From positions 1-64,000 of the forward strand of contig JAAFIB010000003.1 in assembly GCA_013297725.1 (NCBI GenBank): a stretch of 64,000 nucleotides of DNA, written 5' to 3'. This stretch comes from Sphingomonadales bacterium (GTDB lineage: Bacteria > Pseudomonadota > Alphaproteobacteria > Sphingomonadales > Sphingomonadaceae). Positions 1-64,000 of this stretch are shown piece after piece (the stretch's first letter is position 1; the number at the start of each line of letters is the position of its first letter). A model generated the notes under the pieces. It did not search any database. It was not told the origin of the DNA and saw nothing but the letters and a program-made list of their open reading frames with translations. Position numbers and translations under genes: made by a program.

Positions 1-29
1 AAATCAGCGCCGGATATGGGGACTAAACA

Positions 30-1331
30 ATGAAAATTGCAATGATCGGCTCGGGTTATGTTGGCCTGGTTTCTGGTGCTTGTTTTGCTGATTTTGGTCA
101 TGATGTTGTGTGTATCGACAAGGATGCAGGCAAGATTGATCGCCTGAACGCTAACATCATGCCGATCTACGAGCCCGGACTGGACGCGCTGGTCAAAACC
201 AATGTTGAAGCCGGTCGCTTGCGGTTTTCGACCGATCTTGCAACGTCTGTTGATGGCTGCGCTGCCGTGTTTATCGCGGTGGGCACTCCATCGCGGCGCG
301 GCGACGGGCATGCTGATCTCAGCTATGTTTACGCCGCAGCGGAGGAACTTGCGCACGCAATCGCTCCGGGAACTGTCGTGGTCACAAAATCCACTGTGCC
401 TGTGGGAACTGGCGATGAAGTGCAGCGGATTATTGCCGAGACTAAGCCTGATCTGCATTTCGAAGTCGTATCAAACCCGGAATTTCTGCGCGAAGGCGCC
501 GCCATTGGAGACTTTAAGCGCCCCGACCGGATTGTCGTAGGTACAGATGTCGAATGGGCAAAAGAAGCGATGCGGGCTGTTTATCGCCCGTTGTTCCTAA
601 ACGAATCGCCGATTCTGTTCACCAGCCGCCGTTCGTCCGAACTGATCAAATATGCCGCAAACGCATTTCTTGCGACCAAGATTACGTTTATCAACGAAAT
701 GGCCGATTTATGCGAGAAGCTGGACGCCGATGTTCAGGATGTGTCGCGCGGGATAGGCTTGGACAACCGCATCGGCGGCAAATTCCTGCACGCCGGGCCC
801 GGCTATGGCGGCAGCTGTTTTCCAAAAGACACGCTGGCTTTACTAAAAACCGCGCAAGACAATGACACACCTGTGCGTATTGTCGAAGCAGTGGTGCAAG
901 CCAACGACCTGCGCAAACGGGCGATGGGGCGAAAGATTGTCAACGCGCTGGGCGGTGATGCACGGGGTAAGAAAGTTGCGATATTGGGGCTGACATTCAA
1001 ACCCAATACCGACGACATGCGCGATGCCCCTTCGATTGCGATCGTCCAAACACTGATCGATGCAGGCGCAGTCGTTTTCGCGCATGACCCCGAAGGGATG
1101 GAAGAAGCTGCAAAGCTGTTACCCGACGTCAACATGACCGGCAGCGCCTATGAAGCGGCCGATGGCGCCGATGCGGTTGCGATCGTCACCGAATGGGATG
1201 CATACCGCGCCCTTGATCTGGCAAAGTTGAAAGCCGCGATGAAGGGTAATGTGATGGTTGACCTGCGCAATATCTATCGCCCCGAAGAGGGAGCCAAGGC
1301 CGGGTTTGATTATTACAGCGTCGGACGCTGA
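30..1331 (+). CDS. ugd: UDP-glucose 6-dehydrogenase
   Basis: Full-length ORF; N-terminal MKIAMIGSGYVGLVSGACFADFGHDV Rossmann motif; catalytic GPGYGGSCFPKDT motif. Confidence 0.96.
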   Translation: MKIAMIGSGYVGLVSGACFADFGHDVVCIDKDAGKIDRLNANIMPIYEPGLDALVKTNVEAGRLRFSTDLATSVDGCAAVFIAVGTPSRRGDGHADLSYVYAAAEELAHAIAPGTVVVTKSTVPVGTGDEVQRIIAETKPDLHFEVVSNPEFLREGAAIGDFKRPDRIVVGTDVEWAKEAMRAVYRPLFLNESPILFTSRRSSELIKYAANAFLATKITFINEMADLCEKLDADVQDVSRGIGLDNRIGGKFLHAGPGYGGSCFPKDTLALLKTAQDNDTPVRIVEAVVQANDLRKRAMGRKIVNALGGDARGKKVAILGLTFKPNTDDMRDAPSIAIVQTLIDAGAVVFAHDPEGMEEAAKLLPDVNMTGSAYEAADGADAVAIVTEWDAYRALDLAKLKAAMKGNVMVDLRNIYRPEEGAKAGFDYYSVGR

Positions 1332-1346
1332 CTCAGCATTAGCCCG

Positions 1347-2903
1347 CTAGTTGACCTGTCGATCATAGCCCTCCCAATACGGCGCACGTAGATCTTTGCG
1401 CAGGATTTTTCCTGATGCATTGCGCGGGAGAGCGGGAATTACATCCACCGACCGCGGTACTTTAAAACCGGCAATACGTTCGCGCGCCCATGCAATCACG
1501 CTTTCAGGATCAACGGTCGCGCCGGGCTTTGGCACGCAAACCGCCTTCACCGCTTCACCCCATTTTGCGTCCGGTATTCCAATCACAGCCACTTCCAACA
1601 CATCGGGATGACCGTAAATCGCGCTTTCCACCTCAGCCGGATACACATTTTCGCCGCCAGAAATGATCATGTCCTTCACGCGATCATGTATGAACAAATA
1701 TCCATCGGCATCAAGATACCCCGCATCACCAGTCTTCACCCAGCCGCCATCGGTCATGGTGCTCTGTGTCGCTTCTGGCAGATTCCAATAACCGATCATG
1801 TTATTGGAGGATCGCGTCCAAACTTCACCGACGTCACCCAGCGGTGCATCACCGCCATCAGCATCAACAATCCGCAGCTCAACGCCGGGCAATGGCTTGC
1901 CAGCACTACGCATTCGTTCGTTGCCTTCCGGATCATGATCCTCTGGAGGCAGCATGCAAATCGTGCCTGTAGTTTCTGTCATGCCATAAGCCTGCATGAA
2001 TTCGCACTTGAACATTGCAATGCATTGTCTCAGCAATTCCAGTGGGATAGGAGCCGCACCATAGAGAATATATTTAAGACTGCTGAAATTAACCGACGCA
2101 CAGCGCGGATGCTGCAGCAATATATGCAGCGCAGCAGGAACGATGAATAATCGCGTTACGCCGCCAGTCTCCACTGCGTCAAAAAATCCGTCTGGTGTAA
2201 ACTCTGAAAGGATCAAGCCAGGTAAGCCCGAACCAACCGCCATAATCCCCAGTCCAGTGCCGCCGATATGCGCACAGGGCATAGCGATCAGGACCACTTC
2301 CCCCTCATCCCATTTGGTATAGGCAAGGTCAGCCTCATCCGAACTTTTGCGGAGGCCAAACAGATTACGGTTGGAAAGCACGGCACCTTTGGGGTTTCCA
2401 GTGGTTCCAGATGTGTAGAGCTGCAACACAGCGTCATCCCGCCCAGCCGGTGCAAAATCGCAGCGCTGCGCCGCAGAAATCCCCGCGCGTGCCTCATCTG
2501 CGGTGATCACTTTTTCAACGTGCGGCAATTGACCGGACAGCGCGTCGGAAACACCGTCAAAGCCAGGGCCGGTAAACAGCAGCCTCGCCTTTGTGTCATT
2601 AACGATAAAGGCCCATTCGGCAGGAGCCAACCGCCACCCGACCGGCACCATGACAACCCCCATACGGGCCGCGCCGTAGAACAGCGTGAAGTACAGATCG
2701 CTATTCTTACCGATCCAAGCAATCCGGTCGCCCTTTTGCAAACCGGCATTTTGCAAATAAGCAACCACTTGCGCGGTTGCCTGTTCTAACTCGCCATAAG
2801 TATAACTCCGGTCATCTTCGCGTAGTGCAGGATGGTTTGGCCGGTCTTCCGCCCAATGGCTGATAAGATCATCAAATGTAAGCAGGTCCGCTATGGCACG
2901 CAT
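1347..2903 (-). CDS. Class I adenylate-forming enzyme (acyl-CoA synthetase / AMP-dependent ligase)
   Basis: Motifs YTSGTTGNPKGAVLSNRN, YGMTETTG, WVKTGDAGYLDADGYLFIHDRVKDMIISGGENVYPAEVE. Start moved from 3008 to ATG 2903 (MRAIADLLTF). Confidence 0.9.
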   Translation of the reverse strand: MRAIADLLTFDDLISHWAEDRPNHPALREDDRSYTYGELEQATAQVVAYLQNAGLQKGDRIAWIGKNSDLYFTLFYGAARMGVVMVPVGWRLAPAEWAFIVNDTKARLLFTGPGFDGVSDALSGQLPHVEKVITADEARAGISAAQRCDFAPAGRDDAVLQLYTSGTTGNPKGAVLSNRNLFGLRKSSDEADLAYTKWDEGEVVLIAMPCAHIGGTGLGIMAVGSGLPGLILSEFTPDGFFDAVETGGVTRLFIVPAALHILLQHPRCASVNFSSLKYILYGAAPIPLELLRQCIAMFKCEFMQAYGMTETTGTICMLPPEDHDPEGNERMRSAGKPLPGVELRIVDADGGDAPLGDVGEVWTRSSNNMIGYWNLPEATQSTMTDGGWVKTGDAGYLDADGYLFIHDRVKDMIISGGENVYPAEVESAIYGHPDVLEVAVIGIPDAKWGEAVKAVCVPKPGATVDPESVIAWARERIAGFKVPRSVDVIPALPRNASGKILRKDLRAPYWEGYDRQVN

Positions 2904-3045
2904 ATTATGGTCTCTCCTAAGCCTTCTGATGTTGTTGGCAGATGGTCTCACACCCTTTGTCGACACAAAGATTGCGTCTGTCAAATCGTGCAGCCATAGC
3001 AAGCACAACTCACATCATCCATGTGCGTAAACTAGGGAGTCCGTC

Positions 3046-4284
3046 ATGTTTAAACCTGTCTCTGCACTGCTGGTAGCATTGCTCGCCTCGTCAGCCATTC
3101 CGGCAAGCGCCGCCGATGCGAGCGATCGTGAGATCATTGTGATTGGTCAATCGTTGAAAGACACGGAAAAAGCACTGCGAGATTGCATCGCCCGCGGCTG
3201 TCCACCCGATGAAGAAATCCGGGTGGCGCTGGCCCATGCCGAAAACCAGTTCATTACGGGCGATTACCGCGATGCCCGTTCGACGTTAAACAAAACCGTC
3301 GGGCGCAATCGCAAACATGGCGAAGAATATCCCATCGAAGTATCCGACCTCTTCCGCGCATCAAGCCGGATTGCAGAACATCTGGGCGAAGGCGACGCAT
3401 TCCGCCTTTCCGTCCTTGATATGCGTGACACATTGAAAGAAGCACTGCCCGAAACTGACGCGCGGGTTATGGTGGCGCAGATAGAGGTAGGCGATAGCCG
3501 GTCGAAACTTGGCTATCCCAAAGAAGCCATCCGCGTTTACGAAAATGTTGCCGAAAAAGCTTTGGCCGCCGGCCATACCCGCGTTGCAACGTTTGCCAAT
3601 TTGCGAAAGCTGATGCTCGAATATGTCTTGGCGTCTGACACCGATGCCAAAGGCGATATGAAAAAAGCCATAGCAGGCATGCGCGAGATCGCGGATAAGC
3701 CACTGGCCGGCGCAGAGGATTTCGGAATGGTTGCTGAAGTCACCTTGGCGCGGATCGACCGCGAAAGCGGAAAAAACGAATCTACTGCTGCAATCGTCAA
3801 ACGTTACGCAGAAAAAGGTGGGGTCAGCCGTCCGATCCTATTGTCGTCAACACCGATCAAAATGGCCGACCAAGTCGGTTTGGAACAAAAGGGCGGTAAT
3901 GTGCTCACCATGTCGCAAGGCAGCATGGAGGATCGCTGGATTGATGTCGGATTCTGGGTGAACGCCAACGGCTTGCCCAGCGACATTGAAGTGTTGCGGG
4001 CATCGGGCAACACCAAATGGGCAAAGGCGGTTTCCGATTCAATTGCGTCGCGCATTTACGCGCCACTAAAAGCAAAAGAAGGCGACACTGCCCCAGGATT
4101 CTATATGGTTGAACGCTATACGATGACCGCACGATATATGGACGAGGTCACTGGCACCCGCATTCGTCAGCGTTCACCCGAAGTGCGGATAGAGCGGATC
4201 GACATTACGCCTGAAAATTATGATCAGCCATTTGTAGCGCCAGCAAAGGAAGCCGCAAAAGAAACTGAAAAAACGGCGAGCTAA
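3046..4284 (+). CDS. Secreted/periplasmic repeat protein with TonB-C-like C-terminal region
   Basis: Signal peptide (MFKPVSALLVALLASSAIPASA); helical repeat-like middle; C-terminal VDVGFWVNANGLPSDIEVLRASGN resembles the TonB-C fold pattern. Confidence 0.6.
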   Translation: MFKPVSALLVALLASSAIPASAADASDREIIVIGQSLKDTEKALRDCIARGCPPDEEIRVALAHAENQFITGDYRDARSTLNKTVGRNRKHGEEYPIEVSDLFRASSRIAEHLGEGDAFRLSVLDMRDTLKEALPETDARVMVAQIEVGDSRSKLGYPKEAIRVYENVAEKALAAGHTRVATFANLRKLMLEYVLASDTDAKGDMKKAIAGMREIADKPLAGAEDFGMVAEVTLARIDRESGKNESTAAIVKRYAEKGGVSRPILLSSTPIKMADQVGLEQKGGNVLTMSQGSMEDRWIDVGFWVNANGLPSDIEVLRASGNTKWAKAVSDSIASRIYAPLKAKEGDTAPGFYMVERYTMTARYMDEVTGTRIRQRSPEVRIERIDITPENYDQPFVAPAKEAAKETEKTAS

Positions 4285-4290
4285 TCGCAG

Positions 4291-4324
4291 TGTAAGGACT
4301 GTCCGGAAAAGGACAGTCCTTACA
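4291..4324. terminator. Bidirectional hairpin terminator between convergent genes
   Basis: TGTAAGGACTGTCC-ggaaaa-GGACAGTCCTTACA, 14-bp perfect stem, 6-nt loop. Confidence 0.8.
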
Positions 4325-4328
4325 TGAT

Positions 4329-4580
4329 TTAGCCTTCAGCTTCGCGCTCGAACGCAGCTTCACCACCAATGCGTGACGCGAGTTTGCCCAAATAAATCAG
4401 AACGATTATCGCCACCAGCGTCGCAATGATGGCGTAGCTAAAAAGTCCCGTAAGATCGTCACCAAGATTAAGCTTTGCTAACAAAGCCTTGATTGCTTCA
4501 TTCCAAGCAAGCGCCGCCACCAGCCCCAGCGACGCCGAAGCCAGAGAAATCATTGTTTGCACCATTGCACGAGGATCCAT
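4329..4580 (-). CDS. Small two-TM protein, DUF5654-like
   Basis: 83 aa, two hydrophobic segments, AKEGG-type Shine-Dalgarno (AAAGGAG) upstream of ATG. Confidence 0.7.
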   Translation of the reverse strand: MDPRAMVQTMISLASASLGLVAALAWNEAIKALLAKLNLGDDLTGLFSYAIIATLVAIIVLIYLGKLASRIGGEAAFEREAEG

Positions 4581-4661
4581 CGTTTTACTCCTTTGGTTGA
4601 AATTTCAACCCGGGAGCTAACAATTTTTTTCCAGCAGTCCAATCGGCTTTTTTGATGGCTG

Positions 4662-6233
4662 TTATTCGGCGGCGATGGGCAATTCGGGCTCTTTCCACAC
4701 CAATTGTGGCTTACGTGCAGCCAACGTCTCATCAAGACGGCGGCGCGGTGCAAAATGTGGTGCAGTTTTCAGCGCAGGATCGCCTTGTTTTGCACGGTTG
4801 GCCACCGAACGCAGCGCACCGATGAATTGGTCCAAAGCAGCTTTGCTCTCCGTTTCTGTGGGCTCGACAAGCATCGCACCGTGAACCACCAGCGGGAAAT
4901 AGACAGTCATCGGGTGGAAACCCTCGTCGATCAACCCCTTGGCAATATCGAGAGTTGTGAAGCCCTCAGCCAGTCCATTATCGGTGAACAAAGCCTCATG
5001 CATGCAAGGGCCAAATGCAGCAAATGGCGCCTCAAGCGTGTCTTCTAGCGAACGCAGAATGTAGTTTGCGTTCAGAACAGCGTCTTCAGCAACCTGTTTT
5101 AGGCCATCGGCGCCATGGCTCATGATGTATGACAAAGCGCGTGTGAACATGCCCATTTGACCATGAAACGCAGTCATCCGGCCAAATGTTTGCGGATGTT
5201 CTTCGCCAGCGCTTTCTTCCTCAACCAGCTTAAAGCTGCCATCGGCATAGCGCGCCGCATAAGGTATCGGACCGAAAGGTGCGAGCGCCTCTGACAATAC
5301 AACAGGTCCGGAACCCGGACCGCCGCCGCCATGCGGGGTTGAGAAGGTTTTGTGCAAATTGATATGCATTGCATCGACGCCCAAGTCGCCGGGGCGCACT
5401 TTGCCGACAATCGCGTTAAAGTTTGCGCCGTCGCAATACACATAGCCGCCAGCTGCATGGACAGCATCAGAAATAGTCTTAAGATCAGACTCGAACAGAC
5501 CGCAAGTATTAGGGTTTGTGATCATGACAGCTGCAACATCTGGTCCTAGACGTTTCTTTAACGCTGCCAAATCTACACGCCCTTCAGGTGTTGCAGGAAT
5601 ATCCTCGACTGTGAAACCAGCAAACGCAGCCGTTGCAGGATTAGTGCCATGTGCACTTTCGGGAACAAGCACAACTTTGCGGTCTTCACCGCGTGCTTCG
5701 AGCGCTGCCTTAATGCACAGCATCCCGCACAATTCGCCGTGCGCACCAGCCTTTGGAGCCATCGCGACGCCGTGCATGCCGGTTAGTTCGATCAACCAGA
5801 ATGCGAGTTCGTTGATAACCTGCAACGCGCCCTGCACCGTTTCCTGCGGTTGCAGCGGGTGCACATCGGCAAAACCCTTCATCCGAGCGACTTTTTCGTT
5901 TAGGCGCGGGTTATGCTTCATTGTGCACGAACCGAGCGGGAAGAAGCCTAGATCGATGCCGTAGTTTTGACGGGAAAGCCGCGTGTAGTGGCGCACCGTT
6001 TGCGGTTCAGACAGACCGGGCAAGCCAATGCCGCGGTTACGATCCATTCCGCCAAGACGAGATTGCACTGACGGCGCGGCATCCAGATCAACGCCAGTGG
6101 TATGTTCATCGCCGATTTCAAAAATCAACGCTTCTTCAAGCATTAATGCCCGGTTTCCGGTGAATGTCGATGGCGTCGTGACGTCATTTTCGGTCATTTC
6201 AGGGCGCCAGCCGCTTGCGTTTAATGTGCTCAT
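4662..6233 (-). CDS. gcvPB: Glycine dehydrogenase (decarboxylating) subunit 2
   Basis: [24 protein letters not shown]-lysine motif; next to gcvPA with ATGA overlap. Confidence 0.95.
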
Positions 6234-7588
6234 GACAAGACCTCCTGCAGCGAAGCTGCGAATGTTTCGATATCCTCTGCGCTCACCACTTCGGTAACAG
6301 CAACCAGCAGGCCGTTTTCAAGTTCTGATATACCGGGATAAAGCCGTCCAAGCGACACACCGCCCAGCACGTGTTTTTCCGCAAGCTTATGGACAACATC
6401 GCGGGCATTTCTGGGCAGTTTCAGCGTGAATTCATTGAAAAAACTATCGTTTACCAGCGTTACGTCGGGAATTTGCGTCAGCCGATCCGCCGCCTGAACC
6501 GCTTTTGCATGGTTCAGCGCTGCCAAATCACGCAAACCACGTTCGCCCAATAAGCTCATATGAATACTGAAAGCTAGCGCACAAAGACCTGAATTAGTAC
6601 AGATATTGCTTGTCGCTTTCTCACGACGAATATGCTGTTCGCGGGTAGACAACGTCAGCACAAATCCGCGCTTACCCTCTGCATCAACAGTTTCGCCGCA
6701 CAGACGCCCGGGCATCTGACGGACAAACTTCTCTTTACAGGCAAACAGGCCGACATAAGGACCGCCGAATTGCAGGCCAACGCCGATGGATTGCCCCTCA
6801 CCGACCACAATATCTGCGCCCATTTCGCCGGGCGACTTGATCGCACCCAAAGCGACAGGCTCAGTCACAACCGCGATCAACAAAGCGCCCGCGGCATGGC
6901 AACGCTCGGCAAGCGCGCTCATGTCGCCAATACGGCCCAAAATGTCGGGATACTGCACAACAACGCAGCTGGTTTCCGCATCAATGCTGTCAGCAAGTGC
7001 AGCAAATCCAGTGTCGACGTCCAAGGTTGGCAGCGCAGTCTCAAGCGTATCGCCCGTAAAGTGCGCCATCGTCTTAGCGACGTTGACGTAATGCGGATGT
7101 AGCCCTGATGCCAACACCGCCTTTTTACGCTTTGTAATCCGGCCCGCCATACCGATTGCTTCCCAACATGCGGTCGAGCCATCATACATTGATGCATTAG
7201 CAACATCGCAGCCAAAGAGCCGCGCAACCTGTGTTTGAAATTCAAACAGCATTTGCAACGTACCTTGCGCAATCTCTGGCTGATACGGGGTGTAAGCCGT
7301 CAAAAACTCGCCACGCTGGATCAGGTGATCGACGCTGGCGGGTACATGATGCTTGTACGCCCCTGCCCCCAAGAAGAACGGATGATCCCCCGCCGCCATG
7401 TTCTTGTGCGCCATTGACGCAAAATGCCGTTCAACTGCCATTTCGCTGGCATGCATCGGCAAGCCCGCAATCGGACCGCTCAAACGCGCCTCCTGCGGCA
7501 CATCGACGAACAGATCATCGACCGACTTCGCGCCAACCACGGCGAGCATCGCCTGACGGCCTGACTGGGTTAAGGGTAGATAACGCAT
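6230..7588 (-). CDS. gcvPA: Glycine dehydrogenase (decarboxylating) subunit 1
   Basis: [68 protein letters not shown]. Confidence 0.95.
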
Positions 7589-7631
7589 ATTATATCCTTG
7601 TTTTACCGCCGATTAGCAGCAGACCAACAGC

Positions 7632-8003
7632 CTACAGGCTGTCCACAAATGCCTTATAGGCGGCTGCATCCATCAAGCCGTCCAGTTCGGACAGATCGTC
7701 CAACTCAATTTTGAAGAACCAGCCAGCGCCTTCGGGGTCGCTGTTCACCAGCGCCGGATCATCAGCCAGCGCATCATTGCCCTCGGTAACAATGCCTGTA
7801 ACTGGCGCATACACGTCGGATGCGGCCTTTACCGATTCAACAACCGCAGCATCGCCGCCCTTTGACAAGGATGCGCCAACCGCGGGCACTTCGGCAAACA
7901 CGATGTCGCCCAACTGGCTTTGCGCATAATCGGTGATGCCGACGGTCGCTGTATTGCCTTCGACTTCGATCCATTCATGTTCGTCTGTAAAATAACGGCT
8001 CAT
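7632..8003 (-). CDS. gcvH: Glycine cleavage system H protein
   Basis: [36 protein letters not shown]; lipoyl-lysine region [15 protein letters not shown]. Confidence 0.96.
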
Positions 8004-9118
8004 TGGGCTTTTCCTCTCCGATGATAAGTGTGGGGAATGAAGGGCATAGAGGCTACAGTCAGCGGAACACGCTTCCCGCGCACTTCGGCCTCTAAAGCTG
8101 TTCCGGGGGCAATATGCGCCGCAGCGACATAACCCATAGCAATCGGCGCACCAACACTGGGGGCAAAGCCGCCTGACGTCACAACGCCAACCTGTGTTTC
8201 GCCCTCAAATACTGGCGCCCCTTCGCGCACTGGCACTTTGCCCTCGACCGTAAAGCCGACCAGTTTGCGACCGGGGCCATCCGACAATGCCTTTAATATC
8301 CGCTCGCTGCCGTGGAACCCGCCCTCGGCGCGGCGGCGCTTGGAGATTGCGAAGCTGGCATTACCCTCAACGGGGTCGGTACTTGGATCCATGTCGTGGC
8401 CGTAAAGGGGCAAGCCCGCCTCCAAACGCAAGGAATCACGAGCGCCAAGCCCGATGGGTTTCACCTCGAGCTGTGCGCACAATGCATCCGCAAGCTCAGT
8501 CACATGTTCTACGGCAACCGAAATTTCGACGCCATCCTCGCCGGTATAACCAGAACGGCTGATCCAAAGCGGTATTTCTCCCCACAGGAAAATGTCCGCT
8601 TCCATAAAGAACAGCTGATCGACGCCGGGAACAATGCGCGAGATCGCCTCGACTGCTTTTGGCCCTTGTAAGGCCAGCAACGCGCGGTCCTCTAAATGGT
8701 TGATCGCGATATTGTCGGGCAGGTTTGCACGTAAAAAGGCGATATCCTGATGCTTCACAGCGCCGTTCACCACGACATATAGTCCGGTCGGCGTCGCTGT
8801 GATCATCAAGTCATCCAGCACCCCGCCATCGTGCGCCAGCAACAGCGAATACCGCATCCGCCCCTCTTTAAGCGCAGAGATATCGCCGGGAACAAGCGCC
8901 TCAAGCGCGGCAGTCACATTGTCGCCAGACAGGATGAGCTGCCCCATATGCGATACATCGAACAGCCCTGCACTGGAACGCGTCCAAGTGTGTTCGGCCA
9001 TGATGCCTTCATATTGGATCGGCATAGAATAACCGGCAAACGACACCATACGGGCACCTTTGGCACGATGCCAATCACCCAGAGGCAGTTCGAGCATTTC
9101 GGTATCGTCGCTCATCAA
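8000..9118 (-). CDS. gcvT: Aminomethyltransferase (glycine cleavage T protein)
   Basis: [37 protein letters not shown]; first gene of the gcv operon. Confidence 0.95.
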
Positions 9119-9159
9119 ATACTCCGTCCACAGGTTCAGTCAGCGACATTGCGCTGGCT

Positions 9160-9337
9160 GCCCCCTCTGTCACGGATACCTGAGAGCTTTACCCCTTCGG
9201 CGGCCCATCCAAGGGCTCTTTCCAGAGTGTCGAAAAGCCAAGACGGTCCTTTTGCCTGAGAGATTCCGGGGCGGTTGCTCCTTCGGCGTCCGCCATAGCT
9301 CCCGAAAGGCGCTATGGAGGAACTCTCCCGTCTTGTC
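9160..9337 (-). ncRNA. Tandem glycine riboswitch
   Basis: Minus strand contains two aptamer cores: GGGAGAG...GCCGAAGGAGCAA...CTCTCAGGCAAAAGGACCGTC and ACTCTGGAAAGAGCC...GCCGAAGGGGTAAAGCTCTCAGGTATCCGTGACAGAGG, upstream of gcvT. Confidence 0.93.
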
Positions 9338-9376
9338 AGCGACTATGCTTTGCCTTGGCTTTTGCAGCCTTTGGAG

Positions 9377-10036
9377 TCAACCGGCTAGAGCACTGATCGA
9401 TTCATTTTCGTGGATAAAGCGGCCATGTCCGCCGCCGAGCGCCAGTGTGACGATAGCGCGTGCCACGCGATCGGATGGCGTTGATCGATATTTCGACAAT
9501 GGCCCGAACATGAGGATATCGGACAACGGGCTGACCAATGTTGCCAGAGATTCGCCAAGACGACTGTCGGTTCGCTTTCCGCCAGTCAACAATCCAGGGC
9601 GCAAGATATCGAGTCTTTCGAAATCAAGTGCACGCAACCCCGCCTCCACATCACCCTTGGTCTTAAGGTAGACGTTAGCGCTACTGGCCGATGCCCCAAC
9701 CGACGATACGCAGATAAACTGCTGCACCCCGGAAGCACGGACAGCCTTTGCAAAATCAAGCACCAGATCATGGTCCACTGCCCGAAACGCTGCCTTTGAT
9801 CCGGCAACCTTCATCGTCGTACCAAGCGTGCAGATTGCAATATCCGCTTTTAATTCACCGACAGTATCAGGCCAGCTTTCCGGCGATACGACATGCTGCG
9901 TTACGCCCAAAATCGGTGCTGCCAACGATGAGCGCAAAACCATGTGCGTTTCGGTAACGTCTAAACCAGCCAGTTCAGCGACGACTTGTTTGCCAACCAA
10001 GCCCGTTCCCCCGGCAATCACAATACGACTTTTCAT
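9377..10036 (-). CDS. NAD(P)H-binding protein, atypical SDR/NmrA-like
   Basis: MKSRIVIAGGTGLVGKQVVAEL nucleotide-binding motif; FICVSSVGASASS. Confidence 0.75.
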   Translation of the reverse strand: MKSRIVIAGGTGLVGKQVVAELAGLDVTETHMVLRSSLAAPILGVTQHVVSPESWPDTVGELKADIAICTLGTTMKVAGSKAAFRAVDHDLVLDFAKAVRASGVQQFICVSSVGASASSANVYLKTKGDVEAGLRALDFERLDILRPGLLTGGKRTDSRLGESLATLVSPLSDILMFGPLSKYRSTPSDRVARAIVTLALGGGHGRFIHENESISALAG

Positions 10037-11184
10037 TGCGCACTTTCAAATATGGCCTTGTGGCTGTTTGTAGCAAAACGATCGGTCATTCCAGCAAGGA
10101 AATCGGCGATATGTCTGCTGCGTTGCGGTTCTTCAGATGGCAAAGTAACGCGCCATTCCTGCGGCATTAAAGTGCAGTCGTTTGAATACGCTGCAAACAA
10201 ATCAGAAATAATCACACTTGCTTGCTCTGCTGCCTCAACTTGCACCGGGTGATGATAGAGATTGGCATACATAAACGCTTTCAACTGCCTTTCGCGCCCT
10301 GCCAATTCCGTTGAAAATCCGCCAATAGTGCGGCCAGCCATGCGCACGTCTTCAACAGTCTCTATGCCAAGCTCAGCTATCCGCATCCGCGTTGTTTCAA
10401 TGACATCATTGACCATAAAGCCAATCTGCTCACGCACCAATTCGCGCAGCAATGTCTCATGTGGTGCTGCAGGATAGCGATCCGCGATGGCGCACCAGCG
10501 AGCATCAATAAAGGGCAATTCGCGTAATTGATCCAGCGTCAGCAGCCCTGCCCTGATCCCGTCGTCGATATCATGATTATCATAAGCGATGTCGTCGGCA
10601 ATGGCCGCAATCTGCGCCTCTAACGAAGCAAATTGTTGCAACTCTAAAGGAAAGGCCGCGTCGACCTCGGCCAATGCCCAATGCGGTTGTTTGACCGGAC
10701 CATTGTGCTTGGCCAATCCCTCCATTAGTTCCCAGCTGAGATTCAGTCCCGGCCACAACGGATATGGGCTTTCAAGCTTTGATAGCGTTCGCAATGTCTG
10801 TGCATTGTGATCAAAGCCGCCAAATGGAGCCATTGCAGCCCCAAGCGCATCTTCGCCCGCATGGCCAAAGGGTGGATGTCCGATATCATGCGCAAGGCAA
10901 AGTGCCTCTGTCAGATCCTCATCGAGCCCTAAAGCCCGAGCAATTGTCCTACCGATTTGCGCAACTTCCAGGCTGTGCGTCAGCCGGACCCGAAAATGAT
11001 CGCCGTCTGGAGAAATAAATACCTGCGTTTTATGGCGCAAACGGCGGAATGCGATCGAGTGGATAATCCGGTCGCGATCGCGCTGAAAGATATTACGTGG
11101 GCCGCGGTTTTCCCCAGAGGGTTCGGCATATTGCCGCCCTTTGCTAGTATCAGGATTACAGGCATATTTGGCACGAGAGATCAT
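10033..11184 (-). CDS. dgt: Deoxyguanosinetriphosphate triphosphohydrolase-like protein (HD domain)
   Basis: HSIAFRRLRHKTQVF, RLTHSLEVAQIGRTIA, LAHDIGHPPFGHAGED. Confidence 0.93.
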   Translation of the reverse strand: MISRAKYACNPDTSKGRQYAEPSGENRGPRNIFQRDRDRIIHSIAFRRLRHKTQVFISPDGDHFRVRLTHSLEVAQIGRTIARALGLDEDLTEALCLAHDIGHPPFGHAGEDALGAAMAPFGGFDHNAQTLRTLSKLESPYPLWPGLNLSWELMEGLAKHNGPVKQPHWALAEVDAAFPLELQQFASLEAQIAAIADDIAYDNHDIDDGIRAGLLTLDQLRELPFIDARWCAIADRYPAAPHETLLRELVREQIGFMVNDVIETTRMRIAELGIETVEDVRMAGRTIGGFSTELAGRERQLKAFMYANLYHHPVQVEAAEQASVIISDLFAAYSNDCTLMPQEWRVTLPSEEPQRSRHIADFLAGMTDRFATNSHKAIFESAQ

Positions 11185-11225
11185 AACGACTGCCTTTGCA
11201 CGGGCAGAGCGTTTTTCGCCAGCGG

Positions 11226-13199
11226 CTATTTACTTTTCAACTTCTCGATCTGATCAGCCTTACCGCTTTGCCAGACAAAACCGTTACCACCAGCTTTGCG
11301 GAAATCAGCTTCCCATTTTTTTGCAGATTTCATGTCGGGGAATGATCCAACCAGCAAACGGCGGGTTTTGCCCCATTCGGCCGTCCAGCCCTCTTGTTTG
11401 GCAAACAATGCGGCATTTTTCTTTGCCAAGCGCCGATAGTCATAGCCCAGCCCTGTTGCATCTGCACCCGTTGCGATCTGCACAAATATACGCGGGGTAG
11501 ATGCTGGCAGCTTTGCATTCTTAGTAGCTGGTTCGGCCTTTGCAGTGACCGCCTCTGGCTTGGGCGTCGCGGTCTTTATCTTCTTCAAATCGACAGGGGC
11601 AACCGATGGACGCTTCTCGTCCTCAGGGACTTCGATGGATTCTACCAGCGCGCCCAAATCAAAGCTTTTTTCGGTGGCTACAGCGACGGGCGTCGGCTCA
11701 ACAGGCGTTGGTTCAACATACTTTGGTTCTTCAATTACAGGTTGGGCAACTGGCTGTATCTCGGCAGATGCTATAACAGTTGGTGGCGTTTGATTGAGAA
11801 CCTTGTTGGGATCGACACTTTCAAAGCCAGGACCAATTGGGCCTTTTTCAGCAATTTTGGTGTCAAACACTGTGGGCGCTTTTTCCTCAACGACAGGTTT
11901 GGCCTCAACAGGAATAGTGTTTGTAAATATAGGTTTATTATTCGCAACAACGACTGGTTCGTCTTTCGCAGCCGGAATGGTCGCAGGCACAATAGGGTCA
12001 TTTTTAACAGCTGGCAGAGAGGCGGCTTGTTTGATTACAGCTGGACCAGTGGCGGGAAGTTCCTGTGTTTCGATTTTAGGCTTTGCCAAAGCCGGAAGCG
12101 CAATCCTTACTGGCGGCCGAGCGGCCTCTGGTGGCGGCAACTGAGTACCTGGAATTGCTGTTACCTTCGCGCGCGCTGCTGCATCAACGGCTTGCTGAGC
12201 CGATGCTGTGCTAAAATCGGCATCTTTAGGCTTTGGTTTTTTATCCTTTGCACCGGGCTTTAACGCCTTATCGGGCTTAACCGCTGCGACCTTTGTCCCA
12301 AGCGGCTCACCTGACGGAATTAACCGCCCATCGCCACCTTTGGGCACAGGCTTTGCGCCAGTTGCCGTTGCAAGGGTTCGCACCGCATCGCTATCTTCGC
12401 CTATATCGGAACCGATAGGGAAGTGCCCGAAGTGCATAGCAGCGGCCTGTTGGGCCGACGTCAGGCGCGACATGTTGCGGAAATAGCCCTCCATCCGCCG
12501 TGCTTCGCGCTCTGGCAGAAACCCAGCTGCGATTTTGCCTGCTTCCTTTGCATCACCGCGCGCGGCCAGCATTAAGGCGCGCGCGCGCCAAGCCTCTGGA
12601 TTTTCTCGCTGCAACATCGGGACCAGCAACCGGTCAGCTTCATCTTTGCGGCCGGCAAGCGATAAAGAGATTGCGTGCCGCAACGTCACTTCATCACTGT
12701 TGCCATTGGATGCGGCCATGACATAATCGCGTTCTGCCCGTTCAAAATTACCCAACAGGTCAAATGCCAAACCGCGATCAAGCGCAAAGCTGCGCTCGCT
12801 AGCACCCAGACGCACTGCTTCATCAAACAGGCTTAGCGCCTCGAAGGGATTTTCGCGCCGGACCTGCGCTATTCCCAGCCCGACCTTTATCCGCGCGTCG
12901 GCAGGCTGGATCGCACCCGCTTTTGTAAAGAAATTAAACGCCGCGTCATAATCGCCCAGTTTGATCGCGGCATAGCCCGCATCGGTCAAAGCAAAGCTAT
13001 CGGTTGGACGCTGCGCAATCCGGCGTACGGCATCGCGCAGCTCTGCGGCTCCTGCTGGCTCTTGTTTAACAACTGGCGGTTTCGGCGTGGCGGTATCGAG
13101 CGCATCCAAGGCGGATTCATCCGCATCCTGCATCGCAAATGCGGCGCTAGGGGCGACTAAAATAGCAGCCAAGCCGATATGTAACAATGTTACCTTCAT
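11226..13199 (-). CDS. TPR plus SPOR-domain envelope protein
   Basis: Signal peptide (start moved to MKVTLLHIGLAAIL), TPR-like N-terminal half, Pro/Ala-rich linker, C-terminal SPOR-like FVQIATGADATGLGYDYRRLAKK...RLLVGSFPDMKSAKKWEADFRKAGGNGFVW. Confidence 0.75.
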   Translation of the reverse strand: MKVTLLHIGLAAILVAPSAAFAMQDADESALDALDTATPKPPVVKQEPAGAAELRDAVRRIAQRPTDSFALTDAGYAAIKLGDYDAAFNFFTKAGAIQPADARIKVGLGIAQVRRENPFEALSLFDEAVRLGASERSFALDRGLAFDLLGNFERAERDYVMAASNGNSDEVTLRHAISLSLAGRKDEADRLLVPMLQRENPEAWRARALMLAARGDAKEAGKIAAGFLPEREARRMEGYFRNMSRLTSAQQAAAMHFGHFPIGSDIGEDSDAVRTLATATGAKPVPKGGDGRLIPSGEPLGTKVAAVKPDKALKPGAKDKKPKPKDADFSTASAQQAVDAAARAKVTAIPGTQLPPPEAARPPVRIALPALAKPKIETQELPATGPAVIKQAASLPAVKNDPIVPATIPAAKDEPVVVANNKPIFTNTIPVEAKPVVEEKAPTVFDTKIAEKGPIGPGFESVDPNKVLNQTPPTVIASAEIQPVAQPVIEEPKYVEPTPVEPTPVAVATEKSFDLGALVESIEVPEDEKRPSVAPVDLKKIKTATPKPEAVTAKAEPATKNAKLPASTPRIFVQIATGADATGLGYDYRRLAKKNAALFAKQEGWTAEWGKTRRLLVGSFPDMKSAKKWEADFRKAGGNGFVWQSGKADQIEKLKSK

Positions 13200-13247
13200 G
13201 AGAACCTTAATGGTATCGCACCGATCCATATGCAAAGCAAAGCACTA

Positions 13248-13288
13248 ATGCCGTCGATCAAGCGTTTCAAGCGCCCGATCAACGGCAT
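13248..13288 (-). terminator. Imperfect hairpin downstream of ftsZ, possible terminator/attenuator
   Basis: ATGCCGT-c-GATC ... GATC-a-ACGGCAT; no strong U tract follows. Confidence 0.4.
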
Positions 13289-13317
13289 ATGTTTTACGAT
13301 ACTAGCCGCAAACAGGC

Positions 13318-14844
13318 TTAGTTATTGCTTTGCCGATCCAAAAAACGCGGGATGTTGAGGCCAGGTGCAGAGTTGTCCTCTTCTTCCTCGTCATCACCAC
13401 GCGATAATCCGCGCGACAGATTGGTCATCCGTTCAAACAGCGTTCCACCGGTGGTCGAAATACGCGGCGCTGGTGATGACGGTTCGCTTGGCATATCCGA
13501 AGTATCTTCAAATGACCTCTGGAACGATCCCGAATTGTCACCCGCATCCGCCGCAGTTTCCTCTGCAGCAGGTACATCTTCAGCCATATGAACTTCGCCT
13601 AGCTCAAGAAAGTCTCCGCCGTCAGCCTCTTCCGCCTCTTCAGCTTCGGCCTCACCTAAAACAAGGGCATTTTGATCATCTTCGCCGGTTGTTTCTTCCG
13701 CCGGCGTGTAGCCCGTTGGCACTTCGTTCGCTACAAAAGCGTCAGCTTCAGCGGCTTCAGCTTCAGGAGCTTCCACTACCGGAGCCTCAACCACAGGTTC
13801 TGGCGTAAATACCGGTGCAGAAGCGCGTGAAACCTTGTCAAATGCAAATGAACGCGCAGGCTGCGCCGATGGGGATGAATCCTGATCAATACCGGTGGCA
13901 ACCACGGACACGCGGATTTTACCGTTCAGGTTATCATTGAACGCTGAACCCCAGATGATGTTCGCATCGGGATCAACCAGCTCGCGGATATGGTTTGCGG
14001 CCTCGTCAACTTCCATCAGGCGCATGTCTTCGCCGCCAGTGATTGAAATGATAACGCCTTTTGCGCCCTGCATCGACACGCCGTCGAGCAATGGGTTGGC
14101 AATGGCACGTTCGGCAGCTTCAAGAGCACGTCCGTCGCCCTCTGCTTCACCAGTGCCCATCATCGCTTTGCCCATTTCATGCATCACAGAACGCACATCG
14201 GCAAAGTCGAGGTTGATCAGGCCCGGCATAACCATAAGGTCAGTGATCCCGCGCACACCCTGTTGCAGCACTTCGTCAGCAAGCAAGAACGCTTCTTTGA
14301 ACGTTGTGTTCGGGTTAGCGACCAAGAACAGGTTCTGGTTCGGAATAACGATCAACGTGTCGACATGTTCTTGCAGCTCGGCAATTCCTGCTTCGCAAGA
14401 CCGCATCCGCCGCTGTCCTTCAAACAAGAACGGCTTGGTAACAACACCAACAGTCAAAATGTTCATTTCGCGTGCGGCACGGGCGATAACTGGCGCCGCG
14501 CCAGTTCCGGTGCCTCCACCCATGCCCGCAGCGATAAAGCACATATGCGCGCCGCTAAGCGCCTGTTTAACCAGTTCCAATGTTTCTTCAGCAGCGGCAC
14601 GACCGACTTCGGGCCGCGACCCAGCGCCAAGGCCTTGGGTGATATCTGGACCCAGCTGAATGCGGAATTCGGCTGGTGAAGAATTCAACGCCTGTGCATC
14701 AGTATTGGCAACAATGAAGTCGACACCCTCAACCCGGGCATTGATCATGTTGGCAATCGCATTTCCTCCTGCGCCCCCAACACCAATCACTGCAATTTTC
14801 GGCCGAAGTTCATCAACAACCGGTGGTCCAATATTGATGCTCAT
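13318..14844 (-). CDS. ftsZ: Cell division protein FtsZ
   Basis: [11 protein letters not shown] tubulin signature; [15 protein letters not shown]-terminal conserved peptide [10 protein letters not shown]. Confidence 0.98.
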
Positions 14845-14874
14845 GTCTTAGTCGCTCCCTCGCCAACAATTGGC

Positions 14875-14889
14875 TTAATCATACGATAA
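14875..14889. promoter_or_regulatory. CtrA-like site (one mismatch)
   Basis: TTAA-TCATACG-ATAA versus consensus TTAA-N7-TTAA, upstream of ftsZ. Confidence 0.4.
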
Positions 14890-14907
14890 CTTTCCTTTTG
14901 CATATTT

Positions 14908-14916
14908 TTATCCACA
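14908..14916 (+). promoter_or_regulatory. Perfect DnaA box upstream of ftsZ
   Basis: TTATCCACA, exact match to the DnaA 9-mer consensus. Confidence 0.6.
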
Positions 14917-14929
14917 AAACGACCAAAAG

Positions 14930-14938
14930 TTACCCACA
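14930..14938 (+). promoter_or_regulatory. Second DnaA-box-like 9-mer (one mismatch)
   Basis: TTACCCACA, same orientation, 22 bp from the perfect box. Confidence 0.45.
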
Positions 14939-14969
14939 GGCTAGTTGATCGTTGCGGCTATGCCGGGCG

Positions 14970-16226
14970 TCAGAAGTTTTCCCGGATAATCTGCAAAATA
15001 CGCGTAATTACACCGGGTTTCGCCCCGGCATGTCCTGGATCATCAACGCCCAAACCCAGCTTAAGATCAACAGGGTTTGACTGTGCATAAATAATCAATC
15101 CTGCCAGAGTCGAAAAGGCTGGGCCGCTATGCGCCTCCGGAAGTCCTAGCAGACCTGTTGGACGTCCAATACGCACTGTGCGGCCAAGTGCACCCTGCAT
15201 ATGATCGGCTAAGCCTTTCAGTTCCGCACCGCCACCTGTCAGAACGACATGATGCTTTCCAGGTGCCGAGAAACCCAGTCCCTTCAACGCTTTGCCGATA
15301 TCGGCAACAAGCGGATCAACGCGTTGGCAAATCACCGAGTTCAATTGCGCACGCGTGATTTTTGGGCGTTCTTGGCCGCTGTTGTCCTCTGGATCGCTTA
15401 CATCCAAAACGTCTTGATGGTCACGCGGGTTTGACTGTGCCGAACCATCGCGGCATTTCAGCCGCTCTGCCTCTGCACGCCGCAAACCAAATGTTGCTGC
15501 GATATCATCTGTAATGTCTGACGCGCCCTGATTTAGAGTGTGCAAACCCACCAGCATACCGCCAACAAAGACTGAAACATTCGTAACAGCAGCGCCCATT
15601 TCCACCAGCGCAACACCCAGTTCGCGTTCTTCGGTTGTTAAACAGGCAAGGCCCGCCGCAAGCGGTGCTGCAACCACCGCCTCAACACCAAGATGCGCTG
15701 CGCGTGCTGTCATATCCAGATTGCGGACAGGGGCAGGTTCAGCAAGCACCACATGAATATCAACGCCCAGCCGGTCAGCATACAGCCCCAACGGGCTAGC
15801 TACGCCGCCAACACCGTCGATGGAATACAAAGTCGGGCTGATATGCAGCGGGGTTTTACCGCGCGGATCAACATTGGCACGCCCCGCCATCAACAGGTCA
15901 TCAATATCAACTTGTTCGATCCTGTCGCCGCCAAGATCAATCTCAGCCGGAGCCAATTGGCTATCCAGCCCGCCTGCAGAGATTCCCAGCCACACGCGTT
16001 CGATGTTGGTCCCTGCAATCCGCTCCGCTTGCTCAACAGCCTGCCGTGCGGATAGTTCGGCTAGCTGAATGTCGGCAACGCAACCCCGCGTTACGCCTTT
16101 GCTTTCGCGCTGTCCGCTGCCCAATACTGTCAGTGTGCCATCATCACCAACACCGGCGATCAGGGCCGATACTTTTGACGAGCCAATATCGAGTGCTGAA
16201 ATAATTTTCTCGAACTTTGCAACCAT
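14970..16226 (-). CDS. ftsA: Cell division protein FtsA
   Basis: ISALDIGSSKVSALIAGV; HHVVLTGGGAELKGL. Confidence 0.96.
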   Translation of the reverse strand: MVAKFEKIISALDIGSSKVSALIAGVGDDGTLTVLGSGQRESKGVTRGCVADIQLAELSARQAVEQAERIAGTNIERVWLGISAGGLDSQLAPAEIDLGGDRIEQVDIDDLLMAGRANVDPRGKTPLHISPTLYSIDGVGGVASPLGLYADRLGVDIHVVLAEPAPVRNLDMTARAAHLGVEAVVAAPLAAGLACLTTEERELGVALVEMGAAVTNVSVFVGGMLVGLHTLNQGASDITDDIAATFGLRRAEAERLKCRDGSAQSNPRDHQDVLDVSDPEDNSGQERPKITRAQLNSVICQRVDPLVADIGKALKGLGFSAPGKHHVVLTGGGAELKGLADHMQGALGRTVRIGRPTGLLGLPEAHSGPAFSTLAGLIIYAQSNPVDLKLGLGVDDPGHAGAKPGVITRILQIIRENF

Positions 16227-17149
16227 CAGGCAGCACCCTCGGCTTTTGAGGATTTTTTCGGTGCTGCTTCGGATTTCAGTTCCACGGGCTTCGCTTTGGG
16301 CGCCTCGCGCATGTACATGCGGTCTGGATCACGCAGATCGAAATGGATGATGTTGCGTTCCAACAAACGGTGAATACCGTCCATGCGCGTAAAGTTTACC
16401 AACGCTTGCGCCGCCAGCTCATCGCCCTCTGGCAAGGCCAAAGTCTCGCCTGTGCGAAAACGTAAATCCCAGCGGCGATTGCCAACCCATGTTGCGCCCG
16501 CAACTTGACTTTTCAACGACTGCGCTTTGTCGAGCAATTCGCGCAGCGCGACCAGTTGTTTGTCAGCATTTGCACCTGTCACCAGCGGCATCGATCCAAT
16601 CTGGTTTTCCGCAACGCTGTCGAGCACTACGCCTTCATCGTCTAGCAATTGATAGACACCATCATGCTGCCAGACAGCCACGGGTTTGCGTTCGGTAATT
16701 TCAACGTAGAGCTTGGTAGGCAGCTGGCGCGAAATGCGGACGTCCTTGATCCAGCCATATGTGCTCAAATCCTTGCGGATCGCATCGATATCGACCAGCA
16801 AGATCGGCCCTTTGGCGCGTTCAAGGATAATGTCATAGACCTTCATCTGGTCAACGCGGCGCGTGCCGACGATTTCGATATCTTCAACCTTAAATCCGGC
16901 TTTGGCTGTGAGCTCTCCATATTGCCGATAGGCCGATTGCGGCACGCCAAACCAGTTTGCGACCAGCAGCGCCGCCACAAACAGCACGGCCAAGATCGCA
17001 TAGGTCAGGAACCGCTGCACCTCTGCCTGTGTAAACGGCAGCGATTGCAACAGCCGGTCAAACCAGCTGGTCTGGCGTACCTGTTTACGCGGAGCCCGTT
17101 TGCGTGCCCGGGGCGTAGGCTTGCTTCCTCTGCGAACGACAGTGCTCAT
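16226..17149 (-). CDS. ftsQ: Cell division protein FtsQ
   Basis: Single TM plus POTRA/FtsQ region (VEDIEIVGTRRVDQMKVYDII; ISRQLPTKLYVEITERKPVAVW); lies between ddl and ftsA. Confidence 0.92.
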   Translation of the reverse strand: MSTVVRRGSKPTPRARKRAPRKQVRQTSWFDRLLQSLPFTQAEVQRFLTYAILAVLFVAALLVANWFGVPQSAYRQYGELTAKAGFKVEDIEIVGTRRVDQMKVYDIILERAKGPILLVDIDAIRKDLSTYGWIKDVRISRQLPTKLYVEITERKPVAVWQHDGVYQLLDDEGVVLDSVAENQIGSMPLVTGANADKQLVALRELLDKAQSLKSQVAGATWVGNRRWDLRFRTGETLALPEGDELAAQALVNFTRMDGIHRLLERNIIHFDLRDPDRMYMREAPKAKPVELKSEAAPKKSSKAEGAA

Positions 17150-17162
17150 GATGATTGCCCCC

Positions 17163-18086
17163 TCATGCCAGCGCCTCTTTGACCAGCTGGTCTACCAATG
17201 CGGCATAGCTGATGCCCATCTGCTTGGCTTGTTCGGGGACAAGACTAAGCGGTGTCATGCCGGGCTGGGTATTGGTTTCCAGCACAAACACCCCATCGCG
17301 GCCCAGTTCATCATCCCAGCGGAAATCGGTGCGCGATGCGCCTTTGCAACCGAGCAGTTCATGCGCACGCTGCGCCAGCTCCATCATATAATCCTCGATA
17401 TCCTGTGGGATATCGGCGGGGCAGATATGCTCGGTCAGGCCGTCGGTATACTTCGCATCGAAATCATAGAAGCCGCTTTTGGGTTTCAATTCGGTAACGC
17501 ATAATGGCTTGCCGCCCAGCACCGCGACCGTCAGTTCGCGGCCTTTGATAAAGGGTTCCGCAAGCAGACTGTCAAATTCCTGCCACGGCCCCTTAGCATC
17601 GCGCGAGATCGGGTCGCCGTAATTGCTATCCGCCTTTACGATGGCGACGCCAACAGAGCTGCCTTCATTGACCGGCTTTAACACATAAGGTCGCGGCAAC
17701 GGATCGCCAGAATACAGGCTTTCGCTGTCAACTATCGTACCCTTTGGCATCGGAATACCGCCGGGAACAAGCCGCTGCTTCGTTAGCTCTTTGTCGATCG
17801 CAATCACCGATGTGACCATACCGCTATGCGTGTATTTGATCCCCATCAGATCCAGCATACCCTGCACGCTGCCATCCTCACCGGGAACGCCGTGGAGCGC
17901 GTTGAACACAACATCGGGCCGTAATCCAGCCAGAACCTGCGCTACATTGCGGTCCATATCAACGCGGCTGACTTTATAGCCCTGCTCCTCAAGCGCATCG
18001 GCCACGCCATTGCCGCTCATCAGCGACACCGGACGTTCGTTGGACCAGCCACCCATCAGGACTGCAACGTGGATTGGCTCGCTCAC
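17163..18086 (-). CDS. ddl: D-alanine--D-alanine ligase
   Basis: HVAVLMGGWSNERPVSLMSG; ALHGVPGEDGSVQGMLDLMGIKYTHSG; VLETNTQPGMT. Start proposed at GTG 18086 (VSEPIHVAV), giving a GTGA overlap with murB. Confidence 0.94.
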   Translation of the reverse strand: MSEPIHVAVLMGGWSNERPVSLMSGNGVADALEEQGYKVSRVDMDRNVAQVLAGLRPDVVFNALHGVPGEDGSVQGMLDLMGIKYTHSGMVTSVIAIDKELTKQRLVPGGIPMPKGTIVDSESLYSGDPLPRPYVLKPVNEGSSVGVAIVKADSNYGDPISRDAKGPWQEFDSLLAEPFIKGRELTVAVLGGKPLCVTELKPKSGFYDFDAKYTDGLTEHICPADIPQDIEDYMMELAQRAHELLGCKGASRTDFRWDDELGRDGVFVLETNTQPGMTPLSLVPEQAKQMGISYAALVDQLVKEALA

Positions 18087-18979
18087 TTTTTCACTCCCAC
18101 GCGTTGAATTTCCCAATGCAGATCAATGCCCGATTTTGCTTTTACCCGGGCGCGAACTTCTTCGCCCAATGCCTCGATATCGGCGCTGGTTGCATCGCCT
18201 GTATTGATCATAAAATTGGTGTGCTTTTCCGAAACCTGTGCGCCGCCGATCATCAGACCGCGGCAGCCCGCCTCATCGACCAGCTGCCAAGCTTTATGGC
18301 CGTCGGGGTTCTTAAAGGTTGAACCGCCGGTTTTGGAACGCAGCGGTTGTGATGCTTCACGCGCAGCCGAGATGCGGTCCATTTCTGACTGGATTACGTC
18401 TGGCTCGCCCGGCTTACCGCGAAAGCGGGCGGCAACCACAATTGCACCATCGGGCAGTTCGCTATGGCGATAGCTATAATGCAAATCAGCGGCCGAAAGC
18501 GTTGCCAAATCACCATTACGCAGCACGACATCGCAATCGATCAATATGTCCTTTACCTCGCCGCCATAGGCGCCGCCGTTCATGCGGACAAAGCCGCCCA
18601 CTGTGCCGGGGATAGAGCGTAGGAATTCCAAACCGGCTATGGCGGCATCACGCGCAGTCGATGAAACCAAGATGCCGGATGCTCCGCCGCCGCAATCAAG
18701 CACAGTGTCCTCGACCGCATCGACTTTAGCAAACGGTTTGCCAAGGCGGACAACAACGCCGGGAAAGCCGCCGTCACGCACAATCAAATTGGAACCAAGC
18801 CCCAACGCCATAACAGGCGTGGCTGGATCTAGATCGCGCAAGAACCCTTGCAGATCGGCGATGTCTTTAGGCTCAAACAACCATTCCGCCGCACCGCCCG
18901 ATTTGAACCACACCAAAGGAGCCAGCGGCGCGTTCGCCGTCAGCTTTCCTGAAACTTTGGGGAGTTCAGCAACGATCAT
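18083..18979 (-). CDS. murB: UDP-N-acetylenolpyruvoylglucosamine reductase
   Basis: [44 protein letters not shown]. Start moved to ATG 18979 ([13 protein letters not shown]), ATGA overlap with murC. Confidence 0.95.
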
Positions 18980-20382
18980 CCCTTTGCCGCCTTCATGGCA
19001 TCGGCAAGGCCCGCGGCCCATTTGGTGATATCGCCTGCGCCAAGGCAAACGACCAGATCGCCATCACGCGTTGTTGCTGCCAATTCCTTGGCCAGCGCCT
19101 CTGCGCTTTCAATCTCTGCGGCGCTATGGTGGCCGCGCCGTTTGATTTTACCGACCAATTCCGCACTGCTGACGCCTTCAATCGGGCTTTCACCCGCTGC
19201 ATACACTGGCGACACATACACAACATCGGCATCGTTAAAGGCTGTTGCGAAATCTTCCATTAAGTTGCCAAGGCGTGTGAAACGATGCGGCTGACATACC
19301 GCGATCACGCGGCCAGTTGCGCCTTCGCGTGCGGCAGATAGAACTGCGCGGATCTCGACCGGATGATGGCCGTAATCGTCAATGATGGTAACACCGCCGA
19401 CTTCGCCAACCTTGGTAAAGCGCCGCTTCACGCCACCAAATTTGGCAAAGCCTGCCTGCACTTGCGTGTCACTCATGCCGCGCTCTAAGCCGACGGCAAT
19501 CGCCGCCAGCGCATTTTGCACATTGTGACGGCCAGACATGGGCAGGAACACATCGGCAATCTCCCGCTTGCTGCCATCACGCGCGCGGATCACCACATCA
19601 AAAGTATTGCCGCCCAATTCGTGACGCACATTGTCGGCACGAATGTCTGCCTGTGCAGAAAAGCCGTAAGTCAGTATCCGCCGGTCGCGGATGCGCGGAA
19701 TGATTGCCTGCACCTCTGGATGATCGAGACAAAGGATCGCCACGCCGTAGAAAGGCACATTTTCGATGAATTCGATATAGGCGGCCTTGGCCTTATCAAA
19801 ATCGCCATAATGATCGAGATGTTCCGGATCGATGTTGGTGACGACCGCGATTGTGCCATCAAGGCGCAGGAAACTACCGTCGCTTTCATCGGCCTCGACC
19901 ACCATCCAGTCGCTGTCGCCCAAACGTGCGTTCGACCCGTAATTGTTGATGATGCCACCGTTGATGACAGTGGGGTCAAGCCCGCCAGCATCCAGCATGG
20001 CCGCGATCAGCGAGGTTGTCGTTGTTTTGCCGTGTGTTCCAGCAACTGCGACCGTATATTTCAACCGCATCAGTTCAGCGAGCATCTCTGCACGGCGAAC
20101 CAATGGAATGCGCCGTTCCAGCGCCGCCTCAACCTCTGGATTGCCGCGCTTTACCGCTGTGGACGTAACCACCACTGCAGCATCGCCCAAATTCTCTGCG
20201 GCATGGCCGATCATGACCTTGATCCCGCGTTTACGCAGGCCCTCGACGACATAGCCCTCTGCAATGTCGGAGCCTTGCACCGCATAGCCCAGATTATGCA
20301 TCACCTCGGCAATGCCAGACATTCCGATGCCACCAATGCCAACAAAATGGATGGTCCCAATGTCGGTGCCCACGCCCTTCAT
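18976..20382 (-). CDS. murC: UDP-N-acetylmuramate--L-alanine ligase
   Basis: [39 protein letters not shown]. Confidence 0.97.
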
Positions 20383-21563
20383 GCGCTTATGTCCTTTGCC
20401 ATTGCTGGCTGCGCGCCACCAAAACCTGTATTTTTCTGGGCGTGAGGCTTAATCGTATGCATCAATGGAGCACGTCCGAATGACTCCACAAGGTCCGCCA
20501 AATCGCGCACTGCCGTTGGTCGTCCGCAACTGCGCGCAGCCTTTGCTGCATTTTCCAGTGCCCCTGGCAGCAACGCCATTTTCTGGATCTGCTTTGCCAG
20601 CTCTTTCGAGGTAAAGTTATGCTGCAGGATTGAACGTGCGCCGCCCGCCTCAACCATTTCTTTCACATTATATGCCTGATGATTGTCCATTGCGGTCGGC
20701 AATGGCACAAGGATCGCAGGGCGTCCGGCACAGGTCAATTCGGCAATCGTCGATGCCCCTGCCCGTCCGATTACCAAATGCGCCCAGCCCAGCCTTTCAG
20801 GGAAATCTTCCATATAGGTCGCAAGGTCAGCGGGGATTTGATGCTCGGCATAGGCTTTACGAACAGTGTCCAAATCCTCTGCACGGCATTGCTGCGTTAC
20901 TTGCAGGCGGCGGCGAAGATTGAGCGGCAGCTGTGTCAGCCCCTCTGGCACAACCTCTGAAAGGATCGACGCGCCTTGGCTTCCGCCCGTTACGAGCACA
21001 CGGAACACACCGTTTTCATCGAGCGGCGGGTAAGTTTCATCGCGCAGGGCAAGCACTTCTTCGCGCACAGGATTGCCGACCAACGTCACCTTTGCGGCAT
21101 GGCTCTTGGCTATGCGAAGCACATCAGGATAGGCCGTTGCAATCGCACTTACCTTTGGCGCTACAAAACGGTTCACGCGGCCAAGCACAGCATTTTGTTC
21201 GTGAATGACTGTCGGGATTTTATCGGCGAATGCCGCAAGCAATGCGGGCAACGCCGGATATCCGCCAAAACCAACGACGCAGCTGGGTTCAAAATGGCGG
21301 TTTAGTTCGCGCGCCATGCCGCGGCCGCGCGCAATACTGCGCGCCGCGTTCAGCCAAGCTCTTGGTCCACCGCCGGTGCGACCAGCGGGCAGAACATGCC
21401 GGGCAAGCTTTTCGGGGCAGCCCGGTATCTTCATGCCGCGATCATCAGTAATCAACGCAACATGATGCCCGCGCAGCATCAATTCAGTTGCCAGTGCAAA
21501 GGCGGGCATTACGTGGCCGCCAGTGCCGCCTGCCGCCAAGATGTAGTTTCGGGAAATCGTCAT
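20379..21563 (-). CDS. murG: UDP-N-acetylglucosamine--N-acetylmuramyl-(pentapeptide) pyrophosphoryl-undecaprenol transferase
   Basis: [33 protein letters not shown]. Confidence 0.97.
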
Positions 21564-22771
21564 AACCCGCCCTTTACGATATATGGCGTCTGGTCAAGAT
21601 ACGGGTTGCGCCGCGTCAACGCCAAGATCAATCCGCAACAGATGGCCAGCGCGATTAACGACGATCCGCCGTAGCTGATAAACGGCAATGTCATCCCCTT
21701 TGACGGGAAAATCCCAAGGTTTACGGCCATGTTGATCATGGATTGTCCGCAGAACTGCGCAACCAACGCGGTGCATGCAAGGATTGTAAATTGATCTTGC
21801 TCGTCCAGCATACGGATGACAACGCGCGCAAGGATTGCGAAATACACGATCGCAATTATCATACACGCGATCAGGCCGAATTCTTCGCCGATAACGGAAA
21901 AGATATAATCAGTATGCGCCTCTGGCAGGCTGTATTTCTTTTCACCCAGCCCCGGGCCTACGCCGGTCAAACCGCCTGCAGTCAGCGTAGCCATCGCCAG
22001 CTTGTCGTGCGTTATCCCTTGCGTACCATATACCCATGCATCAATCCGCTGCGTCGCCACCGGATAGAAATTATAGGCGATCAATATGCCCGCAACGGCG
22101 CCGACCGCCGAACCCCAAAGCCGCGATGCCGGAACGCCCGACACCATCATCAGCGCAAACCAAATGCCGCTGAACAATACCGTCTGCCCCAAATCCGGCT
22201 GTAGCATCAATAACACGCAGATCAGGCCCGTGACGCCCATCGTGATCAGCCGCACGGGAAGCGTCGCATCCTTTAACCGCCACGACAGAACCCATGCCAT
22301 AGCAATCCCATAAAACGGTTTTAGAAACTCAGACGGTTGCAGCGATGCAGCGCCATAGCCGATCCAGCGTTGCGCACCGTTCACTTCCTTGCCCAGCACA
22401 GGCACAAGCAACAACAGGACGAAAAAGAACCCGAACGCAGCAATGCCGAGCCTTCGTGCCTGTTCACGAGGGTACATGGAAATAACAAACATCAATGGCA
22501 ACGCCACCGCCAGCCAGCCCAATTGCCGGTAGAAAAAGTACAATGGGTTTAGGTCAACTGACGCCGATGATAGCCGCCGCGCAGTTGCTGGTGATGCGGC
22601 GGCAACGGCTAGCAAGCCAATCGCAATCAACACCATGAACAGCGAGAGCAATACGCGATCTAATTCCCAGAACCAGACGCTTAGCGGCGAACGATCACTG
22701 CGTCCAAGACGCGAGGACAAAGGTCGTTTCGGTTGTTGCGTTACATCGGATGAGGCGGTTGGTATCGTCAT
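21560..22771 (-). CDS. ftsW: Peptidoglycan glycosyltransferase FtsW (SEDS)
   Basis: Polytopic SEDS protein; GVGPGLGEKKYSLPEAHTDYIFSVIGEEFGL; PFISYGGSSLIA. Confidence 0.96.
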   Translation of the reverse strand: MTIPTASSDVTQQPKRPLSSRLGRSDRSPLSVWFWELDRVLLSLFMVLIAIGLLAVAAASPATARRLSSASVDLNPLYFFYRQLGWLAVALPLMFVISMYPREQARRLGIAAFGFFFVLLLLVPVLGKEVNGAQRWIGYGAASLQPSEFLKPFYGIAMAWVLSWRLKDATLPVRLITMGVTGLICVLLMLQPDLGQTVLFSGIWFALMMVSGVPASRLWGSAVGAVAGILIAYNFYPVATQRIDAWVYGTQGITHDKLAMATLTAGGLTGVGPGLGEKKYSLPEAHTDYIFSVIGEEFGLIACMIIAIVYFAILARVVIRMLDEQDQFTILACTALVAQFCGQSMINMAVNLGIFPSKGMTLPFISYGGSSLIALAICCGLILALTRRNPYLDQTPYIVKGGL

Positions 22772-24052
22772 TTAAGCCACCAAAGCCGCAACAGCATTGC
22801 GGAACGTGTCGCCGCGCTCTTCAAAATCACGAAACTGATCTTGCGAGGCGCAGGCAGGGGATAACAAAACTGTGTCTCCAGCTTTCGCAGCCGCCGCCGC
22901 AGCGTTGGTAGCATCAACTAAAGTCACATATTCAATAACGGTCATATGTGACCGCAAAAGGTCTGCCAGCATTGGACCGTCACGGCCATAAGCATAAGCC
23001 GCAACGACATTGCCATAATGTGGCACACAGGCATCGAGATCATTGGTTTTTGCAAGCCCGCCCAATATCCAGTGGATTGCAGGATAAGCCGCCAGCGCTG
23101 GCGCCGTCGAAGTCGCATTGGTCGCTTTGCTGTCGTTTACATACAACACATCGCCCACTTCGCGGATGCGTTCCATACGATGTGCAAGCCCGGGATAGCT
23201 TTGTAGCCCCATCTCAATCTGTTCAGCCGAAAGTCCAAGGGCTTCGCAAGTTGCGATAACGGTCGCGGCGTTCTGCGCATTGTGCGGACCCTGCAACGAA
23301 GGCCAACGCGACTGGTCGGCGATGTCGTTTGCGGACACCCGCTTTAACCGGTGGTGGACACGGCTGGCGATCATTCGGCTGGGGTCATCATCGACAGCTA
23401 TCACCGACACTTTGTCAGCATGCTGCATATGAAACAGCCGTTCTTTTGATGCAGCATAATCAAGAAAGCTGTCATACCGGTCGAGATGGTCAGGGGTGAT
23501 GTTAGTCAAAATCGCAACGTCACAATCCAGCGTATAGGTCAGGTCGATCTGAAAACTGGACAGTTCCAAAACATAAACGCCGCCCGCTGGCAAAGGCTCT
23601 TGCGACAGGATCGGCAGCCCGATGTTACCGCCCATCAGCGTTGGTATTCCTGCACTCTGCAACACATGGTGCAGCAATGCGGTCGTGGTCGATTTACCGT
23701 TGGTTCCGGTAATCCCGACCACCTTATGCGCAGGCAAGCTAGCCCGTGCCATAGAAAACAGTTCAATATCCCCAATCACCGGCACACCAGCATCGCGGCA
23801 CTTTTGGACAATAGGATGGCTGTTCAATGGAACTCCCGGCGACACTATCACGCCGTCAAAGCCCGCCAGATCAATCTCCATCGGATCTGCCAGCGTTGCG
23901 CCGTCACCGGCAAGCAACCGCGCCTCTTCGCGGCTATCCCACGCGGCAACTGCTGCGCCGCTCGCCACTAATGTCCGCAAAGTGGCAATGCCCGACCTAG
24001 CCAGGCCGAGCACTGCATAGCGTTTGCCGCGAAAGGCATCCGATGTGATCAT
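22772..24052 (-). CDS. murD: UDP-N-acetylmuramoylalanine--D-glutamate ligase
   Basis: [34 protein letters not shown]. Confidence 0.96.
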
Positions 24053-25119
24053 CTCAATTTCAGCGTCGCCAATCCTGCCAGTGCCAGCACAAATGCGATG
24101 ATCCAGAACCGGATCACAACCGTCGATTCAGGCCAGCCCAATTGTTCAAAGTGGTGGTGGATCGGCGCCATGCGGAATACGCGCTTTCCGGTCCGCTTGA
24201 ACCAGAACACTTGGATAATGACAGACAACGCCTCGACAACAAACAACCCGCCGATAATCGCCAGCACAAATTCATGATGCGCAACCACAGCGATCGCACC
24301 CAACGTGCCGCCCAAAGCAAGGCTGCCCGTATCGCCCATGAAAACCTGCGCAGGCGGCGCGTTATACCACAGGAACGCAAGGCCTGCGCCGACAATCGCG
24401 CCGCACAAAATCACCAGATCGCCCACGCCCAAAATGAACGGCAATCCCAGGTATTCGGCATATTTGGCGTTACCCACCAGATAGACGATCATCATAAATG
24501 CAAGAGCGGCAATGATTACGGGCATAGTCGCCAAACCATCCAAGCCATCGGTTAAATTCACCGAATTGCCGAACGAAACAATCACGAACGCACCGAACAC
24601 AATATACCAATAGCCGAGGTCTGCAACCGGACCATTGACGAACGGTAGATATAGATTTCCGCCAGTTTGCGACACGATCAGCGTAACCGCCACACCCGCA
24701 ATCGCAAATTCAAACAACAACCGCACTTTACCAGAAACGCCTTTGTGGCTGCGCTTAGTGACTTTGTCATAGTCATCCATAAAGCCAACCAGACCAAAGC
24801 CCAGCATCACTGTCAAACAGGCCCAAAGATAGACGTTACTCAAATCCATCCACAGCAACATCGATATCGTAATCGCGGTCAGGATCATCAGGCCGCCCAT
24901 CGTGGGCGTGCCGACCTTTGCCAAATGCGTTTGCGGTCCGTCATCACGGATCGGTTGGCCTTTGCCTTGCCGGACGCGCAGCATGCTGATGAATTTGGGG
25001 CCAATGACCATTCCGATGAGGAGTGCAGTTCCTACCGCTGCTCCGGCGCGGAACGTCAAATAGCGGAACAGGTTGAATAAGCCTGCATAGTCAAAATAGT
25101 CTGCCAACCAGAACAGCAT
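24049..25119 (-). CDS. mraY: Phospho-N-acetylmuramoyl-pentapeptide transferase
   Basis: [34 protein letters not shown]. Confidence 0.97.
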
Positions 25120-25128
25120 CAGAATTCC

Positions 25129-26520
25129 TTACCCCTTCGCATCGCCGACAAGCGCGTCGACGACAGCGGACAGGCCCATTGAATTGGACCCTTTAATCAG
25201 GATAGCGTCACCGGGCTGGATTATATCCTGCGCCACGGAGACTGCCTCCTTTGCGGTGGCGCAATGCGTGAATTTACCAGCCCATGCAATGTCGCGGGCC
25301 AACGCTTCGGCGAGCGGAGCCATCTCTTCACCGACAAGAAGTGCATAACTTACGCCTGCGGCATCAAGATGTGTCTTTATCCCGACATGAAACTCAGCGG
25401 ATTTCGACCCCAATTCCTTCATCGTAGCTAGAATTGCGATGTGACGGCCTGCGGATGCGCGGCCCAGTGCCGTGATCGTTGCCGCCATTGATGCGGGGTT
25501 TGCGTTATAGCTCTCGTCGATCAGCAACGCCTCGCCGCCCTTAACCGTAATCGAGTGGCGCGCACCGCGTCCTTTTAGGCCGCCCAGCTCAGCCAGCGCC
25601 AAACCTGCCGCCGCCAGATCAGCGCCAACCGCTTCGACAGCGGCCAATACCGCCAGCGAGTTGGCGATCCAATGGTCGCCGGCTTGGGATAACGCATAGC
25701 AAAGCATGCCGCCGGGCAGTTGCGCCGTGATCAGCGAGCCACCGTTTTCGGAACCAACATGATCAACGCAGCGCACATCAGCTTCCGGCGAAAAACCAAA
25801 AGAGACAATATGATCAGCATGCTTTTCTGCCTTTGCACGAAGCCGGGGATAGTGGACATTGTCGCGTGGGATGATCGCAGTGCCTCCCGCAACCAACCCT
25901 TCAAAGATTTCACCCTTGGCATCAGCAATGCCGCTTTCATCCTTGAAAAATTCGATATGCGCAGGGGCTATGGTCGTAATGATGGCGACATGCGGACGGA
26001 CAAATTGCGTCAATGCGCTCAGCTCTCCAGCATGGTTCATACCCATTTCAAACACGCCGTATTGGGTGTCTGCTGGCATTCGTGACAGGCTTAATGGCAC
26101 GCCAACATGGTTGTTATAGCTTTTGACTGAACGGTGCGCTTTGCCAAATGAGGCGCGATCCAAAGCCGCAAACAGCGCCTCTTTAGTCCCCGTTTTTCCA
26201 GCAGAGCCAGTGACGCCGATAATTTTTGCATCAACCCGGTCACGCGATGCGATACCAAGCTGTTCAAGCGCGCGCATCGTATCGGGCACGCAGATATGCG
26301 GGCCATTGACAGGCTCGCTAACAATTGCCCCTGCTGCACCGTTGGCAAATGCTGTCTCGACAAACAAATGCCCGTCGCTGTGTTCGCCCTTTAGCGCAAA
26401 AAACAGATCACCCGGCCCGATCTCACGCGAGTCAAAAGCGACACCGTCGCAGGAAAAGTCACTGCTGGCTTTGCCGCCTAAAAGGCCGGCAAGCGCATCT
26501 GTAGTCCACAATGGCGTCAT
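25129..26520 (-). CDS. murF: UDP-N-acetylmuramoyl-tripeptide--D-alanyl-D-alanine ligase
   Basis: IGVTGSAGKTGTKEAL; LIDESYNANPASM. Start proposed at ATG 26520 (MTPLWTTDALAGLL), ATGA overlap with murE. Confidence 0.95.
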   Translation of the reverse strand: MTPLWTTDALAGLLGGKASSDFSCDGVAFDSREIGPGDLFFALKGEHSDGHLFVETAFANGAAGAIVSEPVNGPHICVPDTMRALEQLGIASRDRVDAKIIGVTGSAGKTGTKEALFAALDRASFGKAHRSVKSYNNHVGVPLSLSRMPADTQYGVFEMGMNHAGELSALTQFVRPHVAIITTIAPAHIEFFKDESGIADAKGEIFEGLVAGGTAIIPRDNVHYPRLRAKAEKHADHIVSFGFSPEADVRCVDHVGSENGGSLITAQLPGGMLCYALSQAGDHWIANSLAVLAAVEAVGADLAAAGLALAELGGLKGRGARHSITVKGGEALLIDESYNANPASMAATITALGRASAGRHIAILATMKELGSKSAEFHVGIKTHLDAAGVSYALLVGEEMAPLAEALARDIAWAGKFTHCATAKEAVSVAQDIIQPGDAILIKGSNSMGLSAVVDALVGDAKG

Positions 26521-27944
26521 GCCATGCACTCCCGCGCTACCTCTACATCGTCGAACGGCAGTGTGCGATCCCCAACGATCTGGCCCTGTTCATGCCCTTT
26601 ACCAGCGATCAGGACGATGTCGCCCGACGCAGCTAATTGGATGGCCTTTGCTATAGCCTCACGCCGGTCGCCGATTTCAAGCGCGCCCGGTGCGCCTTCG
26701 CGGATCGCTGCACGGATAGAAGCCGGATCTTCGCTGCGCGGATTATCATCGGTGACGATGCAGATGTCAGCGTATTGTTGCGCAACAGCGCCCATCAACG
26801 GCCGCTTGCCCGCATCTCGGTCGCCGCCAGCCCCAAACACAACGATCAACCGGCCATTGGTATGGGGCCGCAAAGCTTTGATTGCTGCATCCAGTCCATC
26901 TGGCGTATGCGCATAATCGACGTAGATCGGCGCACCTGAACGGGCGATCGCTGCACGCTCCAGTCGCCCGCGTACTGTTTGCAGACGCGACAGATTGGCG
27001 ATCACATCATCAGCGCGCTCACCACTGCCAATGACGACACCACAGGCGGTAAGAGCGTTTGACGCCTGATATGCACCAATCAGTGGCAATTTGACCTTAT
27101 AGGTTTCGCCTTGAACTTCGATCTCAAGGTCTTGTCCCAATTGTGTAGGTTTGCGCGATATCAGGCGGATACCTTTGCCGTTTTCACCGACCGTAATCAG
27201 GTTCAGGTCACGCGCCGTTGCCCGTGCAATCGCCTTGTCCGACCAAGCATCATCGGCCCAGATGACTGCGGTCGCTGTCTCAATCGCGATCTCGTCAAAC
27301 AGCCGCATCTTGGCCTCAAAATACGCGTCCATGCTGCCATGATAATCCAGATGATCGCGGCTAAGGTTGGTAAAAGCGACCACGCCAACCGGCACGCCTG
27401 CAACACGATATTGATCGAGACCATGGCTGGATGCTTCAAAGATCGCATGGCTTATGCCTTCACGCGACAGCCCGGACATGTTCGACAGAAATGTAACGAT
27501 GTCAGGGGTCGTCAGGCCAGTGCGCACCTGATCCTCGGCGGTGGTAACGCCCAATGTCCCAATAGATGCAGCATTATGACCGGCCATGCGCCACAGCTGA
27601 CGGGTGAGTTCAGCGGTTGAGGTTTTACCGTTGGTTCCAGTGACTGCGGCCACATGCTTGGGAAACGGCGCAAAGAACTTTGCTGCAATCTGCGCAAAGG
27701 CCTTTCGCGGGTTATCCGATGCGATATGGACCGCACCGACCACTTTGGCATCAGGCGACGCTACGATAGCTGGAGCGCCCGCTGCGATCGCAGCATCGAT
27801 AAAATCTTCGCCGTTGAATTTCGCACCCTTGAATGCGCCAAAAATCGTGCCAGCCGCAACTTTCCGGTTATCAATTGCAAACCCTGTAACGCGCGTATCG
27901 CCGCTCACTCCCGCTGCGTCGCCGATCAACGCTGAGAGCAGCAT
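26517..27944 (-). CDS. murE: UDP-N-acetylmuramoyl-L-alanyl-D-glutamate ligase
   Basis: AVTGTNGKTSTAELTRQLW; YVDYAHTPDGLDAAI; TDDNPRSEDP (meso-Dap type DNPR). Confidence 0.96.
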   Translation of the reverse strand: MLLSALIGDAAGVSGDTRVTGFAIDNRKVAAGTIFGAFKGAKFNGEDFIDAAIAAGAPAIVASPDAKVVGAVHIASDNPRKAFAQIAAKFFAPFPKHVAAVTGTNGKTSTAELTRQLWRMAGHNAASIGTLGVTTAEDQVRTGLTTPDIVTFLSNMSGLSREGISHAIFEASSHGLDQYRVAGVPVGVVAFTNLSRDHLDYHGSMDAYFEAKMRLFDEIAIETATAVIWADDAWSDKAIARATARDLNLITVGENGKGIRLISRKPTQLGQDLEIEVQGETYKVKLPLIGAYQASNALTACGVVIGSGERADDVIANLSRLQTVRGRLERAAIARSGAPIYVDYAHTPDGLDAAIKALRPHTNGRLIVVFGAGGDRDAGKRPLMGAVAQQYADICIVTDDNPRSEDPASIRAAIREGAPGALEIGDRREAIAKAIQLAASGDIVLIAGKGHEQGQIVGDRTLPFDDVEVARECMA

Positions 27945-29680
27945 CAGTTCCCCCCTTTGGGCGACCAGAGCAGAGGCATGAGTTCGGAAACGTCAACATC
28001 GCGGTGCGTATCAGGAATAATGCCAAGCTGCGGGCCAATGCGCATCACAGTCTTGTTCACAACAGGAGCTGCTGTCCAGCCTGCTGTGCGCTGAAAGCCT
28101 GATTCGGCTGTTCCTTTAGGTTCATCCAACATAGCGATGATGATATAGCGCGGATTATCCATCGGGAAAGCCGCCGCGAAGGTCGATACGACAAGATTCC
28201 GTGCATAACCTCCGACACCTGGCTTTTCAGCAGAGCCGGTTTTGCCACCCACGCGGTAGCCATTGGCATCAGCTTTCTTACCCGTGCCATCAACAACGAT
28301 CATCCGCAGCAATTGCCTCATCCGTGCGCTGGTGGCAGCGGCAAAGACGCGCTTGCCGGGAACTTTCTTGCCCTCTGGAACCTTAAACAAAGTCGCGGGG
28401 CGGAAAATTCCGCCATTCACCATCGCGGCATAACCCGTGGCAAGATGCAAAGGAGTTACTGACATGCCGTGACCAAAGCCGACCGTCATATTGGTCACAC
28501 GGCCCCAGCTTTTAGGCCACAAAGGCCGTGACCGCTCCGCCAATTCAATGCGGGGACGCTTGTCGAACTCTAAAGTCCTCAGCATCGCCTCCATCTTTTC
28601 ACGGCCAAGATTGTCGGCAATGCGCGCAGTAACGATGTTGGAGCTGTGAACAAGCGCCTCGGGCGTGTTCAACCAGCGTCCAGCAGGATGCGTGTCCCGA
28701 ATTTTAAAGCCGCTGATTTCAATAGGCGCTGTCGCGTCATAGCGGATGGCCAGATTGCGGACTGTTCCGGCGTCAAGAGCAGCGGCAACAGTCAACGGCT
28801 TAAACGTGGATCCCAATTCGAACACGCGGTTCGTCACAGTATTAACCTGATAATCGATGGGAGTTTTCCCCAATGCTAAATCCGCCTCTAGTGTACGTTC
28901 ATCGGCGAAATTCGGAAAATTCGGGTTGAATGATGGCAACGACGCCATCGCCAGCACTTCGCCAGTTTTCACATCAAGGATTACGCCAGCAGCACCCTTT
29001 GCAGCGGTGCTTTTCATACCGCGCGCAAGTTCTTGCTCCAATGCGGCCTGCACGCGCACATCAATAGATAGCTCGACGGGTTCCCCGCGCAGTTTGGGAT
29101 CACGTAGCTTGGAATCCATCACACGTTCCATGCCCAGCGCACCAGTACCACCTGGGGCGACATAGCCAAGGACGTGCGCCGCCAGATCATGCTGCGGGTA
29201 TAGCCGTTCGTCCTCGCGGGGAAATTCAATCGCGACTTCACCCAGATTATGCACCTGACGCACCTGTTCGGGCAAAGCACGTTTGCGCAGATAGCCCGAT
29301 TCTTTCGCCGTCAGCTTGGCATAGAATTCTTCTTGCGGAGTATCTGGAAAAATGGTCGCCAAATCCTGCGCCAGTTTCTGCCTGTCGCCCAGCAAAGCAG
29401 AAGGTTTCACCCAAATCGCATAAGCGCGGATTGTCCGGGCCAGCGGCACACCATTGCGATCAGTAATGTCGCCGCGCACAGGAACATAGCTGCTGGTGGT
29501 CGCACCATAAGCGCGGCTACCTTCAAACAGCGCCAGCGTGGTAAGCCGCGCAATAATCAACAGCAGGAAGCAACCAAAAAAGCCCGCGAGCACCAGCAAT
29601 CGCCAAAATGACAAAGCCGTCGCTGCCCGCGCGGCATTGGCGTTTTGACGGCTTGTCGGGCGGGCTACAAATGTGGTCAT
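27944..29680 (-). CDS. ftsI: Penicillin-binding protein 3, division transpeptidase
   Basis: ELGSTFKPLT (SxxK), SSN (VHSSNIVTARIA), KTGSAEKP. Confidence 0.96.
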   Translation of the reverse strand: MTTFVARPTSRQNANAARAATALSFWRLLVLAGFFGCFLLLIIARLTTLALFEGSRAYGATTSSYVPVRGDITDRNGVPLARTIRAYAIWVKPSALLGDRQKLAQDLATIFPDTPQEEFYAKLTAKESGYLRKRALPEQVRQVHNLGEVAIEFPREDERLYPQHDLAAHVLGYVAPGGTGALGMERVMDSKLRDPKLRGEPVELSIDVRVQAALEQELARGMKSTAAKGAAGVILDVKTGEVLAMASLPSFNPNFPNFADERTLEADLALGKTPIDYQVNTVTNRVFELGSTFKPLTVAAALDAGTVRNLAIRYDATAPIEISGFKIRDTHPAGRWLNTPEALVHSSNIVTARIADNLGREKMEAMLRTLEFDKRPRIELAERSRPLWPKSWGRVTNMTVGFGHGMSVTPLHLATGYAAMVNGGIFRPATLFKVPEGKKVPGKRVFAAATSARMRQLLRMIVVDGTGKKADANGYRVGGKTGSAEKPGVGGYARNLVVSTFAAAFPMDNPRYIIIAMLDEPKGTAESGFQRTAGWTAAPVVNKTVMRIGPQLGIIPDTHRDVDVSELMPLLWSPKGGN

Positions 29681-30294
29681 CTCCGCTTACGCTCCTGCGC
29701 TGCCTTTTTTTCGATCTCTTTTAATAGTTTATCCGACAGCAACTGGTCATCCATCTTGGACAAGCGATCGGTTCTGCTGGTTGTATTTCCCGCAACCGGC
29801 TTTTTGGTTTCTACCAGTTTTTCTGGTTTTTCAGGCTTTTCGGTTTTTTTAGTATCTACTGATGCAATACGAACTGGCTGGCTATCGTCTTCATCGTCAA
29901 GCTTTGAAGCAAAAGCACCGGGCTTTCCAATCTCGCCAGCTGGCACAGTGCCATCGATATCCGAAACAGCGACCATGACAGGTTTTACGTCAGGCCCAAT
30001 CCCACCAAGATTTGCAAGTGCACGCTCGCCATCCAGATATTGCTCAGCCGTTGGTGGACCATAGCCATAGAGCAGATCGTTCCATTCGGCGAGTTGGTTC
30101 ATGTTGGCGCGCGTCCGCAATTCAGCCTGCAAAAAGCTGATCTCGCGTTTTGTTTCCATTATTTTGCGGTCTGTGCTGACCAGCTCACTGTGCAACGCGC
30201 CGACATTCAGCGACAGCGGGTACAACAGCACGATGATAACCGACAGCAAAGCCACCCAGCCAAAGTTCTTTAGCTTTTTCATTGCAAGCGTCAT
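29677..30294 (-). CDS. ftsL: FtsL-like cell division protein
   Basis: Single N-terminal TM followed by coiled-coil-like region; lies between ftsI and rsmH with ATGA overlaps on both sides. Confidence 0.75.
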
Positions 30295-31241
30295 GCTGCA
30301 TTCTCCAATGACCAGGCCGGAGCTTCAGAACGGATCGCACTGCGTAGTGTCGAAGACCGCGAACGAGGATTCCGCGTAATTTCTTCTGCCGAGGGTCGGA
30401 TCGCTTTCGACACATCCAGAAAACTGGGCGAGCGTGCAGCCGTCATAATCGGCATATGCCGGGAACCGCTGCTCAATGCTCCGCTGCGTTCGCGCAGGAA
30501 TTGCTTAACGATGCGATCCTCAAGACTGTGGAAACTTACCACTGCCAGCCGCCCACCGGGTTTCAGCAAGCGTTCCGCCGCCTCCAACCCCTGATTAAGC
30601 TCGTCGAGTTCGCGATTGATATGGATGCGCAGCGCCTGAAACGTGCGTGTCGCAGGATCTTTCGGCGCTCCTTGGCGATAGCCGAGCGATTTGCGCACGA
30701 TGGCCGCAAGCGCGCCTGTACTTTCGATGGGGCGAGCAGCAACGATGAAGCGCGCAATCCGGCGCGAACGATGCTCTTCTCCATAGAGATAAATCACATT
30801 CGCGATTTCGGCTTCATCAGCATTGTTGATAAAGTCTGCTGCAGTTTCGCCGTCTTGGCTCATCCGCATGTCGAGCGGACCATCGTTCTGGAACGAAAAG
30901 CCGCGCGCCGCCTGATCCAGCTGCATCGAGGAAACCCCGATATCCAGCACGACCGCATCGACTTGCGTCACACCGATGTCCGCTAGCTGCCGGTCCATTT
31001 CAGAAAAGCAGGCAGAGTGAAGATGCAAAGCACCCCCACTCTGCGCTGCAAGGTCGGCACCAGCTGCAAGCGCATCGGGGTCGCGATCAAATGCATGAAC
31101 GCGCGCACCCAAAGCCAGAAAAGCCTGACTATATCCGCCTGCACCAAAGGTGCCATCCACAACATCTGAACCTGGGGTGATGGCCAGAGCGTGAATTACT
31201 TCATCCAGCAAAACTGGAATGTGGTTCGGGGCGCCGTTCAT
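30291..31241 (-). CDS. rsmH: 16S rRNA (cytosine(1402)-N(4))-methyltransferase
   Basis: [43 protein letters not shown]. Start moved to ATG 31241, ATGA overlap with mraZ. Confidence 0.96.
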
Positions 31242-31732
31242 TTGCCGCGCCTTGTTGCTTCGCCCAGCCAATATTCCAGCTCGTCGCGGACATGCGCGAA
31301 GGCGGGCGGGGCAGAGCTTAAAAATACATCGGGGTTCCAAAGCATGAAGTGAGTAGTCACGCCGAAAAAGAAGGCCCGTTCAGACGATAGCTTTCCCAAG
31401 CTCTTCAGCATCGAAGGAAGCACGAAACGTCCCGAAGTTTCAAAGTTGGTTTCAAAGATGGAGGACGCGCCAGCACCTTCTGCCTCACGGTCGAATACAC
31501 CGCCGCGGTTGACGGCTGCTGACCATTGCGTGTTCAGATCAACTTTGCGCTGCTCTTTTTCTGTCCGGCCATATCCGATCAGGCACGGAAGGCTTGAATG
31601 ACGTTGCAAGCAAACAGAATTTTCACCGCTCGATTCAGCTACAGCATCGCGAAGCTCAGCAGGAATGGTCACGCGCCCTTTGGCATCGATCGTCGACAGT
31701 CCGGAACCGGCATAGACAACGAGAGCAGACAC
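31238..31732 (-). CDS. mraZ: Transcriptional regulator MraZ
   Basis: [30 protein letters not shown] AbrB/MraZ-type repeats; GTG start. Confidence 0.92.
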
Positions 31733-31844
31733 GAACCAAAACCCCTTTCCTTTGGGTGTGGTTCTCCAATCGCAAAAGCGCGTGCCTTTACGTCTCGAGC
31801 TTTACAAAAGCCGAATATCAGGAATCCACCCCGGATTATTTCGA

Positions 31845-31889
31845 GGGTGTATCAGGGGAAATCATGGATGAAAAGGGGGTTTTTATGGG
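31845..31889. promoter_or_regulatory. Helically phased G-tract array upstream of mraZ (candidate MraZ operator)
   Basis: GGG-like tracts at about 31845, 31855, 31866, 31876, 31887, a 10-11 bp period. Confidence 0.35.
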
Positions 31890-32025
31890 AATTTGCTACT
31901 AAGCCATATCAAGCAATTGATTTATATTGGTTTCTTTTTTTGTGGCTCAAAGAAACTCGGCAAATCTAGAATGGATTAAACTATCCAAAAACAGATACTT
32001 ATCCGAAAAAGCACACTGCACTCCC

Positions 32026-32847
32026 TTAATTTCCCTCACTTTCCCATAGTTCTGAAGTGATCGCTTGCTTGTTCTGCAGTCTGGTAATGACAGCACCTAG
32101 CCACGCCATTGTTCCTGAAGTGATTACATTATCGGTCCATTGCTCATCATGCAAAACATCCGCATCGGCAATCAGTAGGGCTTTGCCCTTGCCTATAACA
32201 CAACTCGCGATCAATTCATCGTCGCGGATTGTGCATTTTGCCGATGGCTTGGCATTTTTGGCAGTTACCCAGATGCCTGCTGACTTAGTTGTCAGCCGGT
32301 AAGTACCTACCGTTGCATCCTTCATATCGGCTGCGTCGTCTGTTGGTAAAGCCAACTGAACTCCCCAATGCCCGAACAAGGGATTGAGCAGAGACGTAAA
32401 CAATGGGCGGCGTTGATCACCCAAGGGCAGCTCGCTGGACCATGCAAGCGCAGGGTCAGCAAAGATGATTGCGGTTCCGCCGTTTCGCAACCAGCCATCC
32501 AGCTGCACCAATTCACGCGGCGCAAGTGCTCTGGGTTGGATCATCAGCAAAGGGGTATCACCGGGTCGTCCCAGTTTTTGAAAATCGTCGATTATCACCG
32601 GTTGGTTTTTCTTGGCCAAAGCATTGAACAATGGCGCAGGCTGCGTTTCGCCCTTGGCCATCTGCTCCATAGTGACCTCACCCCATTGCAACGATATGCT
32701 CGACATGATCAGCAGCGGCGGGCGGTTACTCCGATCCTCGCCGCTTTTCTTGATGCCGAAATACAGCAGGCCGCTGATAATGATCGCAAGGATTGCGATC
32801 CCGGCAATGATGCGCCGATCAACACTGCCGGAATGAAGCTTCACCAT
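32026..32847 (-). CDS. Membrane-anchored hypothetical protein (DUF4350/GldG-like extracytoplasmic region)
   Basis: N-terminal TM; LLIMSSISLQWGE...ELVQLDGWLRNGGTAIIFADPAL pattern. Confidence 0.5.
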   Translation of the reverse strand: MVKLHSGSVDRRIIAGIAILAIIISGLLYFGIKKSGEDRSNRPPLLIMSSISLQWGEVTMEQMAKGETQPAPLFNALAKKNQPVIIDDFQKLGRPGDTPLLMIQPRALAPRELVQLDGWLRNGGTAIIFADPALAWSSELPLGDQRRPLFTSLLNPLFGHWGVQLALPTDDAADMKDATVGTYRLTTKSAGIWVTAKNAKPSAKCTIRDDELIASCVIGKGKALLIADADVLHDEQWTDNVITSGTMAWLGAVITRLQNKQAITSELWESEGN

Positions 32848-32860
32848 AATATAGGGATAT

Positions 32861-33151
32861 TCAGTTTTGCAGCGGGCCAGGGGCAGGCTGTGTTACAGGT
32901 TGCTTGTTTTGTTGATCTGGCACTACCGGGGTTACGCCGAGTTCGACCAAAGGCTCTTCGCTTCCTGCTTTTGCATTGGCGCCAGAACCAGATTTTTGCG
33001 CTGTGGTGGTTTGAGCGGGGTTATCTGCTCCATCAAGGATCATGCTTGCAACGCTTACAAACAACAGGACGACAAGCAATCCGACAAGGCCGACTTGCAA
33101 TCGCTGGATTGCGGATTCATTGGAACGCGCCATGGAAACTCCTTTGTTCAC
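32861..33151 (-). CDS. Small single-TM hypothetical protein
   Basis: LQVGLVGLLVVLLFVSVASMIL TM segment; tight spacing with cysK; start may be 33133 (MARSNESA). Confidence 0.55.
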   Translation of the reverse strand: MNKGVSMARSNESAIQRLQVGLVGLLVVLLFVSVASMILDGADNPAQTTTAQKSGSGANAKAGSEEPLVELGVTPVVPDQQNKQPVTQPAPGPLQN

Positions 33152-33154
33152 TGA

Positions 33155-34168
33155 CTACGCGGCAACCGCAGGCGTGTCCAGTTGCCAAGGCATCGGAGAC
33201 AATCCTTTCGACGCCATCCATTGGGGATTGTATAGCGTCGAGAGATAACGAAAGCCTGTGTCGCACAGGATCGTTGCGATGCGCTTGCCCGGCCCCAGTT
33301 GCTTGGCCAATGCCACCGCCCCAGCCACATTTATCCCCGACGACAGGCCAAGACATAGCCCCTCCTCCGCCAATAGCCTGCGGACCCAGACAAGGCCTTC
33401 TTCGTCAGAAATCCTGAATTGGGTATCAATTGGCGCATGATCAAGGTTGGCGGTGATACGGCCCTGCCCGATCCCCTCAGCCACAGAATTACCCTCGGCG
33501 CGCAGTTCGCCGCACGCATAATAGTTATAAAGTGCCGCGCCGTGCGGATCGGACAAAGCGATAGTCACCGCCTCATCCTTGGCCTTTAGCCCCAGTCCAA
33601 CGCCTGCTATTGTACCGCCTGTTCCCGCAGCACAGGTAAAGCCATCAACGCGACCGTCCATCTGGCTCCAGATTTCTTCGGCAGTGGTTTCAATATGCGC
33701 ACGGCGGTTGGCGATGTTATCAAACTGGTTGGCCCATACTGCATTGTGCGTCTCCTCCGCTATCCGGCGAGAGGTGTGCACGAAGTGACCTGGATTGGCG
33801 TAAGGCGCTGCTGGAACAAGAACAAGCTCGGCACCTAATGCGCGCAGAGTATCCTTTTTTTCCTGACTTTGCGTCTCGGGCATGACGATGATCGTCTTAT
33901 AGCCCAGCGCATTGCATACCAGTGCAAGGCCGATACCGGTGTTACCCGCGGTCCCCTCGACAATAGTTCCACCGGGTTTCAGCGTGCCTTGCGCCTCTGC
34001 ATCGCGGACGATGTAAAGTGCGGCGCGGTCTTTGACTGATGCTCCGGGGTTTGCAAATTCGCACTTGCCGTAAATTTCACAGCCGGTTTCAGCGCTTGGC
34101 CCCTTCAGCAGAACCAGAGGTGTATTGCCAATAAGGTCTAGGGTCGAATTAGTAGCGGTCATTTGCAT
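33155..34168 (-). CDS. cysK: Cysteine synthase A
   Basis: LIGNTPLVLL; CEFANPGASVKDRAALYIV; EGTAGNTGIGLAL; AGTGGTIAGVG. Confidence 0.92.
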   Translation of the reverse strand: MQMTATNSTLDLIGNTPLVLLKGPSAETGCEIYGKCEFANPGASVKDRAALYIVRDAEAQGTLKPGGTIVEGTAGNTGIGLALVCNALGYKTIIVMPETQSQEKKDTLRALGAELVLVPAAPYANPGHFVHTSRRIAEETHNAVWANQFDNIANRRAHIETTAEEIWSQMDGRVDGFTCAAGTGGTIAGVGLGLKAKDEAVTIALSDPHGAALYNYYACGELRAEGNSVAEGIGQGRITANLDHAPIDTQFRISDEEGLVWVRRLLAEEGLCLGLSSGINVAGAVALAKQLGPGKRIATILCDTGFRYLSTLYNPQWMASKGLSPMPWQLDTPAVAA

Positions 34169-34295
34169 TAGCTAGTGCGCCAACCACAAAGGCGCAAGCC
34201 ACGACCGCTTTCCATGCCCCAAGCGGTGCTTTGGAACAGCCATAGGCGTTCACCGTCATAAAAATGCCATTCGTCGATTTCCAACAAATGAGTGT

Positions 34296-34310
34296 TGTTA
34301 TACTATAACA
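34296..34310. promoter_or_regulatory. Zur-box-like palindrome
   Basis: TGTTATA-C-TATAACA, perfect 7-1-7 palindrome 55 bp before the receptor start; matches GTTATANTATAAC-type Zur consensus. Confidence 0.7.
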
Positions 34311-34365
34311 TAGAAGCTACGAGTTTTTAGAGTTTCATAATCACAATGTTTGAGGGCTTCTCCCA

Positions 34366-36462
34366 ATGAAAATTTTTAACCTGCTTGCCAGCTCTGCTCT
34401 GCTGTCATCGTTGTTGATCGCAACGCCCGCTTTCGCGCAACAGCAAGACGAAGAAACTGCCGCACAGGATGACGATTTCCACAAGGATGAAGGCATTGTT
34501 GTAACTGCCCCCTATTTTGAACGCCTTGATCTTCTTGCCGGAACATCGTCGATTTCTGGCGAGGAACTTGCTGCCGAGACCGAGGGGCAGATCGGCGAAA
34601 TGCTGACCAAGTTGCCCGGTCTATCCGCTACAAGCTTTGGCCCCGGAGCGTCGCGTCCAGTCATTCGCGGGTCGCAGGGTAATCGTGTCGCTGTACTGAC
34701 CGATGGCATTGGCAACATCGATGCGTCCAACACATCTGCGGATCATGCGGTCACTATCGATGCGTTGACCACTGAACGGATTGAGGTTTTGCGCGGCCCC
34801 GCAGTTTTGCTTTTCGGTGGTCAGGCAACCGGCGGCGCAGTGAATGTTATCGACAAACGCATCCCGCGCAATGTTCCCGACGAGGCAGTGCATGTTGATG
34901 CCCTTGCCGGCTATTCCAACGTTGCCCGCGAATATTCAGGCGGCGCATCGGTCGACGTGCCAATTGGTGATCGCTTTGTAGTCCATGCCGATGGCAGTTA
35001 CCGCAACAGTGGCGATCTGCGTATTGGCGGCTCGATACTTTCACCGACGCTGCGGGCAGAGGCGCTTGCGTTTGCCGCTGAACAAACAGCACTTGGCAAC
35101 ACAACAGAGGCGGCGAATGCCCGCACTTGGGCGGCGGCGCGCGGTCGCCTACCCAATAGCGATGTCAAAACATGGAGCGCAGGCGTTGGCGCAGCCTTTA
35201 TCGACGACGGCGGCAACCTTGGCATTTCGTTCAACGTCTATGATACGAAATATGGCATTGCCGAACGTCCCGACTTTGGCGCAGAGATTGAGGAAGATGG
35301 CGTCTCGATTGACCTAAAGCAATATCGCTTTGACCTGCGCGGCGAAGTGGAATTGGGCAGTGGCTTCTTGGATAAGCTACGTCTGCGCGCAGGCTATGCC
35401 GATTACACCCATACCGAATTGGAAGGCGGCGATATCGGCACCACATTTAACAGCTCAGCGATAGAATCGCGGCTGGAGCTGACACAAAACGAACGCAGCG
35501 GATGGCGCGGCGCAAGTGGTGTGCAGTTTTTGACCCGAGATTTTGAAGCAATCGGCGATGAGGCATTTGTACCGCCGTCGCAAACACGGTCGCTGGGCCT
35601 ATTCACGCTGCAAGAGTTTTCCTTTGGAGCCTTTGATGTTGAGGCCGCTTTGCGTTTCGATCACGCCAGCCTTGAGGCAAAATCAATCGGTGTCGCGCGG
35701 CGTTTTAACAACGTATCTGGTGCGTTGGGCCTTGGTTACACCACAGGCGACCTAAAGCTTGGTGTGAACCTTTCTCGCACTGCGCGCGCACCATCGGTTG
35801 AGGAACTGTTCTCCAACGGGCCGCATGTCGCCACCCAATCCTTTGAGATAGGTGACACAAATTTGCGCAGCGAGCGCAGCCTTAACGGCGAAATCTATGC
35901 GCGGTATGACAGCACCCGCGTTGACGGCAGCGTCACCCTTTTCGCCAATCGTTTCAGCAGCTACATCTTTGAAAACGCGACAGGCGCGATCGAGGATGAC
36001 TTGCCTGTGTTCCAATATTTTCAGCGCAAGGCCCGTGTTTGGGGAGTTGAAGCAGAGGTTAGTGCACAGCTTGGCAGCATTGGTGGCTTTGATATCGTCG
36101 TTGATGGCGTCGCTGATTATGTGCGCACCAATATTCGCAACGTGGGGCCAGCGCCGCGGATTCCGCCCCTTCGCCTGCTGGGTGGACTAGAGCTGCAAAG
36201 CGATCACCTGCAACTGCGCGGCGAAGTTGAATATAGCGATGCCCAGAACCGTGTTGCCAGCTTTGAAACAACCACCGACAGCTTCACGATGGTAAATGCC
36301 GAACTGATATGGCGACCATTTGGACGCCAGCGGAATATCAGCCTGATTGCAGCTGCAAACAACATCTTTGATGTCGATGCACGCCGCGCAGCTTCGTTCA
36401 CTAAGGATTTTGTGCCGCTAGCGGGCCGAGATTTCCGCCTGACTGCACGGTTCAGTTTCTAG
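34366..36462 (+). CDS. TonB-dependent receptor, ZnuD-like
   Basis: Signal peptide; plug GSQGNRVAVLTDGIGNIDASNTSADHAVTIDALTTERIEVLRGPAVLLFGGQATGGAVNVIDKRIP; C-terminal ...FRLTARFSF. Confidence 0.88.
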   Translation: MKIFNLLASSALLSSLLIATPAFAQQQDEETAAQDDDFHKDEGIVVTAPYFERLDLLAGTSSISGEELAAETEGQIGEMLTKLPGLSATSFGPGASRPVIRGSQGNRVAVLTDGIGNIDASNTSADHAVTIDALTTERIEVLRGPAVLLFGGQATGGAVNVIDKRIPRNVPDEAVHVDALAGYSNVAREYSGGASVDVPIGDRFVVHADGSYRNSGDLRIGGSILSPTLRAEALAFAAEQTALGNTTEAANARTWAAARGRLPNSDVKTWSAGVGAAFIDDGGNLGISFNVYDTKYGIAERPDFGAEIEEDGVSIDLKQYRFDLRGEVELGSGFLDKLRLRAGYADYTHTELEGGDIGTTFNSSAIESRLELTQNERSGWRGASGVQFLTRDFEAIGDEAFVPPSQTRSLGLFTLQEFSFGAFDVEAALRFDHASLEAKSIGVARRFNNVSGALGLGYTTGDLKLGVNLSRTARAPSVEELFSNGPHVATQSFEIGDTNLRSERSLNGEIYARYDSTRVDGSVTLFANRFSSYIFENATGAIEDDLPVFQYFQRKARVWGVEAEVSAQLGSIGGFDIVVDGVADYVRTNIRNVGPAPRIPPLRLLGGLELQSDHLQLRGEVEYSDAQNRVASFETTTDSFTMVNAELIWRPFGRQRNISLIAAANNIFDVDARRAASFTKDFVPLAGRDFRLTARFSF

Positions 36463-36484
36463 GCCGTGAACCGGCTCATCTGGT

Positions 36485-36515
36485 GTTCAGCATCCTATCG
36501 ATAGGATCGCTGAAC
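36485..36515. repeat. 31-nt near-perfect inverted repeat
   Basis: GTTCAGC-ATCCTATCGATAGGAT-c-GCTGAAC; central 16-bp perfect palindrome, one-base bulge. Confidence 0.75.
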
Positions 36516-36534
36516 ATTGAATAAGGATAAAGTC

Positions 36535-36657
36535 ATGCGCAAAGTCATTGCCGCCACCCTAATCGCTGCATCATTGATGCTATCTGCCTGTAATACCGTC
36601 AAAGGCCTTGGCCGAGATATCGAATCGGTCGGTGAAGCAGGCGATAAAGCGATTTAG
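36535..36657 (+). CDS. Entericidin A/B-family small lipoprotein
   Basis: 40-aa ORF not in the supplied track: MRKVIAATLIAASLMLSACNTVKGLGRDIESVGEAGDKAI; lipobox LSAC; GLGRDIESVG typical of entericidins. Confidence 0.85.
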   Translation: MRKVIAATLIAASLMLSACNTVKGLGRDIESVGEAGDKAI

Positions 36658-37430
36658 GCTGCTTCTGTATCGGCGGTTGTTTCTTCCGCCTTTTTGTTAC
36701 GCCGCTTTTGCGTGAACCAAATCGCGATAATGGCGAATTCGTATAACAGGCAGAGCGGGATCGCGAGCATCAGCTGCGAAATCACATCAGGCGGAGTTAG
36801 CACTGCCGCAATCGCAAAAGCTCCGACGATCGCATAACGTCTCCCGGCGATAAGCTGGTCGCGAGACACAATTCCTGCCCGCTCCAAAAGCATCAGCAGC
36901 ACCGGCAGCTGAAACGCTACGCCGAAACCGAAAATGAATGTCGTCGCAAAGCTAAGGTAATTGCCAACGCCGGGCAGTGCCTCTTGCGTCATACCGCCGA
37001 CATTACCCTCAAAACCAAGCAAGAATTTCAGCGCCACAGGCATAGCACCAAAATACGCAAGCGATGCGCCAAGGGTGAACAGTACCGGGGTCATCAATAG
37101 AAACGGTAAGAAGGCTCTCTTCTCATTTTTGTACAAGCCCGGGGCAATAAAGCGGTACATCTGTGTCGCAAACACTGGAAAACTCACCATCATTGCTGCG
37201 AACAAACCGACTTTAACCTGTACAAAAAACGCTTCAAAGACATCGGTATAGATCAGTTTATCTTGCCCCACATTTTTCAGAGGCTGGACCAACCAGCCAT
37301 AGATTGGGGAGGCAAAATAGAAACAGACGCCGAACGAGATCGCCAGCGCCAAAACGCACCACAACAGCCGGTTTCTGAACTCGATCAGATGGTCGAGCAA
37401 CGGCATCTTGCTGTCGTCGATATCGCTCAT
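36654..37430 (-). CDS. tatC: Sec-independent protein translocase TatC
   Basis: MPLLDHLIEFRNRLL; polytopic; FGVAFQLPVLLMLLERAGIV. Confidence 0.96.
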   Translation of the reverse strand: MSDIDDSKMPLLDHLIEFRNRLLWCVLALAISFGVCFYFASPIYGWLVQPLKNVGQDKLIYTDVFEAFFVQVKVGLFAAMMVSFPVFATQMYRFIAPGLYKNEKRAFLPFLLMTPVLFTLGASLAYFGAMPVALKFLLGFEGNVGGMTQEALPGVGNYLSFATTFIFGFGVAFQLPVLLMLLERAGIVSRDQLIAGRRYAIVGAFAIAAVLTPPDVISQLMLAIPLCLLYEFAIIAIWFTQKRRNKKAEETTADTEAA

Positions 37431-37771
37431 ACCGGCTTATCCGCTTTTGGTTTACGCGGCTTTGTTGGTTTGGGTGTTTTTTCGGGCGCTGGAAGCTCCG
37501 TCATCACCGGTACCGGTTCCGCCTCATACTTTTCCGGCGGATGATCGCGCATGATGCGTTCGTTTTCCGCAGCCCATTTCTTTTCCAGATCGGCCAGTTC
37601 AGATTCGCGCACCATTTCGTCAAACCCGCTGCGAAATTGCGCCGCGACGCTGCGTGCTTTACCGATCCAATTGCCAACATAGCGCAACACGCGCGGCAAA
37701 TCCTTTGGCCCGATGACCAAAAGCGCAATGAGCGCGACAAGCAACAGCTCGCTGGAAGCGATATCAAACAT
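37427..37771 (-). CDS. tatB: Sec-independent protein translocase TatB
   Basis: MFDIASSELLLVALIALLVIGPKDLPRVLR. Confidence 0.94.
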   Translation of the reverse strand: MFDIASSELLLVALIALLVIGPKDLPRVLRYVGNWIGKARSVAAQFRSGFDEMVRESELADLEKKWAAENERIMRDHPPEKYEAEPVPVMTELPAPEKTPKPTKPRKPKADKPV

Positions 37772-37791
37772 GGTTCAGACCCTGAACGGGA

Positions 37792-38019
37792 TTATTTCTG
37801 TTTTTCGCTGGTCGTTTCCGCGTCGATAACTGTTGGCGCAGGGCCTTCAATTCGGGATGGCGGCGCTTTTGCATCAGCTTCCTCTTCGCTCATTCCTTTT
37901 TTGAACTCTTTAATGCCCTTTGCGACATCGCCCATCATGCCGGAAAACCGACCGCGGCCGAACAGCAACATCACGATGACGCCGACTACGATCCAATGCC
38001 AGATGCTAGTACCACCCAT
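37792..38019 (-). CDS. tatA: Sec-independent protein translocase TatA
   Basis: [39 protein letters not shown]. Confidence 0.94.
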
Positions 38020-38071
38020 TTCAATCTCCTAAGCAAAGGGCGCACGCCCCGTTGCAATTCATTACTCTAAT

Positions 38072-38692
38072 CTAGGCGTTCGGATCGGATATTTCCAGCG
38101 CGCTTTCGTTATTCTGCGTATCTTCCTCTTCTGCCTCGTTCATTCCTTCGAACGCAAGGTCAACAGGATCAAGCAATCCGGCGGCTTTCAGGTCAGCTAG
38201 GCCCGGCAAATCGCGGCGGTTTGTGAGACCAAAATGCGCCAAAAACTCGGCAGTAGTCGCATAGATCAACGGCCGACCCGGCACTTCCCTTCGTCCCGCC
38301 GGACGAACCCAGCCCGCCTCCATCAGTACATCCAGCGTGCCTTTGGAAATCTGCACCCCTCGAATCGCCTCTATCTCGGCGCGACTGACAGGTTCGTGAT
38401 ACGCGATGATCGCTAGCGTTTCGACCGCCGCACGCGATAGTTTGCGACTTTCTTCACGTTCCCGCCGCAGCAAATGCGCCAAATCAGCAGCGGTTTGAAA
38501 ATGCCAGGTCTTGCCGCGCTGCACCAGTTCGATGCCGTGGCCGCTATACTGTTCCTCAAGCCGCTTTAGCGCATCGGGCACATCAATAGCATCGCCGACA
38601 TAACCGCGAATTTGTTCAACGGTCATCGGTGTTTCTGCGGCAAACAAGGTCGCCTCAACCGAACGCATACCGATATCATATTCGATCATCAT
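38072..38692 (-). CDS. scpB: Segregation and condensation protein B
   Basis: SVEATLFAAETPMTVEQI; LAIIAYHEPVSRAEIEAIRGV; GRPLIYATTAEFLAHFGL. Confidence 0.93.
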   Translation of the reverse strand: MMIEYDIGMRSVEATLFAAETPMTVEQIRGYVGDAIDVPDALKRLEEQYSGHGIELVQRGKTWHFQTAADLAHLLRREREESRKLSRAAVETLAIIAYHEPVSRAEIEAIRGVQISKGTLDVLMEAGWVRPAGRREVPGRPLIYATTAEFLAHFGLTNRRDLPGLADLKAAGLLDPVDLAFEGMNEAEEEDTQNNESALEISDPNA

Positions 38693-39480
38693 GCCCCAAT
38701 TCCCACTTTGGCCCTTAACATCAACGGTTCGAATGTGCCGTCCTGTTGCAAATCAATTGTCCCACGCTTGGCCAATTCCAGCACAGCTGCAAAGCTTGAG
38801 GCCAATGCCGATTTTCGTAAACCCGGAATAGTTTCGGGCGGCAAGAACGATTCCAGCTGGGTCCAGCTAATCGCATGACCAACCATTTTGGAAACCCGCT
38901 CCAGCGCTTCCTCCAGCGTCATGACGGCACGCCGCTTCACCACATGCAGCACCGGTTCGTTACGCGCATGCAGCTGCGCATAGGCGGTAATCAGTTCAAA
39001 ATAGCTGCAATCCCAAATGTTTTTGCGAACGACACGCAGTCCTTCGGGTGTGCCGCGTAGAAATATGTCGCGGCCAATCCGGTCACGCGCCATTAACCGC
39101 GCCCCGCTTTCACGCATAGCATTCAGCCGTTCGAGCCGCAATTGCAGGCGCAACGCGAGCTCCTCTGGCGAGGGATCAATGTTTGGATCCTTGGGCAGCA
39201 GCAACGCGGACTTCAAATACGTTAGCCACGCCGCCATCACCAGATAATCTGCCGCCAACTCCAACTTCAGCGCGCGGGCATTTTCAATGAAAACCAGATA
39301 TTGATCGACCAGTTGCAAAATCGAGATAGCCCGCAAATCCACCTTTTGATTGCGCGCCAGCGTCAGCAATAGATCGAGCGGACCTTCCCAGCCGTCGATG
39401 TCGATTTTCAACGTTTCGCCGTCATCCTCGACTGTGGCTGGAACGTCATCTTCAAGGAACAGATCGTCAATTTCGCTCAT
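38689..39480 (-). CDS. scpA: Segregation and condensation protein A
   Basis: GWEGPLDLLLTLARNQKVDLRAISILQLVDQYL; AWLTYLKSALLLP. Confidence 0.93.
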   Translation of the reverse strand: MSEIDDLFLEDDVPATVEDDGETLKIDIDGWEGPLDLLLTLARNQKVDLRAISILQLVDQYLVFIENARALKLELAADYLVMAAWLTYLKSALLLPKDPNIDPSPEELALRLQLRLERLNAMRESGARLMARDRIGRDIFLRGTPEGLRVVRKNIWDCSYFELITAYAQLHARNEPVLHVVKRRAVMTLEEALERVSKMVGHAISWTQLESFLPPETIPGLRKSALASSFAAVLELAKRGTIDLQQDGTFEPLMLRAKVGIGA

Positions 39481-40529
39481 GCCGCACCTGTTGCACCCAT
39501 GGTCAGTTTTTGATCCGCGCTTGCCATCGCCAACAGTTGATCCCGTTTCGCGATAAGCGCGCTAAGGCGCTCCTCGGCAAACTCGACCGGCCGGATCGTG
39601 GCCATGGCTTGGTCCAGCCGCTGCCGCGCTCGCGCGGTAATATCCGGCAGGCGGTCGACTATCGTAACCATCTCGTCAAAGCGGCCCCAGCAATTCAGCG
39701 CAAGATCGCACCCGGCAGCAACGCATTCCACCGCACGGCTTGGAACGTCGCCTGACAAAGCCTGCATGTCGAGATCGTCGCTCATCAACAGTCCGTCAAA
39801 ACCGATATTGCCGCGAATGACGTCATCGATAATGATCGGTGACATCGTGGAGGGCCGGTCGCGATCATACGCTTCGTACACAATGTGGCTCGTCATCCCC
39901 ATTGGTGCCCAGTTGAGTGTACGAAACGGGCTGAGATCCTGTTCTAGTTCTTGTTTAGAGATACTTACCGTCGGTAATTCATGATGACTGTCAACAATTG
40001 CCCGGCCATGCCCCGGCATATGTTTGACAACGCCGACGACACCGCCAGCCTTTAATCCATCCAGCACGGCCCGGCCCAGAGCCGCCACGCGCACCGGATC
40101 GCTACCCATCGCACGGTCGCCAATGGCAGCATGTGTTTCTGGCACACGGACATCCAGCAAAGGCAAGCAATCAACGGTGATACCGACCTCTGACAATGTC
40201 AGCGCAATCGCCTCTGCATTGCTGCGCGCCGCCTCAATCGCGGTCATCGCCGAGACATCATAAAGCGCGTCAAAGGCTGCGCCTGCGGGGAATTCCGGCC
40301 AGATCGGGGGCTTCATCCGCGTAACCCGCCCGCCTTCCTGATCGATCAGGATCGCGACATCATCGCGGCCATGTAAGCTGCGTAGCTCATCGGTCAGCGC
40401 GCGGACCTGCGCGCGATCTTCGATATTGCGCTTAAACAGGATGTACCCAGCCGGCTCACATGCACGAAACAGCGCGCGCTCATCATCGGTCAGCGTCTGC
40501 CCGCTCAATCCGAATATGACTGGTTTCAT
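39477..40529 (-). CDS. nagZ: Beta-N-acetylhexosaminidase (GH3)
   Basis: ILIDQEGGRVTRMKPP; VVKHMPGHGRAIVDSHHELP; MSDDLDMQAL. Confidence 0.93.
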   Translation of the reverse strand: MKPVIFGLSGQTLTDDERALFRACEPAGYILFKRNIEDRAQVRALTDELRSLHGRDDVAILIDQEGGRVTRMKPPIWPEFPAGAAFDALYDVSAMTAIEAARSNAEAIALTLSEVGITVDCLPLLDVRVPETHAAIGDRAMGSDPVRVAALGRAVLDGLKAGGVVGVVKHMPGHGRAIVDSHHELPTVSISKQELEQDLSPFRTLNWAPMGMTSHIVYEAYDRDRPSTMSPIIIDDVIRGNIGFDGLLMSDDLDMQALSGDVPSRAVECVAAGCDLALNCWGRFDEMVTIVDRLPDITARARQRLDQAMATIRPVEFAEERLSALIAKRDQLLAMASADQKLTMGATGAA

Positions 40530-40637
40530 GGGCTTCCCCGGCGTTCTAGATGATTATTGGCTATGCCCGTTTTAGGCGCGACACAAGGTCCAAGGCACAG
40601 AGAAACACCAAAACTGTGCATAACGCGCATAAAGAAA

Positions 40638-40667
40638 GGCCGTGGTAAACATACGCTCACCACGGCC
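40638..40667 (-). terminator. Hairpin terminator between the SPOR gene and nagZ
   Basis: GGCCGTGGT-N12-ACCACGGCC, 9-bp stem; followed on the minus strand by TTTCTTTATG. Confidence 0.7.
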
Positions 40668-40707
40668 CCTGCCTCTCCCCCAAGAGGACAGTGTTATTTA
40701 ACGACCC

Positions 40708-41391
40708 CTATTTAACGACGATGCAGCTTTCGCCAGCTGCTTTCAGCTTTGCGCACAATTGCTGTGCAGCGGCGCTGTTGGCGGCAACAGCCTGAAGCCG
40801 GAACACTTTGCGTCCGCCTTCGCCAGCACCCTGGGCAATGCGTTTGTTACTGCCCGAAATAGCTGCAAAGCGTTTGCCAAGCGCGCCCCAAGCCTGTTCA
40901 GCCTTTGCGGCATCACTGTACGCGCCCAATTGAACGAATGCGGAGCCTGCAGCGATTGGACCAGCCTTTGCCGCCGGTGTGCCTGCGGTTGCAGCTGCTG
41001 CGGCAGCAGCTTTCGCTTTGGCAGGATCGATCTTGGCATCAACCTTTTTGCCTTCACTCGCGGCAAAGGCAGCGTCGCCCTCGCCTTCAAAGCTTTTGCC
41101 TTCACGGTCAGTTGGCGCTTCTTTATAGCCGCCTTCAGGAGCAGCGATCAGTTCGCCGTTACCTTGCCCACCGGCCTGATTACGCTGAAACCAGTAAATA
41201 CCGCCAACAATTGCGGCAAGAAGCGCAAGGCCGCCAAGAACCAACCCTGCAACCTTTAACGGTGAGGCAGCTTCTTCATATTCATAGCCATCGGCCGTTT
41301 CCAACCAAGGCAGGCGATCCGAATCATCAAGGCCCAGCCCATCGCGGATAGGTGCATCACCATCAATTCCGTCGCGATTGGTATCTGTCAT
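40708..41391 (-). CDS. Membrane-anchored SPOR-domain protein
   Basis: Single TM (VAGLVLGGLALLAAIVGGIYWF), Ala-rich linker, C-terminal SPOR AFVQLGAYSDAAKAEQAWGALGKRF. Confidence 0.85.
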   Translation of the reverse strand: MTDTNRDGIDGDAPIRDGLGLDDSDRLPWLETADGYEYEEAASPLKVAGLVLGGLALLAAIVGGIYWFQRNQAGGQGNGELIAAPEGGYKEAPTDREGKSFEGEGDAAFAASEGKKVDAKIDPAKAKAAAAAAATAGTPAAKAGPIAAGSAFVQLGAYSDAAKAEQAWGALGKRFAAISGSNKRIAQGAGEGGRKVFRLQAVAANSAAAQQLCAKLKAAGESCIVVK

Positions 41392-41413
41392 GGCTTCATC
41401 CTTCTCTTTAAAC

Positions 41414-43156
41414 TCACATCTGCGTTGCGGCTTCTACCCCCATCAAGCGCAGACCGTTACGGAATATCTGCCCCAGATTGTCCGCCAAGAAAAGCCTTGC
41501 TGCGCTCAACTCCGGCGATTGTGCCAATATGAAGCGTTTGTCGGGCCTGTCATTACCTAAATTCCAATAGGCATGGAAGGCCGCAGCCAGATCGCCGAGG
41601 AAAAACGCGATGCGATGCGGTTCGCCCGCTTTCGCCGCTGCTTCCACGATACGCGGGAAATTGGCGGCCTCACGGATCAACGCGATTTCTTCGTCGCCTA
41701 GCAATGCGATATGGTCAGGCGAAGGCTTGAAACCCTCTTCATTCTCAGCCTTACGCAACGTCGAACATATCCGCGCATGCGCGTATTGCACGTAAAATAC
41801 CGGATTATCCTTTGACGCCTCGACCACTTTGGCAAAGTCAAAATCCATTTGAGCATCGGCTTTACGCGTCAGCATGGTGAAGCGAACCACATCTTTGCCG
41901 ACTTCGCCCACAACATCCGCCAACGTCACGAAATTGCCAGACCGTTTTGACATCTTCACCGGTTCACCAGCGCGCAACAGGCGAACCATCTGGACCAGCT
42001 TTACGTCGAAATCGATTTTGCCTTCGGTCAATGCAGCTACTGCGGCCTTGATCCGCTTAACAGTGCCTGCATGGTCGGCACCCCATATGTTGATTAGACG
42101 GTCGATGCCCTCAGCTTTCTGAAAATGATAGGCCATGTCAGCGCCAAAGTAAGTCCAGCTGCCGTCGCTTTTCTTGATCGGGCGATCTTGATCGTCGCCA
42201 AATTGTGTTGAGCGGAAAAGTGGTAAAGTCACTGGCTCCCAATCAGGATCGACCTCGCCCTTTGGCGCTTCCATCTGACCGTCATAAACCAGCCCGCGCG
42301 CGCGTAGGAACGCCTCGGCAGCTTCGGGCTTTTTCTCTTTTTGAACAATTGCTTCTGACGCAAACCTATCATGATGTATGCCGAGCAAAGCCAGATCGGT
42401 TTTAATCATCTCCATCATCGCTGCAACCGCAGTTTCGCGGAACAAGGCCAACCACTCGCCCTCTGGTGCGCCAACAAAAGCATTTCTATGCGTCGCTGCA
42501 AGCTGTTGGCCGACCGGGATCAGATACTCGCCGGGATAGAGCCCTTCGGGTATCTCACCAACGTCCTCACCCAATGCTTCGCGATAGCGCAGATGCGCCG
42601 AACGGGCGAGCACATCGACCTGCCCGCCTGCATCGTTGACATAATATTCGCGGATTACACTGTGCCCTGCAAATTCCAGCAAGCTGGCAAGCGCATCACC
42701 AACCACAGCGCCGCGACAATGGCCCATATGCATCGGCCCTGTGGGGTTGGCAGAGACATATTCGACATTGACGGTCTTACCCGTGCCAAGCTGTGAGCGG
42801 CCATAATCCGCACCAGCGCTGGCGATTTCGGACAATTCGGCAAGCCAAGCCGACGCACCCAGCCGCATGTTGATGAAACCCGGCCCGGCAATCTCAACTG
42901 ACGTCACGCCGTCAATCTTGGCCAATTCAACTGACAGCAGTTCCGCCAAAGCGCGCGGGTTCATCCCCGCAGGTTTTGCCAATACCATTGCTGCATTGGT
43001 CGAAATATCGCCATGCGACGCATCCCGCGGCGGTTCGACCGCAACATTACCGCGATCAAGCCCGGCAGCGATGCCTCCATTGGCGACCAAAGTATCAAGA
43101 GCATTATCTACATCAATGGCAAAACGGGCAAAAAGTGACACGATATGTCCAAACAT
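41414..43156 (-). CDS. argS: Arginyl-tRNA synthetase
   Basis: VNVEYVSANPTGPMHMGHCRGAVVGDALA (HIGH-like HMGH); VKMSKRSGNFVTLADV; start moved to ATG 43156. Confidence 0.96.
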   Translation of the reverse strand: MFGHIVSLFARFAIDVDNALDTLVANGGIAAGLDRGNVAVEPPRDASHGDISTNAAMVLAKPAGMNPRALAELLSVELAKIDGVTSVEIAGPGFINMRLGASAWLAELSEIASAGADYGRSQLGTGKTVNVEYVSANPTGPMHMGHCRGAVVGDALASLLEFAGHSVIREYYVNDAGGQVDVLARSAHLRYREALGEDVGEIPEGLYPGEYLIPVGQQLAATHRNAFVGAPEGEWLALFRETAVAAMMEMIKTDLALLGIHHDRFASEAIVQKEKKPEAAEAFLRARGLVYDGQMEAPKGEVDPDWEPVTLPLFRSTQFGDDQDRPIKKSDGSWTYFGADMAYHFQKAEGIDRLINIWGADHAGTVKRIKAAVAALTEGKIDFDVKLVQMVRLLRAGEPVKMSKRSGNFVTLADVVGEVGKDVVRFTMLTRKADAQMDFDFAKVVEASKDNPVFYVQYAHARICSTLRKAENEEGFKPSPDHIALLGDEEIALIREAANFPRIVEAAAKAGEPHRIAFFLGDLAAAFHAYWNLGNDRPDKRFILAQSPELSAARLFLADNLGQIFRNGLRLMGVEAATQM

Positions 43157-43246
43157 AAAACAACGAAAACAGACCGTCACCTAGCCGGTGATAGCCGAAA
43201 GCAAAAGAGGTGATTCGGTTATTCTAGGATGACGCCTAGACCGATA

Positions 43247-43900
43247 TCAGCGCGTGACGTTGTAGCGCAGTTGGTCCTCGGTCAGTTGAAAGCCGACGAG
43301 CAACTCAAAGCTGGCGCGTTGCAATGCGGCGCGCACTTCTGGATCGGCCATCGGGTCAAGCGCGGCATCGGCATCACCAGCCTTACGTTTACGAGTGATT
43401 TTTTCAACGATATCGGCTGGCAAACGTGCAGATGTGCCGTCAATATAACTTGCAGCTTTGCCGGTTGCTGTGGCGCGGTCTTGCCCGGCGGCAAAGTTCA
43501 ATGTCACCTGCCCGACCCGTTTGGCAACTACAGCAGTGCCGCCCTGTACCACGGATGAGAAATAAGGGACGGTGATGCTACGTGCTGCGGAACGATCCAT
43601 GCGGCGCGCATGCACTTCAAAACTTGCGACAGAGTAGATTTTTTCACCGCTGCTGTTGCACTCGGGACGTAGCTTAGTGATCGTCGCGACCACATCAACA
43701 TCGCTGGCATTTTGGCTGTTTGCCGAGTTGAACAAGGTGATATCGCCTGTGCCTTCTGGAACGGCGACGGTCGGGCAACCTGTGCGCGTTGCAGTAACAC
43801 CTACGCCTGAATTGATGTCGATTTGCCCGTCATTGGCGCAACCAGAGAGTGCAAGCGCCAAAAGCGAAACGGTGATGGGGGCGAATTTTTTCAACATCAT
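43247..43900 (-). CDS. Hypothetical lipoprotein
   Basis: Lipobox LALSGCANDG; no family recognised. Confidence 0.6.
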   Translation of the reverse strand: MMLKKFAPITVSLLALALSGCANDGQIDINSGVGVTATRTGCPTVAVPEGTGDITLFNSANSQNASDVDVVATITKLRPECNSSGEKIYSVASFEVHARRMDRSAARSITVPYFSSVVQGGTAVVAKRVGQVTLNFAAGQDRATATGKAASYIDGTSARLPADIVEKITRKRKAGDADAALDPMADPEVRAALQRASFELLVGFQLTEDQLRYNVTR

Positions 43901-44045
43901 GTCCTTATTTCATTCCCGCAGCACAATTCGCTGCAGACTGTAATTGCCAATCCTTTATCGGGCTGTTGACGTCCCTGCAACGATCTTTGCAAATGCCGCG
44001 AAAGTCCTTGGCCTTCGCGCCCGCATTAATTATGTGACATTGCTA

Positions 44046-45014
44046 ATGACTGAACCAAATCTCAATAAGCCGCCCTTGACCATATTGCTTGCTGCGCCAC
44101 GCGGGTTTTGCGCTGGCGTCGATCGCGCTATTAAAATCGTGGAGCTAGCTCTCGAAAAACACGGCAGCCCGGTCTATGTACGGCATGAAATTGTGCATAA
44201 CCGCTTTGTCGTAGACAGCCTGAAAGCCAAGGGCGCGATATTCGTTGAGGAACTGGACGAAGTTCCAGCAGGCGCGCCTGTTGTATTTTCCGCACACGGT
44301 GTTCCCAAGTCGGTGCCTGTTGACGCGGAAAACCGCGGGCTTGAGTATTTTGATGCGACCTGTCCTTTGGTTTCAAAAGTTCATAGACAAGCCGAACGTC
44401 AGGTTGAGGCGAAACGGCACATCCTGTTTATCGGCCATGACAGGCATCCAGAGGTAATCGGCACTTTCGGGCAAGTTCCGGTCGGGGCGATGACATTGAT
44501 TGAAACCGTTGACGATGCACGCAACTTTGAAACAAATGAGCCAGATAACCTCTCGTTTCTGACCCAGACTACTCTCTCTGTCGATGATACAGCCGACATT
44601 GTGACCGAACTGCAACGACGCTTCCCCTCGATTGTCGGGCCAAAGGGTGAAGATATTTGTTACGCTACATCGAACCGGCAGGAATCGGTGAAGGCGATTG
44701 CGCCAGAATGCCAGCTGGTCATTGTTATAGGGGCCCCCAATAGCTCCAATTCACTTCGCTTGGTCGAGGTTGCTGATCGTTGCGGCACACCGGCCCGGCT
44801 GGTCCAGCGCGCGCATGAAATGGATTTTGCCTGGTTAGACGGTGTGAGGACGTTGGGGATAACGGCTGGGGCCTCTGCACCAGAGGTGCTGGTTCGTGAA
44901 TTCATCTCGCTAATCGCAGAGCGCTTTGATGTGACTGAACGGCAAACTGTAACAGCCGAAGAAAGCATCATATTCAAGCTTCCCCGCGGGCTGGAAGCAG
45001 CCAAAGCGGCCTGA
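44046..45014 (+). CDS. ispH: 4-hydroxy-3-methylbut-2-enyl diphosphate reductase
   Basis: [56 protein letters not shown]. Start moved to ATG 44046. Confidence 0.96.
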
Positions 45015-45967
45015 TGGCGGTCTATACGCAGGTTAGCGCCGAGGCGGCATCCGTCTTGTTGGTGCGTTACGATCTTGGCCGGCTTACGGCGATGAAAGGG
45101 ATAGCTGAAGGCGTCGAAAACAGCAATTTCCTGATCGAGACTGACCGATCCCGGTTCATCCTGACACTTTACGAAAGTAGAACTAACCCGGCGGACCTGC
45201 CCTATTTCCATGATCTTTTGGCACATTTGCACACAAAAGGATGCCGCGTTCCGCGCTTTATCGAGGACCGCGAAGGCCGTTGGTTGCAGGATGTTGCGGG
45301 CCGCAAAGCGTGTTTGATCGAGTTTCTCTCTGGCGTTTCGGTTTCGGAACCGCATCCTTTGGTGGCGTATAATGTCGGCAAGGCGCTTGGAGCGATGCAT
45401 AGAGCGCAAGGTGACTTTACGGGAACGCGGCCAAACCCGCTGGGCCATAGCGATTGGCGGCCTTTGTTTGAAAAATGCGATCCTGTAGAGAGTGAGAAAC
45501 TCCTTCCCGGGCTGACAGCGCGCATCGCCGATGAGTGCGATTATCTCGACCAAAATTGGCCCGATAATCTGCCAACAGCTGCTGTGCATGCCGATCTTTT
45601 CCCTGACAATGTGCTAATCCTTGATGACGAAGTAACGGGACTGATCGATTTCTATTTCGCCTGCACTGATGCGCGTGCCTATGATTTGGCGGTTACGCAT
45701 ACTGCATGGAGTTTTAGCGCGGACGGCGGTCAATACAGCCCGGAAATTGGCAATGCGATTATTGACGGCTATCTTGACCGAATTGAATTGGATGCATCCG
45801 AAAAAGCAGCTTTGCCTATATTGGCGCGCGGGGCTTGCTTACGATTTTTGCTCACACGGCTCTATGACTGGATCAATACACCGGCAGGAGCAATGGTGTC
45901 CCGAAAAGACCCGCTCGCCTTTTTGCGCCGTCTTGACCATTACATAGCACACGGGCTAATTACATAA
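45014..45967 (+). CDS. thrB: Homoserine kinase (APH fold)
   Basis: [48 protein letters not shown] overlap with ispH. Confidence 0.93.
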
Positions 45968-45971
45968 ATGT

Positions 45972-46412
45972 ATGAAAACCGTTGATATCTTTACTGATGG
46001 TGCTTGCAAAGGCAATCCTGGGCCTGGGGGCTGGGGCGCGATCATTCGGTATGGCGAACATGAAAAAGAGATTTCTGGTGGCGATCCTGACACCACGAAC
46101 AACCGGATGGAGCTGACGGCAACTATCCGCGCACTCAACATGTTGATCGAACCGTGCCAGGTCCGGCTGCATACTGACAGCAAATATGTGATCGACGGGA
46201 TTACGCGTTGGGTCAGCGGTTGGCAGCGCAATGGCTGGAAAAACGCTTCAAAACAGCCGGTACGTAACGCCGAATTATGGCATGACCTGATCGAGGCAAC
46301 AGCGCGCCACAACGTTGAGTGGATCTGGGTAAAGGGCCATAGCGGCCATGTTGAAAACGAACGCGCCGACAAACTGGCAAGCGACGCTGCAGAAGCCGCT
46401 GCGATTAAATAA
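45972..46412 (+). CDS. rnhA: Ribonuclease HI
   Basis: [56 protein letters not shown]. Confidence 0.97.
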
Positions 46413-46418
46413 CGGCCA

Positions 46419-47528
46419 TTACCGAAGCCTGTCCGGCGCATAGTTGGCAGAGTCTGCATTCGGTACAGTATGTGTGCGGTCCAATAGCAACGATGCCGCC
46501 ATAGATGCCGCCGCAGGCGCGGTTTGAATGCCGTATCCGCCCTGCCCTGCAAGCCAGAAAAACTCAGACACATCGGGATCACGACCGATTACTGGCAACC
46601 GGTCTGGCGCAAAGCTGCGCAACCCTGCCCATTTGCGTTCAAGCCGGGTGATCTGCCAATCGACGACCTGTTGAAGCCGATCAATAGCAAGCGCTATGTC
46701 CAGCTCTTCTGGCGCAGCATCGCCGGGATCAGTTGCGGTCTCATCGTGCGGACTAAGCCATAGCCGCCCGCCCGCCTCTGGCTTGAAATAGAAACTACCG
46801 TCCATGCCAATAACCAATGGCAGGTCTGGTGAGGCCAAAGGCTCCACCGCCAATTGCACGATTGTCCGGCGATAGGGGGTAATTCCTATGCGCTTTACGC
46901 CCGCCATGTCAGCAATCACATCCGCCCATGCCCCTGCTGCATTGATCAGCGTGCCTGCAGTATATTCGTTGCCGCCTGCATTTAGCGTCCACTGGCCAGC
47001 GGCGAACCGAGCATTGGTCAACGGTGCATTACACACTATCTGCACGCCGGTCTTCCGAGCGGCTTTAAGGTAGCCGTTGTGCAACGCGCCAACATCGATG
47101 TCGCAGCAATCGGGCTCCCATAATGCTTCGGTCCAGCCCGGGCGCAGGCCGGCGATATGTTTTGACACTTCCGCGGCGTCCAATTTTTCCAATGCTACCC
47201 CGCTTCTGGCAAAGTCAGCAAGCATAGCATCCGCCGCTGCGCTGTCGCTTTTTTGCCCTAGATGCAGCGCACCGCGCCGATGCAAAAACGATGTTTGCGA
47301 AAACGCATGTGGCGGCGCCAATAAAAATGGCCCCGACGCACTGGTCAGTGGCTGTATCTTTGGACCGCCATAGGTCTCGGTCCAAAACGCCGCCGAACGC
47401 CCTGTGGAGTGATAGCCAGCAACGCTCTCAGCCTCAAGCAGCAGTACTGACTTCTCAGCGCCGATTTCCGCCGCAAGGCTTGCGCCCGCAATTCCTGCAC
47501 CGATAATAACGACGTCAAAATCGGTCAT
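46419..47528 (-). CDS. FAD-dependent oxidoreductase (DAO family)
   Basis: DVVIIGAGIAGASLAAEIG; STGRSAAFW; GLRSFAPDRLPVIGRDP. Confidence 0.88.
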   Translation of the reverse strand: MTDFDVVIIGAGIAGASLAAEIGAEKSVLLLEAESVAGYHSTGRSAAFWTETYGGPKIQPLTSASGPFLLAPPHAFSQTSFLHRRGALHLGQKSDSAAADAMLADFARSGVALEKLDAAEVSKHIAGLRPGWTEALWEPDCCDIDVGALHNGYLKAARKTGVQIVCNAPLTNARFAAGQWTLNAGGNEYTAGTLINAAGAWADVIADMAGVKRIGITPYRRTIVQLAVEPLASPDLPLVIGMDGSFYFKPEAGGRLWLSPHDETATDPGDAAPEELDIALAIDRLQQVVDWQITRLERKWAGLRSFAPDRLPVIGRDPDVSEFFWLAGQGGYGIQTAPAAASMAASLLLDRTHTVPNADSANYAPDRLR

Positions 47529-48481
47529 TTCTGGGCGGCGTACTTGTCAAAAAAGCTGCGGATTGCGGCGATGCAGCGATCACGCACGGGATCGGCCTCA
47601 CGCAACAATTCATGCGCCGCCTCTTCGCCGAAAAGCAGCAGTTCCGAATTGGGTAAGCGATCAGCATCGCGAACAATGCGTTTAGTATCGACAAGCTTAT
47701 CCGCCGTTGTCGCCATCAACAACACCGGTATCTTCACCTGTTCCAACAAACCGGGTTCGTTCAAAGCCCGCGTGCTTGTGACCGCGCGTTCCACCCAATG
47801 CCAGCTCGGCGGACCAAGCTTCACCTCTGGCCGTTTTTGCCACCAGAATAACTCGTCAGCATAGCGATCATCATCATGGGTGAGTATTTTTTCACGCACA
47901 TTCAATGGCGATCCGGGCTTCTCGCCCTCTTTCCAGGCCGCACGCGCCGGATCACCAAGCTTTGTCAGCATCCGCACGACTGCATGATGCAATGCGTATG
48001 GCATCCCCATAGTCTGGATTCCCAGCATCGGCGCGGATAACGCCACCGCATCCGGATCAACCGCTTTTTCAACAAGTGCCCGCATCGCCAGATGACCGCC
48101 CATGCTGTGTGCCAGTATGACATGCGGCCCCGGACCTGCCGTTTTCCAATCCGCCCAAAACGATTTGATATCAGCGATCCACGTTGCGAAATCATCGATA
48201 TGGCCAATATGCGGATCAGCGAGCAAACGCCCTGATCCACCCTGCCCGCGCCAATCAAGCGCAGTTACGCACCAGCCATCGGCAGCCAGCTGATCCAGCG
48301 TTTCAAGATATTTCTCATAGTGATCGCCGCGCCCTGGCAGGAATAACAGCGAACCACGCGGTTCGCCCGACTGTTCCCAGTCAATCCGCCGCAGTGGCCA
48401 TCCATCTGGCGCGTTCCAATATGTTTCCGTTGCCTGCGGCGGTATCGCGCGGCGATCGAATGGCAATTGCGGGGCGGCCAT
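47525..48481 (-). CDS. Alpha/beta hydrolase (lysophospholipase-like)
   Basis: LFLPGRGDHYEKY; ALDWRGQGGSGR; ILAHSMGGHLAMR. Confidence 0.88.
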   Translation of the reverse strand: MAAPQLPFDRRAIPPQATETYWNAPDGWPLRRIDWEQSGEPRGSLLFLPGRGDHYEKYLETLDQLAADGWCVTALDWRGQGGSGRLLADPHIGHIDDFATWIADIKSFWADWKTAGPGPHVILAHSMGGHLAMRALVEKAVDPDAVALSAPMLGIQTMGMPYALHHAVVRMLTKLGDPARAAWKEGEKPGSPLNVREKILTHDDDRYADELFWWQKRPEVKLGPPSWHWVERAVTSTRALNEPGLLEQVKIPVLLMATTADKLVDTKRIVRDADRLPNSELLLFGEEAAHELLREADPVRDRCIAAIRSFFDKYAAQK

Positions 48482-48521
48482 AGTTACCTTTTGCTAATCT
48501 TTACTGGTTAATGAAGGCCGA

Positions 48522-48995
48522 ATGGACCAACAACTACTCATCTACGTGCTGCTAGGCGGCTTGGCAATTGGCCTGCTGATTTCGGCATATACTGATATCA
48601 AACATCGACTGATTTTAAACGTAGTTACAGGGCCGATCGCCTTGGCAGCACCGTTATATTGGTATGCCATCGGCGACTTTAATCTGACCGCAATCGGCAT
48701 CCATTTAGCAATTGCAGCGGGTGTTTTCGTCTTTTTCGCTCTTATGTTCCGTTTTGGTGCAATGGGCGGCGGGGATGTCAAGCTTTTCAGTGCTTTAGCA
48801 CTCTGGTTCAACTTCGCTTGGGTGATGCGGCTTCTTCTGATCGCTTCGCTGCTCGGCGCGTTAGTAACCATCATTTTTTGGCTGATTCACAAGCGTAAGG
48901 GCCGGTCAGGACCAGTTCGCGTGCCTTACGGCGTTGCCATTGCCCTTTCGGGACTTTGGGTCGTCGGTGAACATATTTTTAACCATTTTGGATGA
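48522..48995 (+). CDS. cpaA: Prepilin peptidase (A24, TadV/CpaA-like)
   Basis: AYTDIKHRLILN and MGGGDVKLFSALALW catalytic Asp motifs. Confidence 0.9.
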   Translation: MDQQLLIYVLLGGLAIGLLISAYTDIKHRLILNVVTGPIALAAPLYWYAIGDFNLTAIGIHLAIAAGVFVFFALMFRFGAMGGGDVKLFSALALWFNFAWVMRLLLIASLLGALVTIIFWLIHKRKGRSGPVRVPYGVAIALSGLWVVGEHIFNHFG

Positions 48996-49039
48996 ATACA
49001 GTCTTCAACATTGGGGACCTTTCAGGAGCTTAGTTCGTC

Positions 49040-50158
49040 ATGGATAGGAAAAAGTTGATTTTGCTGGTGGCAGCGTTGGTGATTGCCGCGCTCACCGCCT
49101 TCATGGCTAGAACCATGTTTGGGGGTGGCGACGCGGCACCTGTTGCCGCTGCAAAGCCGCCCGAGCCAACCGGACCACAAGTCTTGGTTGCAACGCGCGC
49201 TTTGCCCGTTGGCACTATCATTACCGCTGACGCGTTCCGTTATCAGCCATGGCCAAAAGAACTGGTCGAAGAGGCCTACTTCATAAAGTCCGATGGTTCG
49301 GAACCTGCGCCGGCACCTGCTCCTGCACCTGGTGCACCTGGTGCACCTGCCGCTGCACCTGGACCAGAAAGCAAGCCTGCACCTGTAATCAGTAGCGGTG
49401 ACGATGCGACGAAAGAACTGCTTGGTACCGTTGTACGCATTCCAATCACCGCAGGTCAGCCGCTGACCAGAGGCGCTCTTGTCTTTCCTGGTGATCGCGG
49501 GTTCCTCGCAGCAGCACTCGGCCCCGGCATGCGTGCCGTTACGGTTCCTGTTTCCGCACTAACTGGTGTAGCAGGCTTTGTTTTCCCGGGTGATCGGGTC
49601 GACATGGTGCTGACGCAAAATGTTGCGGGTCAAGGCACAAATGATGCGCTGAAAGTATCCGAAACGATCATCCGTAATCTTCGTGTACTAGCTACCGACC
49701 AACGTTCACAAGCAGCTAAGGATGAAAACGGTAATACCGTCGTTTCAGCCTACAAGCTTGTAACCTTGGAAGTGACACCGCGTCTTGCAGAAAAAATCGC
49801 AGTTGCACAAACCATCGGCACGCTTAGCCTTTCACTTCGGTCTTTAGCGGACAATGCCGCAGAGCTTGAACAAGCATTGGCTTCAGGATCCGTCAATCTG
49901 CCCAAAGGCGCATCGCCAGAGGAAGAAGCGCAAATCTTAAGCCAGCTGAACAAGCAACCCACATCGGGTGCCAGCAGCTATACCACGGGCGGTGAAGTGT
50001 CGCGTTTCCAACGCCGCACCCCACCTGCCACAACGCCTGTGCAAATTGCGACTGAACAAGCGCAACTGTCGAAACAGGTCGAAAAAGTTGTCAAGGGCCC
50101 GGTAGTGCGTGTCTCACGCGCCGGTGTTCCTGTCGAAGTTTCTGTGGACCGGAGGTAA
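49040..50158 (+). CDS. cpaB: Flp pilus assembly protein CpaB/RcpC
   Basis: ALPVGTIITADAFRYQPWPKE SAF-like domain; GMRAVTVPVSALTGVAGFVFPGDRVDMVLTQ. Confidence 0.93.
   Translation: MDRKKLILLVAALVIAALTAFMARTMFGGGDAAPVAAAKPPEPTGPQVLVATRALPVGTIITADAFRYQPWPKELVEEAYFIKSDGSEPAPAPAPAPGAPGAPAAAPGPESKPAPVISSGDDATKELLGTVVRIPITAGQPLTRGALVFPGDRGFLAAALGPGMRAVTVPVSALTGVAGFVFPGDRVDMVLTQNVAGQGTNDALKVSETIIRNLRVLATDQRSQAAKDENGNTVVSAYKLVTLEVTPRLAEKIAVAQTIGTLSLSLRSLADNAAELEQALASGSVNLPKGASPEEEAQILSQLNKQPTSGASSYTTGGEVSRFQRRTPPATTPVQIATEQAQLSKQVEKVVKGPVVRVSRAGVPVEVSVDRR
49311..49362 (+). repeat. Short tandem repeat coding for an Ala/Pro/Gly-rich linker in cpaB
   Basis: Repeated ...CACCTGGTGCACCTGGTGCACCTGC...; protein APAPAPAPGAPGAPAAAPG. 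Confidence 0.65.
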
Positions 50159-50162
50159 GGTC

Positions 50163-51707
50163 ATGAAAATCAAAACACTATTAAAAACAGGTGCTGTATT
50201 CGCTGCGCTTTGCACAGCAAACATCAGCTACGCAGCGCCCGGCAAACCCGCCTCGGTCGCACCTGCAACAAACGGCAAAGTTATCATTATGTCGATTGGT
50301 CGTGGCCAACAGGTTAACCTGCCCACGTCAGTCACCGATGTTGTCGTCGCTGACCCAAATATCGCAGATGTTGATGTGCGCAGTTCCAAGCAGATCTATA
50401 TCCTTGCAAAAGGCGCTGGCGAAACCACTGTCTATGCAACTGATGCGGCAGGTCGAACAGTATATTCAGCGACGATCCGCGTCGGATCGAACCTCGACTC
50501 TATCGAGCAAATGCTGAAACTGACAATGCCCGAAGCTGATATTCAGGTAACGACGTTGAATGGCATCGTGTTGTTGACCGGTTCGGTCAAACAGCCTGAT
50601 GACGTTATCGAAGCTGAAGACTTGGTGCAGCAATTTGTAGGCAATGCCAAAGTCGTCAGCCGTCTGAAAACAGCAACGCCAATGCAGGTCAATCTGCAAG
50701 TGCGTGTTGCAGAAGTCAGCCGGTCGTTATCAAAGGACATTAGCTCCAATTTCACTTCACGTGACAAAGACGGGCCAACCGGTAACGGCTTTCTTTTTGT
50801 GCCAAGTCGCGGACGTAACGTGGCAACGTTTACTGACATTATTAATCCAGCAACTGGCTTGCCATCAGGAACAAACGTCACATTTAACAACCCAACTGGC
50901 GGCAACGTTTTGAATATGGCCAAGAACCTGTTTGGTTTGGACATTGGCCTTGGACTTGATTTCGCCGAACGTTCCGGACTTGCATCAACACTGGCAAATC
51001 CAAACTTGACGACAATGTCAGGTGAAACTGGCGAGTTCCTTGCGGGTGGTTCTTTTCCCATCCCAATATCTGATAGCTTTGGTTCAGTTACTGTCCAGCA
51101 ACAGAATTATGGCGTTAATCTTCGCTATACCCCTGAAGTTATGGCCGATGGCAAAATCCGCCTTCGTATTCGCACTGAGGTGTCTGACATCACGTCAAAC
51201 GGAGCTGTCCGTATCGGTGGAACAGAGATTCCAGCCTTGCTAACGCGCAGCGCCGAAACAACTGTGGAGCTTGGTTCAGGCCAAAGCTTTATGATTGCCG
51301 GGCTATTATCGAATCAAGCCACAAGCTCTGTAGATAAATTCCCGGGAATTGGCGATGTGCCTGTCCTTGGTGCATTGTTCAAATCCAATGGCTGGAAACG
51401 AAATCAGACAGAATTGGTAATTGTTATTACCCCTTATCTGGTCAACCCGGTTTCAGAATCTGAAATCAAATTGCCGACAGACGGGTTTAACACGCCAAAT
51501 GATCTGGAACGTATCTTGTTAAACAAGGAAGCGGACAGTTCTGGCAGGAACAATGACCGTCCAAGTCCAAGCGTTGGTCCTGAAAAAACCGATGGTCCGT
51601 CGCTGGGTTCGATGAGCGAAGACAAGCCTGCGCTTGCCAACAAGTCCAAAAAAACTGGAGCCAAAACCGCTGCAAAAGCAGACGGTCCCGGCTTCACCTT
51701 TGAATAA
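50163..51707 (+). CDS. cpaC: Type II/IV secretin, Tad pilus outer-membrane channel
   Basis: IMSIGRGQQVNLPTSVTDVVVADPNIADV; GGSFPIPI; ELVIVITPYLVNPVSE. Start moved to ATG 50163. Confidence 0.94.
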   Translation: MKIKTLLKTGAVFAALCTANISYAAPGKPASVAPATNGKVIIMSIGRGQQVNLPTSVTDVVVADPNIADVDVRSSKQIYILAKGAGETTVYATDAAGRTVYSATIRVGSNLDSIEQMLKLTMPEADIQVTTLNGIVLLTGSVKQPDDVIEAEDLVQQFVGNAKVVSRLKTATPMQVNLQVRVAEVSRSLSKDISSNFTSRDKDGPTGNGFLFVPSRGRNVATFTDIINPATGLPSGTNVTFNNPTGGNVLNMAKNLFGLDIGLGLDFAERSGLASTLANPNLTTMSGETGEFLAGGSFPIPISDSFGSVTVQQQNYGVNLRYTPEVMADGKIRLRIRTEVSDITSNGAVRIGGTEIPALLTRSAETTVELGSGQSFMIAGLLSNQATSSVDKFPGIGDVPVLGALFKSNGWKRNQTELVIVITPYLVNPVSESEIKLPTDGFNTPNDLERILLNKEADSSGRNNDRPSPSVGPEKTDGPSLGSMSEDKPALANKSKKTGAKTAAKADGPGFTFE

Positions 51708-51721
51708 TGAGCTGAAGGAGA

Positions 51722-52309
51722 ATGACCATGAAAGCAAAAATCATTGCAACAACGGCATTGGCTTTCTGCCTTGCGGGATGTGGCTCACTAGGCGCAAACA
51801 CGTCAATGTATTCGACCAATCAGCCGGTTGTCGAACGGACCAATTACGCAATCGACGTCAATCTTGATGGCTATTCCGGCATTGGCGATGCAGAACGCAA
51901 TCGTGTTGCTGACTGGTTCGATACTCTGAAGCTCGGCTTTGGTGATCGCATTGCGCTGGATTACGGCGATGGCTCGGCTAGCGAAGCTACAAAACGGCAG
52001 GTTGCGGCGCTGGCTGCAAATCACGGCATGATCCTTGCCGAAACAGCGCCGGTAACGGCTGGCTATATCGCAGCTGGAACAGCCCGTATCGTTGTTACAC
52101 GATCAAAGGCCAGTGTCCCCAACTGCCCGAATTGGTCAAAGCCAAACGATTCCAATTTCAATTCTAGCAACCATCCAAATTATGGCTGTGCGATAAATGG
52201 CAACATGGCGGCCATGGTCTCCGACCCAGAGGATTTGGTTCGTGGCCGTGAATCAACCCCGCGCAACAGCCGCGGTGGCAAACCAAAACCATCATCAGGA
52301 GGCAATTAA
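51722..52309 (+). CDS. cpaD: CpaD family pilus lipoprotein
   Basis: Lipobox CLAGCGS; NCPNWSKP...NHPNYGCAINGNMAAMVSDPEDLVRGRE. Confidence 0.9.
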   Translation: MTMKAKIIATTALAFCLAGCGSLGANTSMYSTNQPVVERTNYAIDVNLDGYSGIGDAERNRVADWFDTLKLGFGDRIALDYGDGSASEATKRQVAALAANHGMILAETAPVTAGYIAAGTARIVVTRSKASVPNCPNWSKPNDSNFNSSNHPNYGCAINGNMAAMVSDPEDLVRGRESTPRNSRGGKPKPSSGGN

Positions 52310-53577
52310 TGAACGCGCCTTGGAAATCCGGAAGCGCCGGTACTCGCGATCCGTTTAGTGCCTATATCTGCGATGATTTGTCGCTTGATGTAGTGCGCAG
52401 CGTTTGCGACGACATGGGCTGGGCTCAGGAAAAAGCAAACAAAGGCGGATTGCGCAATGCTGTGCAATCGCTGTCTGTTGCCGCAAGTCCGCAGATCTTG
52501 CTCGTCGACCTGTCTGAATCAGGCGATCCGATCAATGACATAAACAGCCTTGCCGAAGTATGCGAACCCGGCACGATGGTTATCGCCATGGGTCAGGTTA
52601 ACGACGTTCGTTTGTACCGTGATCTGATGATGTCAGGCCTGCATGATTATCTGCTAAAGCCGATTAGTTCCGACATGCTTCGCGATGCTATTTCGCATGC
52701 GCAAACCGCATTAAATGCCCCGCGTATCGATGATGGAGCAGCCGACAAGCCACATGTTTCCGTCGCTGTTATCGGCACGCGCGGTGGTGTGGGTGCATCG
52801 ACTATCGCAAGCTCGCTTGCATGGATCTATTCAGAACGCATGGGTCAGCTTACCGGCTTTCTCGATCTAGACGTCCATTTCGGAACAGGTGCACTTGCAC
52901 TTGATCTTGAACCGGGACGCGGTCTTGCCGATGCCATCGATAATCCGGGCCGCATCGATGGCCTGTTCATCGAACGTGCAATGATTAAGGGCAACGAAAA
53001 GCTGTCTATCCTGTCCGCTGAATCGCCAATCGGCAGTCCAATTTTAAGCGATGGCTCAGCGTTTTATCAGCTGCAGGAAGAGTTCAAGGCGGCGTTTGAA
53101 AACACCGTGATCGATCTGCCGCGCGGGATGCTAATTGCTTATCCGCATCTGCTGAATGAAGTGAACATGATCGTTATCGTCTGCGAAATGTCGCTAGCAT
53201 CGGCACGCGATGCTATCCGGTTGCTCGCATGGTTTCGTTCCAATGCACCGCAATGCCAAGTTTTGGTCGTGGCCAATAAAGTGCAGAATGCAGCCACAGA
53301 AGTGTCGCGCAAAGACTTTGAAACGTCGATTGAACGTCCGCTTGACCTTGTTCTGCCATTTGACAGCAAGTCGACCGTGCAAGCTGCGCGTGCCGGGAAA
53401 GCGTTAGTCGAAGGCGCAAAAAGCAGCAAAGTCGCTACCGGAATCGTGTCGATGGTAGACATGATAAAAGATGCAACCGTCGTCGAAACCGGCGCGGAGG
53501 CCGAAGGTAAAGACGGTAAGAAAAAGAAAAGCTCAATGCTTGGCGGTCTTGGCTCGATGTTGAGCAAGAAGAAATAA
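52309..53577 (+). CDS. cpaE: Pilus assembly ATPase-like protein CpaE/TadZ
   Basis: Receiver-like N-terminus; AVIGTRGGVGASTIASSLAWIYSE; FLDLDVHFGTGALALDLEPGRGLADAI. Confidence 0.93.
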   Translation: MNAPWKSGSAGTRDPFSAYICDDLSLDVVRSVCDDMGWAQEKANKGGLRNAVQSLSVAASPQILLVDLSESGDPINDINSLAEVCEPGTMVIAMGQVNDVRLYRDLMMSGLHDYLLKPISSDMLRDAISHAQTALNAPRIDDGAADKPHVSVAVIGTRGGVGASTIASSLAWIYSERMGQLTGFLDLDVHFGTGALALDLEPGRGLADAIDNPGRIDGLFIERAMIKGNEKLSILSAESPIGSPILSDGSAFYQLQEEFKAAFENTVIDLPRGMLIAYPHLLNEVNMIVIVCEMSLASARDAIRLLAWFRSNAPQCQVLVVANKVQNAATEVSRKDFETSIERPLDLVLPFDSKSTVQAARAGKALVEGAKSSKVATGIVSMVDMIKDATVVETGAEAEGKDGKKKKSSMLGGLGSMLSKKK

Positions 53578-53582
53578 TTGGT

Positions 53583-53606
53583 TGGCCACAGCTAAACTGG
53601 TGGCCA
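53583..53606. repeat. Inverted repeat in the cpaE-tadB gap
   Basis: TGGCCAC-N10-GTGGCCA. Confidence 0.6.
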
Positions 53607-53631
53607 CCAGCAATATTGGGACAGGCGACTG

Positions 53632-54594
53632 ATGACGCAATTTGCAATGATCATAATCGGGGCTGTTTTCATCCTCGGCCTGCTTGCCTTCCTAGTCATG
53701 GGATCAGGGGGCAGTTCGACAACGAAACGCCTTAACGGCTTTAGAGCTCGCTATTCGGACAGCGCAGCGGCGCAAGTTGAGCAGCAGATGCGTAAAGCTA
53801 TCGCGTCGCGGCGGCCGGTAAGTTTTGCTATCGGTCAACAATTATCAATGGGCGACCGTTTGCGACTGCGTCTCCAACGGACTGGCAAGCAGTGGACGAT
53901 AAAGCAATATTGGTATGTCTCCGGCGGACTGTTTACCGTCGGCGCTGGATTACTGATGATCAAAGGTGCGCCGTTCTATCTAGCGTTTGCCTTTGGATCA
54001 TTTCTGGGCGTCGCAATACCTCATGTTGTTGTGAACTTCGCTGTCAAAAAACGCATTACCAAATTTACTAGTAACTTTCCTGATGCCATCGAACTCTTGG
54101 TCCGTGGCCTCAAATCCGGCTTGCCCGTTAGTGAGACGCTAGGCGTTGTCGCAAAGGAAATTCCTGGACCTGTTGGTGAAGAATTCAAGATCGTGACCGA
54201 GAAGATAAAAATCGGAAAAACGATGGAAGAATCGCTGCAAGAAACGGCCGATCGTATGGGCACTCCTGAATTTCAGTTTTTTGTTATTACACTGGCAATT
54301 CAGCGTGAAACAGGCGGCAACCTTGCAGAAACACTTAGCAACCTTGCCGAAGTTTTACGCAAACGTGCCCAAATGAAATTGAAAATTAGGGCAATGTCCT
54401 CCGAATCTAAGGCATCTGCCTACATCGTCGGGTCGCTGCCATTTTTCGTGTTTGGTATGGTCTGGTGGGTAAACCCCGAATATCTGGCAGGTTTTTTCTA
54501 TGAACGCCGCCTGATCATCGCAGGCATAGGCGGCGCAATCTGGATGAGCCTTGGCGTGTTTATCATGGCCAAGATGGTTAGCTTTGAAATCTGA
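53632..54594 (+). CDS. tadB: Type II secretion F-family protein TadB
   Basis: FPDAIELLVRGLKSGLPVSETLGVVAKEIPGPVGEEF; ITLAIQRETGGNLAETLSNLAEVLR. Confidence 0.93.
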   Translation: MTQFAMIIIGAVFILGLLAFLVMGSGGSSTTKRLNGFRARYSDSAAAQVEQQMRKAIASRRPVSFAIGQQLSMGDRLRLRLQRTGKQWTIKQYWYVSGGLFTVGAGLLMIKGAPFYLAFAFGSFLGVAIPHVVVNFAVKKRITKFTSNFPDAIELLVRGLKSGLPVSETLGVVAKEIPGPVGEEFKIVTEKIKIGKTMEESLQETADRMGTPEFQFFVITLAIQRETGGNLAETLSNLAEVLRKRAQMKLKIRAMSSESKASAYIVGSLPFFVFGMVWWVNPEYLAGFFYERRLIIAGIGGAIWMSLGVFIMAKMVSFEI

Positions 54595-55614
54595 TTGGGA
54601 CAGTTTGACATGATATTCGCAGCAGCCGTAAACGGCCCATCATTTCTTGGCTATGACGTCTACACCGCAGGCACAATATTGCTGGCAGTAGCGACGGGGA
54701 CCGCATTGCTGGCCTTCTATGGCGCCATTAAAATGAAAGATCCGATGGCCAAGCGGGTTAAATCGCTTGTCGAACGGCGCGAACAGTTGAAGGCAGGTAT
54801 CACCGCATCGACATCAAAAAAGCGGGCAAAGCTGGTCCGTAGTACTAACGCTACTGATCAGATGCGGCAGTGGCTATCTTCAATGAAGGTCCTGCAAGAA
54901 GGCCAGGTAAAAGAAGTTCAGCAAAAACTCGCACAGGCAGGAATTCGGCGTAAAGAGCTTGCCGTCATCATTATTTTTGGTCGCCTTATCGGCCCCATCG
55001 TGGTCGGTGGCGGTCTTGCCATCTGGATATATGCCATGGGTGGGCTGGCAGATTGGACACCTTTCAAAAAATTCGGAACCTTCGCTGCCGGAACCATTTT
55101 TGGTTACAAGGCTGGCGACATCTACTTGCAGAACATAATCAACAAGCGTTCTGATGCGATCCGAAAAGGGCTTCCCGACGCTCTCGACTTGTTGGTTATT
55201 TGCGCCGAAGCAGGCCTTACCGTCGATGCGGCATTTAATCGTGTGGCAAAAGAACTTGGGCGTGGATATCCAGAGCTAGGCGACGAATTTGCACTTGCAG
55301 CGATTGAACTGGGGTTTTTGACCGAACGTCGCATGGCATTTGAAAATCTGGCGTATCGCGTATCGCTAGATGCAGTCCGCGGTGTGGTAACAACGATGAT
55401 TCAAACCGAAAAATATGGTACTCCATTGGCGTCAGCATTGCGCGTCCTATCTGCTGAGTTCCGTAACGACCGAATGATGCGTGCCGAGGAAAAAGCTGCA
55501 CGGCTTCCAGCCATTATGACTGTGCCGTTGATCCTTTTCATTCTACCCACGCTATTTATCGTAATTTTGGGACCAGCAGCGTGCTCGATTAGCGACGCAT
55601 TCGCAGCAAAATAG
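54595..55614 (+). CDS. tadC: Type II secretion F-family protein TadC
   Basis: LPDALDLLVICAEAGLTVDAAFNRVAKELGRGYPELGDEF; C-terminal TM. Confidence 0.92.
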   Translation: MGQFDMIFAAAVNGPSFLGYDVYTAGTILLAVATGTALLAFYGAIKMKDPMAKRVKSLVERREQLKAGITASTSKKRAKLVRSTNATDQMRQWLSSMKVLQEGQVKEVQQKLAQAGIRRKELAVIIIFGRLIGPIVVGGGLAIWIYAMGGLADWTPFKKFGTFAAGTIFGYKAGDIYLQNIINKRSDAIRKGLPDALDLLVICAEAGLTVDAAFNRVAKELGRGYPELGDEFALAAIELGFLTERRMAFENLAYRVSLDAVRGVVTTMIQTEKYGTPLASALRVLSAEFRNDRMMRAEEKAARLPAIMTVPLILFILPTLFIVILGPAACSISDAFAAK

Positions 55615-55623
55615 CAAGAATTT

Positions 55624-55665
55624 CAAGAAGTCGTAGCGGCTAAGCTAAGCGGCCACGACTTCTTG
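55624..55665. terminator. Hairpin terminator overlapping the 3' end of fahA
   Basis: CAAGAAGTCGT ... ACGACTTCTTG, 11-bp stem between convergent tadC and fahA. Confidence 0.7.
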
Positions 55666-56652
55666 TTCAATAACGCCAAAAATAGGGTGATGACGCTCAT
55701 CCTCCATCCAGATGCGCACGCTATCGCCGGGTTTCATGAACGGCGTTTCTGCTTTCCCGCTTTGGATTGTCTCGATGGTCCGCACTTCGGCAAGGCAGCT
55801 GTAGCCCACGCCGCCTTCGCTAATTGGTGTACCGGGGCCGCCATCTGAACCACGATTGGAAACGGTACCGGAACCAATAATGGTTCCTGCCCCCAAGTGA
55901 CGGGTCTTTGCAGCATGAGCGATAAGCTGGCCAAAATCGAAGGTCATATCGACACCTGCATCCGCCCGCCCAAGCGGCGCGCCATTAAGGTCAACGCACA
56001 ATGCGCCGGACAGCTTGCCATTGCTCCAGCGATCACCAAGCGCTTCTGGCGTGACGAATACTGGTGAAAAGGCACTGGCAGGTTTTGATTGAAAAAAGCC
56101 AAAGCCCTTGGCCAATTCATCGGGAATAAGACCGCGCAACGACACGTCGTTGGTCAGGCCAACCAGCAGGATGTAATCCTTTGCAGCTTCGGCGCTAATC
56201 CCCATAGCGACGTCGCCGGTTACAACAACAACCTCGGCCTCCATGTCACAGCCCCATGCAACATCGCCCAAGGGGATTGGATCGCGTGGCCCCAGAAACC
56301 CGTCTGAGCCGCCCTGATACATCAACGGATCGTGCCAGAAACTTTCCGGCATCTCTGCATTCCGTGCCTGTCGTACCAGCGCAACATGGTTCACATAGGC
56401 CGACCCATCCGCCCATTGAAAAGCGCGCGGCAAAGGCGATGCAGCATCATGTTCATGAAAACGCTCACGCGGAATCACATTGTGTTCAAGATCAGTCGCC
56501 AATGCCTCCAACTTCGGCGATATGCGCTGCCAATCATCAAGCGCGCTTTGCAATGTTGGCGCGATATGATCGGCGTCAGCATACCAGGCCAGATCATTCG
56601 ATACGACAACCAGCTTTCCGTCACGACCGTGTTTCAGCGATGCGAGTTTCAT
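55645..56652 (-). CDS. fahA: Fumarylacetoacetase (FAH family)
   Basis: CDMEAEVVVVTGDV; GTIIGSGTVSNRG; G-D-x-V-R-I-W-M-E-D; genomic context with hppD and maiA. Confidence 0.88.
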   Translation of the reverse strand: MKLASLKHGRDGKLVVVSNDLAWYADADHIAPTLQSALDDWQRISPKLEALATDLEHNVIPRERFHEHDAASPLPRAFQWADGSAYVNHVALVRQARNAEMPESFWHDPLMYQGGSDGFLGPRDPIPLGDVAWGCDMEAEVVVVTGDVAMGISAEAAKDYILLVGLTNDVSLRGLIPDELAKGFGFFQSKPASAFSPVFVTPEALGDRWSNGKLSGALCVDLNGAPLGRADAGVDMTFDFGQLIAHAAKTRHLGAGTIIGSGTVSNRGSDGGPGTPISEGGVGYSCLAEVRTIETIQSGKAETPFMKPGDSVRIWMEDERHHPIFGVIEQEVVAA

Positions 56653-56741
56653 GTAAATCCTTTCAGTTGCAGTAGCATCATGACCGCATTATCCCTTACC
56701 TGCAACGGGCAGCGAAACTTTGTCCGTAGGAGAAATGGGTA

Positions 56742-57665
56742 ATGCGGAAAACCAGCGTTATTTCGGCCGCTTCGATGCTGCTGTTCCTTGCCACTGCGTC
56801 ATCGGCACAAGTGAACGAATCGATGGCGATAAACGGCTGGTCGATGGAACAGAATCGCACGCCCGCATGGCATTTGGCGCAGCATGAGAAGCTGACCACT
56901 GCGCTCGCCAAAATTGCTCCGCAACGCAAAGGCGTCGTTGATGCTTATGTCGTTGTGATCGGGCTCGATTCCGATCCAGTATTTAAAAAGGAAACGGCAG
57001 AGGTTCTAAACGTGCTGCAACGCCGTTTCGGTGCCACCACGCGTTCTTTGCGTCTCGCCGCTGGATCAAGCATAGAAGCAGGCGATGCACCGCAAGGGTC
57101 GCCTTCAAATCTTGCGATTGCGCTCGCCTCAATTGCGAAAAAGATGGATCTGAAAGAGGACGTTCTTGTCTTTTATTCGACCTCACACGGAGACAAAAAG
57201 CTCGGCTTAGTTTACCGGGATGGTGAAAATGGCTTTGGCATGATTGCACCGAAACGACTAAAATCGCTGCTTGACGAGCTTGATTTCAAACGTCGTATCT
57301 TGCTTCTGTCGGCCTGTTACTCCGGCGTATTTGTGCCCGAGCTGGCCGATGATCACAGCGTGATTGTGACCGCTGCATCATCCAGTCGACCATCCTTTGG
57401 TTGCACACCGGGGAATGATTGGACGTTTTTCGGCGATGCTTTGGTGAACAATGCGATGCGCAAATCGCAACCGATGGCCAAAGCGACCGACGAAGCCACC
57501 GGTCTGATCAGCATTTGGGAATCCAAATTAGGTTTGCAAGCATCGAACCCGCAAGTGTCCATCGGTGAAGACACTGCAAAGTGGCTAACCGCGCTAGAGG
57601 CACAAATGCCGACAACCGAAACCGCCAAAGTCGGGAGGCCTGCGATAGAGACGTCGTTCGATTAA
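56742..57665 (+). CDS. Secreted C13-family (legumain-like) peptidase
   Basis: Signal peptide; candidate catalytic His in VFYSTSHGDKKLGL and Cys in ILLLSACYSGVFVPEL. Confidence 0.85.
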   Translation: MRKTSVISAASMLLFLATASSAQVNESMAINGWSMEQNRTPAWHLAQHEKLTTALAKIAPQRKGVVDAYVVVIGLDSDPVFKKETAEVLNVLQRRFGATTRSLRLAAGSSIEAGDAPQGSPSNLAIALASIAKKMDLKEDVLVFYSTSHGDKKLGLVYRDGENGFGMIAPKRLKSLLDELDFKRRILLLSACYSGVFVPELADDHSVIVTAASSSRPSFGCTPGNDWTFFGDALVNNAMRKSQPMAKATDEATGLISIWESKLGLQASNPQVSIGEDTAKWLTALEAQMPTTETAKVGRPAIETSFD

Positions 57666-57669
57666 CAGA

Positions 57670-58224
57670 CTACTCAGACGCTGCCAGCGGATCGTTGTGC
57701 AGCCATTCGGCATGACGCGGCGCTGTTTTGGTCTTGGACCAATCATCCAGCATTAGCGGTGCAACGCGCTTTAACTCCGCATATTGCTCGTCCGTTCCAA
57801 TGTCGCAGGCGAGTTCCAGCCGGTGGCCATTGGGATCAAAGAAATAAATTGACCTGAAAATGCCGTGAAACGTCGGCCCGATTACATCCACGCCTTGCGC
57901 CTCGATATGCTCTTTTGCCGCCTTTAACATGTCAAAGTCTGCAACCTTAAATGCCAGATGCTGCACCCAGGCTGGCGTCTTTTCATCGCGGCCCATTTCT
58001 GGCTGATTGGGAAGTTCAAAAAAAGCCAGCACATTGCCGCCGCCGCATTCTAGAAAGATGTGCATATAGGGATCATATTCGCCGGTTGACGGCACATGAT
58101 CCTCTGCAAATGCTGTGGTGTAAGTGAACCCGAGCACCCGGTCATACCACTCAACGGTCGCCTTGGCATCTTTGCAGCGATAAGCGACGTGGTGGATGCG
58201 GTCTGTTTTAAAGGGGACAGTCAT
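57670..58224 (-). CDS. VOC-family protein (glyoxalase/dioxygenase fold)
   Basis: [48 protein letters not shown]. Confidence 0.88.
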
Positions 58225-59315
58225 TCGGCAACCTCCAATACGCCGCGTTCAATTTGATCGCGTTCGATGCTTTCAAACAGCGCCTTAAAATTGCCCTCGC
58301 CAAAGCCTTCGTCGCCGCGGCGCTGGATAAATTCAAAAAACACAGGCCCGATTTCGGGCTGGGCAAAGATTTGCAGCAGCAACCGCGGCTTACCGCCATC
58401 GGTTGTGCCATCAAGCAAAATGCCGCGCGCTTTTAATTCTTCGGTTGGCTCGCCATGGCCGGGCAAGCGTTCCTGCAGCATGGTATAATAGGTCTCGGGC
58501 GGCGAGGTCATGAAGTTGACACCGCGACTTTTCAAATTGTCGTAGCAGCCAAGCAAATCGTCACAAATTAGCGCGATGTGCTGAATGCCTTCGCCGTTGT
58601 AGGCTCGCAGATACTCCTCAATCTGTCCGCCCCCTGCTTTTCCCTCTTCATTCAATGGGATGCGGATTTTGCCATCGGGCGCGGTCATCGCTTTCGATGT
58701 CAGCCCGGTATACTCGCCCTTAATGTCGAAAAAGCGGATTTCGCGGAAGTTGAAGATCCGTTCGTACCACCCTGCCCAATGCGCCATGCGGCCGCCGTAA
58801 ACATTATGCGTCAGATGGTCGATTTTCTGGAAACCGGCCCCGACCGGAAAATGTTCAGCGCCGGGCAGATATTCGAAATCAATGTCATAGATCGATAGCG
58901 CATCGGGATTATCAAGCGTTGCATAGCGGTCCACCAGATAGATAAATGCACCGCCAATGCCTTTGATCGCCGGGATGCGTAGTTCCATAACACCGGTTTT
59001 GCTCTCAACGGGTTCTGCCCCGCGCTTGATCGCCTCATCATAAGCCTTGGCGGCGTCTTTGACGCGGAACGCCATGCCGCACGCCGATGCACCATGTTCT
59101 TGCGCGAAATAAGCAGCGGGGCTGCGTGGTTCGTAGTTGGCGATCAGGTTAATCTCGCCCTGCCGCCACAAATGCACGTCTTTTGACCGGTGCTGCGCCA
59201 CTTTGGTGAAGCCCATGCAGGTGAATACAGGTTCCAATACGCCTTTTTCCGGAGCGGTGAATTCGACAAATTCAAAGCCATCAAGGCCTAGCGGGTTATC
59301 GAACAGATCGGTCAT
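58221..59315 (-). CDS. hppD: 4-hydroxyphenylpyruvate dioxygenase
   Basis: [92 protein letters not shown]. Confidence 0.96.
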
Positions 59316-59336
59316 TGTTGCGGCTCCAAAGTTTCC

Positions 59337-59362
59337 AAAGGTCTCACCTAAACGAGACCTTT
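59337..59362 (-). repeat. 5'-UTR hairpin upstream of hppD
   Basis: AAAGGTCTC-acctaaac-GAGACCTTT, 9-bp perfect stem. Confidence 0.7.
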
Positions 59363-59375
59363 CAAGTTACCGAAT

Positions 59376-59404
59376 TTAGTAACAAATGATACTAGTTTAC
59401 GCAA
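59376..59404 (-). promoter_or_regulatory. Putative hppD promoter with embedded MarR-type operator
   Basis: Minus strand TTGCGT-N17-TACTAA; inverted repeat TAGTAAC-AAAT-GATACTA (59377-59394) overlaps the -10 and spacer. Confidence 0.55.
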
Positions 59405-59406
59405 CC

Positions 59407-59862
59407 TTATAGTTTGATCGACACTGCCTTTGCCCGAAGCCGTTCCAGAATATCGGCTAAAACCCTGGCCTCATCCACGCTTAACACCGTTTCCAACTCG
59501 TCTTCGACAGACACAGCCAGTGGCACGATCTGGTCATAGAGCTCGCGCCCGACAGCGGTCAGCGCGAGGTGATGCGAGCGGCCATCGGTTTCATTCGGCG
59601 CGCGGCCGATCAAACCACGTTCAACCAAAGCTTTTGATGCGCGGTTGACCGTCACCTTGTCCATCGCAGTTGCGGCAACCAGTTCGCGCTGTGTGACCGA
59701 TGCCCGCTCCCCCAACACTGCCATCACGCGCCATTCGGGAATTTTCAGGCCAAAACGCCCATGATAACTGCGCGCGATCAGGTCGCTAACCGCATTCGAG
59801 GTGATCGAAAGCTGATATGGCAGGAAGTTAGATAGTGTGAGTTTGTTTTCAGGCACAGTCAA
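59407..59862 (-). CDS. MarR-family transcriptional regulator
   Basis: Winged-helix pattern WRVMAVLGERASVTQRELVAATAMDKVTVNRASKALVERGLIGR...DGRSHHLALTAVG. Confidence 0.92.
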   Translation of the reverse strand: MTVPENKLTLSNFLPYQLSITSNAVSDLIARSYHGRFGLKIPEWRVMAVLGERASVTQRELVAATAMDKVTVNRASKALVERGLIGRAPNETDGRSHHLALTAVGRELYDQIVPLAVSVEDELETVLSVDEARVLADILERLRAKAVSIKL

Positions 59863-59865
59863 AGG

Positions 59866-62046
59866 CTAATCAAATTTATAGCTAAGGCCAAGCCAAAGGG
59901 TGCGCGGATTGGCACGCTCTATTATGCCAGCAGAGGATATCGCCGCCTCGACCCGCACATCAAAGAGGTTCTCGCCTCGCAGTTCCACACCCAAACCATT
60001 GTCAAAACGGTATCGCAACATGCTGTCCGCCGTCACCGCGTCTTTCAGGCGGCGGCTATTTGCGTCATCTTCAAACTGGCTGCCAATATAGCGCAGCGTA
60101 AAGGCAAATTTCCATTTCTTGTCAAAATCATCAAAGTTCACACCGATGTTCGCAAAATGCTTTGGCACTTGCGCAGGACGAAGCCCGTTAAACGGCGCGG
60201 CACGCCCGCTAGCCTGCACCTTGCTGTCGACATAGGCATAGCCAAGATTGAAATATAGCTCAGGCGTCACCGGATAGAATGCGTCAAACTCCAGACCCTT
60301 GCTGACAATCGCATCCAGATTTTGCCGTTGGCGATATGCTCCCCCCGCCGCCACAAAGCCAACGCCTGGGAAGACGCCTGCCCCCTGCCCCAGGGTGACA
60401 TTCGCAATGGCATTATCCAGCCGGTTATAAAAGAACGTCAGATTTGCTCTTCGTTCGCCTGCATCGTTATAGGCAAAGCTAGCCTCCGCACCCTTGATCC
60501 GTTCGGGCGAGAGCAGTTCATTGGCAGCAGTAGCATCGGCGCCAACACGGAACGGCCGGTAAAGTTCGTTCAACGTCGGCAGACGCCAGCCAAGATAGCC
60601 AGACCCGCGCAGTGTCAACGCATCGGTTAACTCCCAGCCCAGCCCGACCCGAGCAGTCCCCTCTGTATCAGCGCGATTGGCGAAACGATCATCTGAGCGC
60701 ACGGTCCCGCCGATATTCACCTCGCGCCGGAAACCGTTATTGATCTGCCAGCGGTCAACACGCCCGCCGCCGCTAAGTGTTAGGCCATCTGCTGGCTCAA
60801 CGCTGCCCTCAAGAAACACTCCGTAGCTGTCGGTTTTCCCACCAGCGGTGCGAAACCGCGTTGGCAAGCCGCTTACAAAAGTGAAGTTCTCCCGCGTCTC
60901 GCCAATCGTCCGCCGCCATTCGCCACCAAGCCGTAATTCGGCGTTGTCGCCAACTGGAGGGCGGATTTCAAAGCGCAGGCCTAGACCGGTCGAGGGAGTG
61001 GCAAACTGATCAAGTGTCGGCGTAACGCTTGAACGATCCGCCGATACTGCGCCAAATTGTGAGGAGAATTCGCGTATCTGCAGATATCCAGTCGCTGACC
61101 ACTGCCAATCGCCTTTGCGCTTTACCACTCGCAGGCTAGCGTCGACGCCGCTATTCCGGTTGTCGGAAAAGGCAACGCCCCGCTCTCGCTTGTCGACAAA
61201 GCCCCGCAAATTGGCCTGTAACTCGGTATAGGCTGAAAGCGGGGCGACCCCGCGCAATGCCAGCCCTGCTTGCTCATAAGGAGCCGCGCGATCCACCAAT
61301 CCGCGCTGGCTTTCAACGATCGGAAGGAAACCATCGCCGCGCGCATAGCTTGCAGAGGCAGAGATACTGCCGCCGCCAATCCTGTCATTGTAGCGCCCTC
61401 GGGCCTCAACGCTATTCCTGCTGCCATAAGCGGCAGCTAAATCAGTGGCCGAGAGGTTCTGTACGCTATCCAGTTCAATCACGCCGGCCAGTGCGCCCGG
61501 CCCGGCACTGGGCTGACCACCGCCTTTGCGAATGCGAATGCTGGTAAGGTTCAGCGCATCATAACCGGGCCAGCTGACCCAGCCACCAAAGGGATCAGCC
61601 TGCGGCACATCGTCGAGGAACAGTAGCGCCCGCGATGAGGCATTGCCGCCTAAACCTCGCAAGGTAACGCCTTGACTGGTCGGATTGGCACTACGCGCAT
61701 CGGACCGGCGGAATTGTTGCAAACCGGGAACAGTTAGCAGTGCATTTTCCAGCCGTTCACTTGCTCCCACCGGCAGTCGCGCCCAAAGGGTGGCCTCGGT
61801 GACATCGCTTTTCGCATCTGGCAACCGGCCGGTTACAACAATGATATCGTCGGCAGAGATCGAGGTAATGCTAATTGGTCCATCATAAACTGATGGCTGA
61901 GGCCTAGTCCCGCGAAGTGACTGATCCCGTTCATATTGGTCCACCTCCTCCTGACAGACAGCATCGCATTCTTGGGCATAAGCGGGCGTCAAGGAACATA
62001 TGGATAGGGCCGCCAGCGATAATGTTAGCGTAGCGGGTTTCCTCAT
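59866..62046 (-). CDS. TonB-dependent receptor
   Basis: Signal peptide; plug VTGRLPDAKSDVTEATLWARLPVGASERLENALLTVPGLQQFRRSDARSANPTSQGVTLRGLGGNASSRALLFLDDVPQADPFGGW; C-terminal LWLGLSYKFD. Confidence 0.9.
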   Translation of the reverse strand: MRKPATLTLSLAALSICSLTPAYAQECDAVCQEEVDQYERDQSLRGTRPQPSVYDGPISITSISADDIIVVTGRLPDAKSDVTEATLWARLPVGASERLENALLTVPGLQQFRRSDARSANPTSQGVTLRGLGGNASSRALLFLDDVPQADPFGGWVSWPGYDALNLTSIRIRKGGGQPSAGPGALAGVIELDSVQNLSATDLAAAYGSRNSVEARGRYNDRIGGGSISASASYARGDGFLPIVESQRGLVDRAAPYEQAGLALRGVAPLSAYTELQANLRGFVDKRERGVAFSDNRNSGVDASLRVVKRKGDWQWSATGYLQIREFSSQFGAVSADRSSVTPTLDQFATPSTGLGLRFEIRPPVGDNAELRLGGEWRRTIGETRENFTFVSGLPTRFRTAGGKTDSYGVFLEGSVEPADGLTLSGGGRVDRWQINNGFRREVNIGGTVRSDDRFANRADTEGTARVGLGWELTDALTLRGSGYLGWRLPTLNELYRPFRVGADATAANELLSPERIKGAEASFAYNDAGERRANLTFFYNRLDNAIANVTLGQGAGVFPGVGFVAAGGAYRQRQNLDAIVSKGLEFDAFYPVTPELYFNLGYAYVDSKVQASGRAAPFNGLRPAQVPKHFANIGVNFDDFDKKWKFAFTLRYIGSQFEDDANSRRLKDAVTADSMLRYRFDNGLGVELRGENLFDVRVEAAISSAGIIERANPRTLWLGLSYKFD

Positions 62047-62675
62047 TCCGGCTTCACCGCATCAGGCGCAGCTTTCGCAAACGCTTCTATCCCCCTCAAC
62101 ACCGCATCAATCCGCACCAGTTTCGGAAATGCCTCCATCGGCGCGTCAAACCGCCGCGCATTGGCCATTTGCGGCACCAGACAAACATCGGCCAAATTGG
62201 GCAGGTCGCTGCCGAACAGGCCGTCTGCCGGGGCCATCGCCTCCAGCGCGGTAAAGCCCTCGATGATCCAATGGCGATACCAGTCGTCGACCGCTGCCTG
62301 ATCCTGCCCCATCGTCCCTTGCAGATATCTCAGCACGCGCAGATTATTGATCGGATGGATGTCGGCGGCGATCAGCAACGCCTGCGCCAGCGTCTTTGCG
62401 CGGATCGCCGGTTCTGGCGAGACCATTTTCGGTTCAGGATATTTCGCGTCCAAATAGTCAATGATCGCAAGGCTTTGTGTGAGATCATGCCCGTCAATTG
62501 ACAGCATCGGGACAAAGCCCTGAGGGTTGCGCGCGACATAAGCCGCCTGTCTATGATCACCATCAAGCAAGCTGGTCGGAACAGCGGTATAGGCCACACC
62601 TTTCAGGTTCAGCGCAATGCGGACACGATAGCTGGCGGAAGACCGCCAATAGTCAAACAGCAATATCTCGTTCAT
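62043..62675 (-). CDS. maiA: Maleylacetoacetate isomerase (zeta-class GST)
   Basis: FDYWRSSASYRVRIALNLKGVAYTAVP; NPQGFVPML; ADVCLVPQMANARRF. Confidence 0.95.
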   Translation of the reverse strand: MNEILLFDYWRSSASYRVRIALNLKGVAYTAVPTSLLDGDHRQAAYVARNPQGFVPMLSIDGHDLTQSLAIIDYLDAKYPEPKMVSPEPAIRAKTLAQALLIAADIHPINNLRVLRYLQGTMGQDQAAVDDWYRHWIIEGFTALEAMAPADGLFGSDLPNLADVCLVPQMANARRFDAPMEAFPKLVRIDAVLRGIEAFAKAAPDAVKPE

Positions 62676-62758
62676 GCAGAAAGCGATAGCACAGGATAAA
62701 GGGCTTGCAACGGCGCGTTCGATGAAAGAACACGCAGCAAGAGTTTTAGGAGAGAAAT

Positions 62759-63187
62759 ATGCGCACTGCCATCGTTACCGCCACCACCCTAACCGCGATT
62801 ATCGGTATCACAGTCGCGGCAAATGCCGCTGCAGCATCGATCAAAGGCCGGTGGACTACCAAGGAAAAGGATTCGGTGATCGAGATTTCGGCCTGCGGTT
62901 CCGCGATGTGCGGACGGGTTTCAAAATTCCTGAAAACTCCGCCCGGCGGTGTCGATCAAAAAGACACGAACAACCCGAATAAGGATTTGCGTAGCCGCAA
63001 AATTCTGGGGATCGCGGTTCTACACAGCCTGAAAGCAGACGACAAAGTGTGGCGCGGCACGATTTACGATCCGCGCAACGGCAAAAGCTATCGCTCTGTT
63101 GTGTATTTGCAAAAGAACGGCAATTTGAACGTGAAAGGCTGTATCGGCCCGATTTGCCAGTCACAGGTTTGGACGCCGGGGGGGTGA
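62759..63187 (+). CDS. DUF2147 domain-containing secreted protein
   Basis: Signal peptide; IKGRWTTKEKDSVIEISACGSAMCGRVSKF...GTIYDPRNGKSYRSVVYL...VKGCIGPICQSQVW. Confidence 0.88.
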   Translation: MRTAIVTATTLTAIIGITVAANAAAASIKGRWTTKEKDSVIEISACGSAMCGRVSKFLKTPPGGVDQKDTNNPNKDLRSRKILGIAVLHSLKADDKVWRGTIYDPRNGKSYRSVVYLQKNGNLNVKGCIGPICQSQVWTPGG

Positions 63188-63197
63188 ACGGCGGATG

Positions 63198-63995
63198 CTA
63201 AGCCTTCAACTTCCAGCCCGAACGCAATAGGAAATACGTCCCGATCCCTAGCACAATGTTCACCGCCAGCAACACCGATCCGCCCAACCATATGTTCGAA
63301 TCCGTTGTTCCCAAAAATCCATAGCGAAAGCCGGAGATGATGTAGAAAAACGGGTTGGCATGGCTGATCGCCTGAAACACTGGCGCAAGTCTGTCGACCG
63401 AATAGAATGTGCCCGATAACAACGACAGCGGGGCAATGACAAAATTCGTCACCGCTGCATTATGGTCAAACTTTTCGGCCCAGATCGAAGTGAGTATTCC
63501 CAAGAACGCAACAAAAGTCGCCCCCATCAGGCCGAACCACAGCGCCACCATTGGATGTTTCAGCGTCACGTGCACACCCGGCCAGAACAACATCACCAGC
63601 CAAACTGCCCCGCCCACAAAGAATGCGCGCGTTACAGCAGCGCCAACCATCGCGACCATCAGTTCAACATTCGACAAAGGCGGCATCAGATAATCGACAA
63701 TGGTGCCCTGAATTTTCCCGACCAATAATGAAAAGCTGCTATTGGCAAAGGCGTTCTGGATCATCGCCATGGCGATCAGGCCGGGGGCAATGAAATCAGG
63801 GAACGGCACATTCATAACCGTTGCACCGCCGCGCCCCAGCGCCACTGTGAAAATCACCAGAAACAGCAACGTGGTGATTGCCGGCCCCCAGATAGTCTGC
63901 AGCTGCACCTTCATAAATCGGCGAACTTCTTTCAGATAGAGCGTCTTCAGCCCCACCCAATTCACTCTGCCAATAATGCGTTGAGGCTCGCCCAC
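63198..63995 (-). CDS. ABC-2 type transporter permease
   Basis: Polytopic; TIWGPAITTLLFLVIFTVALG; VDYLMPPLSNVELMVA. GTG start is 5 nt from the window edge, so the 5' end is uncertain. Confidence 0.85.
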   Translation of the reverse strand: MGEPQRIIGRVNWVGLKTLYLKEVRRFMKVQLQTIWGPAITTLLFLVIFTVALGRGGATVMNVPFPDFIAPGLIAMAMIQNAFANSSFSLLVGKIQGTIVDYLMPPLSNVELMVAMVGAAVTRAFFVGGAVWLVMLFWPGVHVTLKHPMVALWFGLMGATFVAFLGILTSIWAEKFDHNAAVTNFVIAPLSLLSGTFYSVDRLAPVFQAISHANPFFYIISGFRYGFLGTTDSNIWLGGSVLLAVNIVLGIGTYFLLRSGWKLKA

Positions 63996-64000
63996 TTGTG

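Follow-up and report, generated by a model that had tools for sequence, protein, structure and literature searches.

A DnaA-box position conserved upstream of ftsZ in Sphingomonadaceae points to a possible link between replication and division

Results

Two DnaA-box-like 9-mers in the ftsA-ftsZ gap

We analysed a DNA stretch of 64,000 nucleotides (hereafter the window) from a genome, G000, that belongs to Sphingorhabdus (Sphingomonadaceae). Its FtsZ shares 91-96% identity with the full-length matches of the genus, and the named relatives in this range are mostly Sphingorhabdus. The ftsA and ftsZ genes are both encoded on the minus strand and are separated by a gap of 125 bp, upstream of the ftsZ ATG at 14844. 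The features of this region are listed in Table 1.

Table 1. Genes and sequence elements of the ftsA-ftsZ region, in window coordinates
Feature	Position	Strand	Basis
ftsZ, 508 aa	13318..14844	-	Open reading frame; full-length matches in the genus at 91-96% FtsZ identity
AGGGAG, ftsZ ribosome-binding-like sequence	14855..14860	-	Sequence; AAGGGAG kept in nearest relatives
ATATGC, downstream module element (putative role)	14900..14905	-	Ungapped alignment with nearest species
TTATCCACA, consensus DnaA box without mismatch, found in this genome only, in the putative promoter spacer	14908..14916	+	Exact match
GTAACTTTT, -35-like core overlapping the conserved box (putative promoter role)	14925..14933	-	Aligned to TTAAYTTTT
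TTACCCACA, conserved DnaA-box position, degenerate (T4 to C), fused to the putative promoter core	14930..14938	+	Relatives
ftsA, 418 aa	14970..16226	-	Open reading frame and gene order; identified from sequence and position, without family search

The initial annotation had described the gap as holding an exact DnaA 9-mer and a one-mismatch copy in the same orientation, and the sequence confirmed this description. Compared with the DnaA-box consensus (TTWTNCACA / TTATCCACA), the 9-mer at 14908 is an exact match and the one at 14930 differs only at position 4; their starts are 22 bp apart and the sites span 64-94 bp from the ftsZ ATG. Both 9-mers lie on the plus strand and are thus antisense to ftsZ, an orientation that had not been given earlier. 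Read in the ftsZ sense, the gap contains TGTGGGTAA starting at -94, followed by TGTGGATAA starting at -72. Since the pair was picked from among many gaps, it is only suggestive when taken alone; the comparison with relatives decides.

Some other candidates were considered and rejected. MraZ boxes (GTGGG repeats with a 10-bp spacing) do not fit, since here the spacing of the two GTGG motifs is 22 bp. The sequence TTATGCACA, located at 15082-15090 on the minus strand inside the ftsA coding sequence, was not taken as part of the element because the other Sphingorhabdus examined have no DnaA-box match at that place. We also observed an exact TTATCCACA past the right end of the window (G000:C72:64839-64847; L273:1440-1448), between gcrA and a downstream DNA topoisomerase subunit-like gene (parE-like by eye).

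Only the 14930 position is conserved within Sphingorhabdus

The region upstream of ftsZ was compared among 44 Sphingorhabdus genomes and 122 other Sphingomonadaceae entries, the latter including 73 genomes drawn so that each genus is represented about once. The wider comparison took in genomes from other families, 39 from within the order and 40 from within the class. Within the genus, place and orientation are kept for the 14930 position and not for the 14908 one. At -95 to -97 before ftsZ, 28 of the 44 genomes have TGTGCAAAA. At the same position CCTGTGGGTAACTTTT is present in the genome under study and in G001, G007, G009, G021, G022 and G034, the six relatives in which the 14930 site, TTACCCACA, is identical. 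Other relatives have TGTGCAAAA or TGTGGAWAA on the same strand and at about equal distance from ftsZ. The changes at this position are mostly within the tolerance of DnaA (TGTGGATAA, TGTGGAAAA and TGTGCAAAA), and a strict match is absent in nine members of the genus (G005, G018, G024, G030, G033, G036, G037, G042 and G043).

When the seven bases CAAAAAG are taken out of CCTGTGCAAAAAGGGTAATTTT of the sister clade, CCTGTGGGTAATTTT is obtained. The 14930 site is accordingly best read, from this alignment, as the left part of an ancestral box, which an apparent loss of 7 bp has joined to the core element that comes next; we infer a deletion rather than an insertion because the outgroups carry the longer form. 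In a tree of ftsA and ftsZ, from which the fragment G001 was left out, genomes with the two box states form distinct groups (support 100/99 and 87/98). In this subclade TTACCCACA, with its position-4 mismatch to TTWTNCACA and its overlap with the core, may be a box in the course of decay.

The exact 14908 box is not shared in this way. Upstream of ftsZ, TGTGGATAA occurs in this genome alone among the 44 Sphingorhabdus, and its neighbours read TGCCCTGAATT or similar at that place, in the spacer of the module described below. The tandem pair presented by the initial annotation does not hold as a conserved unit, as only the 14930 position is common to relatives. Likewise, of the footprint that it had proposed to look for across Sphingomonadales, the imperfect 14930 site is recovered, and the perfect 14908 box, its main site, is restricted to this genome and lacks the conservation in close relatives whose absence the annotation itself had named as a refutation.

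It is quite possible that the perfect box is a functionless chance 9-mer, and that only the conserved position, itself decaying in this subclade, counts. Its absence from all other Sphingorhabdus examined would fit such an origin, as would the fact that a reader of the whole window selects the best-looking of many gaps, and TTATNCACA with one mismatch showed no enrichment within the window (33 found versus 38 expected). On the other hand, TTATCCACA has its sole exact copy of the window here and 13 exact copies in the 3.02-Mb genome (8 for the reversed-pattern control), so that only ~0.0005 would be expected per 125-bp gap, and the box arose where an older box was altered. In the favoured reading, the 14908 box is a recent gain, 22 bp off on the same DNA face and inside the putative promoter spacer, where it may make up for the loss of strength of the upstream box or hold transcription down at high DnaA levels.

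The footprint extends across much of Sphingomonadaceae

We counted the motif TGTGNAWAA, in ftsZ sense, upstream of ftsZ, using permuted motifs of the same make-up as the control. It was present in 15 of 28 non-redundant Sphingorhabdus (permuted mean 0.26; opposite strand 0) and in 28 of 105 non-redundant other Sphingomonadaceae (permuted mean 0.61; opposite strand 1). Relatedness among the genomes keeps these counts from being independent, and the control with permuted motifs has it too. In the family set with about one genome per genus, a consensus box in the same ftsZ-sense orientation as here was found in 23 of 73, with 0.26 expected from the background rate of this genome. The start of the box is 87-122 bp before the ATG in 21 of these 23, and most are at 92-102. 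About two thirds of the genera of the family are without a strict match. Among the other families sampled, the motif was found upstream of ftsZ in 0 of the 39 genomes from the order and in 1 of the 40 from the class. The signal is specific in position and orientation and, in this sample, is confined to Sphingomonadaceae.

The box is part of a putative promoter module

Aligned on the core, the module consists of the box (if present), TTAAYTTTT, GTGATTC, ~10 bases, and GTGCA or TTGTGCCACAAG; this order fits the closest genera and much of the family, and other genera only loosely. The TTAAYTTTT core is common to most of the genus and to several genera of the family. The ATATGC of this genome is aligned to TTGTGC/TAGTGC of the relatives, ~17-19 bp past the core. 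In the ftsA-ftsZ gap, a scan for E. coli-type sigma-70 promoters found none, and no full CtrA site (TTAA-N7-TTAA) was seen by eye. From the conservation of the module, the gap is predicted to hold the ftsZ promoter. We also observed that at the downstream end of the module many Sphingomonadaceae carry a TTGTGSCACAAG palindrome, for instance L151, where it lies ~90 bp ahead of the ftsZ start (position 1501). The equivalent place in this genome reads ATATGCAAAAGG.

Being embedded in a module with the strongly conserved TTAAYTTTT, GTGATTC and GTGC, TGTGGAWAA could belong to the promoter or be bound by a different regulator, in which case it would resemble a DnaA box only by coincidence. The whole module also varies together by clade. 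However, the degeneracy of the motif (N at position 5, A/T at position 7) is of the DnaA-box type, permuted motifs of the same make-up fall short, and the aligned oriC boxes of the genus change alike, TTACCCACA included. We consider such a coincidence quite unlikely.

The oriC boxes were found upstream of hemE, the usual origin position in alphaproteobacteria, which we take to be the putative oriC; several aligned DnaA-box-like 9-mers are present there in the genus. One of these aligned boxes reads TTATCCACA in G024 and TTACCCACA in G000, G008 and G009. The DnaA of this genome retains the domain IV signature GGRDHSTV. Because its oriC carries the same 9-mer and domain IV is normal, binding of DnaA at TTACCCACA is plausible, although the T4-to-C change would be expected to lower it. 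The putative oriC of this genome (L277:1209-1427, contig C112) has TTATCCCCA, CTTTCCACA, TTATTCACA and TTACCCACA. Among them, TTATCCCCA occupies the same oriC position in most members of the genus examined and resembles the weak W-box of Caulobacter (TCCCCA, PMC4285127).

DnaA bound upstream of ftsZ might act in more than one way. Away from oriC, DnaA boxes of E. coli serve in DnaA titration or act on its nucleotide state (datA, DARS), and the present sites could likewise titrate DnaA or affect its nucleotide state without any control of ftsZ. We regard this as very improbable, as there are only one or two boxes, with orientation and distance to the ftsZ start fixed. DnaA bound at the conserved site could also repress or modulate ftsZ. 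Both sites overlap the core promoter here, with the 14930 box reaching into the -35-like core and that at 14908 placed in the spacer, so that RNA polymerase would be blocked. In relatives, however, the intact box is located just upstream of the core, a typical activator position that corresponds to class II activation. Both repressor and activator roles of DnaA are on record (PMC8203912), but Caulobacter DnaA activates ftsZ. Repression is therefore an unlikely mode in our estimate.

GANTC sites are mostly lost from the Sphingorhabdus ftsZ promoter

Within the module, GATTC represents a GANTC site, the target of CcrM. In most of the family a GANTC is present in the promoter spacer, at the place that the 14908 box occupies in this genome, whose ftsZ promoter has no GANTC. 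In the 160 bp that precede the ATG, GANTC was found in 59 of 73 other family genomes versus 4 of 44 Sphingorhabdus. GcrA is present in 45/45 genomes of the genus and a RAMA domain (CcrM type) in 42/45. In another family of the order (f8; L231, L232, L243, L244, L246-L248 and L270), tandem AAAAAACGACTCGGA-like repeats and GAATC were observed upstream of ftsZ, with up to ~5 GANTC sites in each promoter.

In Caulobacter, a GANTC between -35 and -10 activates ftsZ once methylated (PMC3708114), and rewiring of GcrA/CcrM has been reported among Caulobacterales (PMC7987155). Because GcrA and CcrM are kept and methylated GANTC activates ftsZ in Caulobacter, the loss of GANTC in Sphingorhabdus is a candidate case of rewiring. 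We suggest, very tentatively, that the Sphingorhabdus promoter lost its CcrM site and kept the DnaA box, such that the timing of FtsZ would depend on DnaA and not on GcrA/CcrM, and that in this genome a second DnaA box, of consensus type, replaces the lost methylation site inside the promoter.

Discussion

The above comparisons favour, with some confidence, a DnaA-responsive ftsZ promoter of the Caulobacter kind, in which DnaA at 14930-14938 would activate ftsZ; here occupancy, promoter identity, activation and timing are all predictions from comparative analysis. The ftsA-ftsZ gap would hold the promoter of ftsZ, whose -35-like core directly adjoins a DnaA box or is partly covered by it. DnaA at this box would turn on ftsZ transcription, probably through contact with RNA polymerase, and FtsZ synthesis would thereby follow the initiation of replication. 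In the best reading, the conserved site does most of the work.

The initial annotation had invoked the activation of ftsZ by DnaA in Caulobacter as precedent, and this precedent is real (PMC8203912, PMC3193534). Its suggestion of a DnaA-ftsZ link in this lineage gains from the box position kept across much of Sphingomonadaceae, but does not gain from the perfect box at 14908. Judged from the footprint, the synthesis of FtsZ may be coupled here to DNA replication, as in Caulobacter. The system would be of a known kind (DnaA-ftsZ), with a possible lineage-specific twist on top. A position- and orientation-specific footprint would extend the DnaA-ftsZ connection of Caulobacter to a different, large alphaproteobacterial family. 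It also offers a natural comparison, among promoters with GANTC and a DnaA box, with the box only, or with neither, that could separate the two routes coupling replication to division.

Comparison with known systems

The ftsZ gene of Caulobacter crescentus is directly activated by DnaA from a promoter with two DnaA boxes (PMC3193534). As in that promoter (PMC3193534, PMC8203912, PMC3708114), DnaA boxes are located upstream of ftsZ in Sphingomonadaceae, most of the family has GANTC in the promoter region, and GcrA and CcrM are present. Unlike in Caulobacter, the ftsZ promoters of Sphingorhabdus are mostly without GANTC, and there is one box position at a fixed distance and orientation, with an extra spacer box in this genome; control of ftsZ by DnaA is read here from sequence. 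When cell-cycle genes of alphaproteobacteria were scanned comparatively using a DnaA matrix from Caulobacter, DnaA sites showed little conservation from taxon to taxon (PMC2877005).

DnaA-box 9-mers in the ftsQ-ftsA-ftsZ region are also a feature of E. coli ftsQA. As far as the secondary account goes, the E. coli boxes upstream of ftsZ lie within genes and have no control over ftsZ (PMC8203912, citing Smith et al. 1996), whereas the Sphingomonadaceae site is intergenic and kept across genera. The E. coli case counts against the present reading, as a warning that such boxes may have no effect. The ftsZ gap shares its 9-mer types, TTACCCACA included, with the oriC of the genus upstream of hemE; however, the boxes of oriC are several and point both ways, and the gap has one or two in a single orientation.
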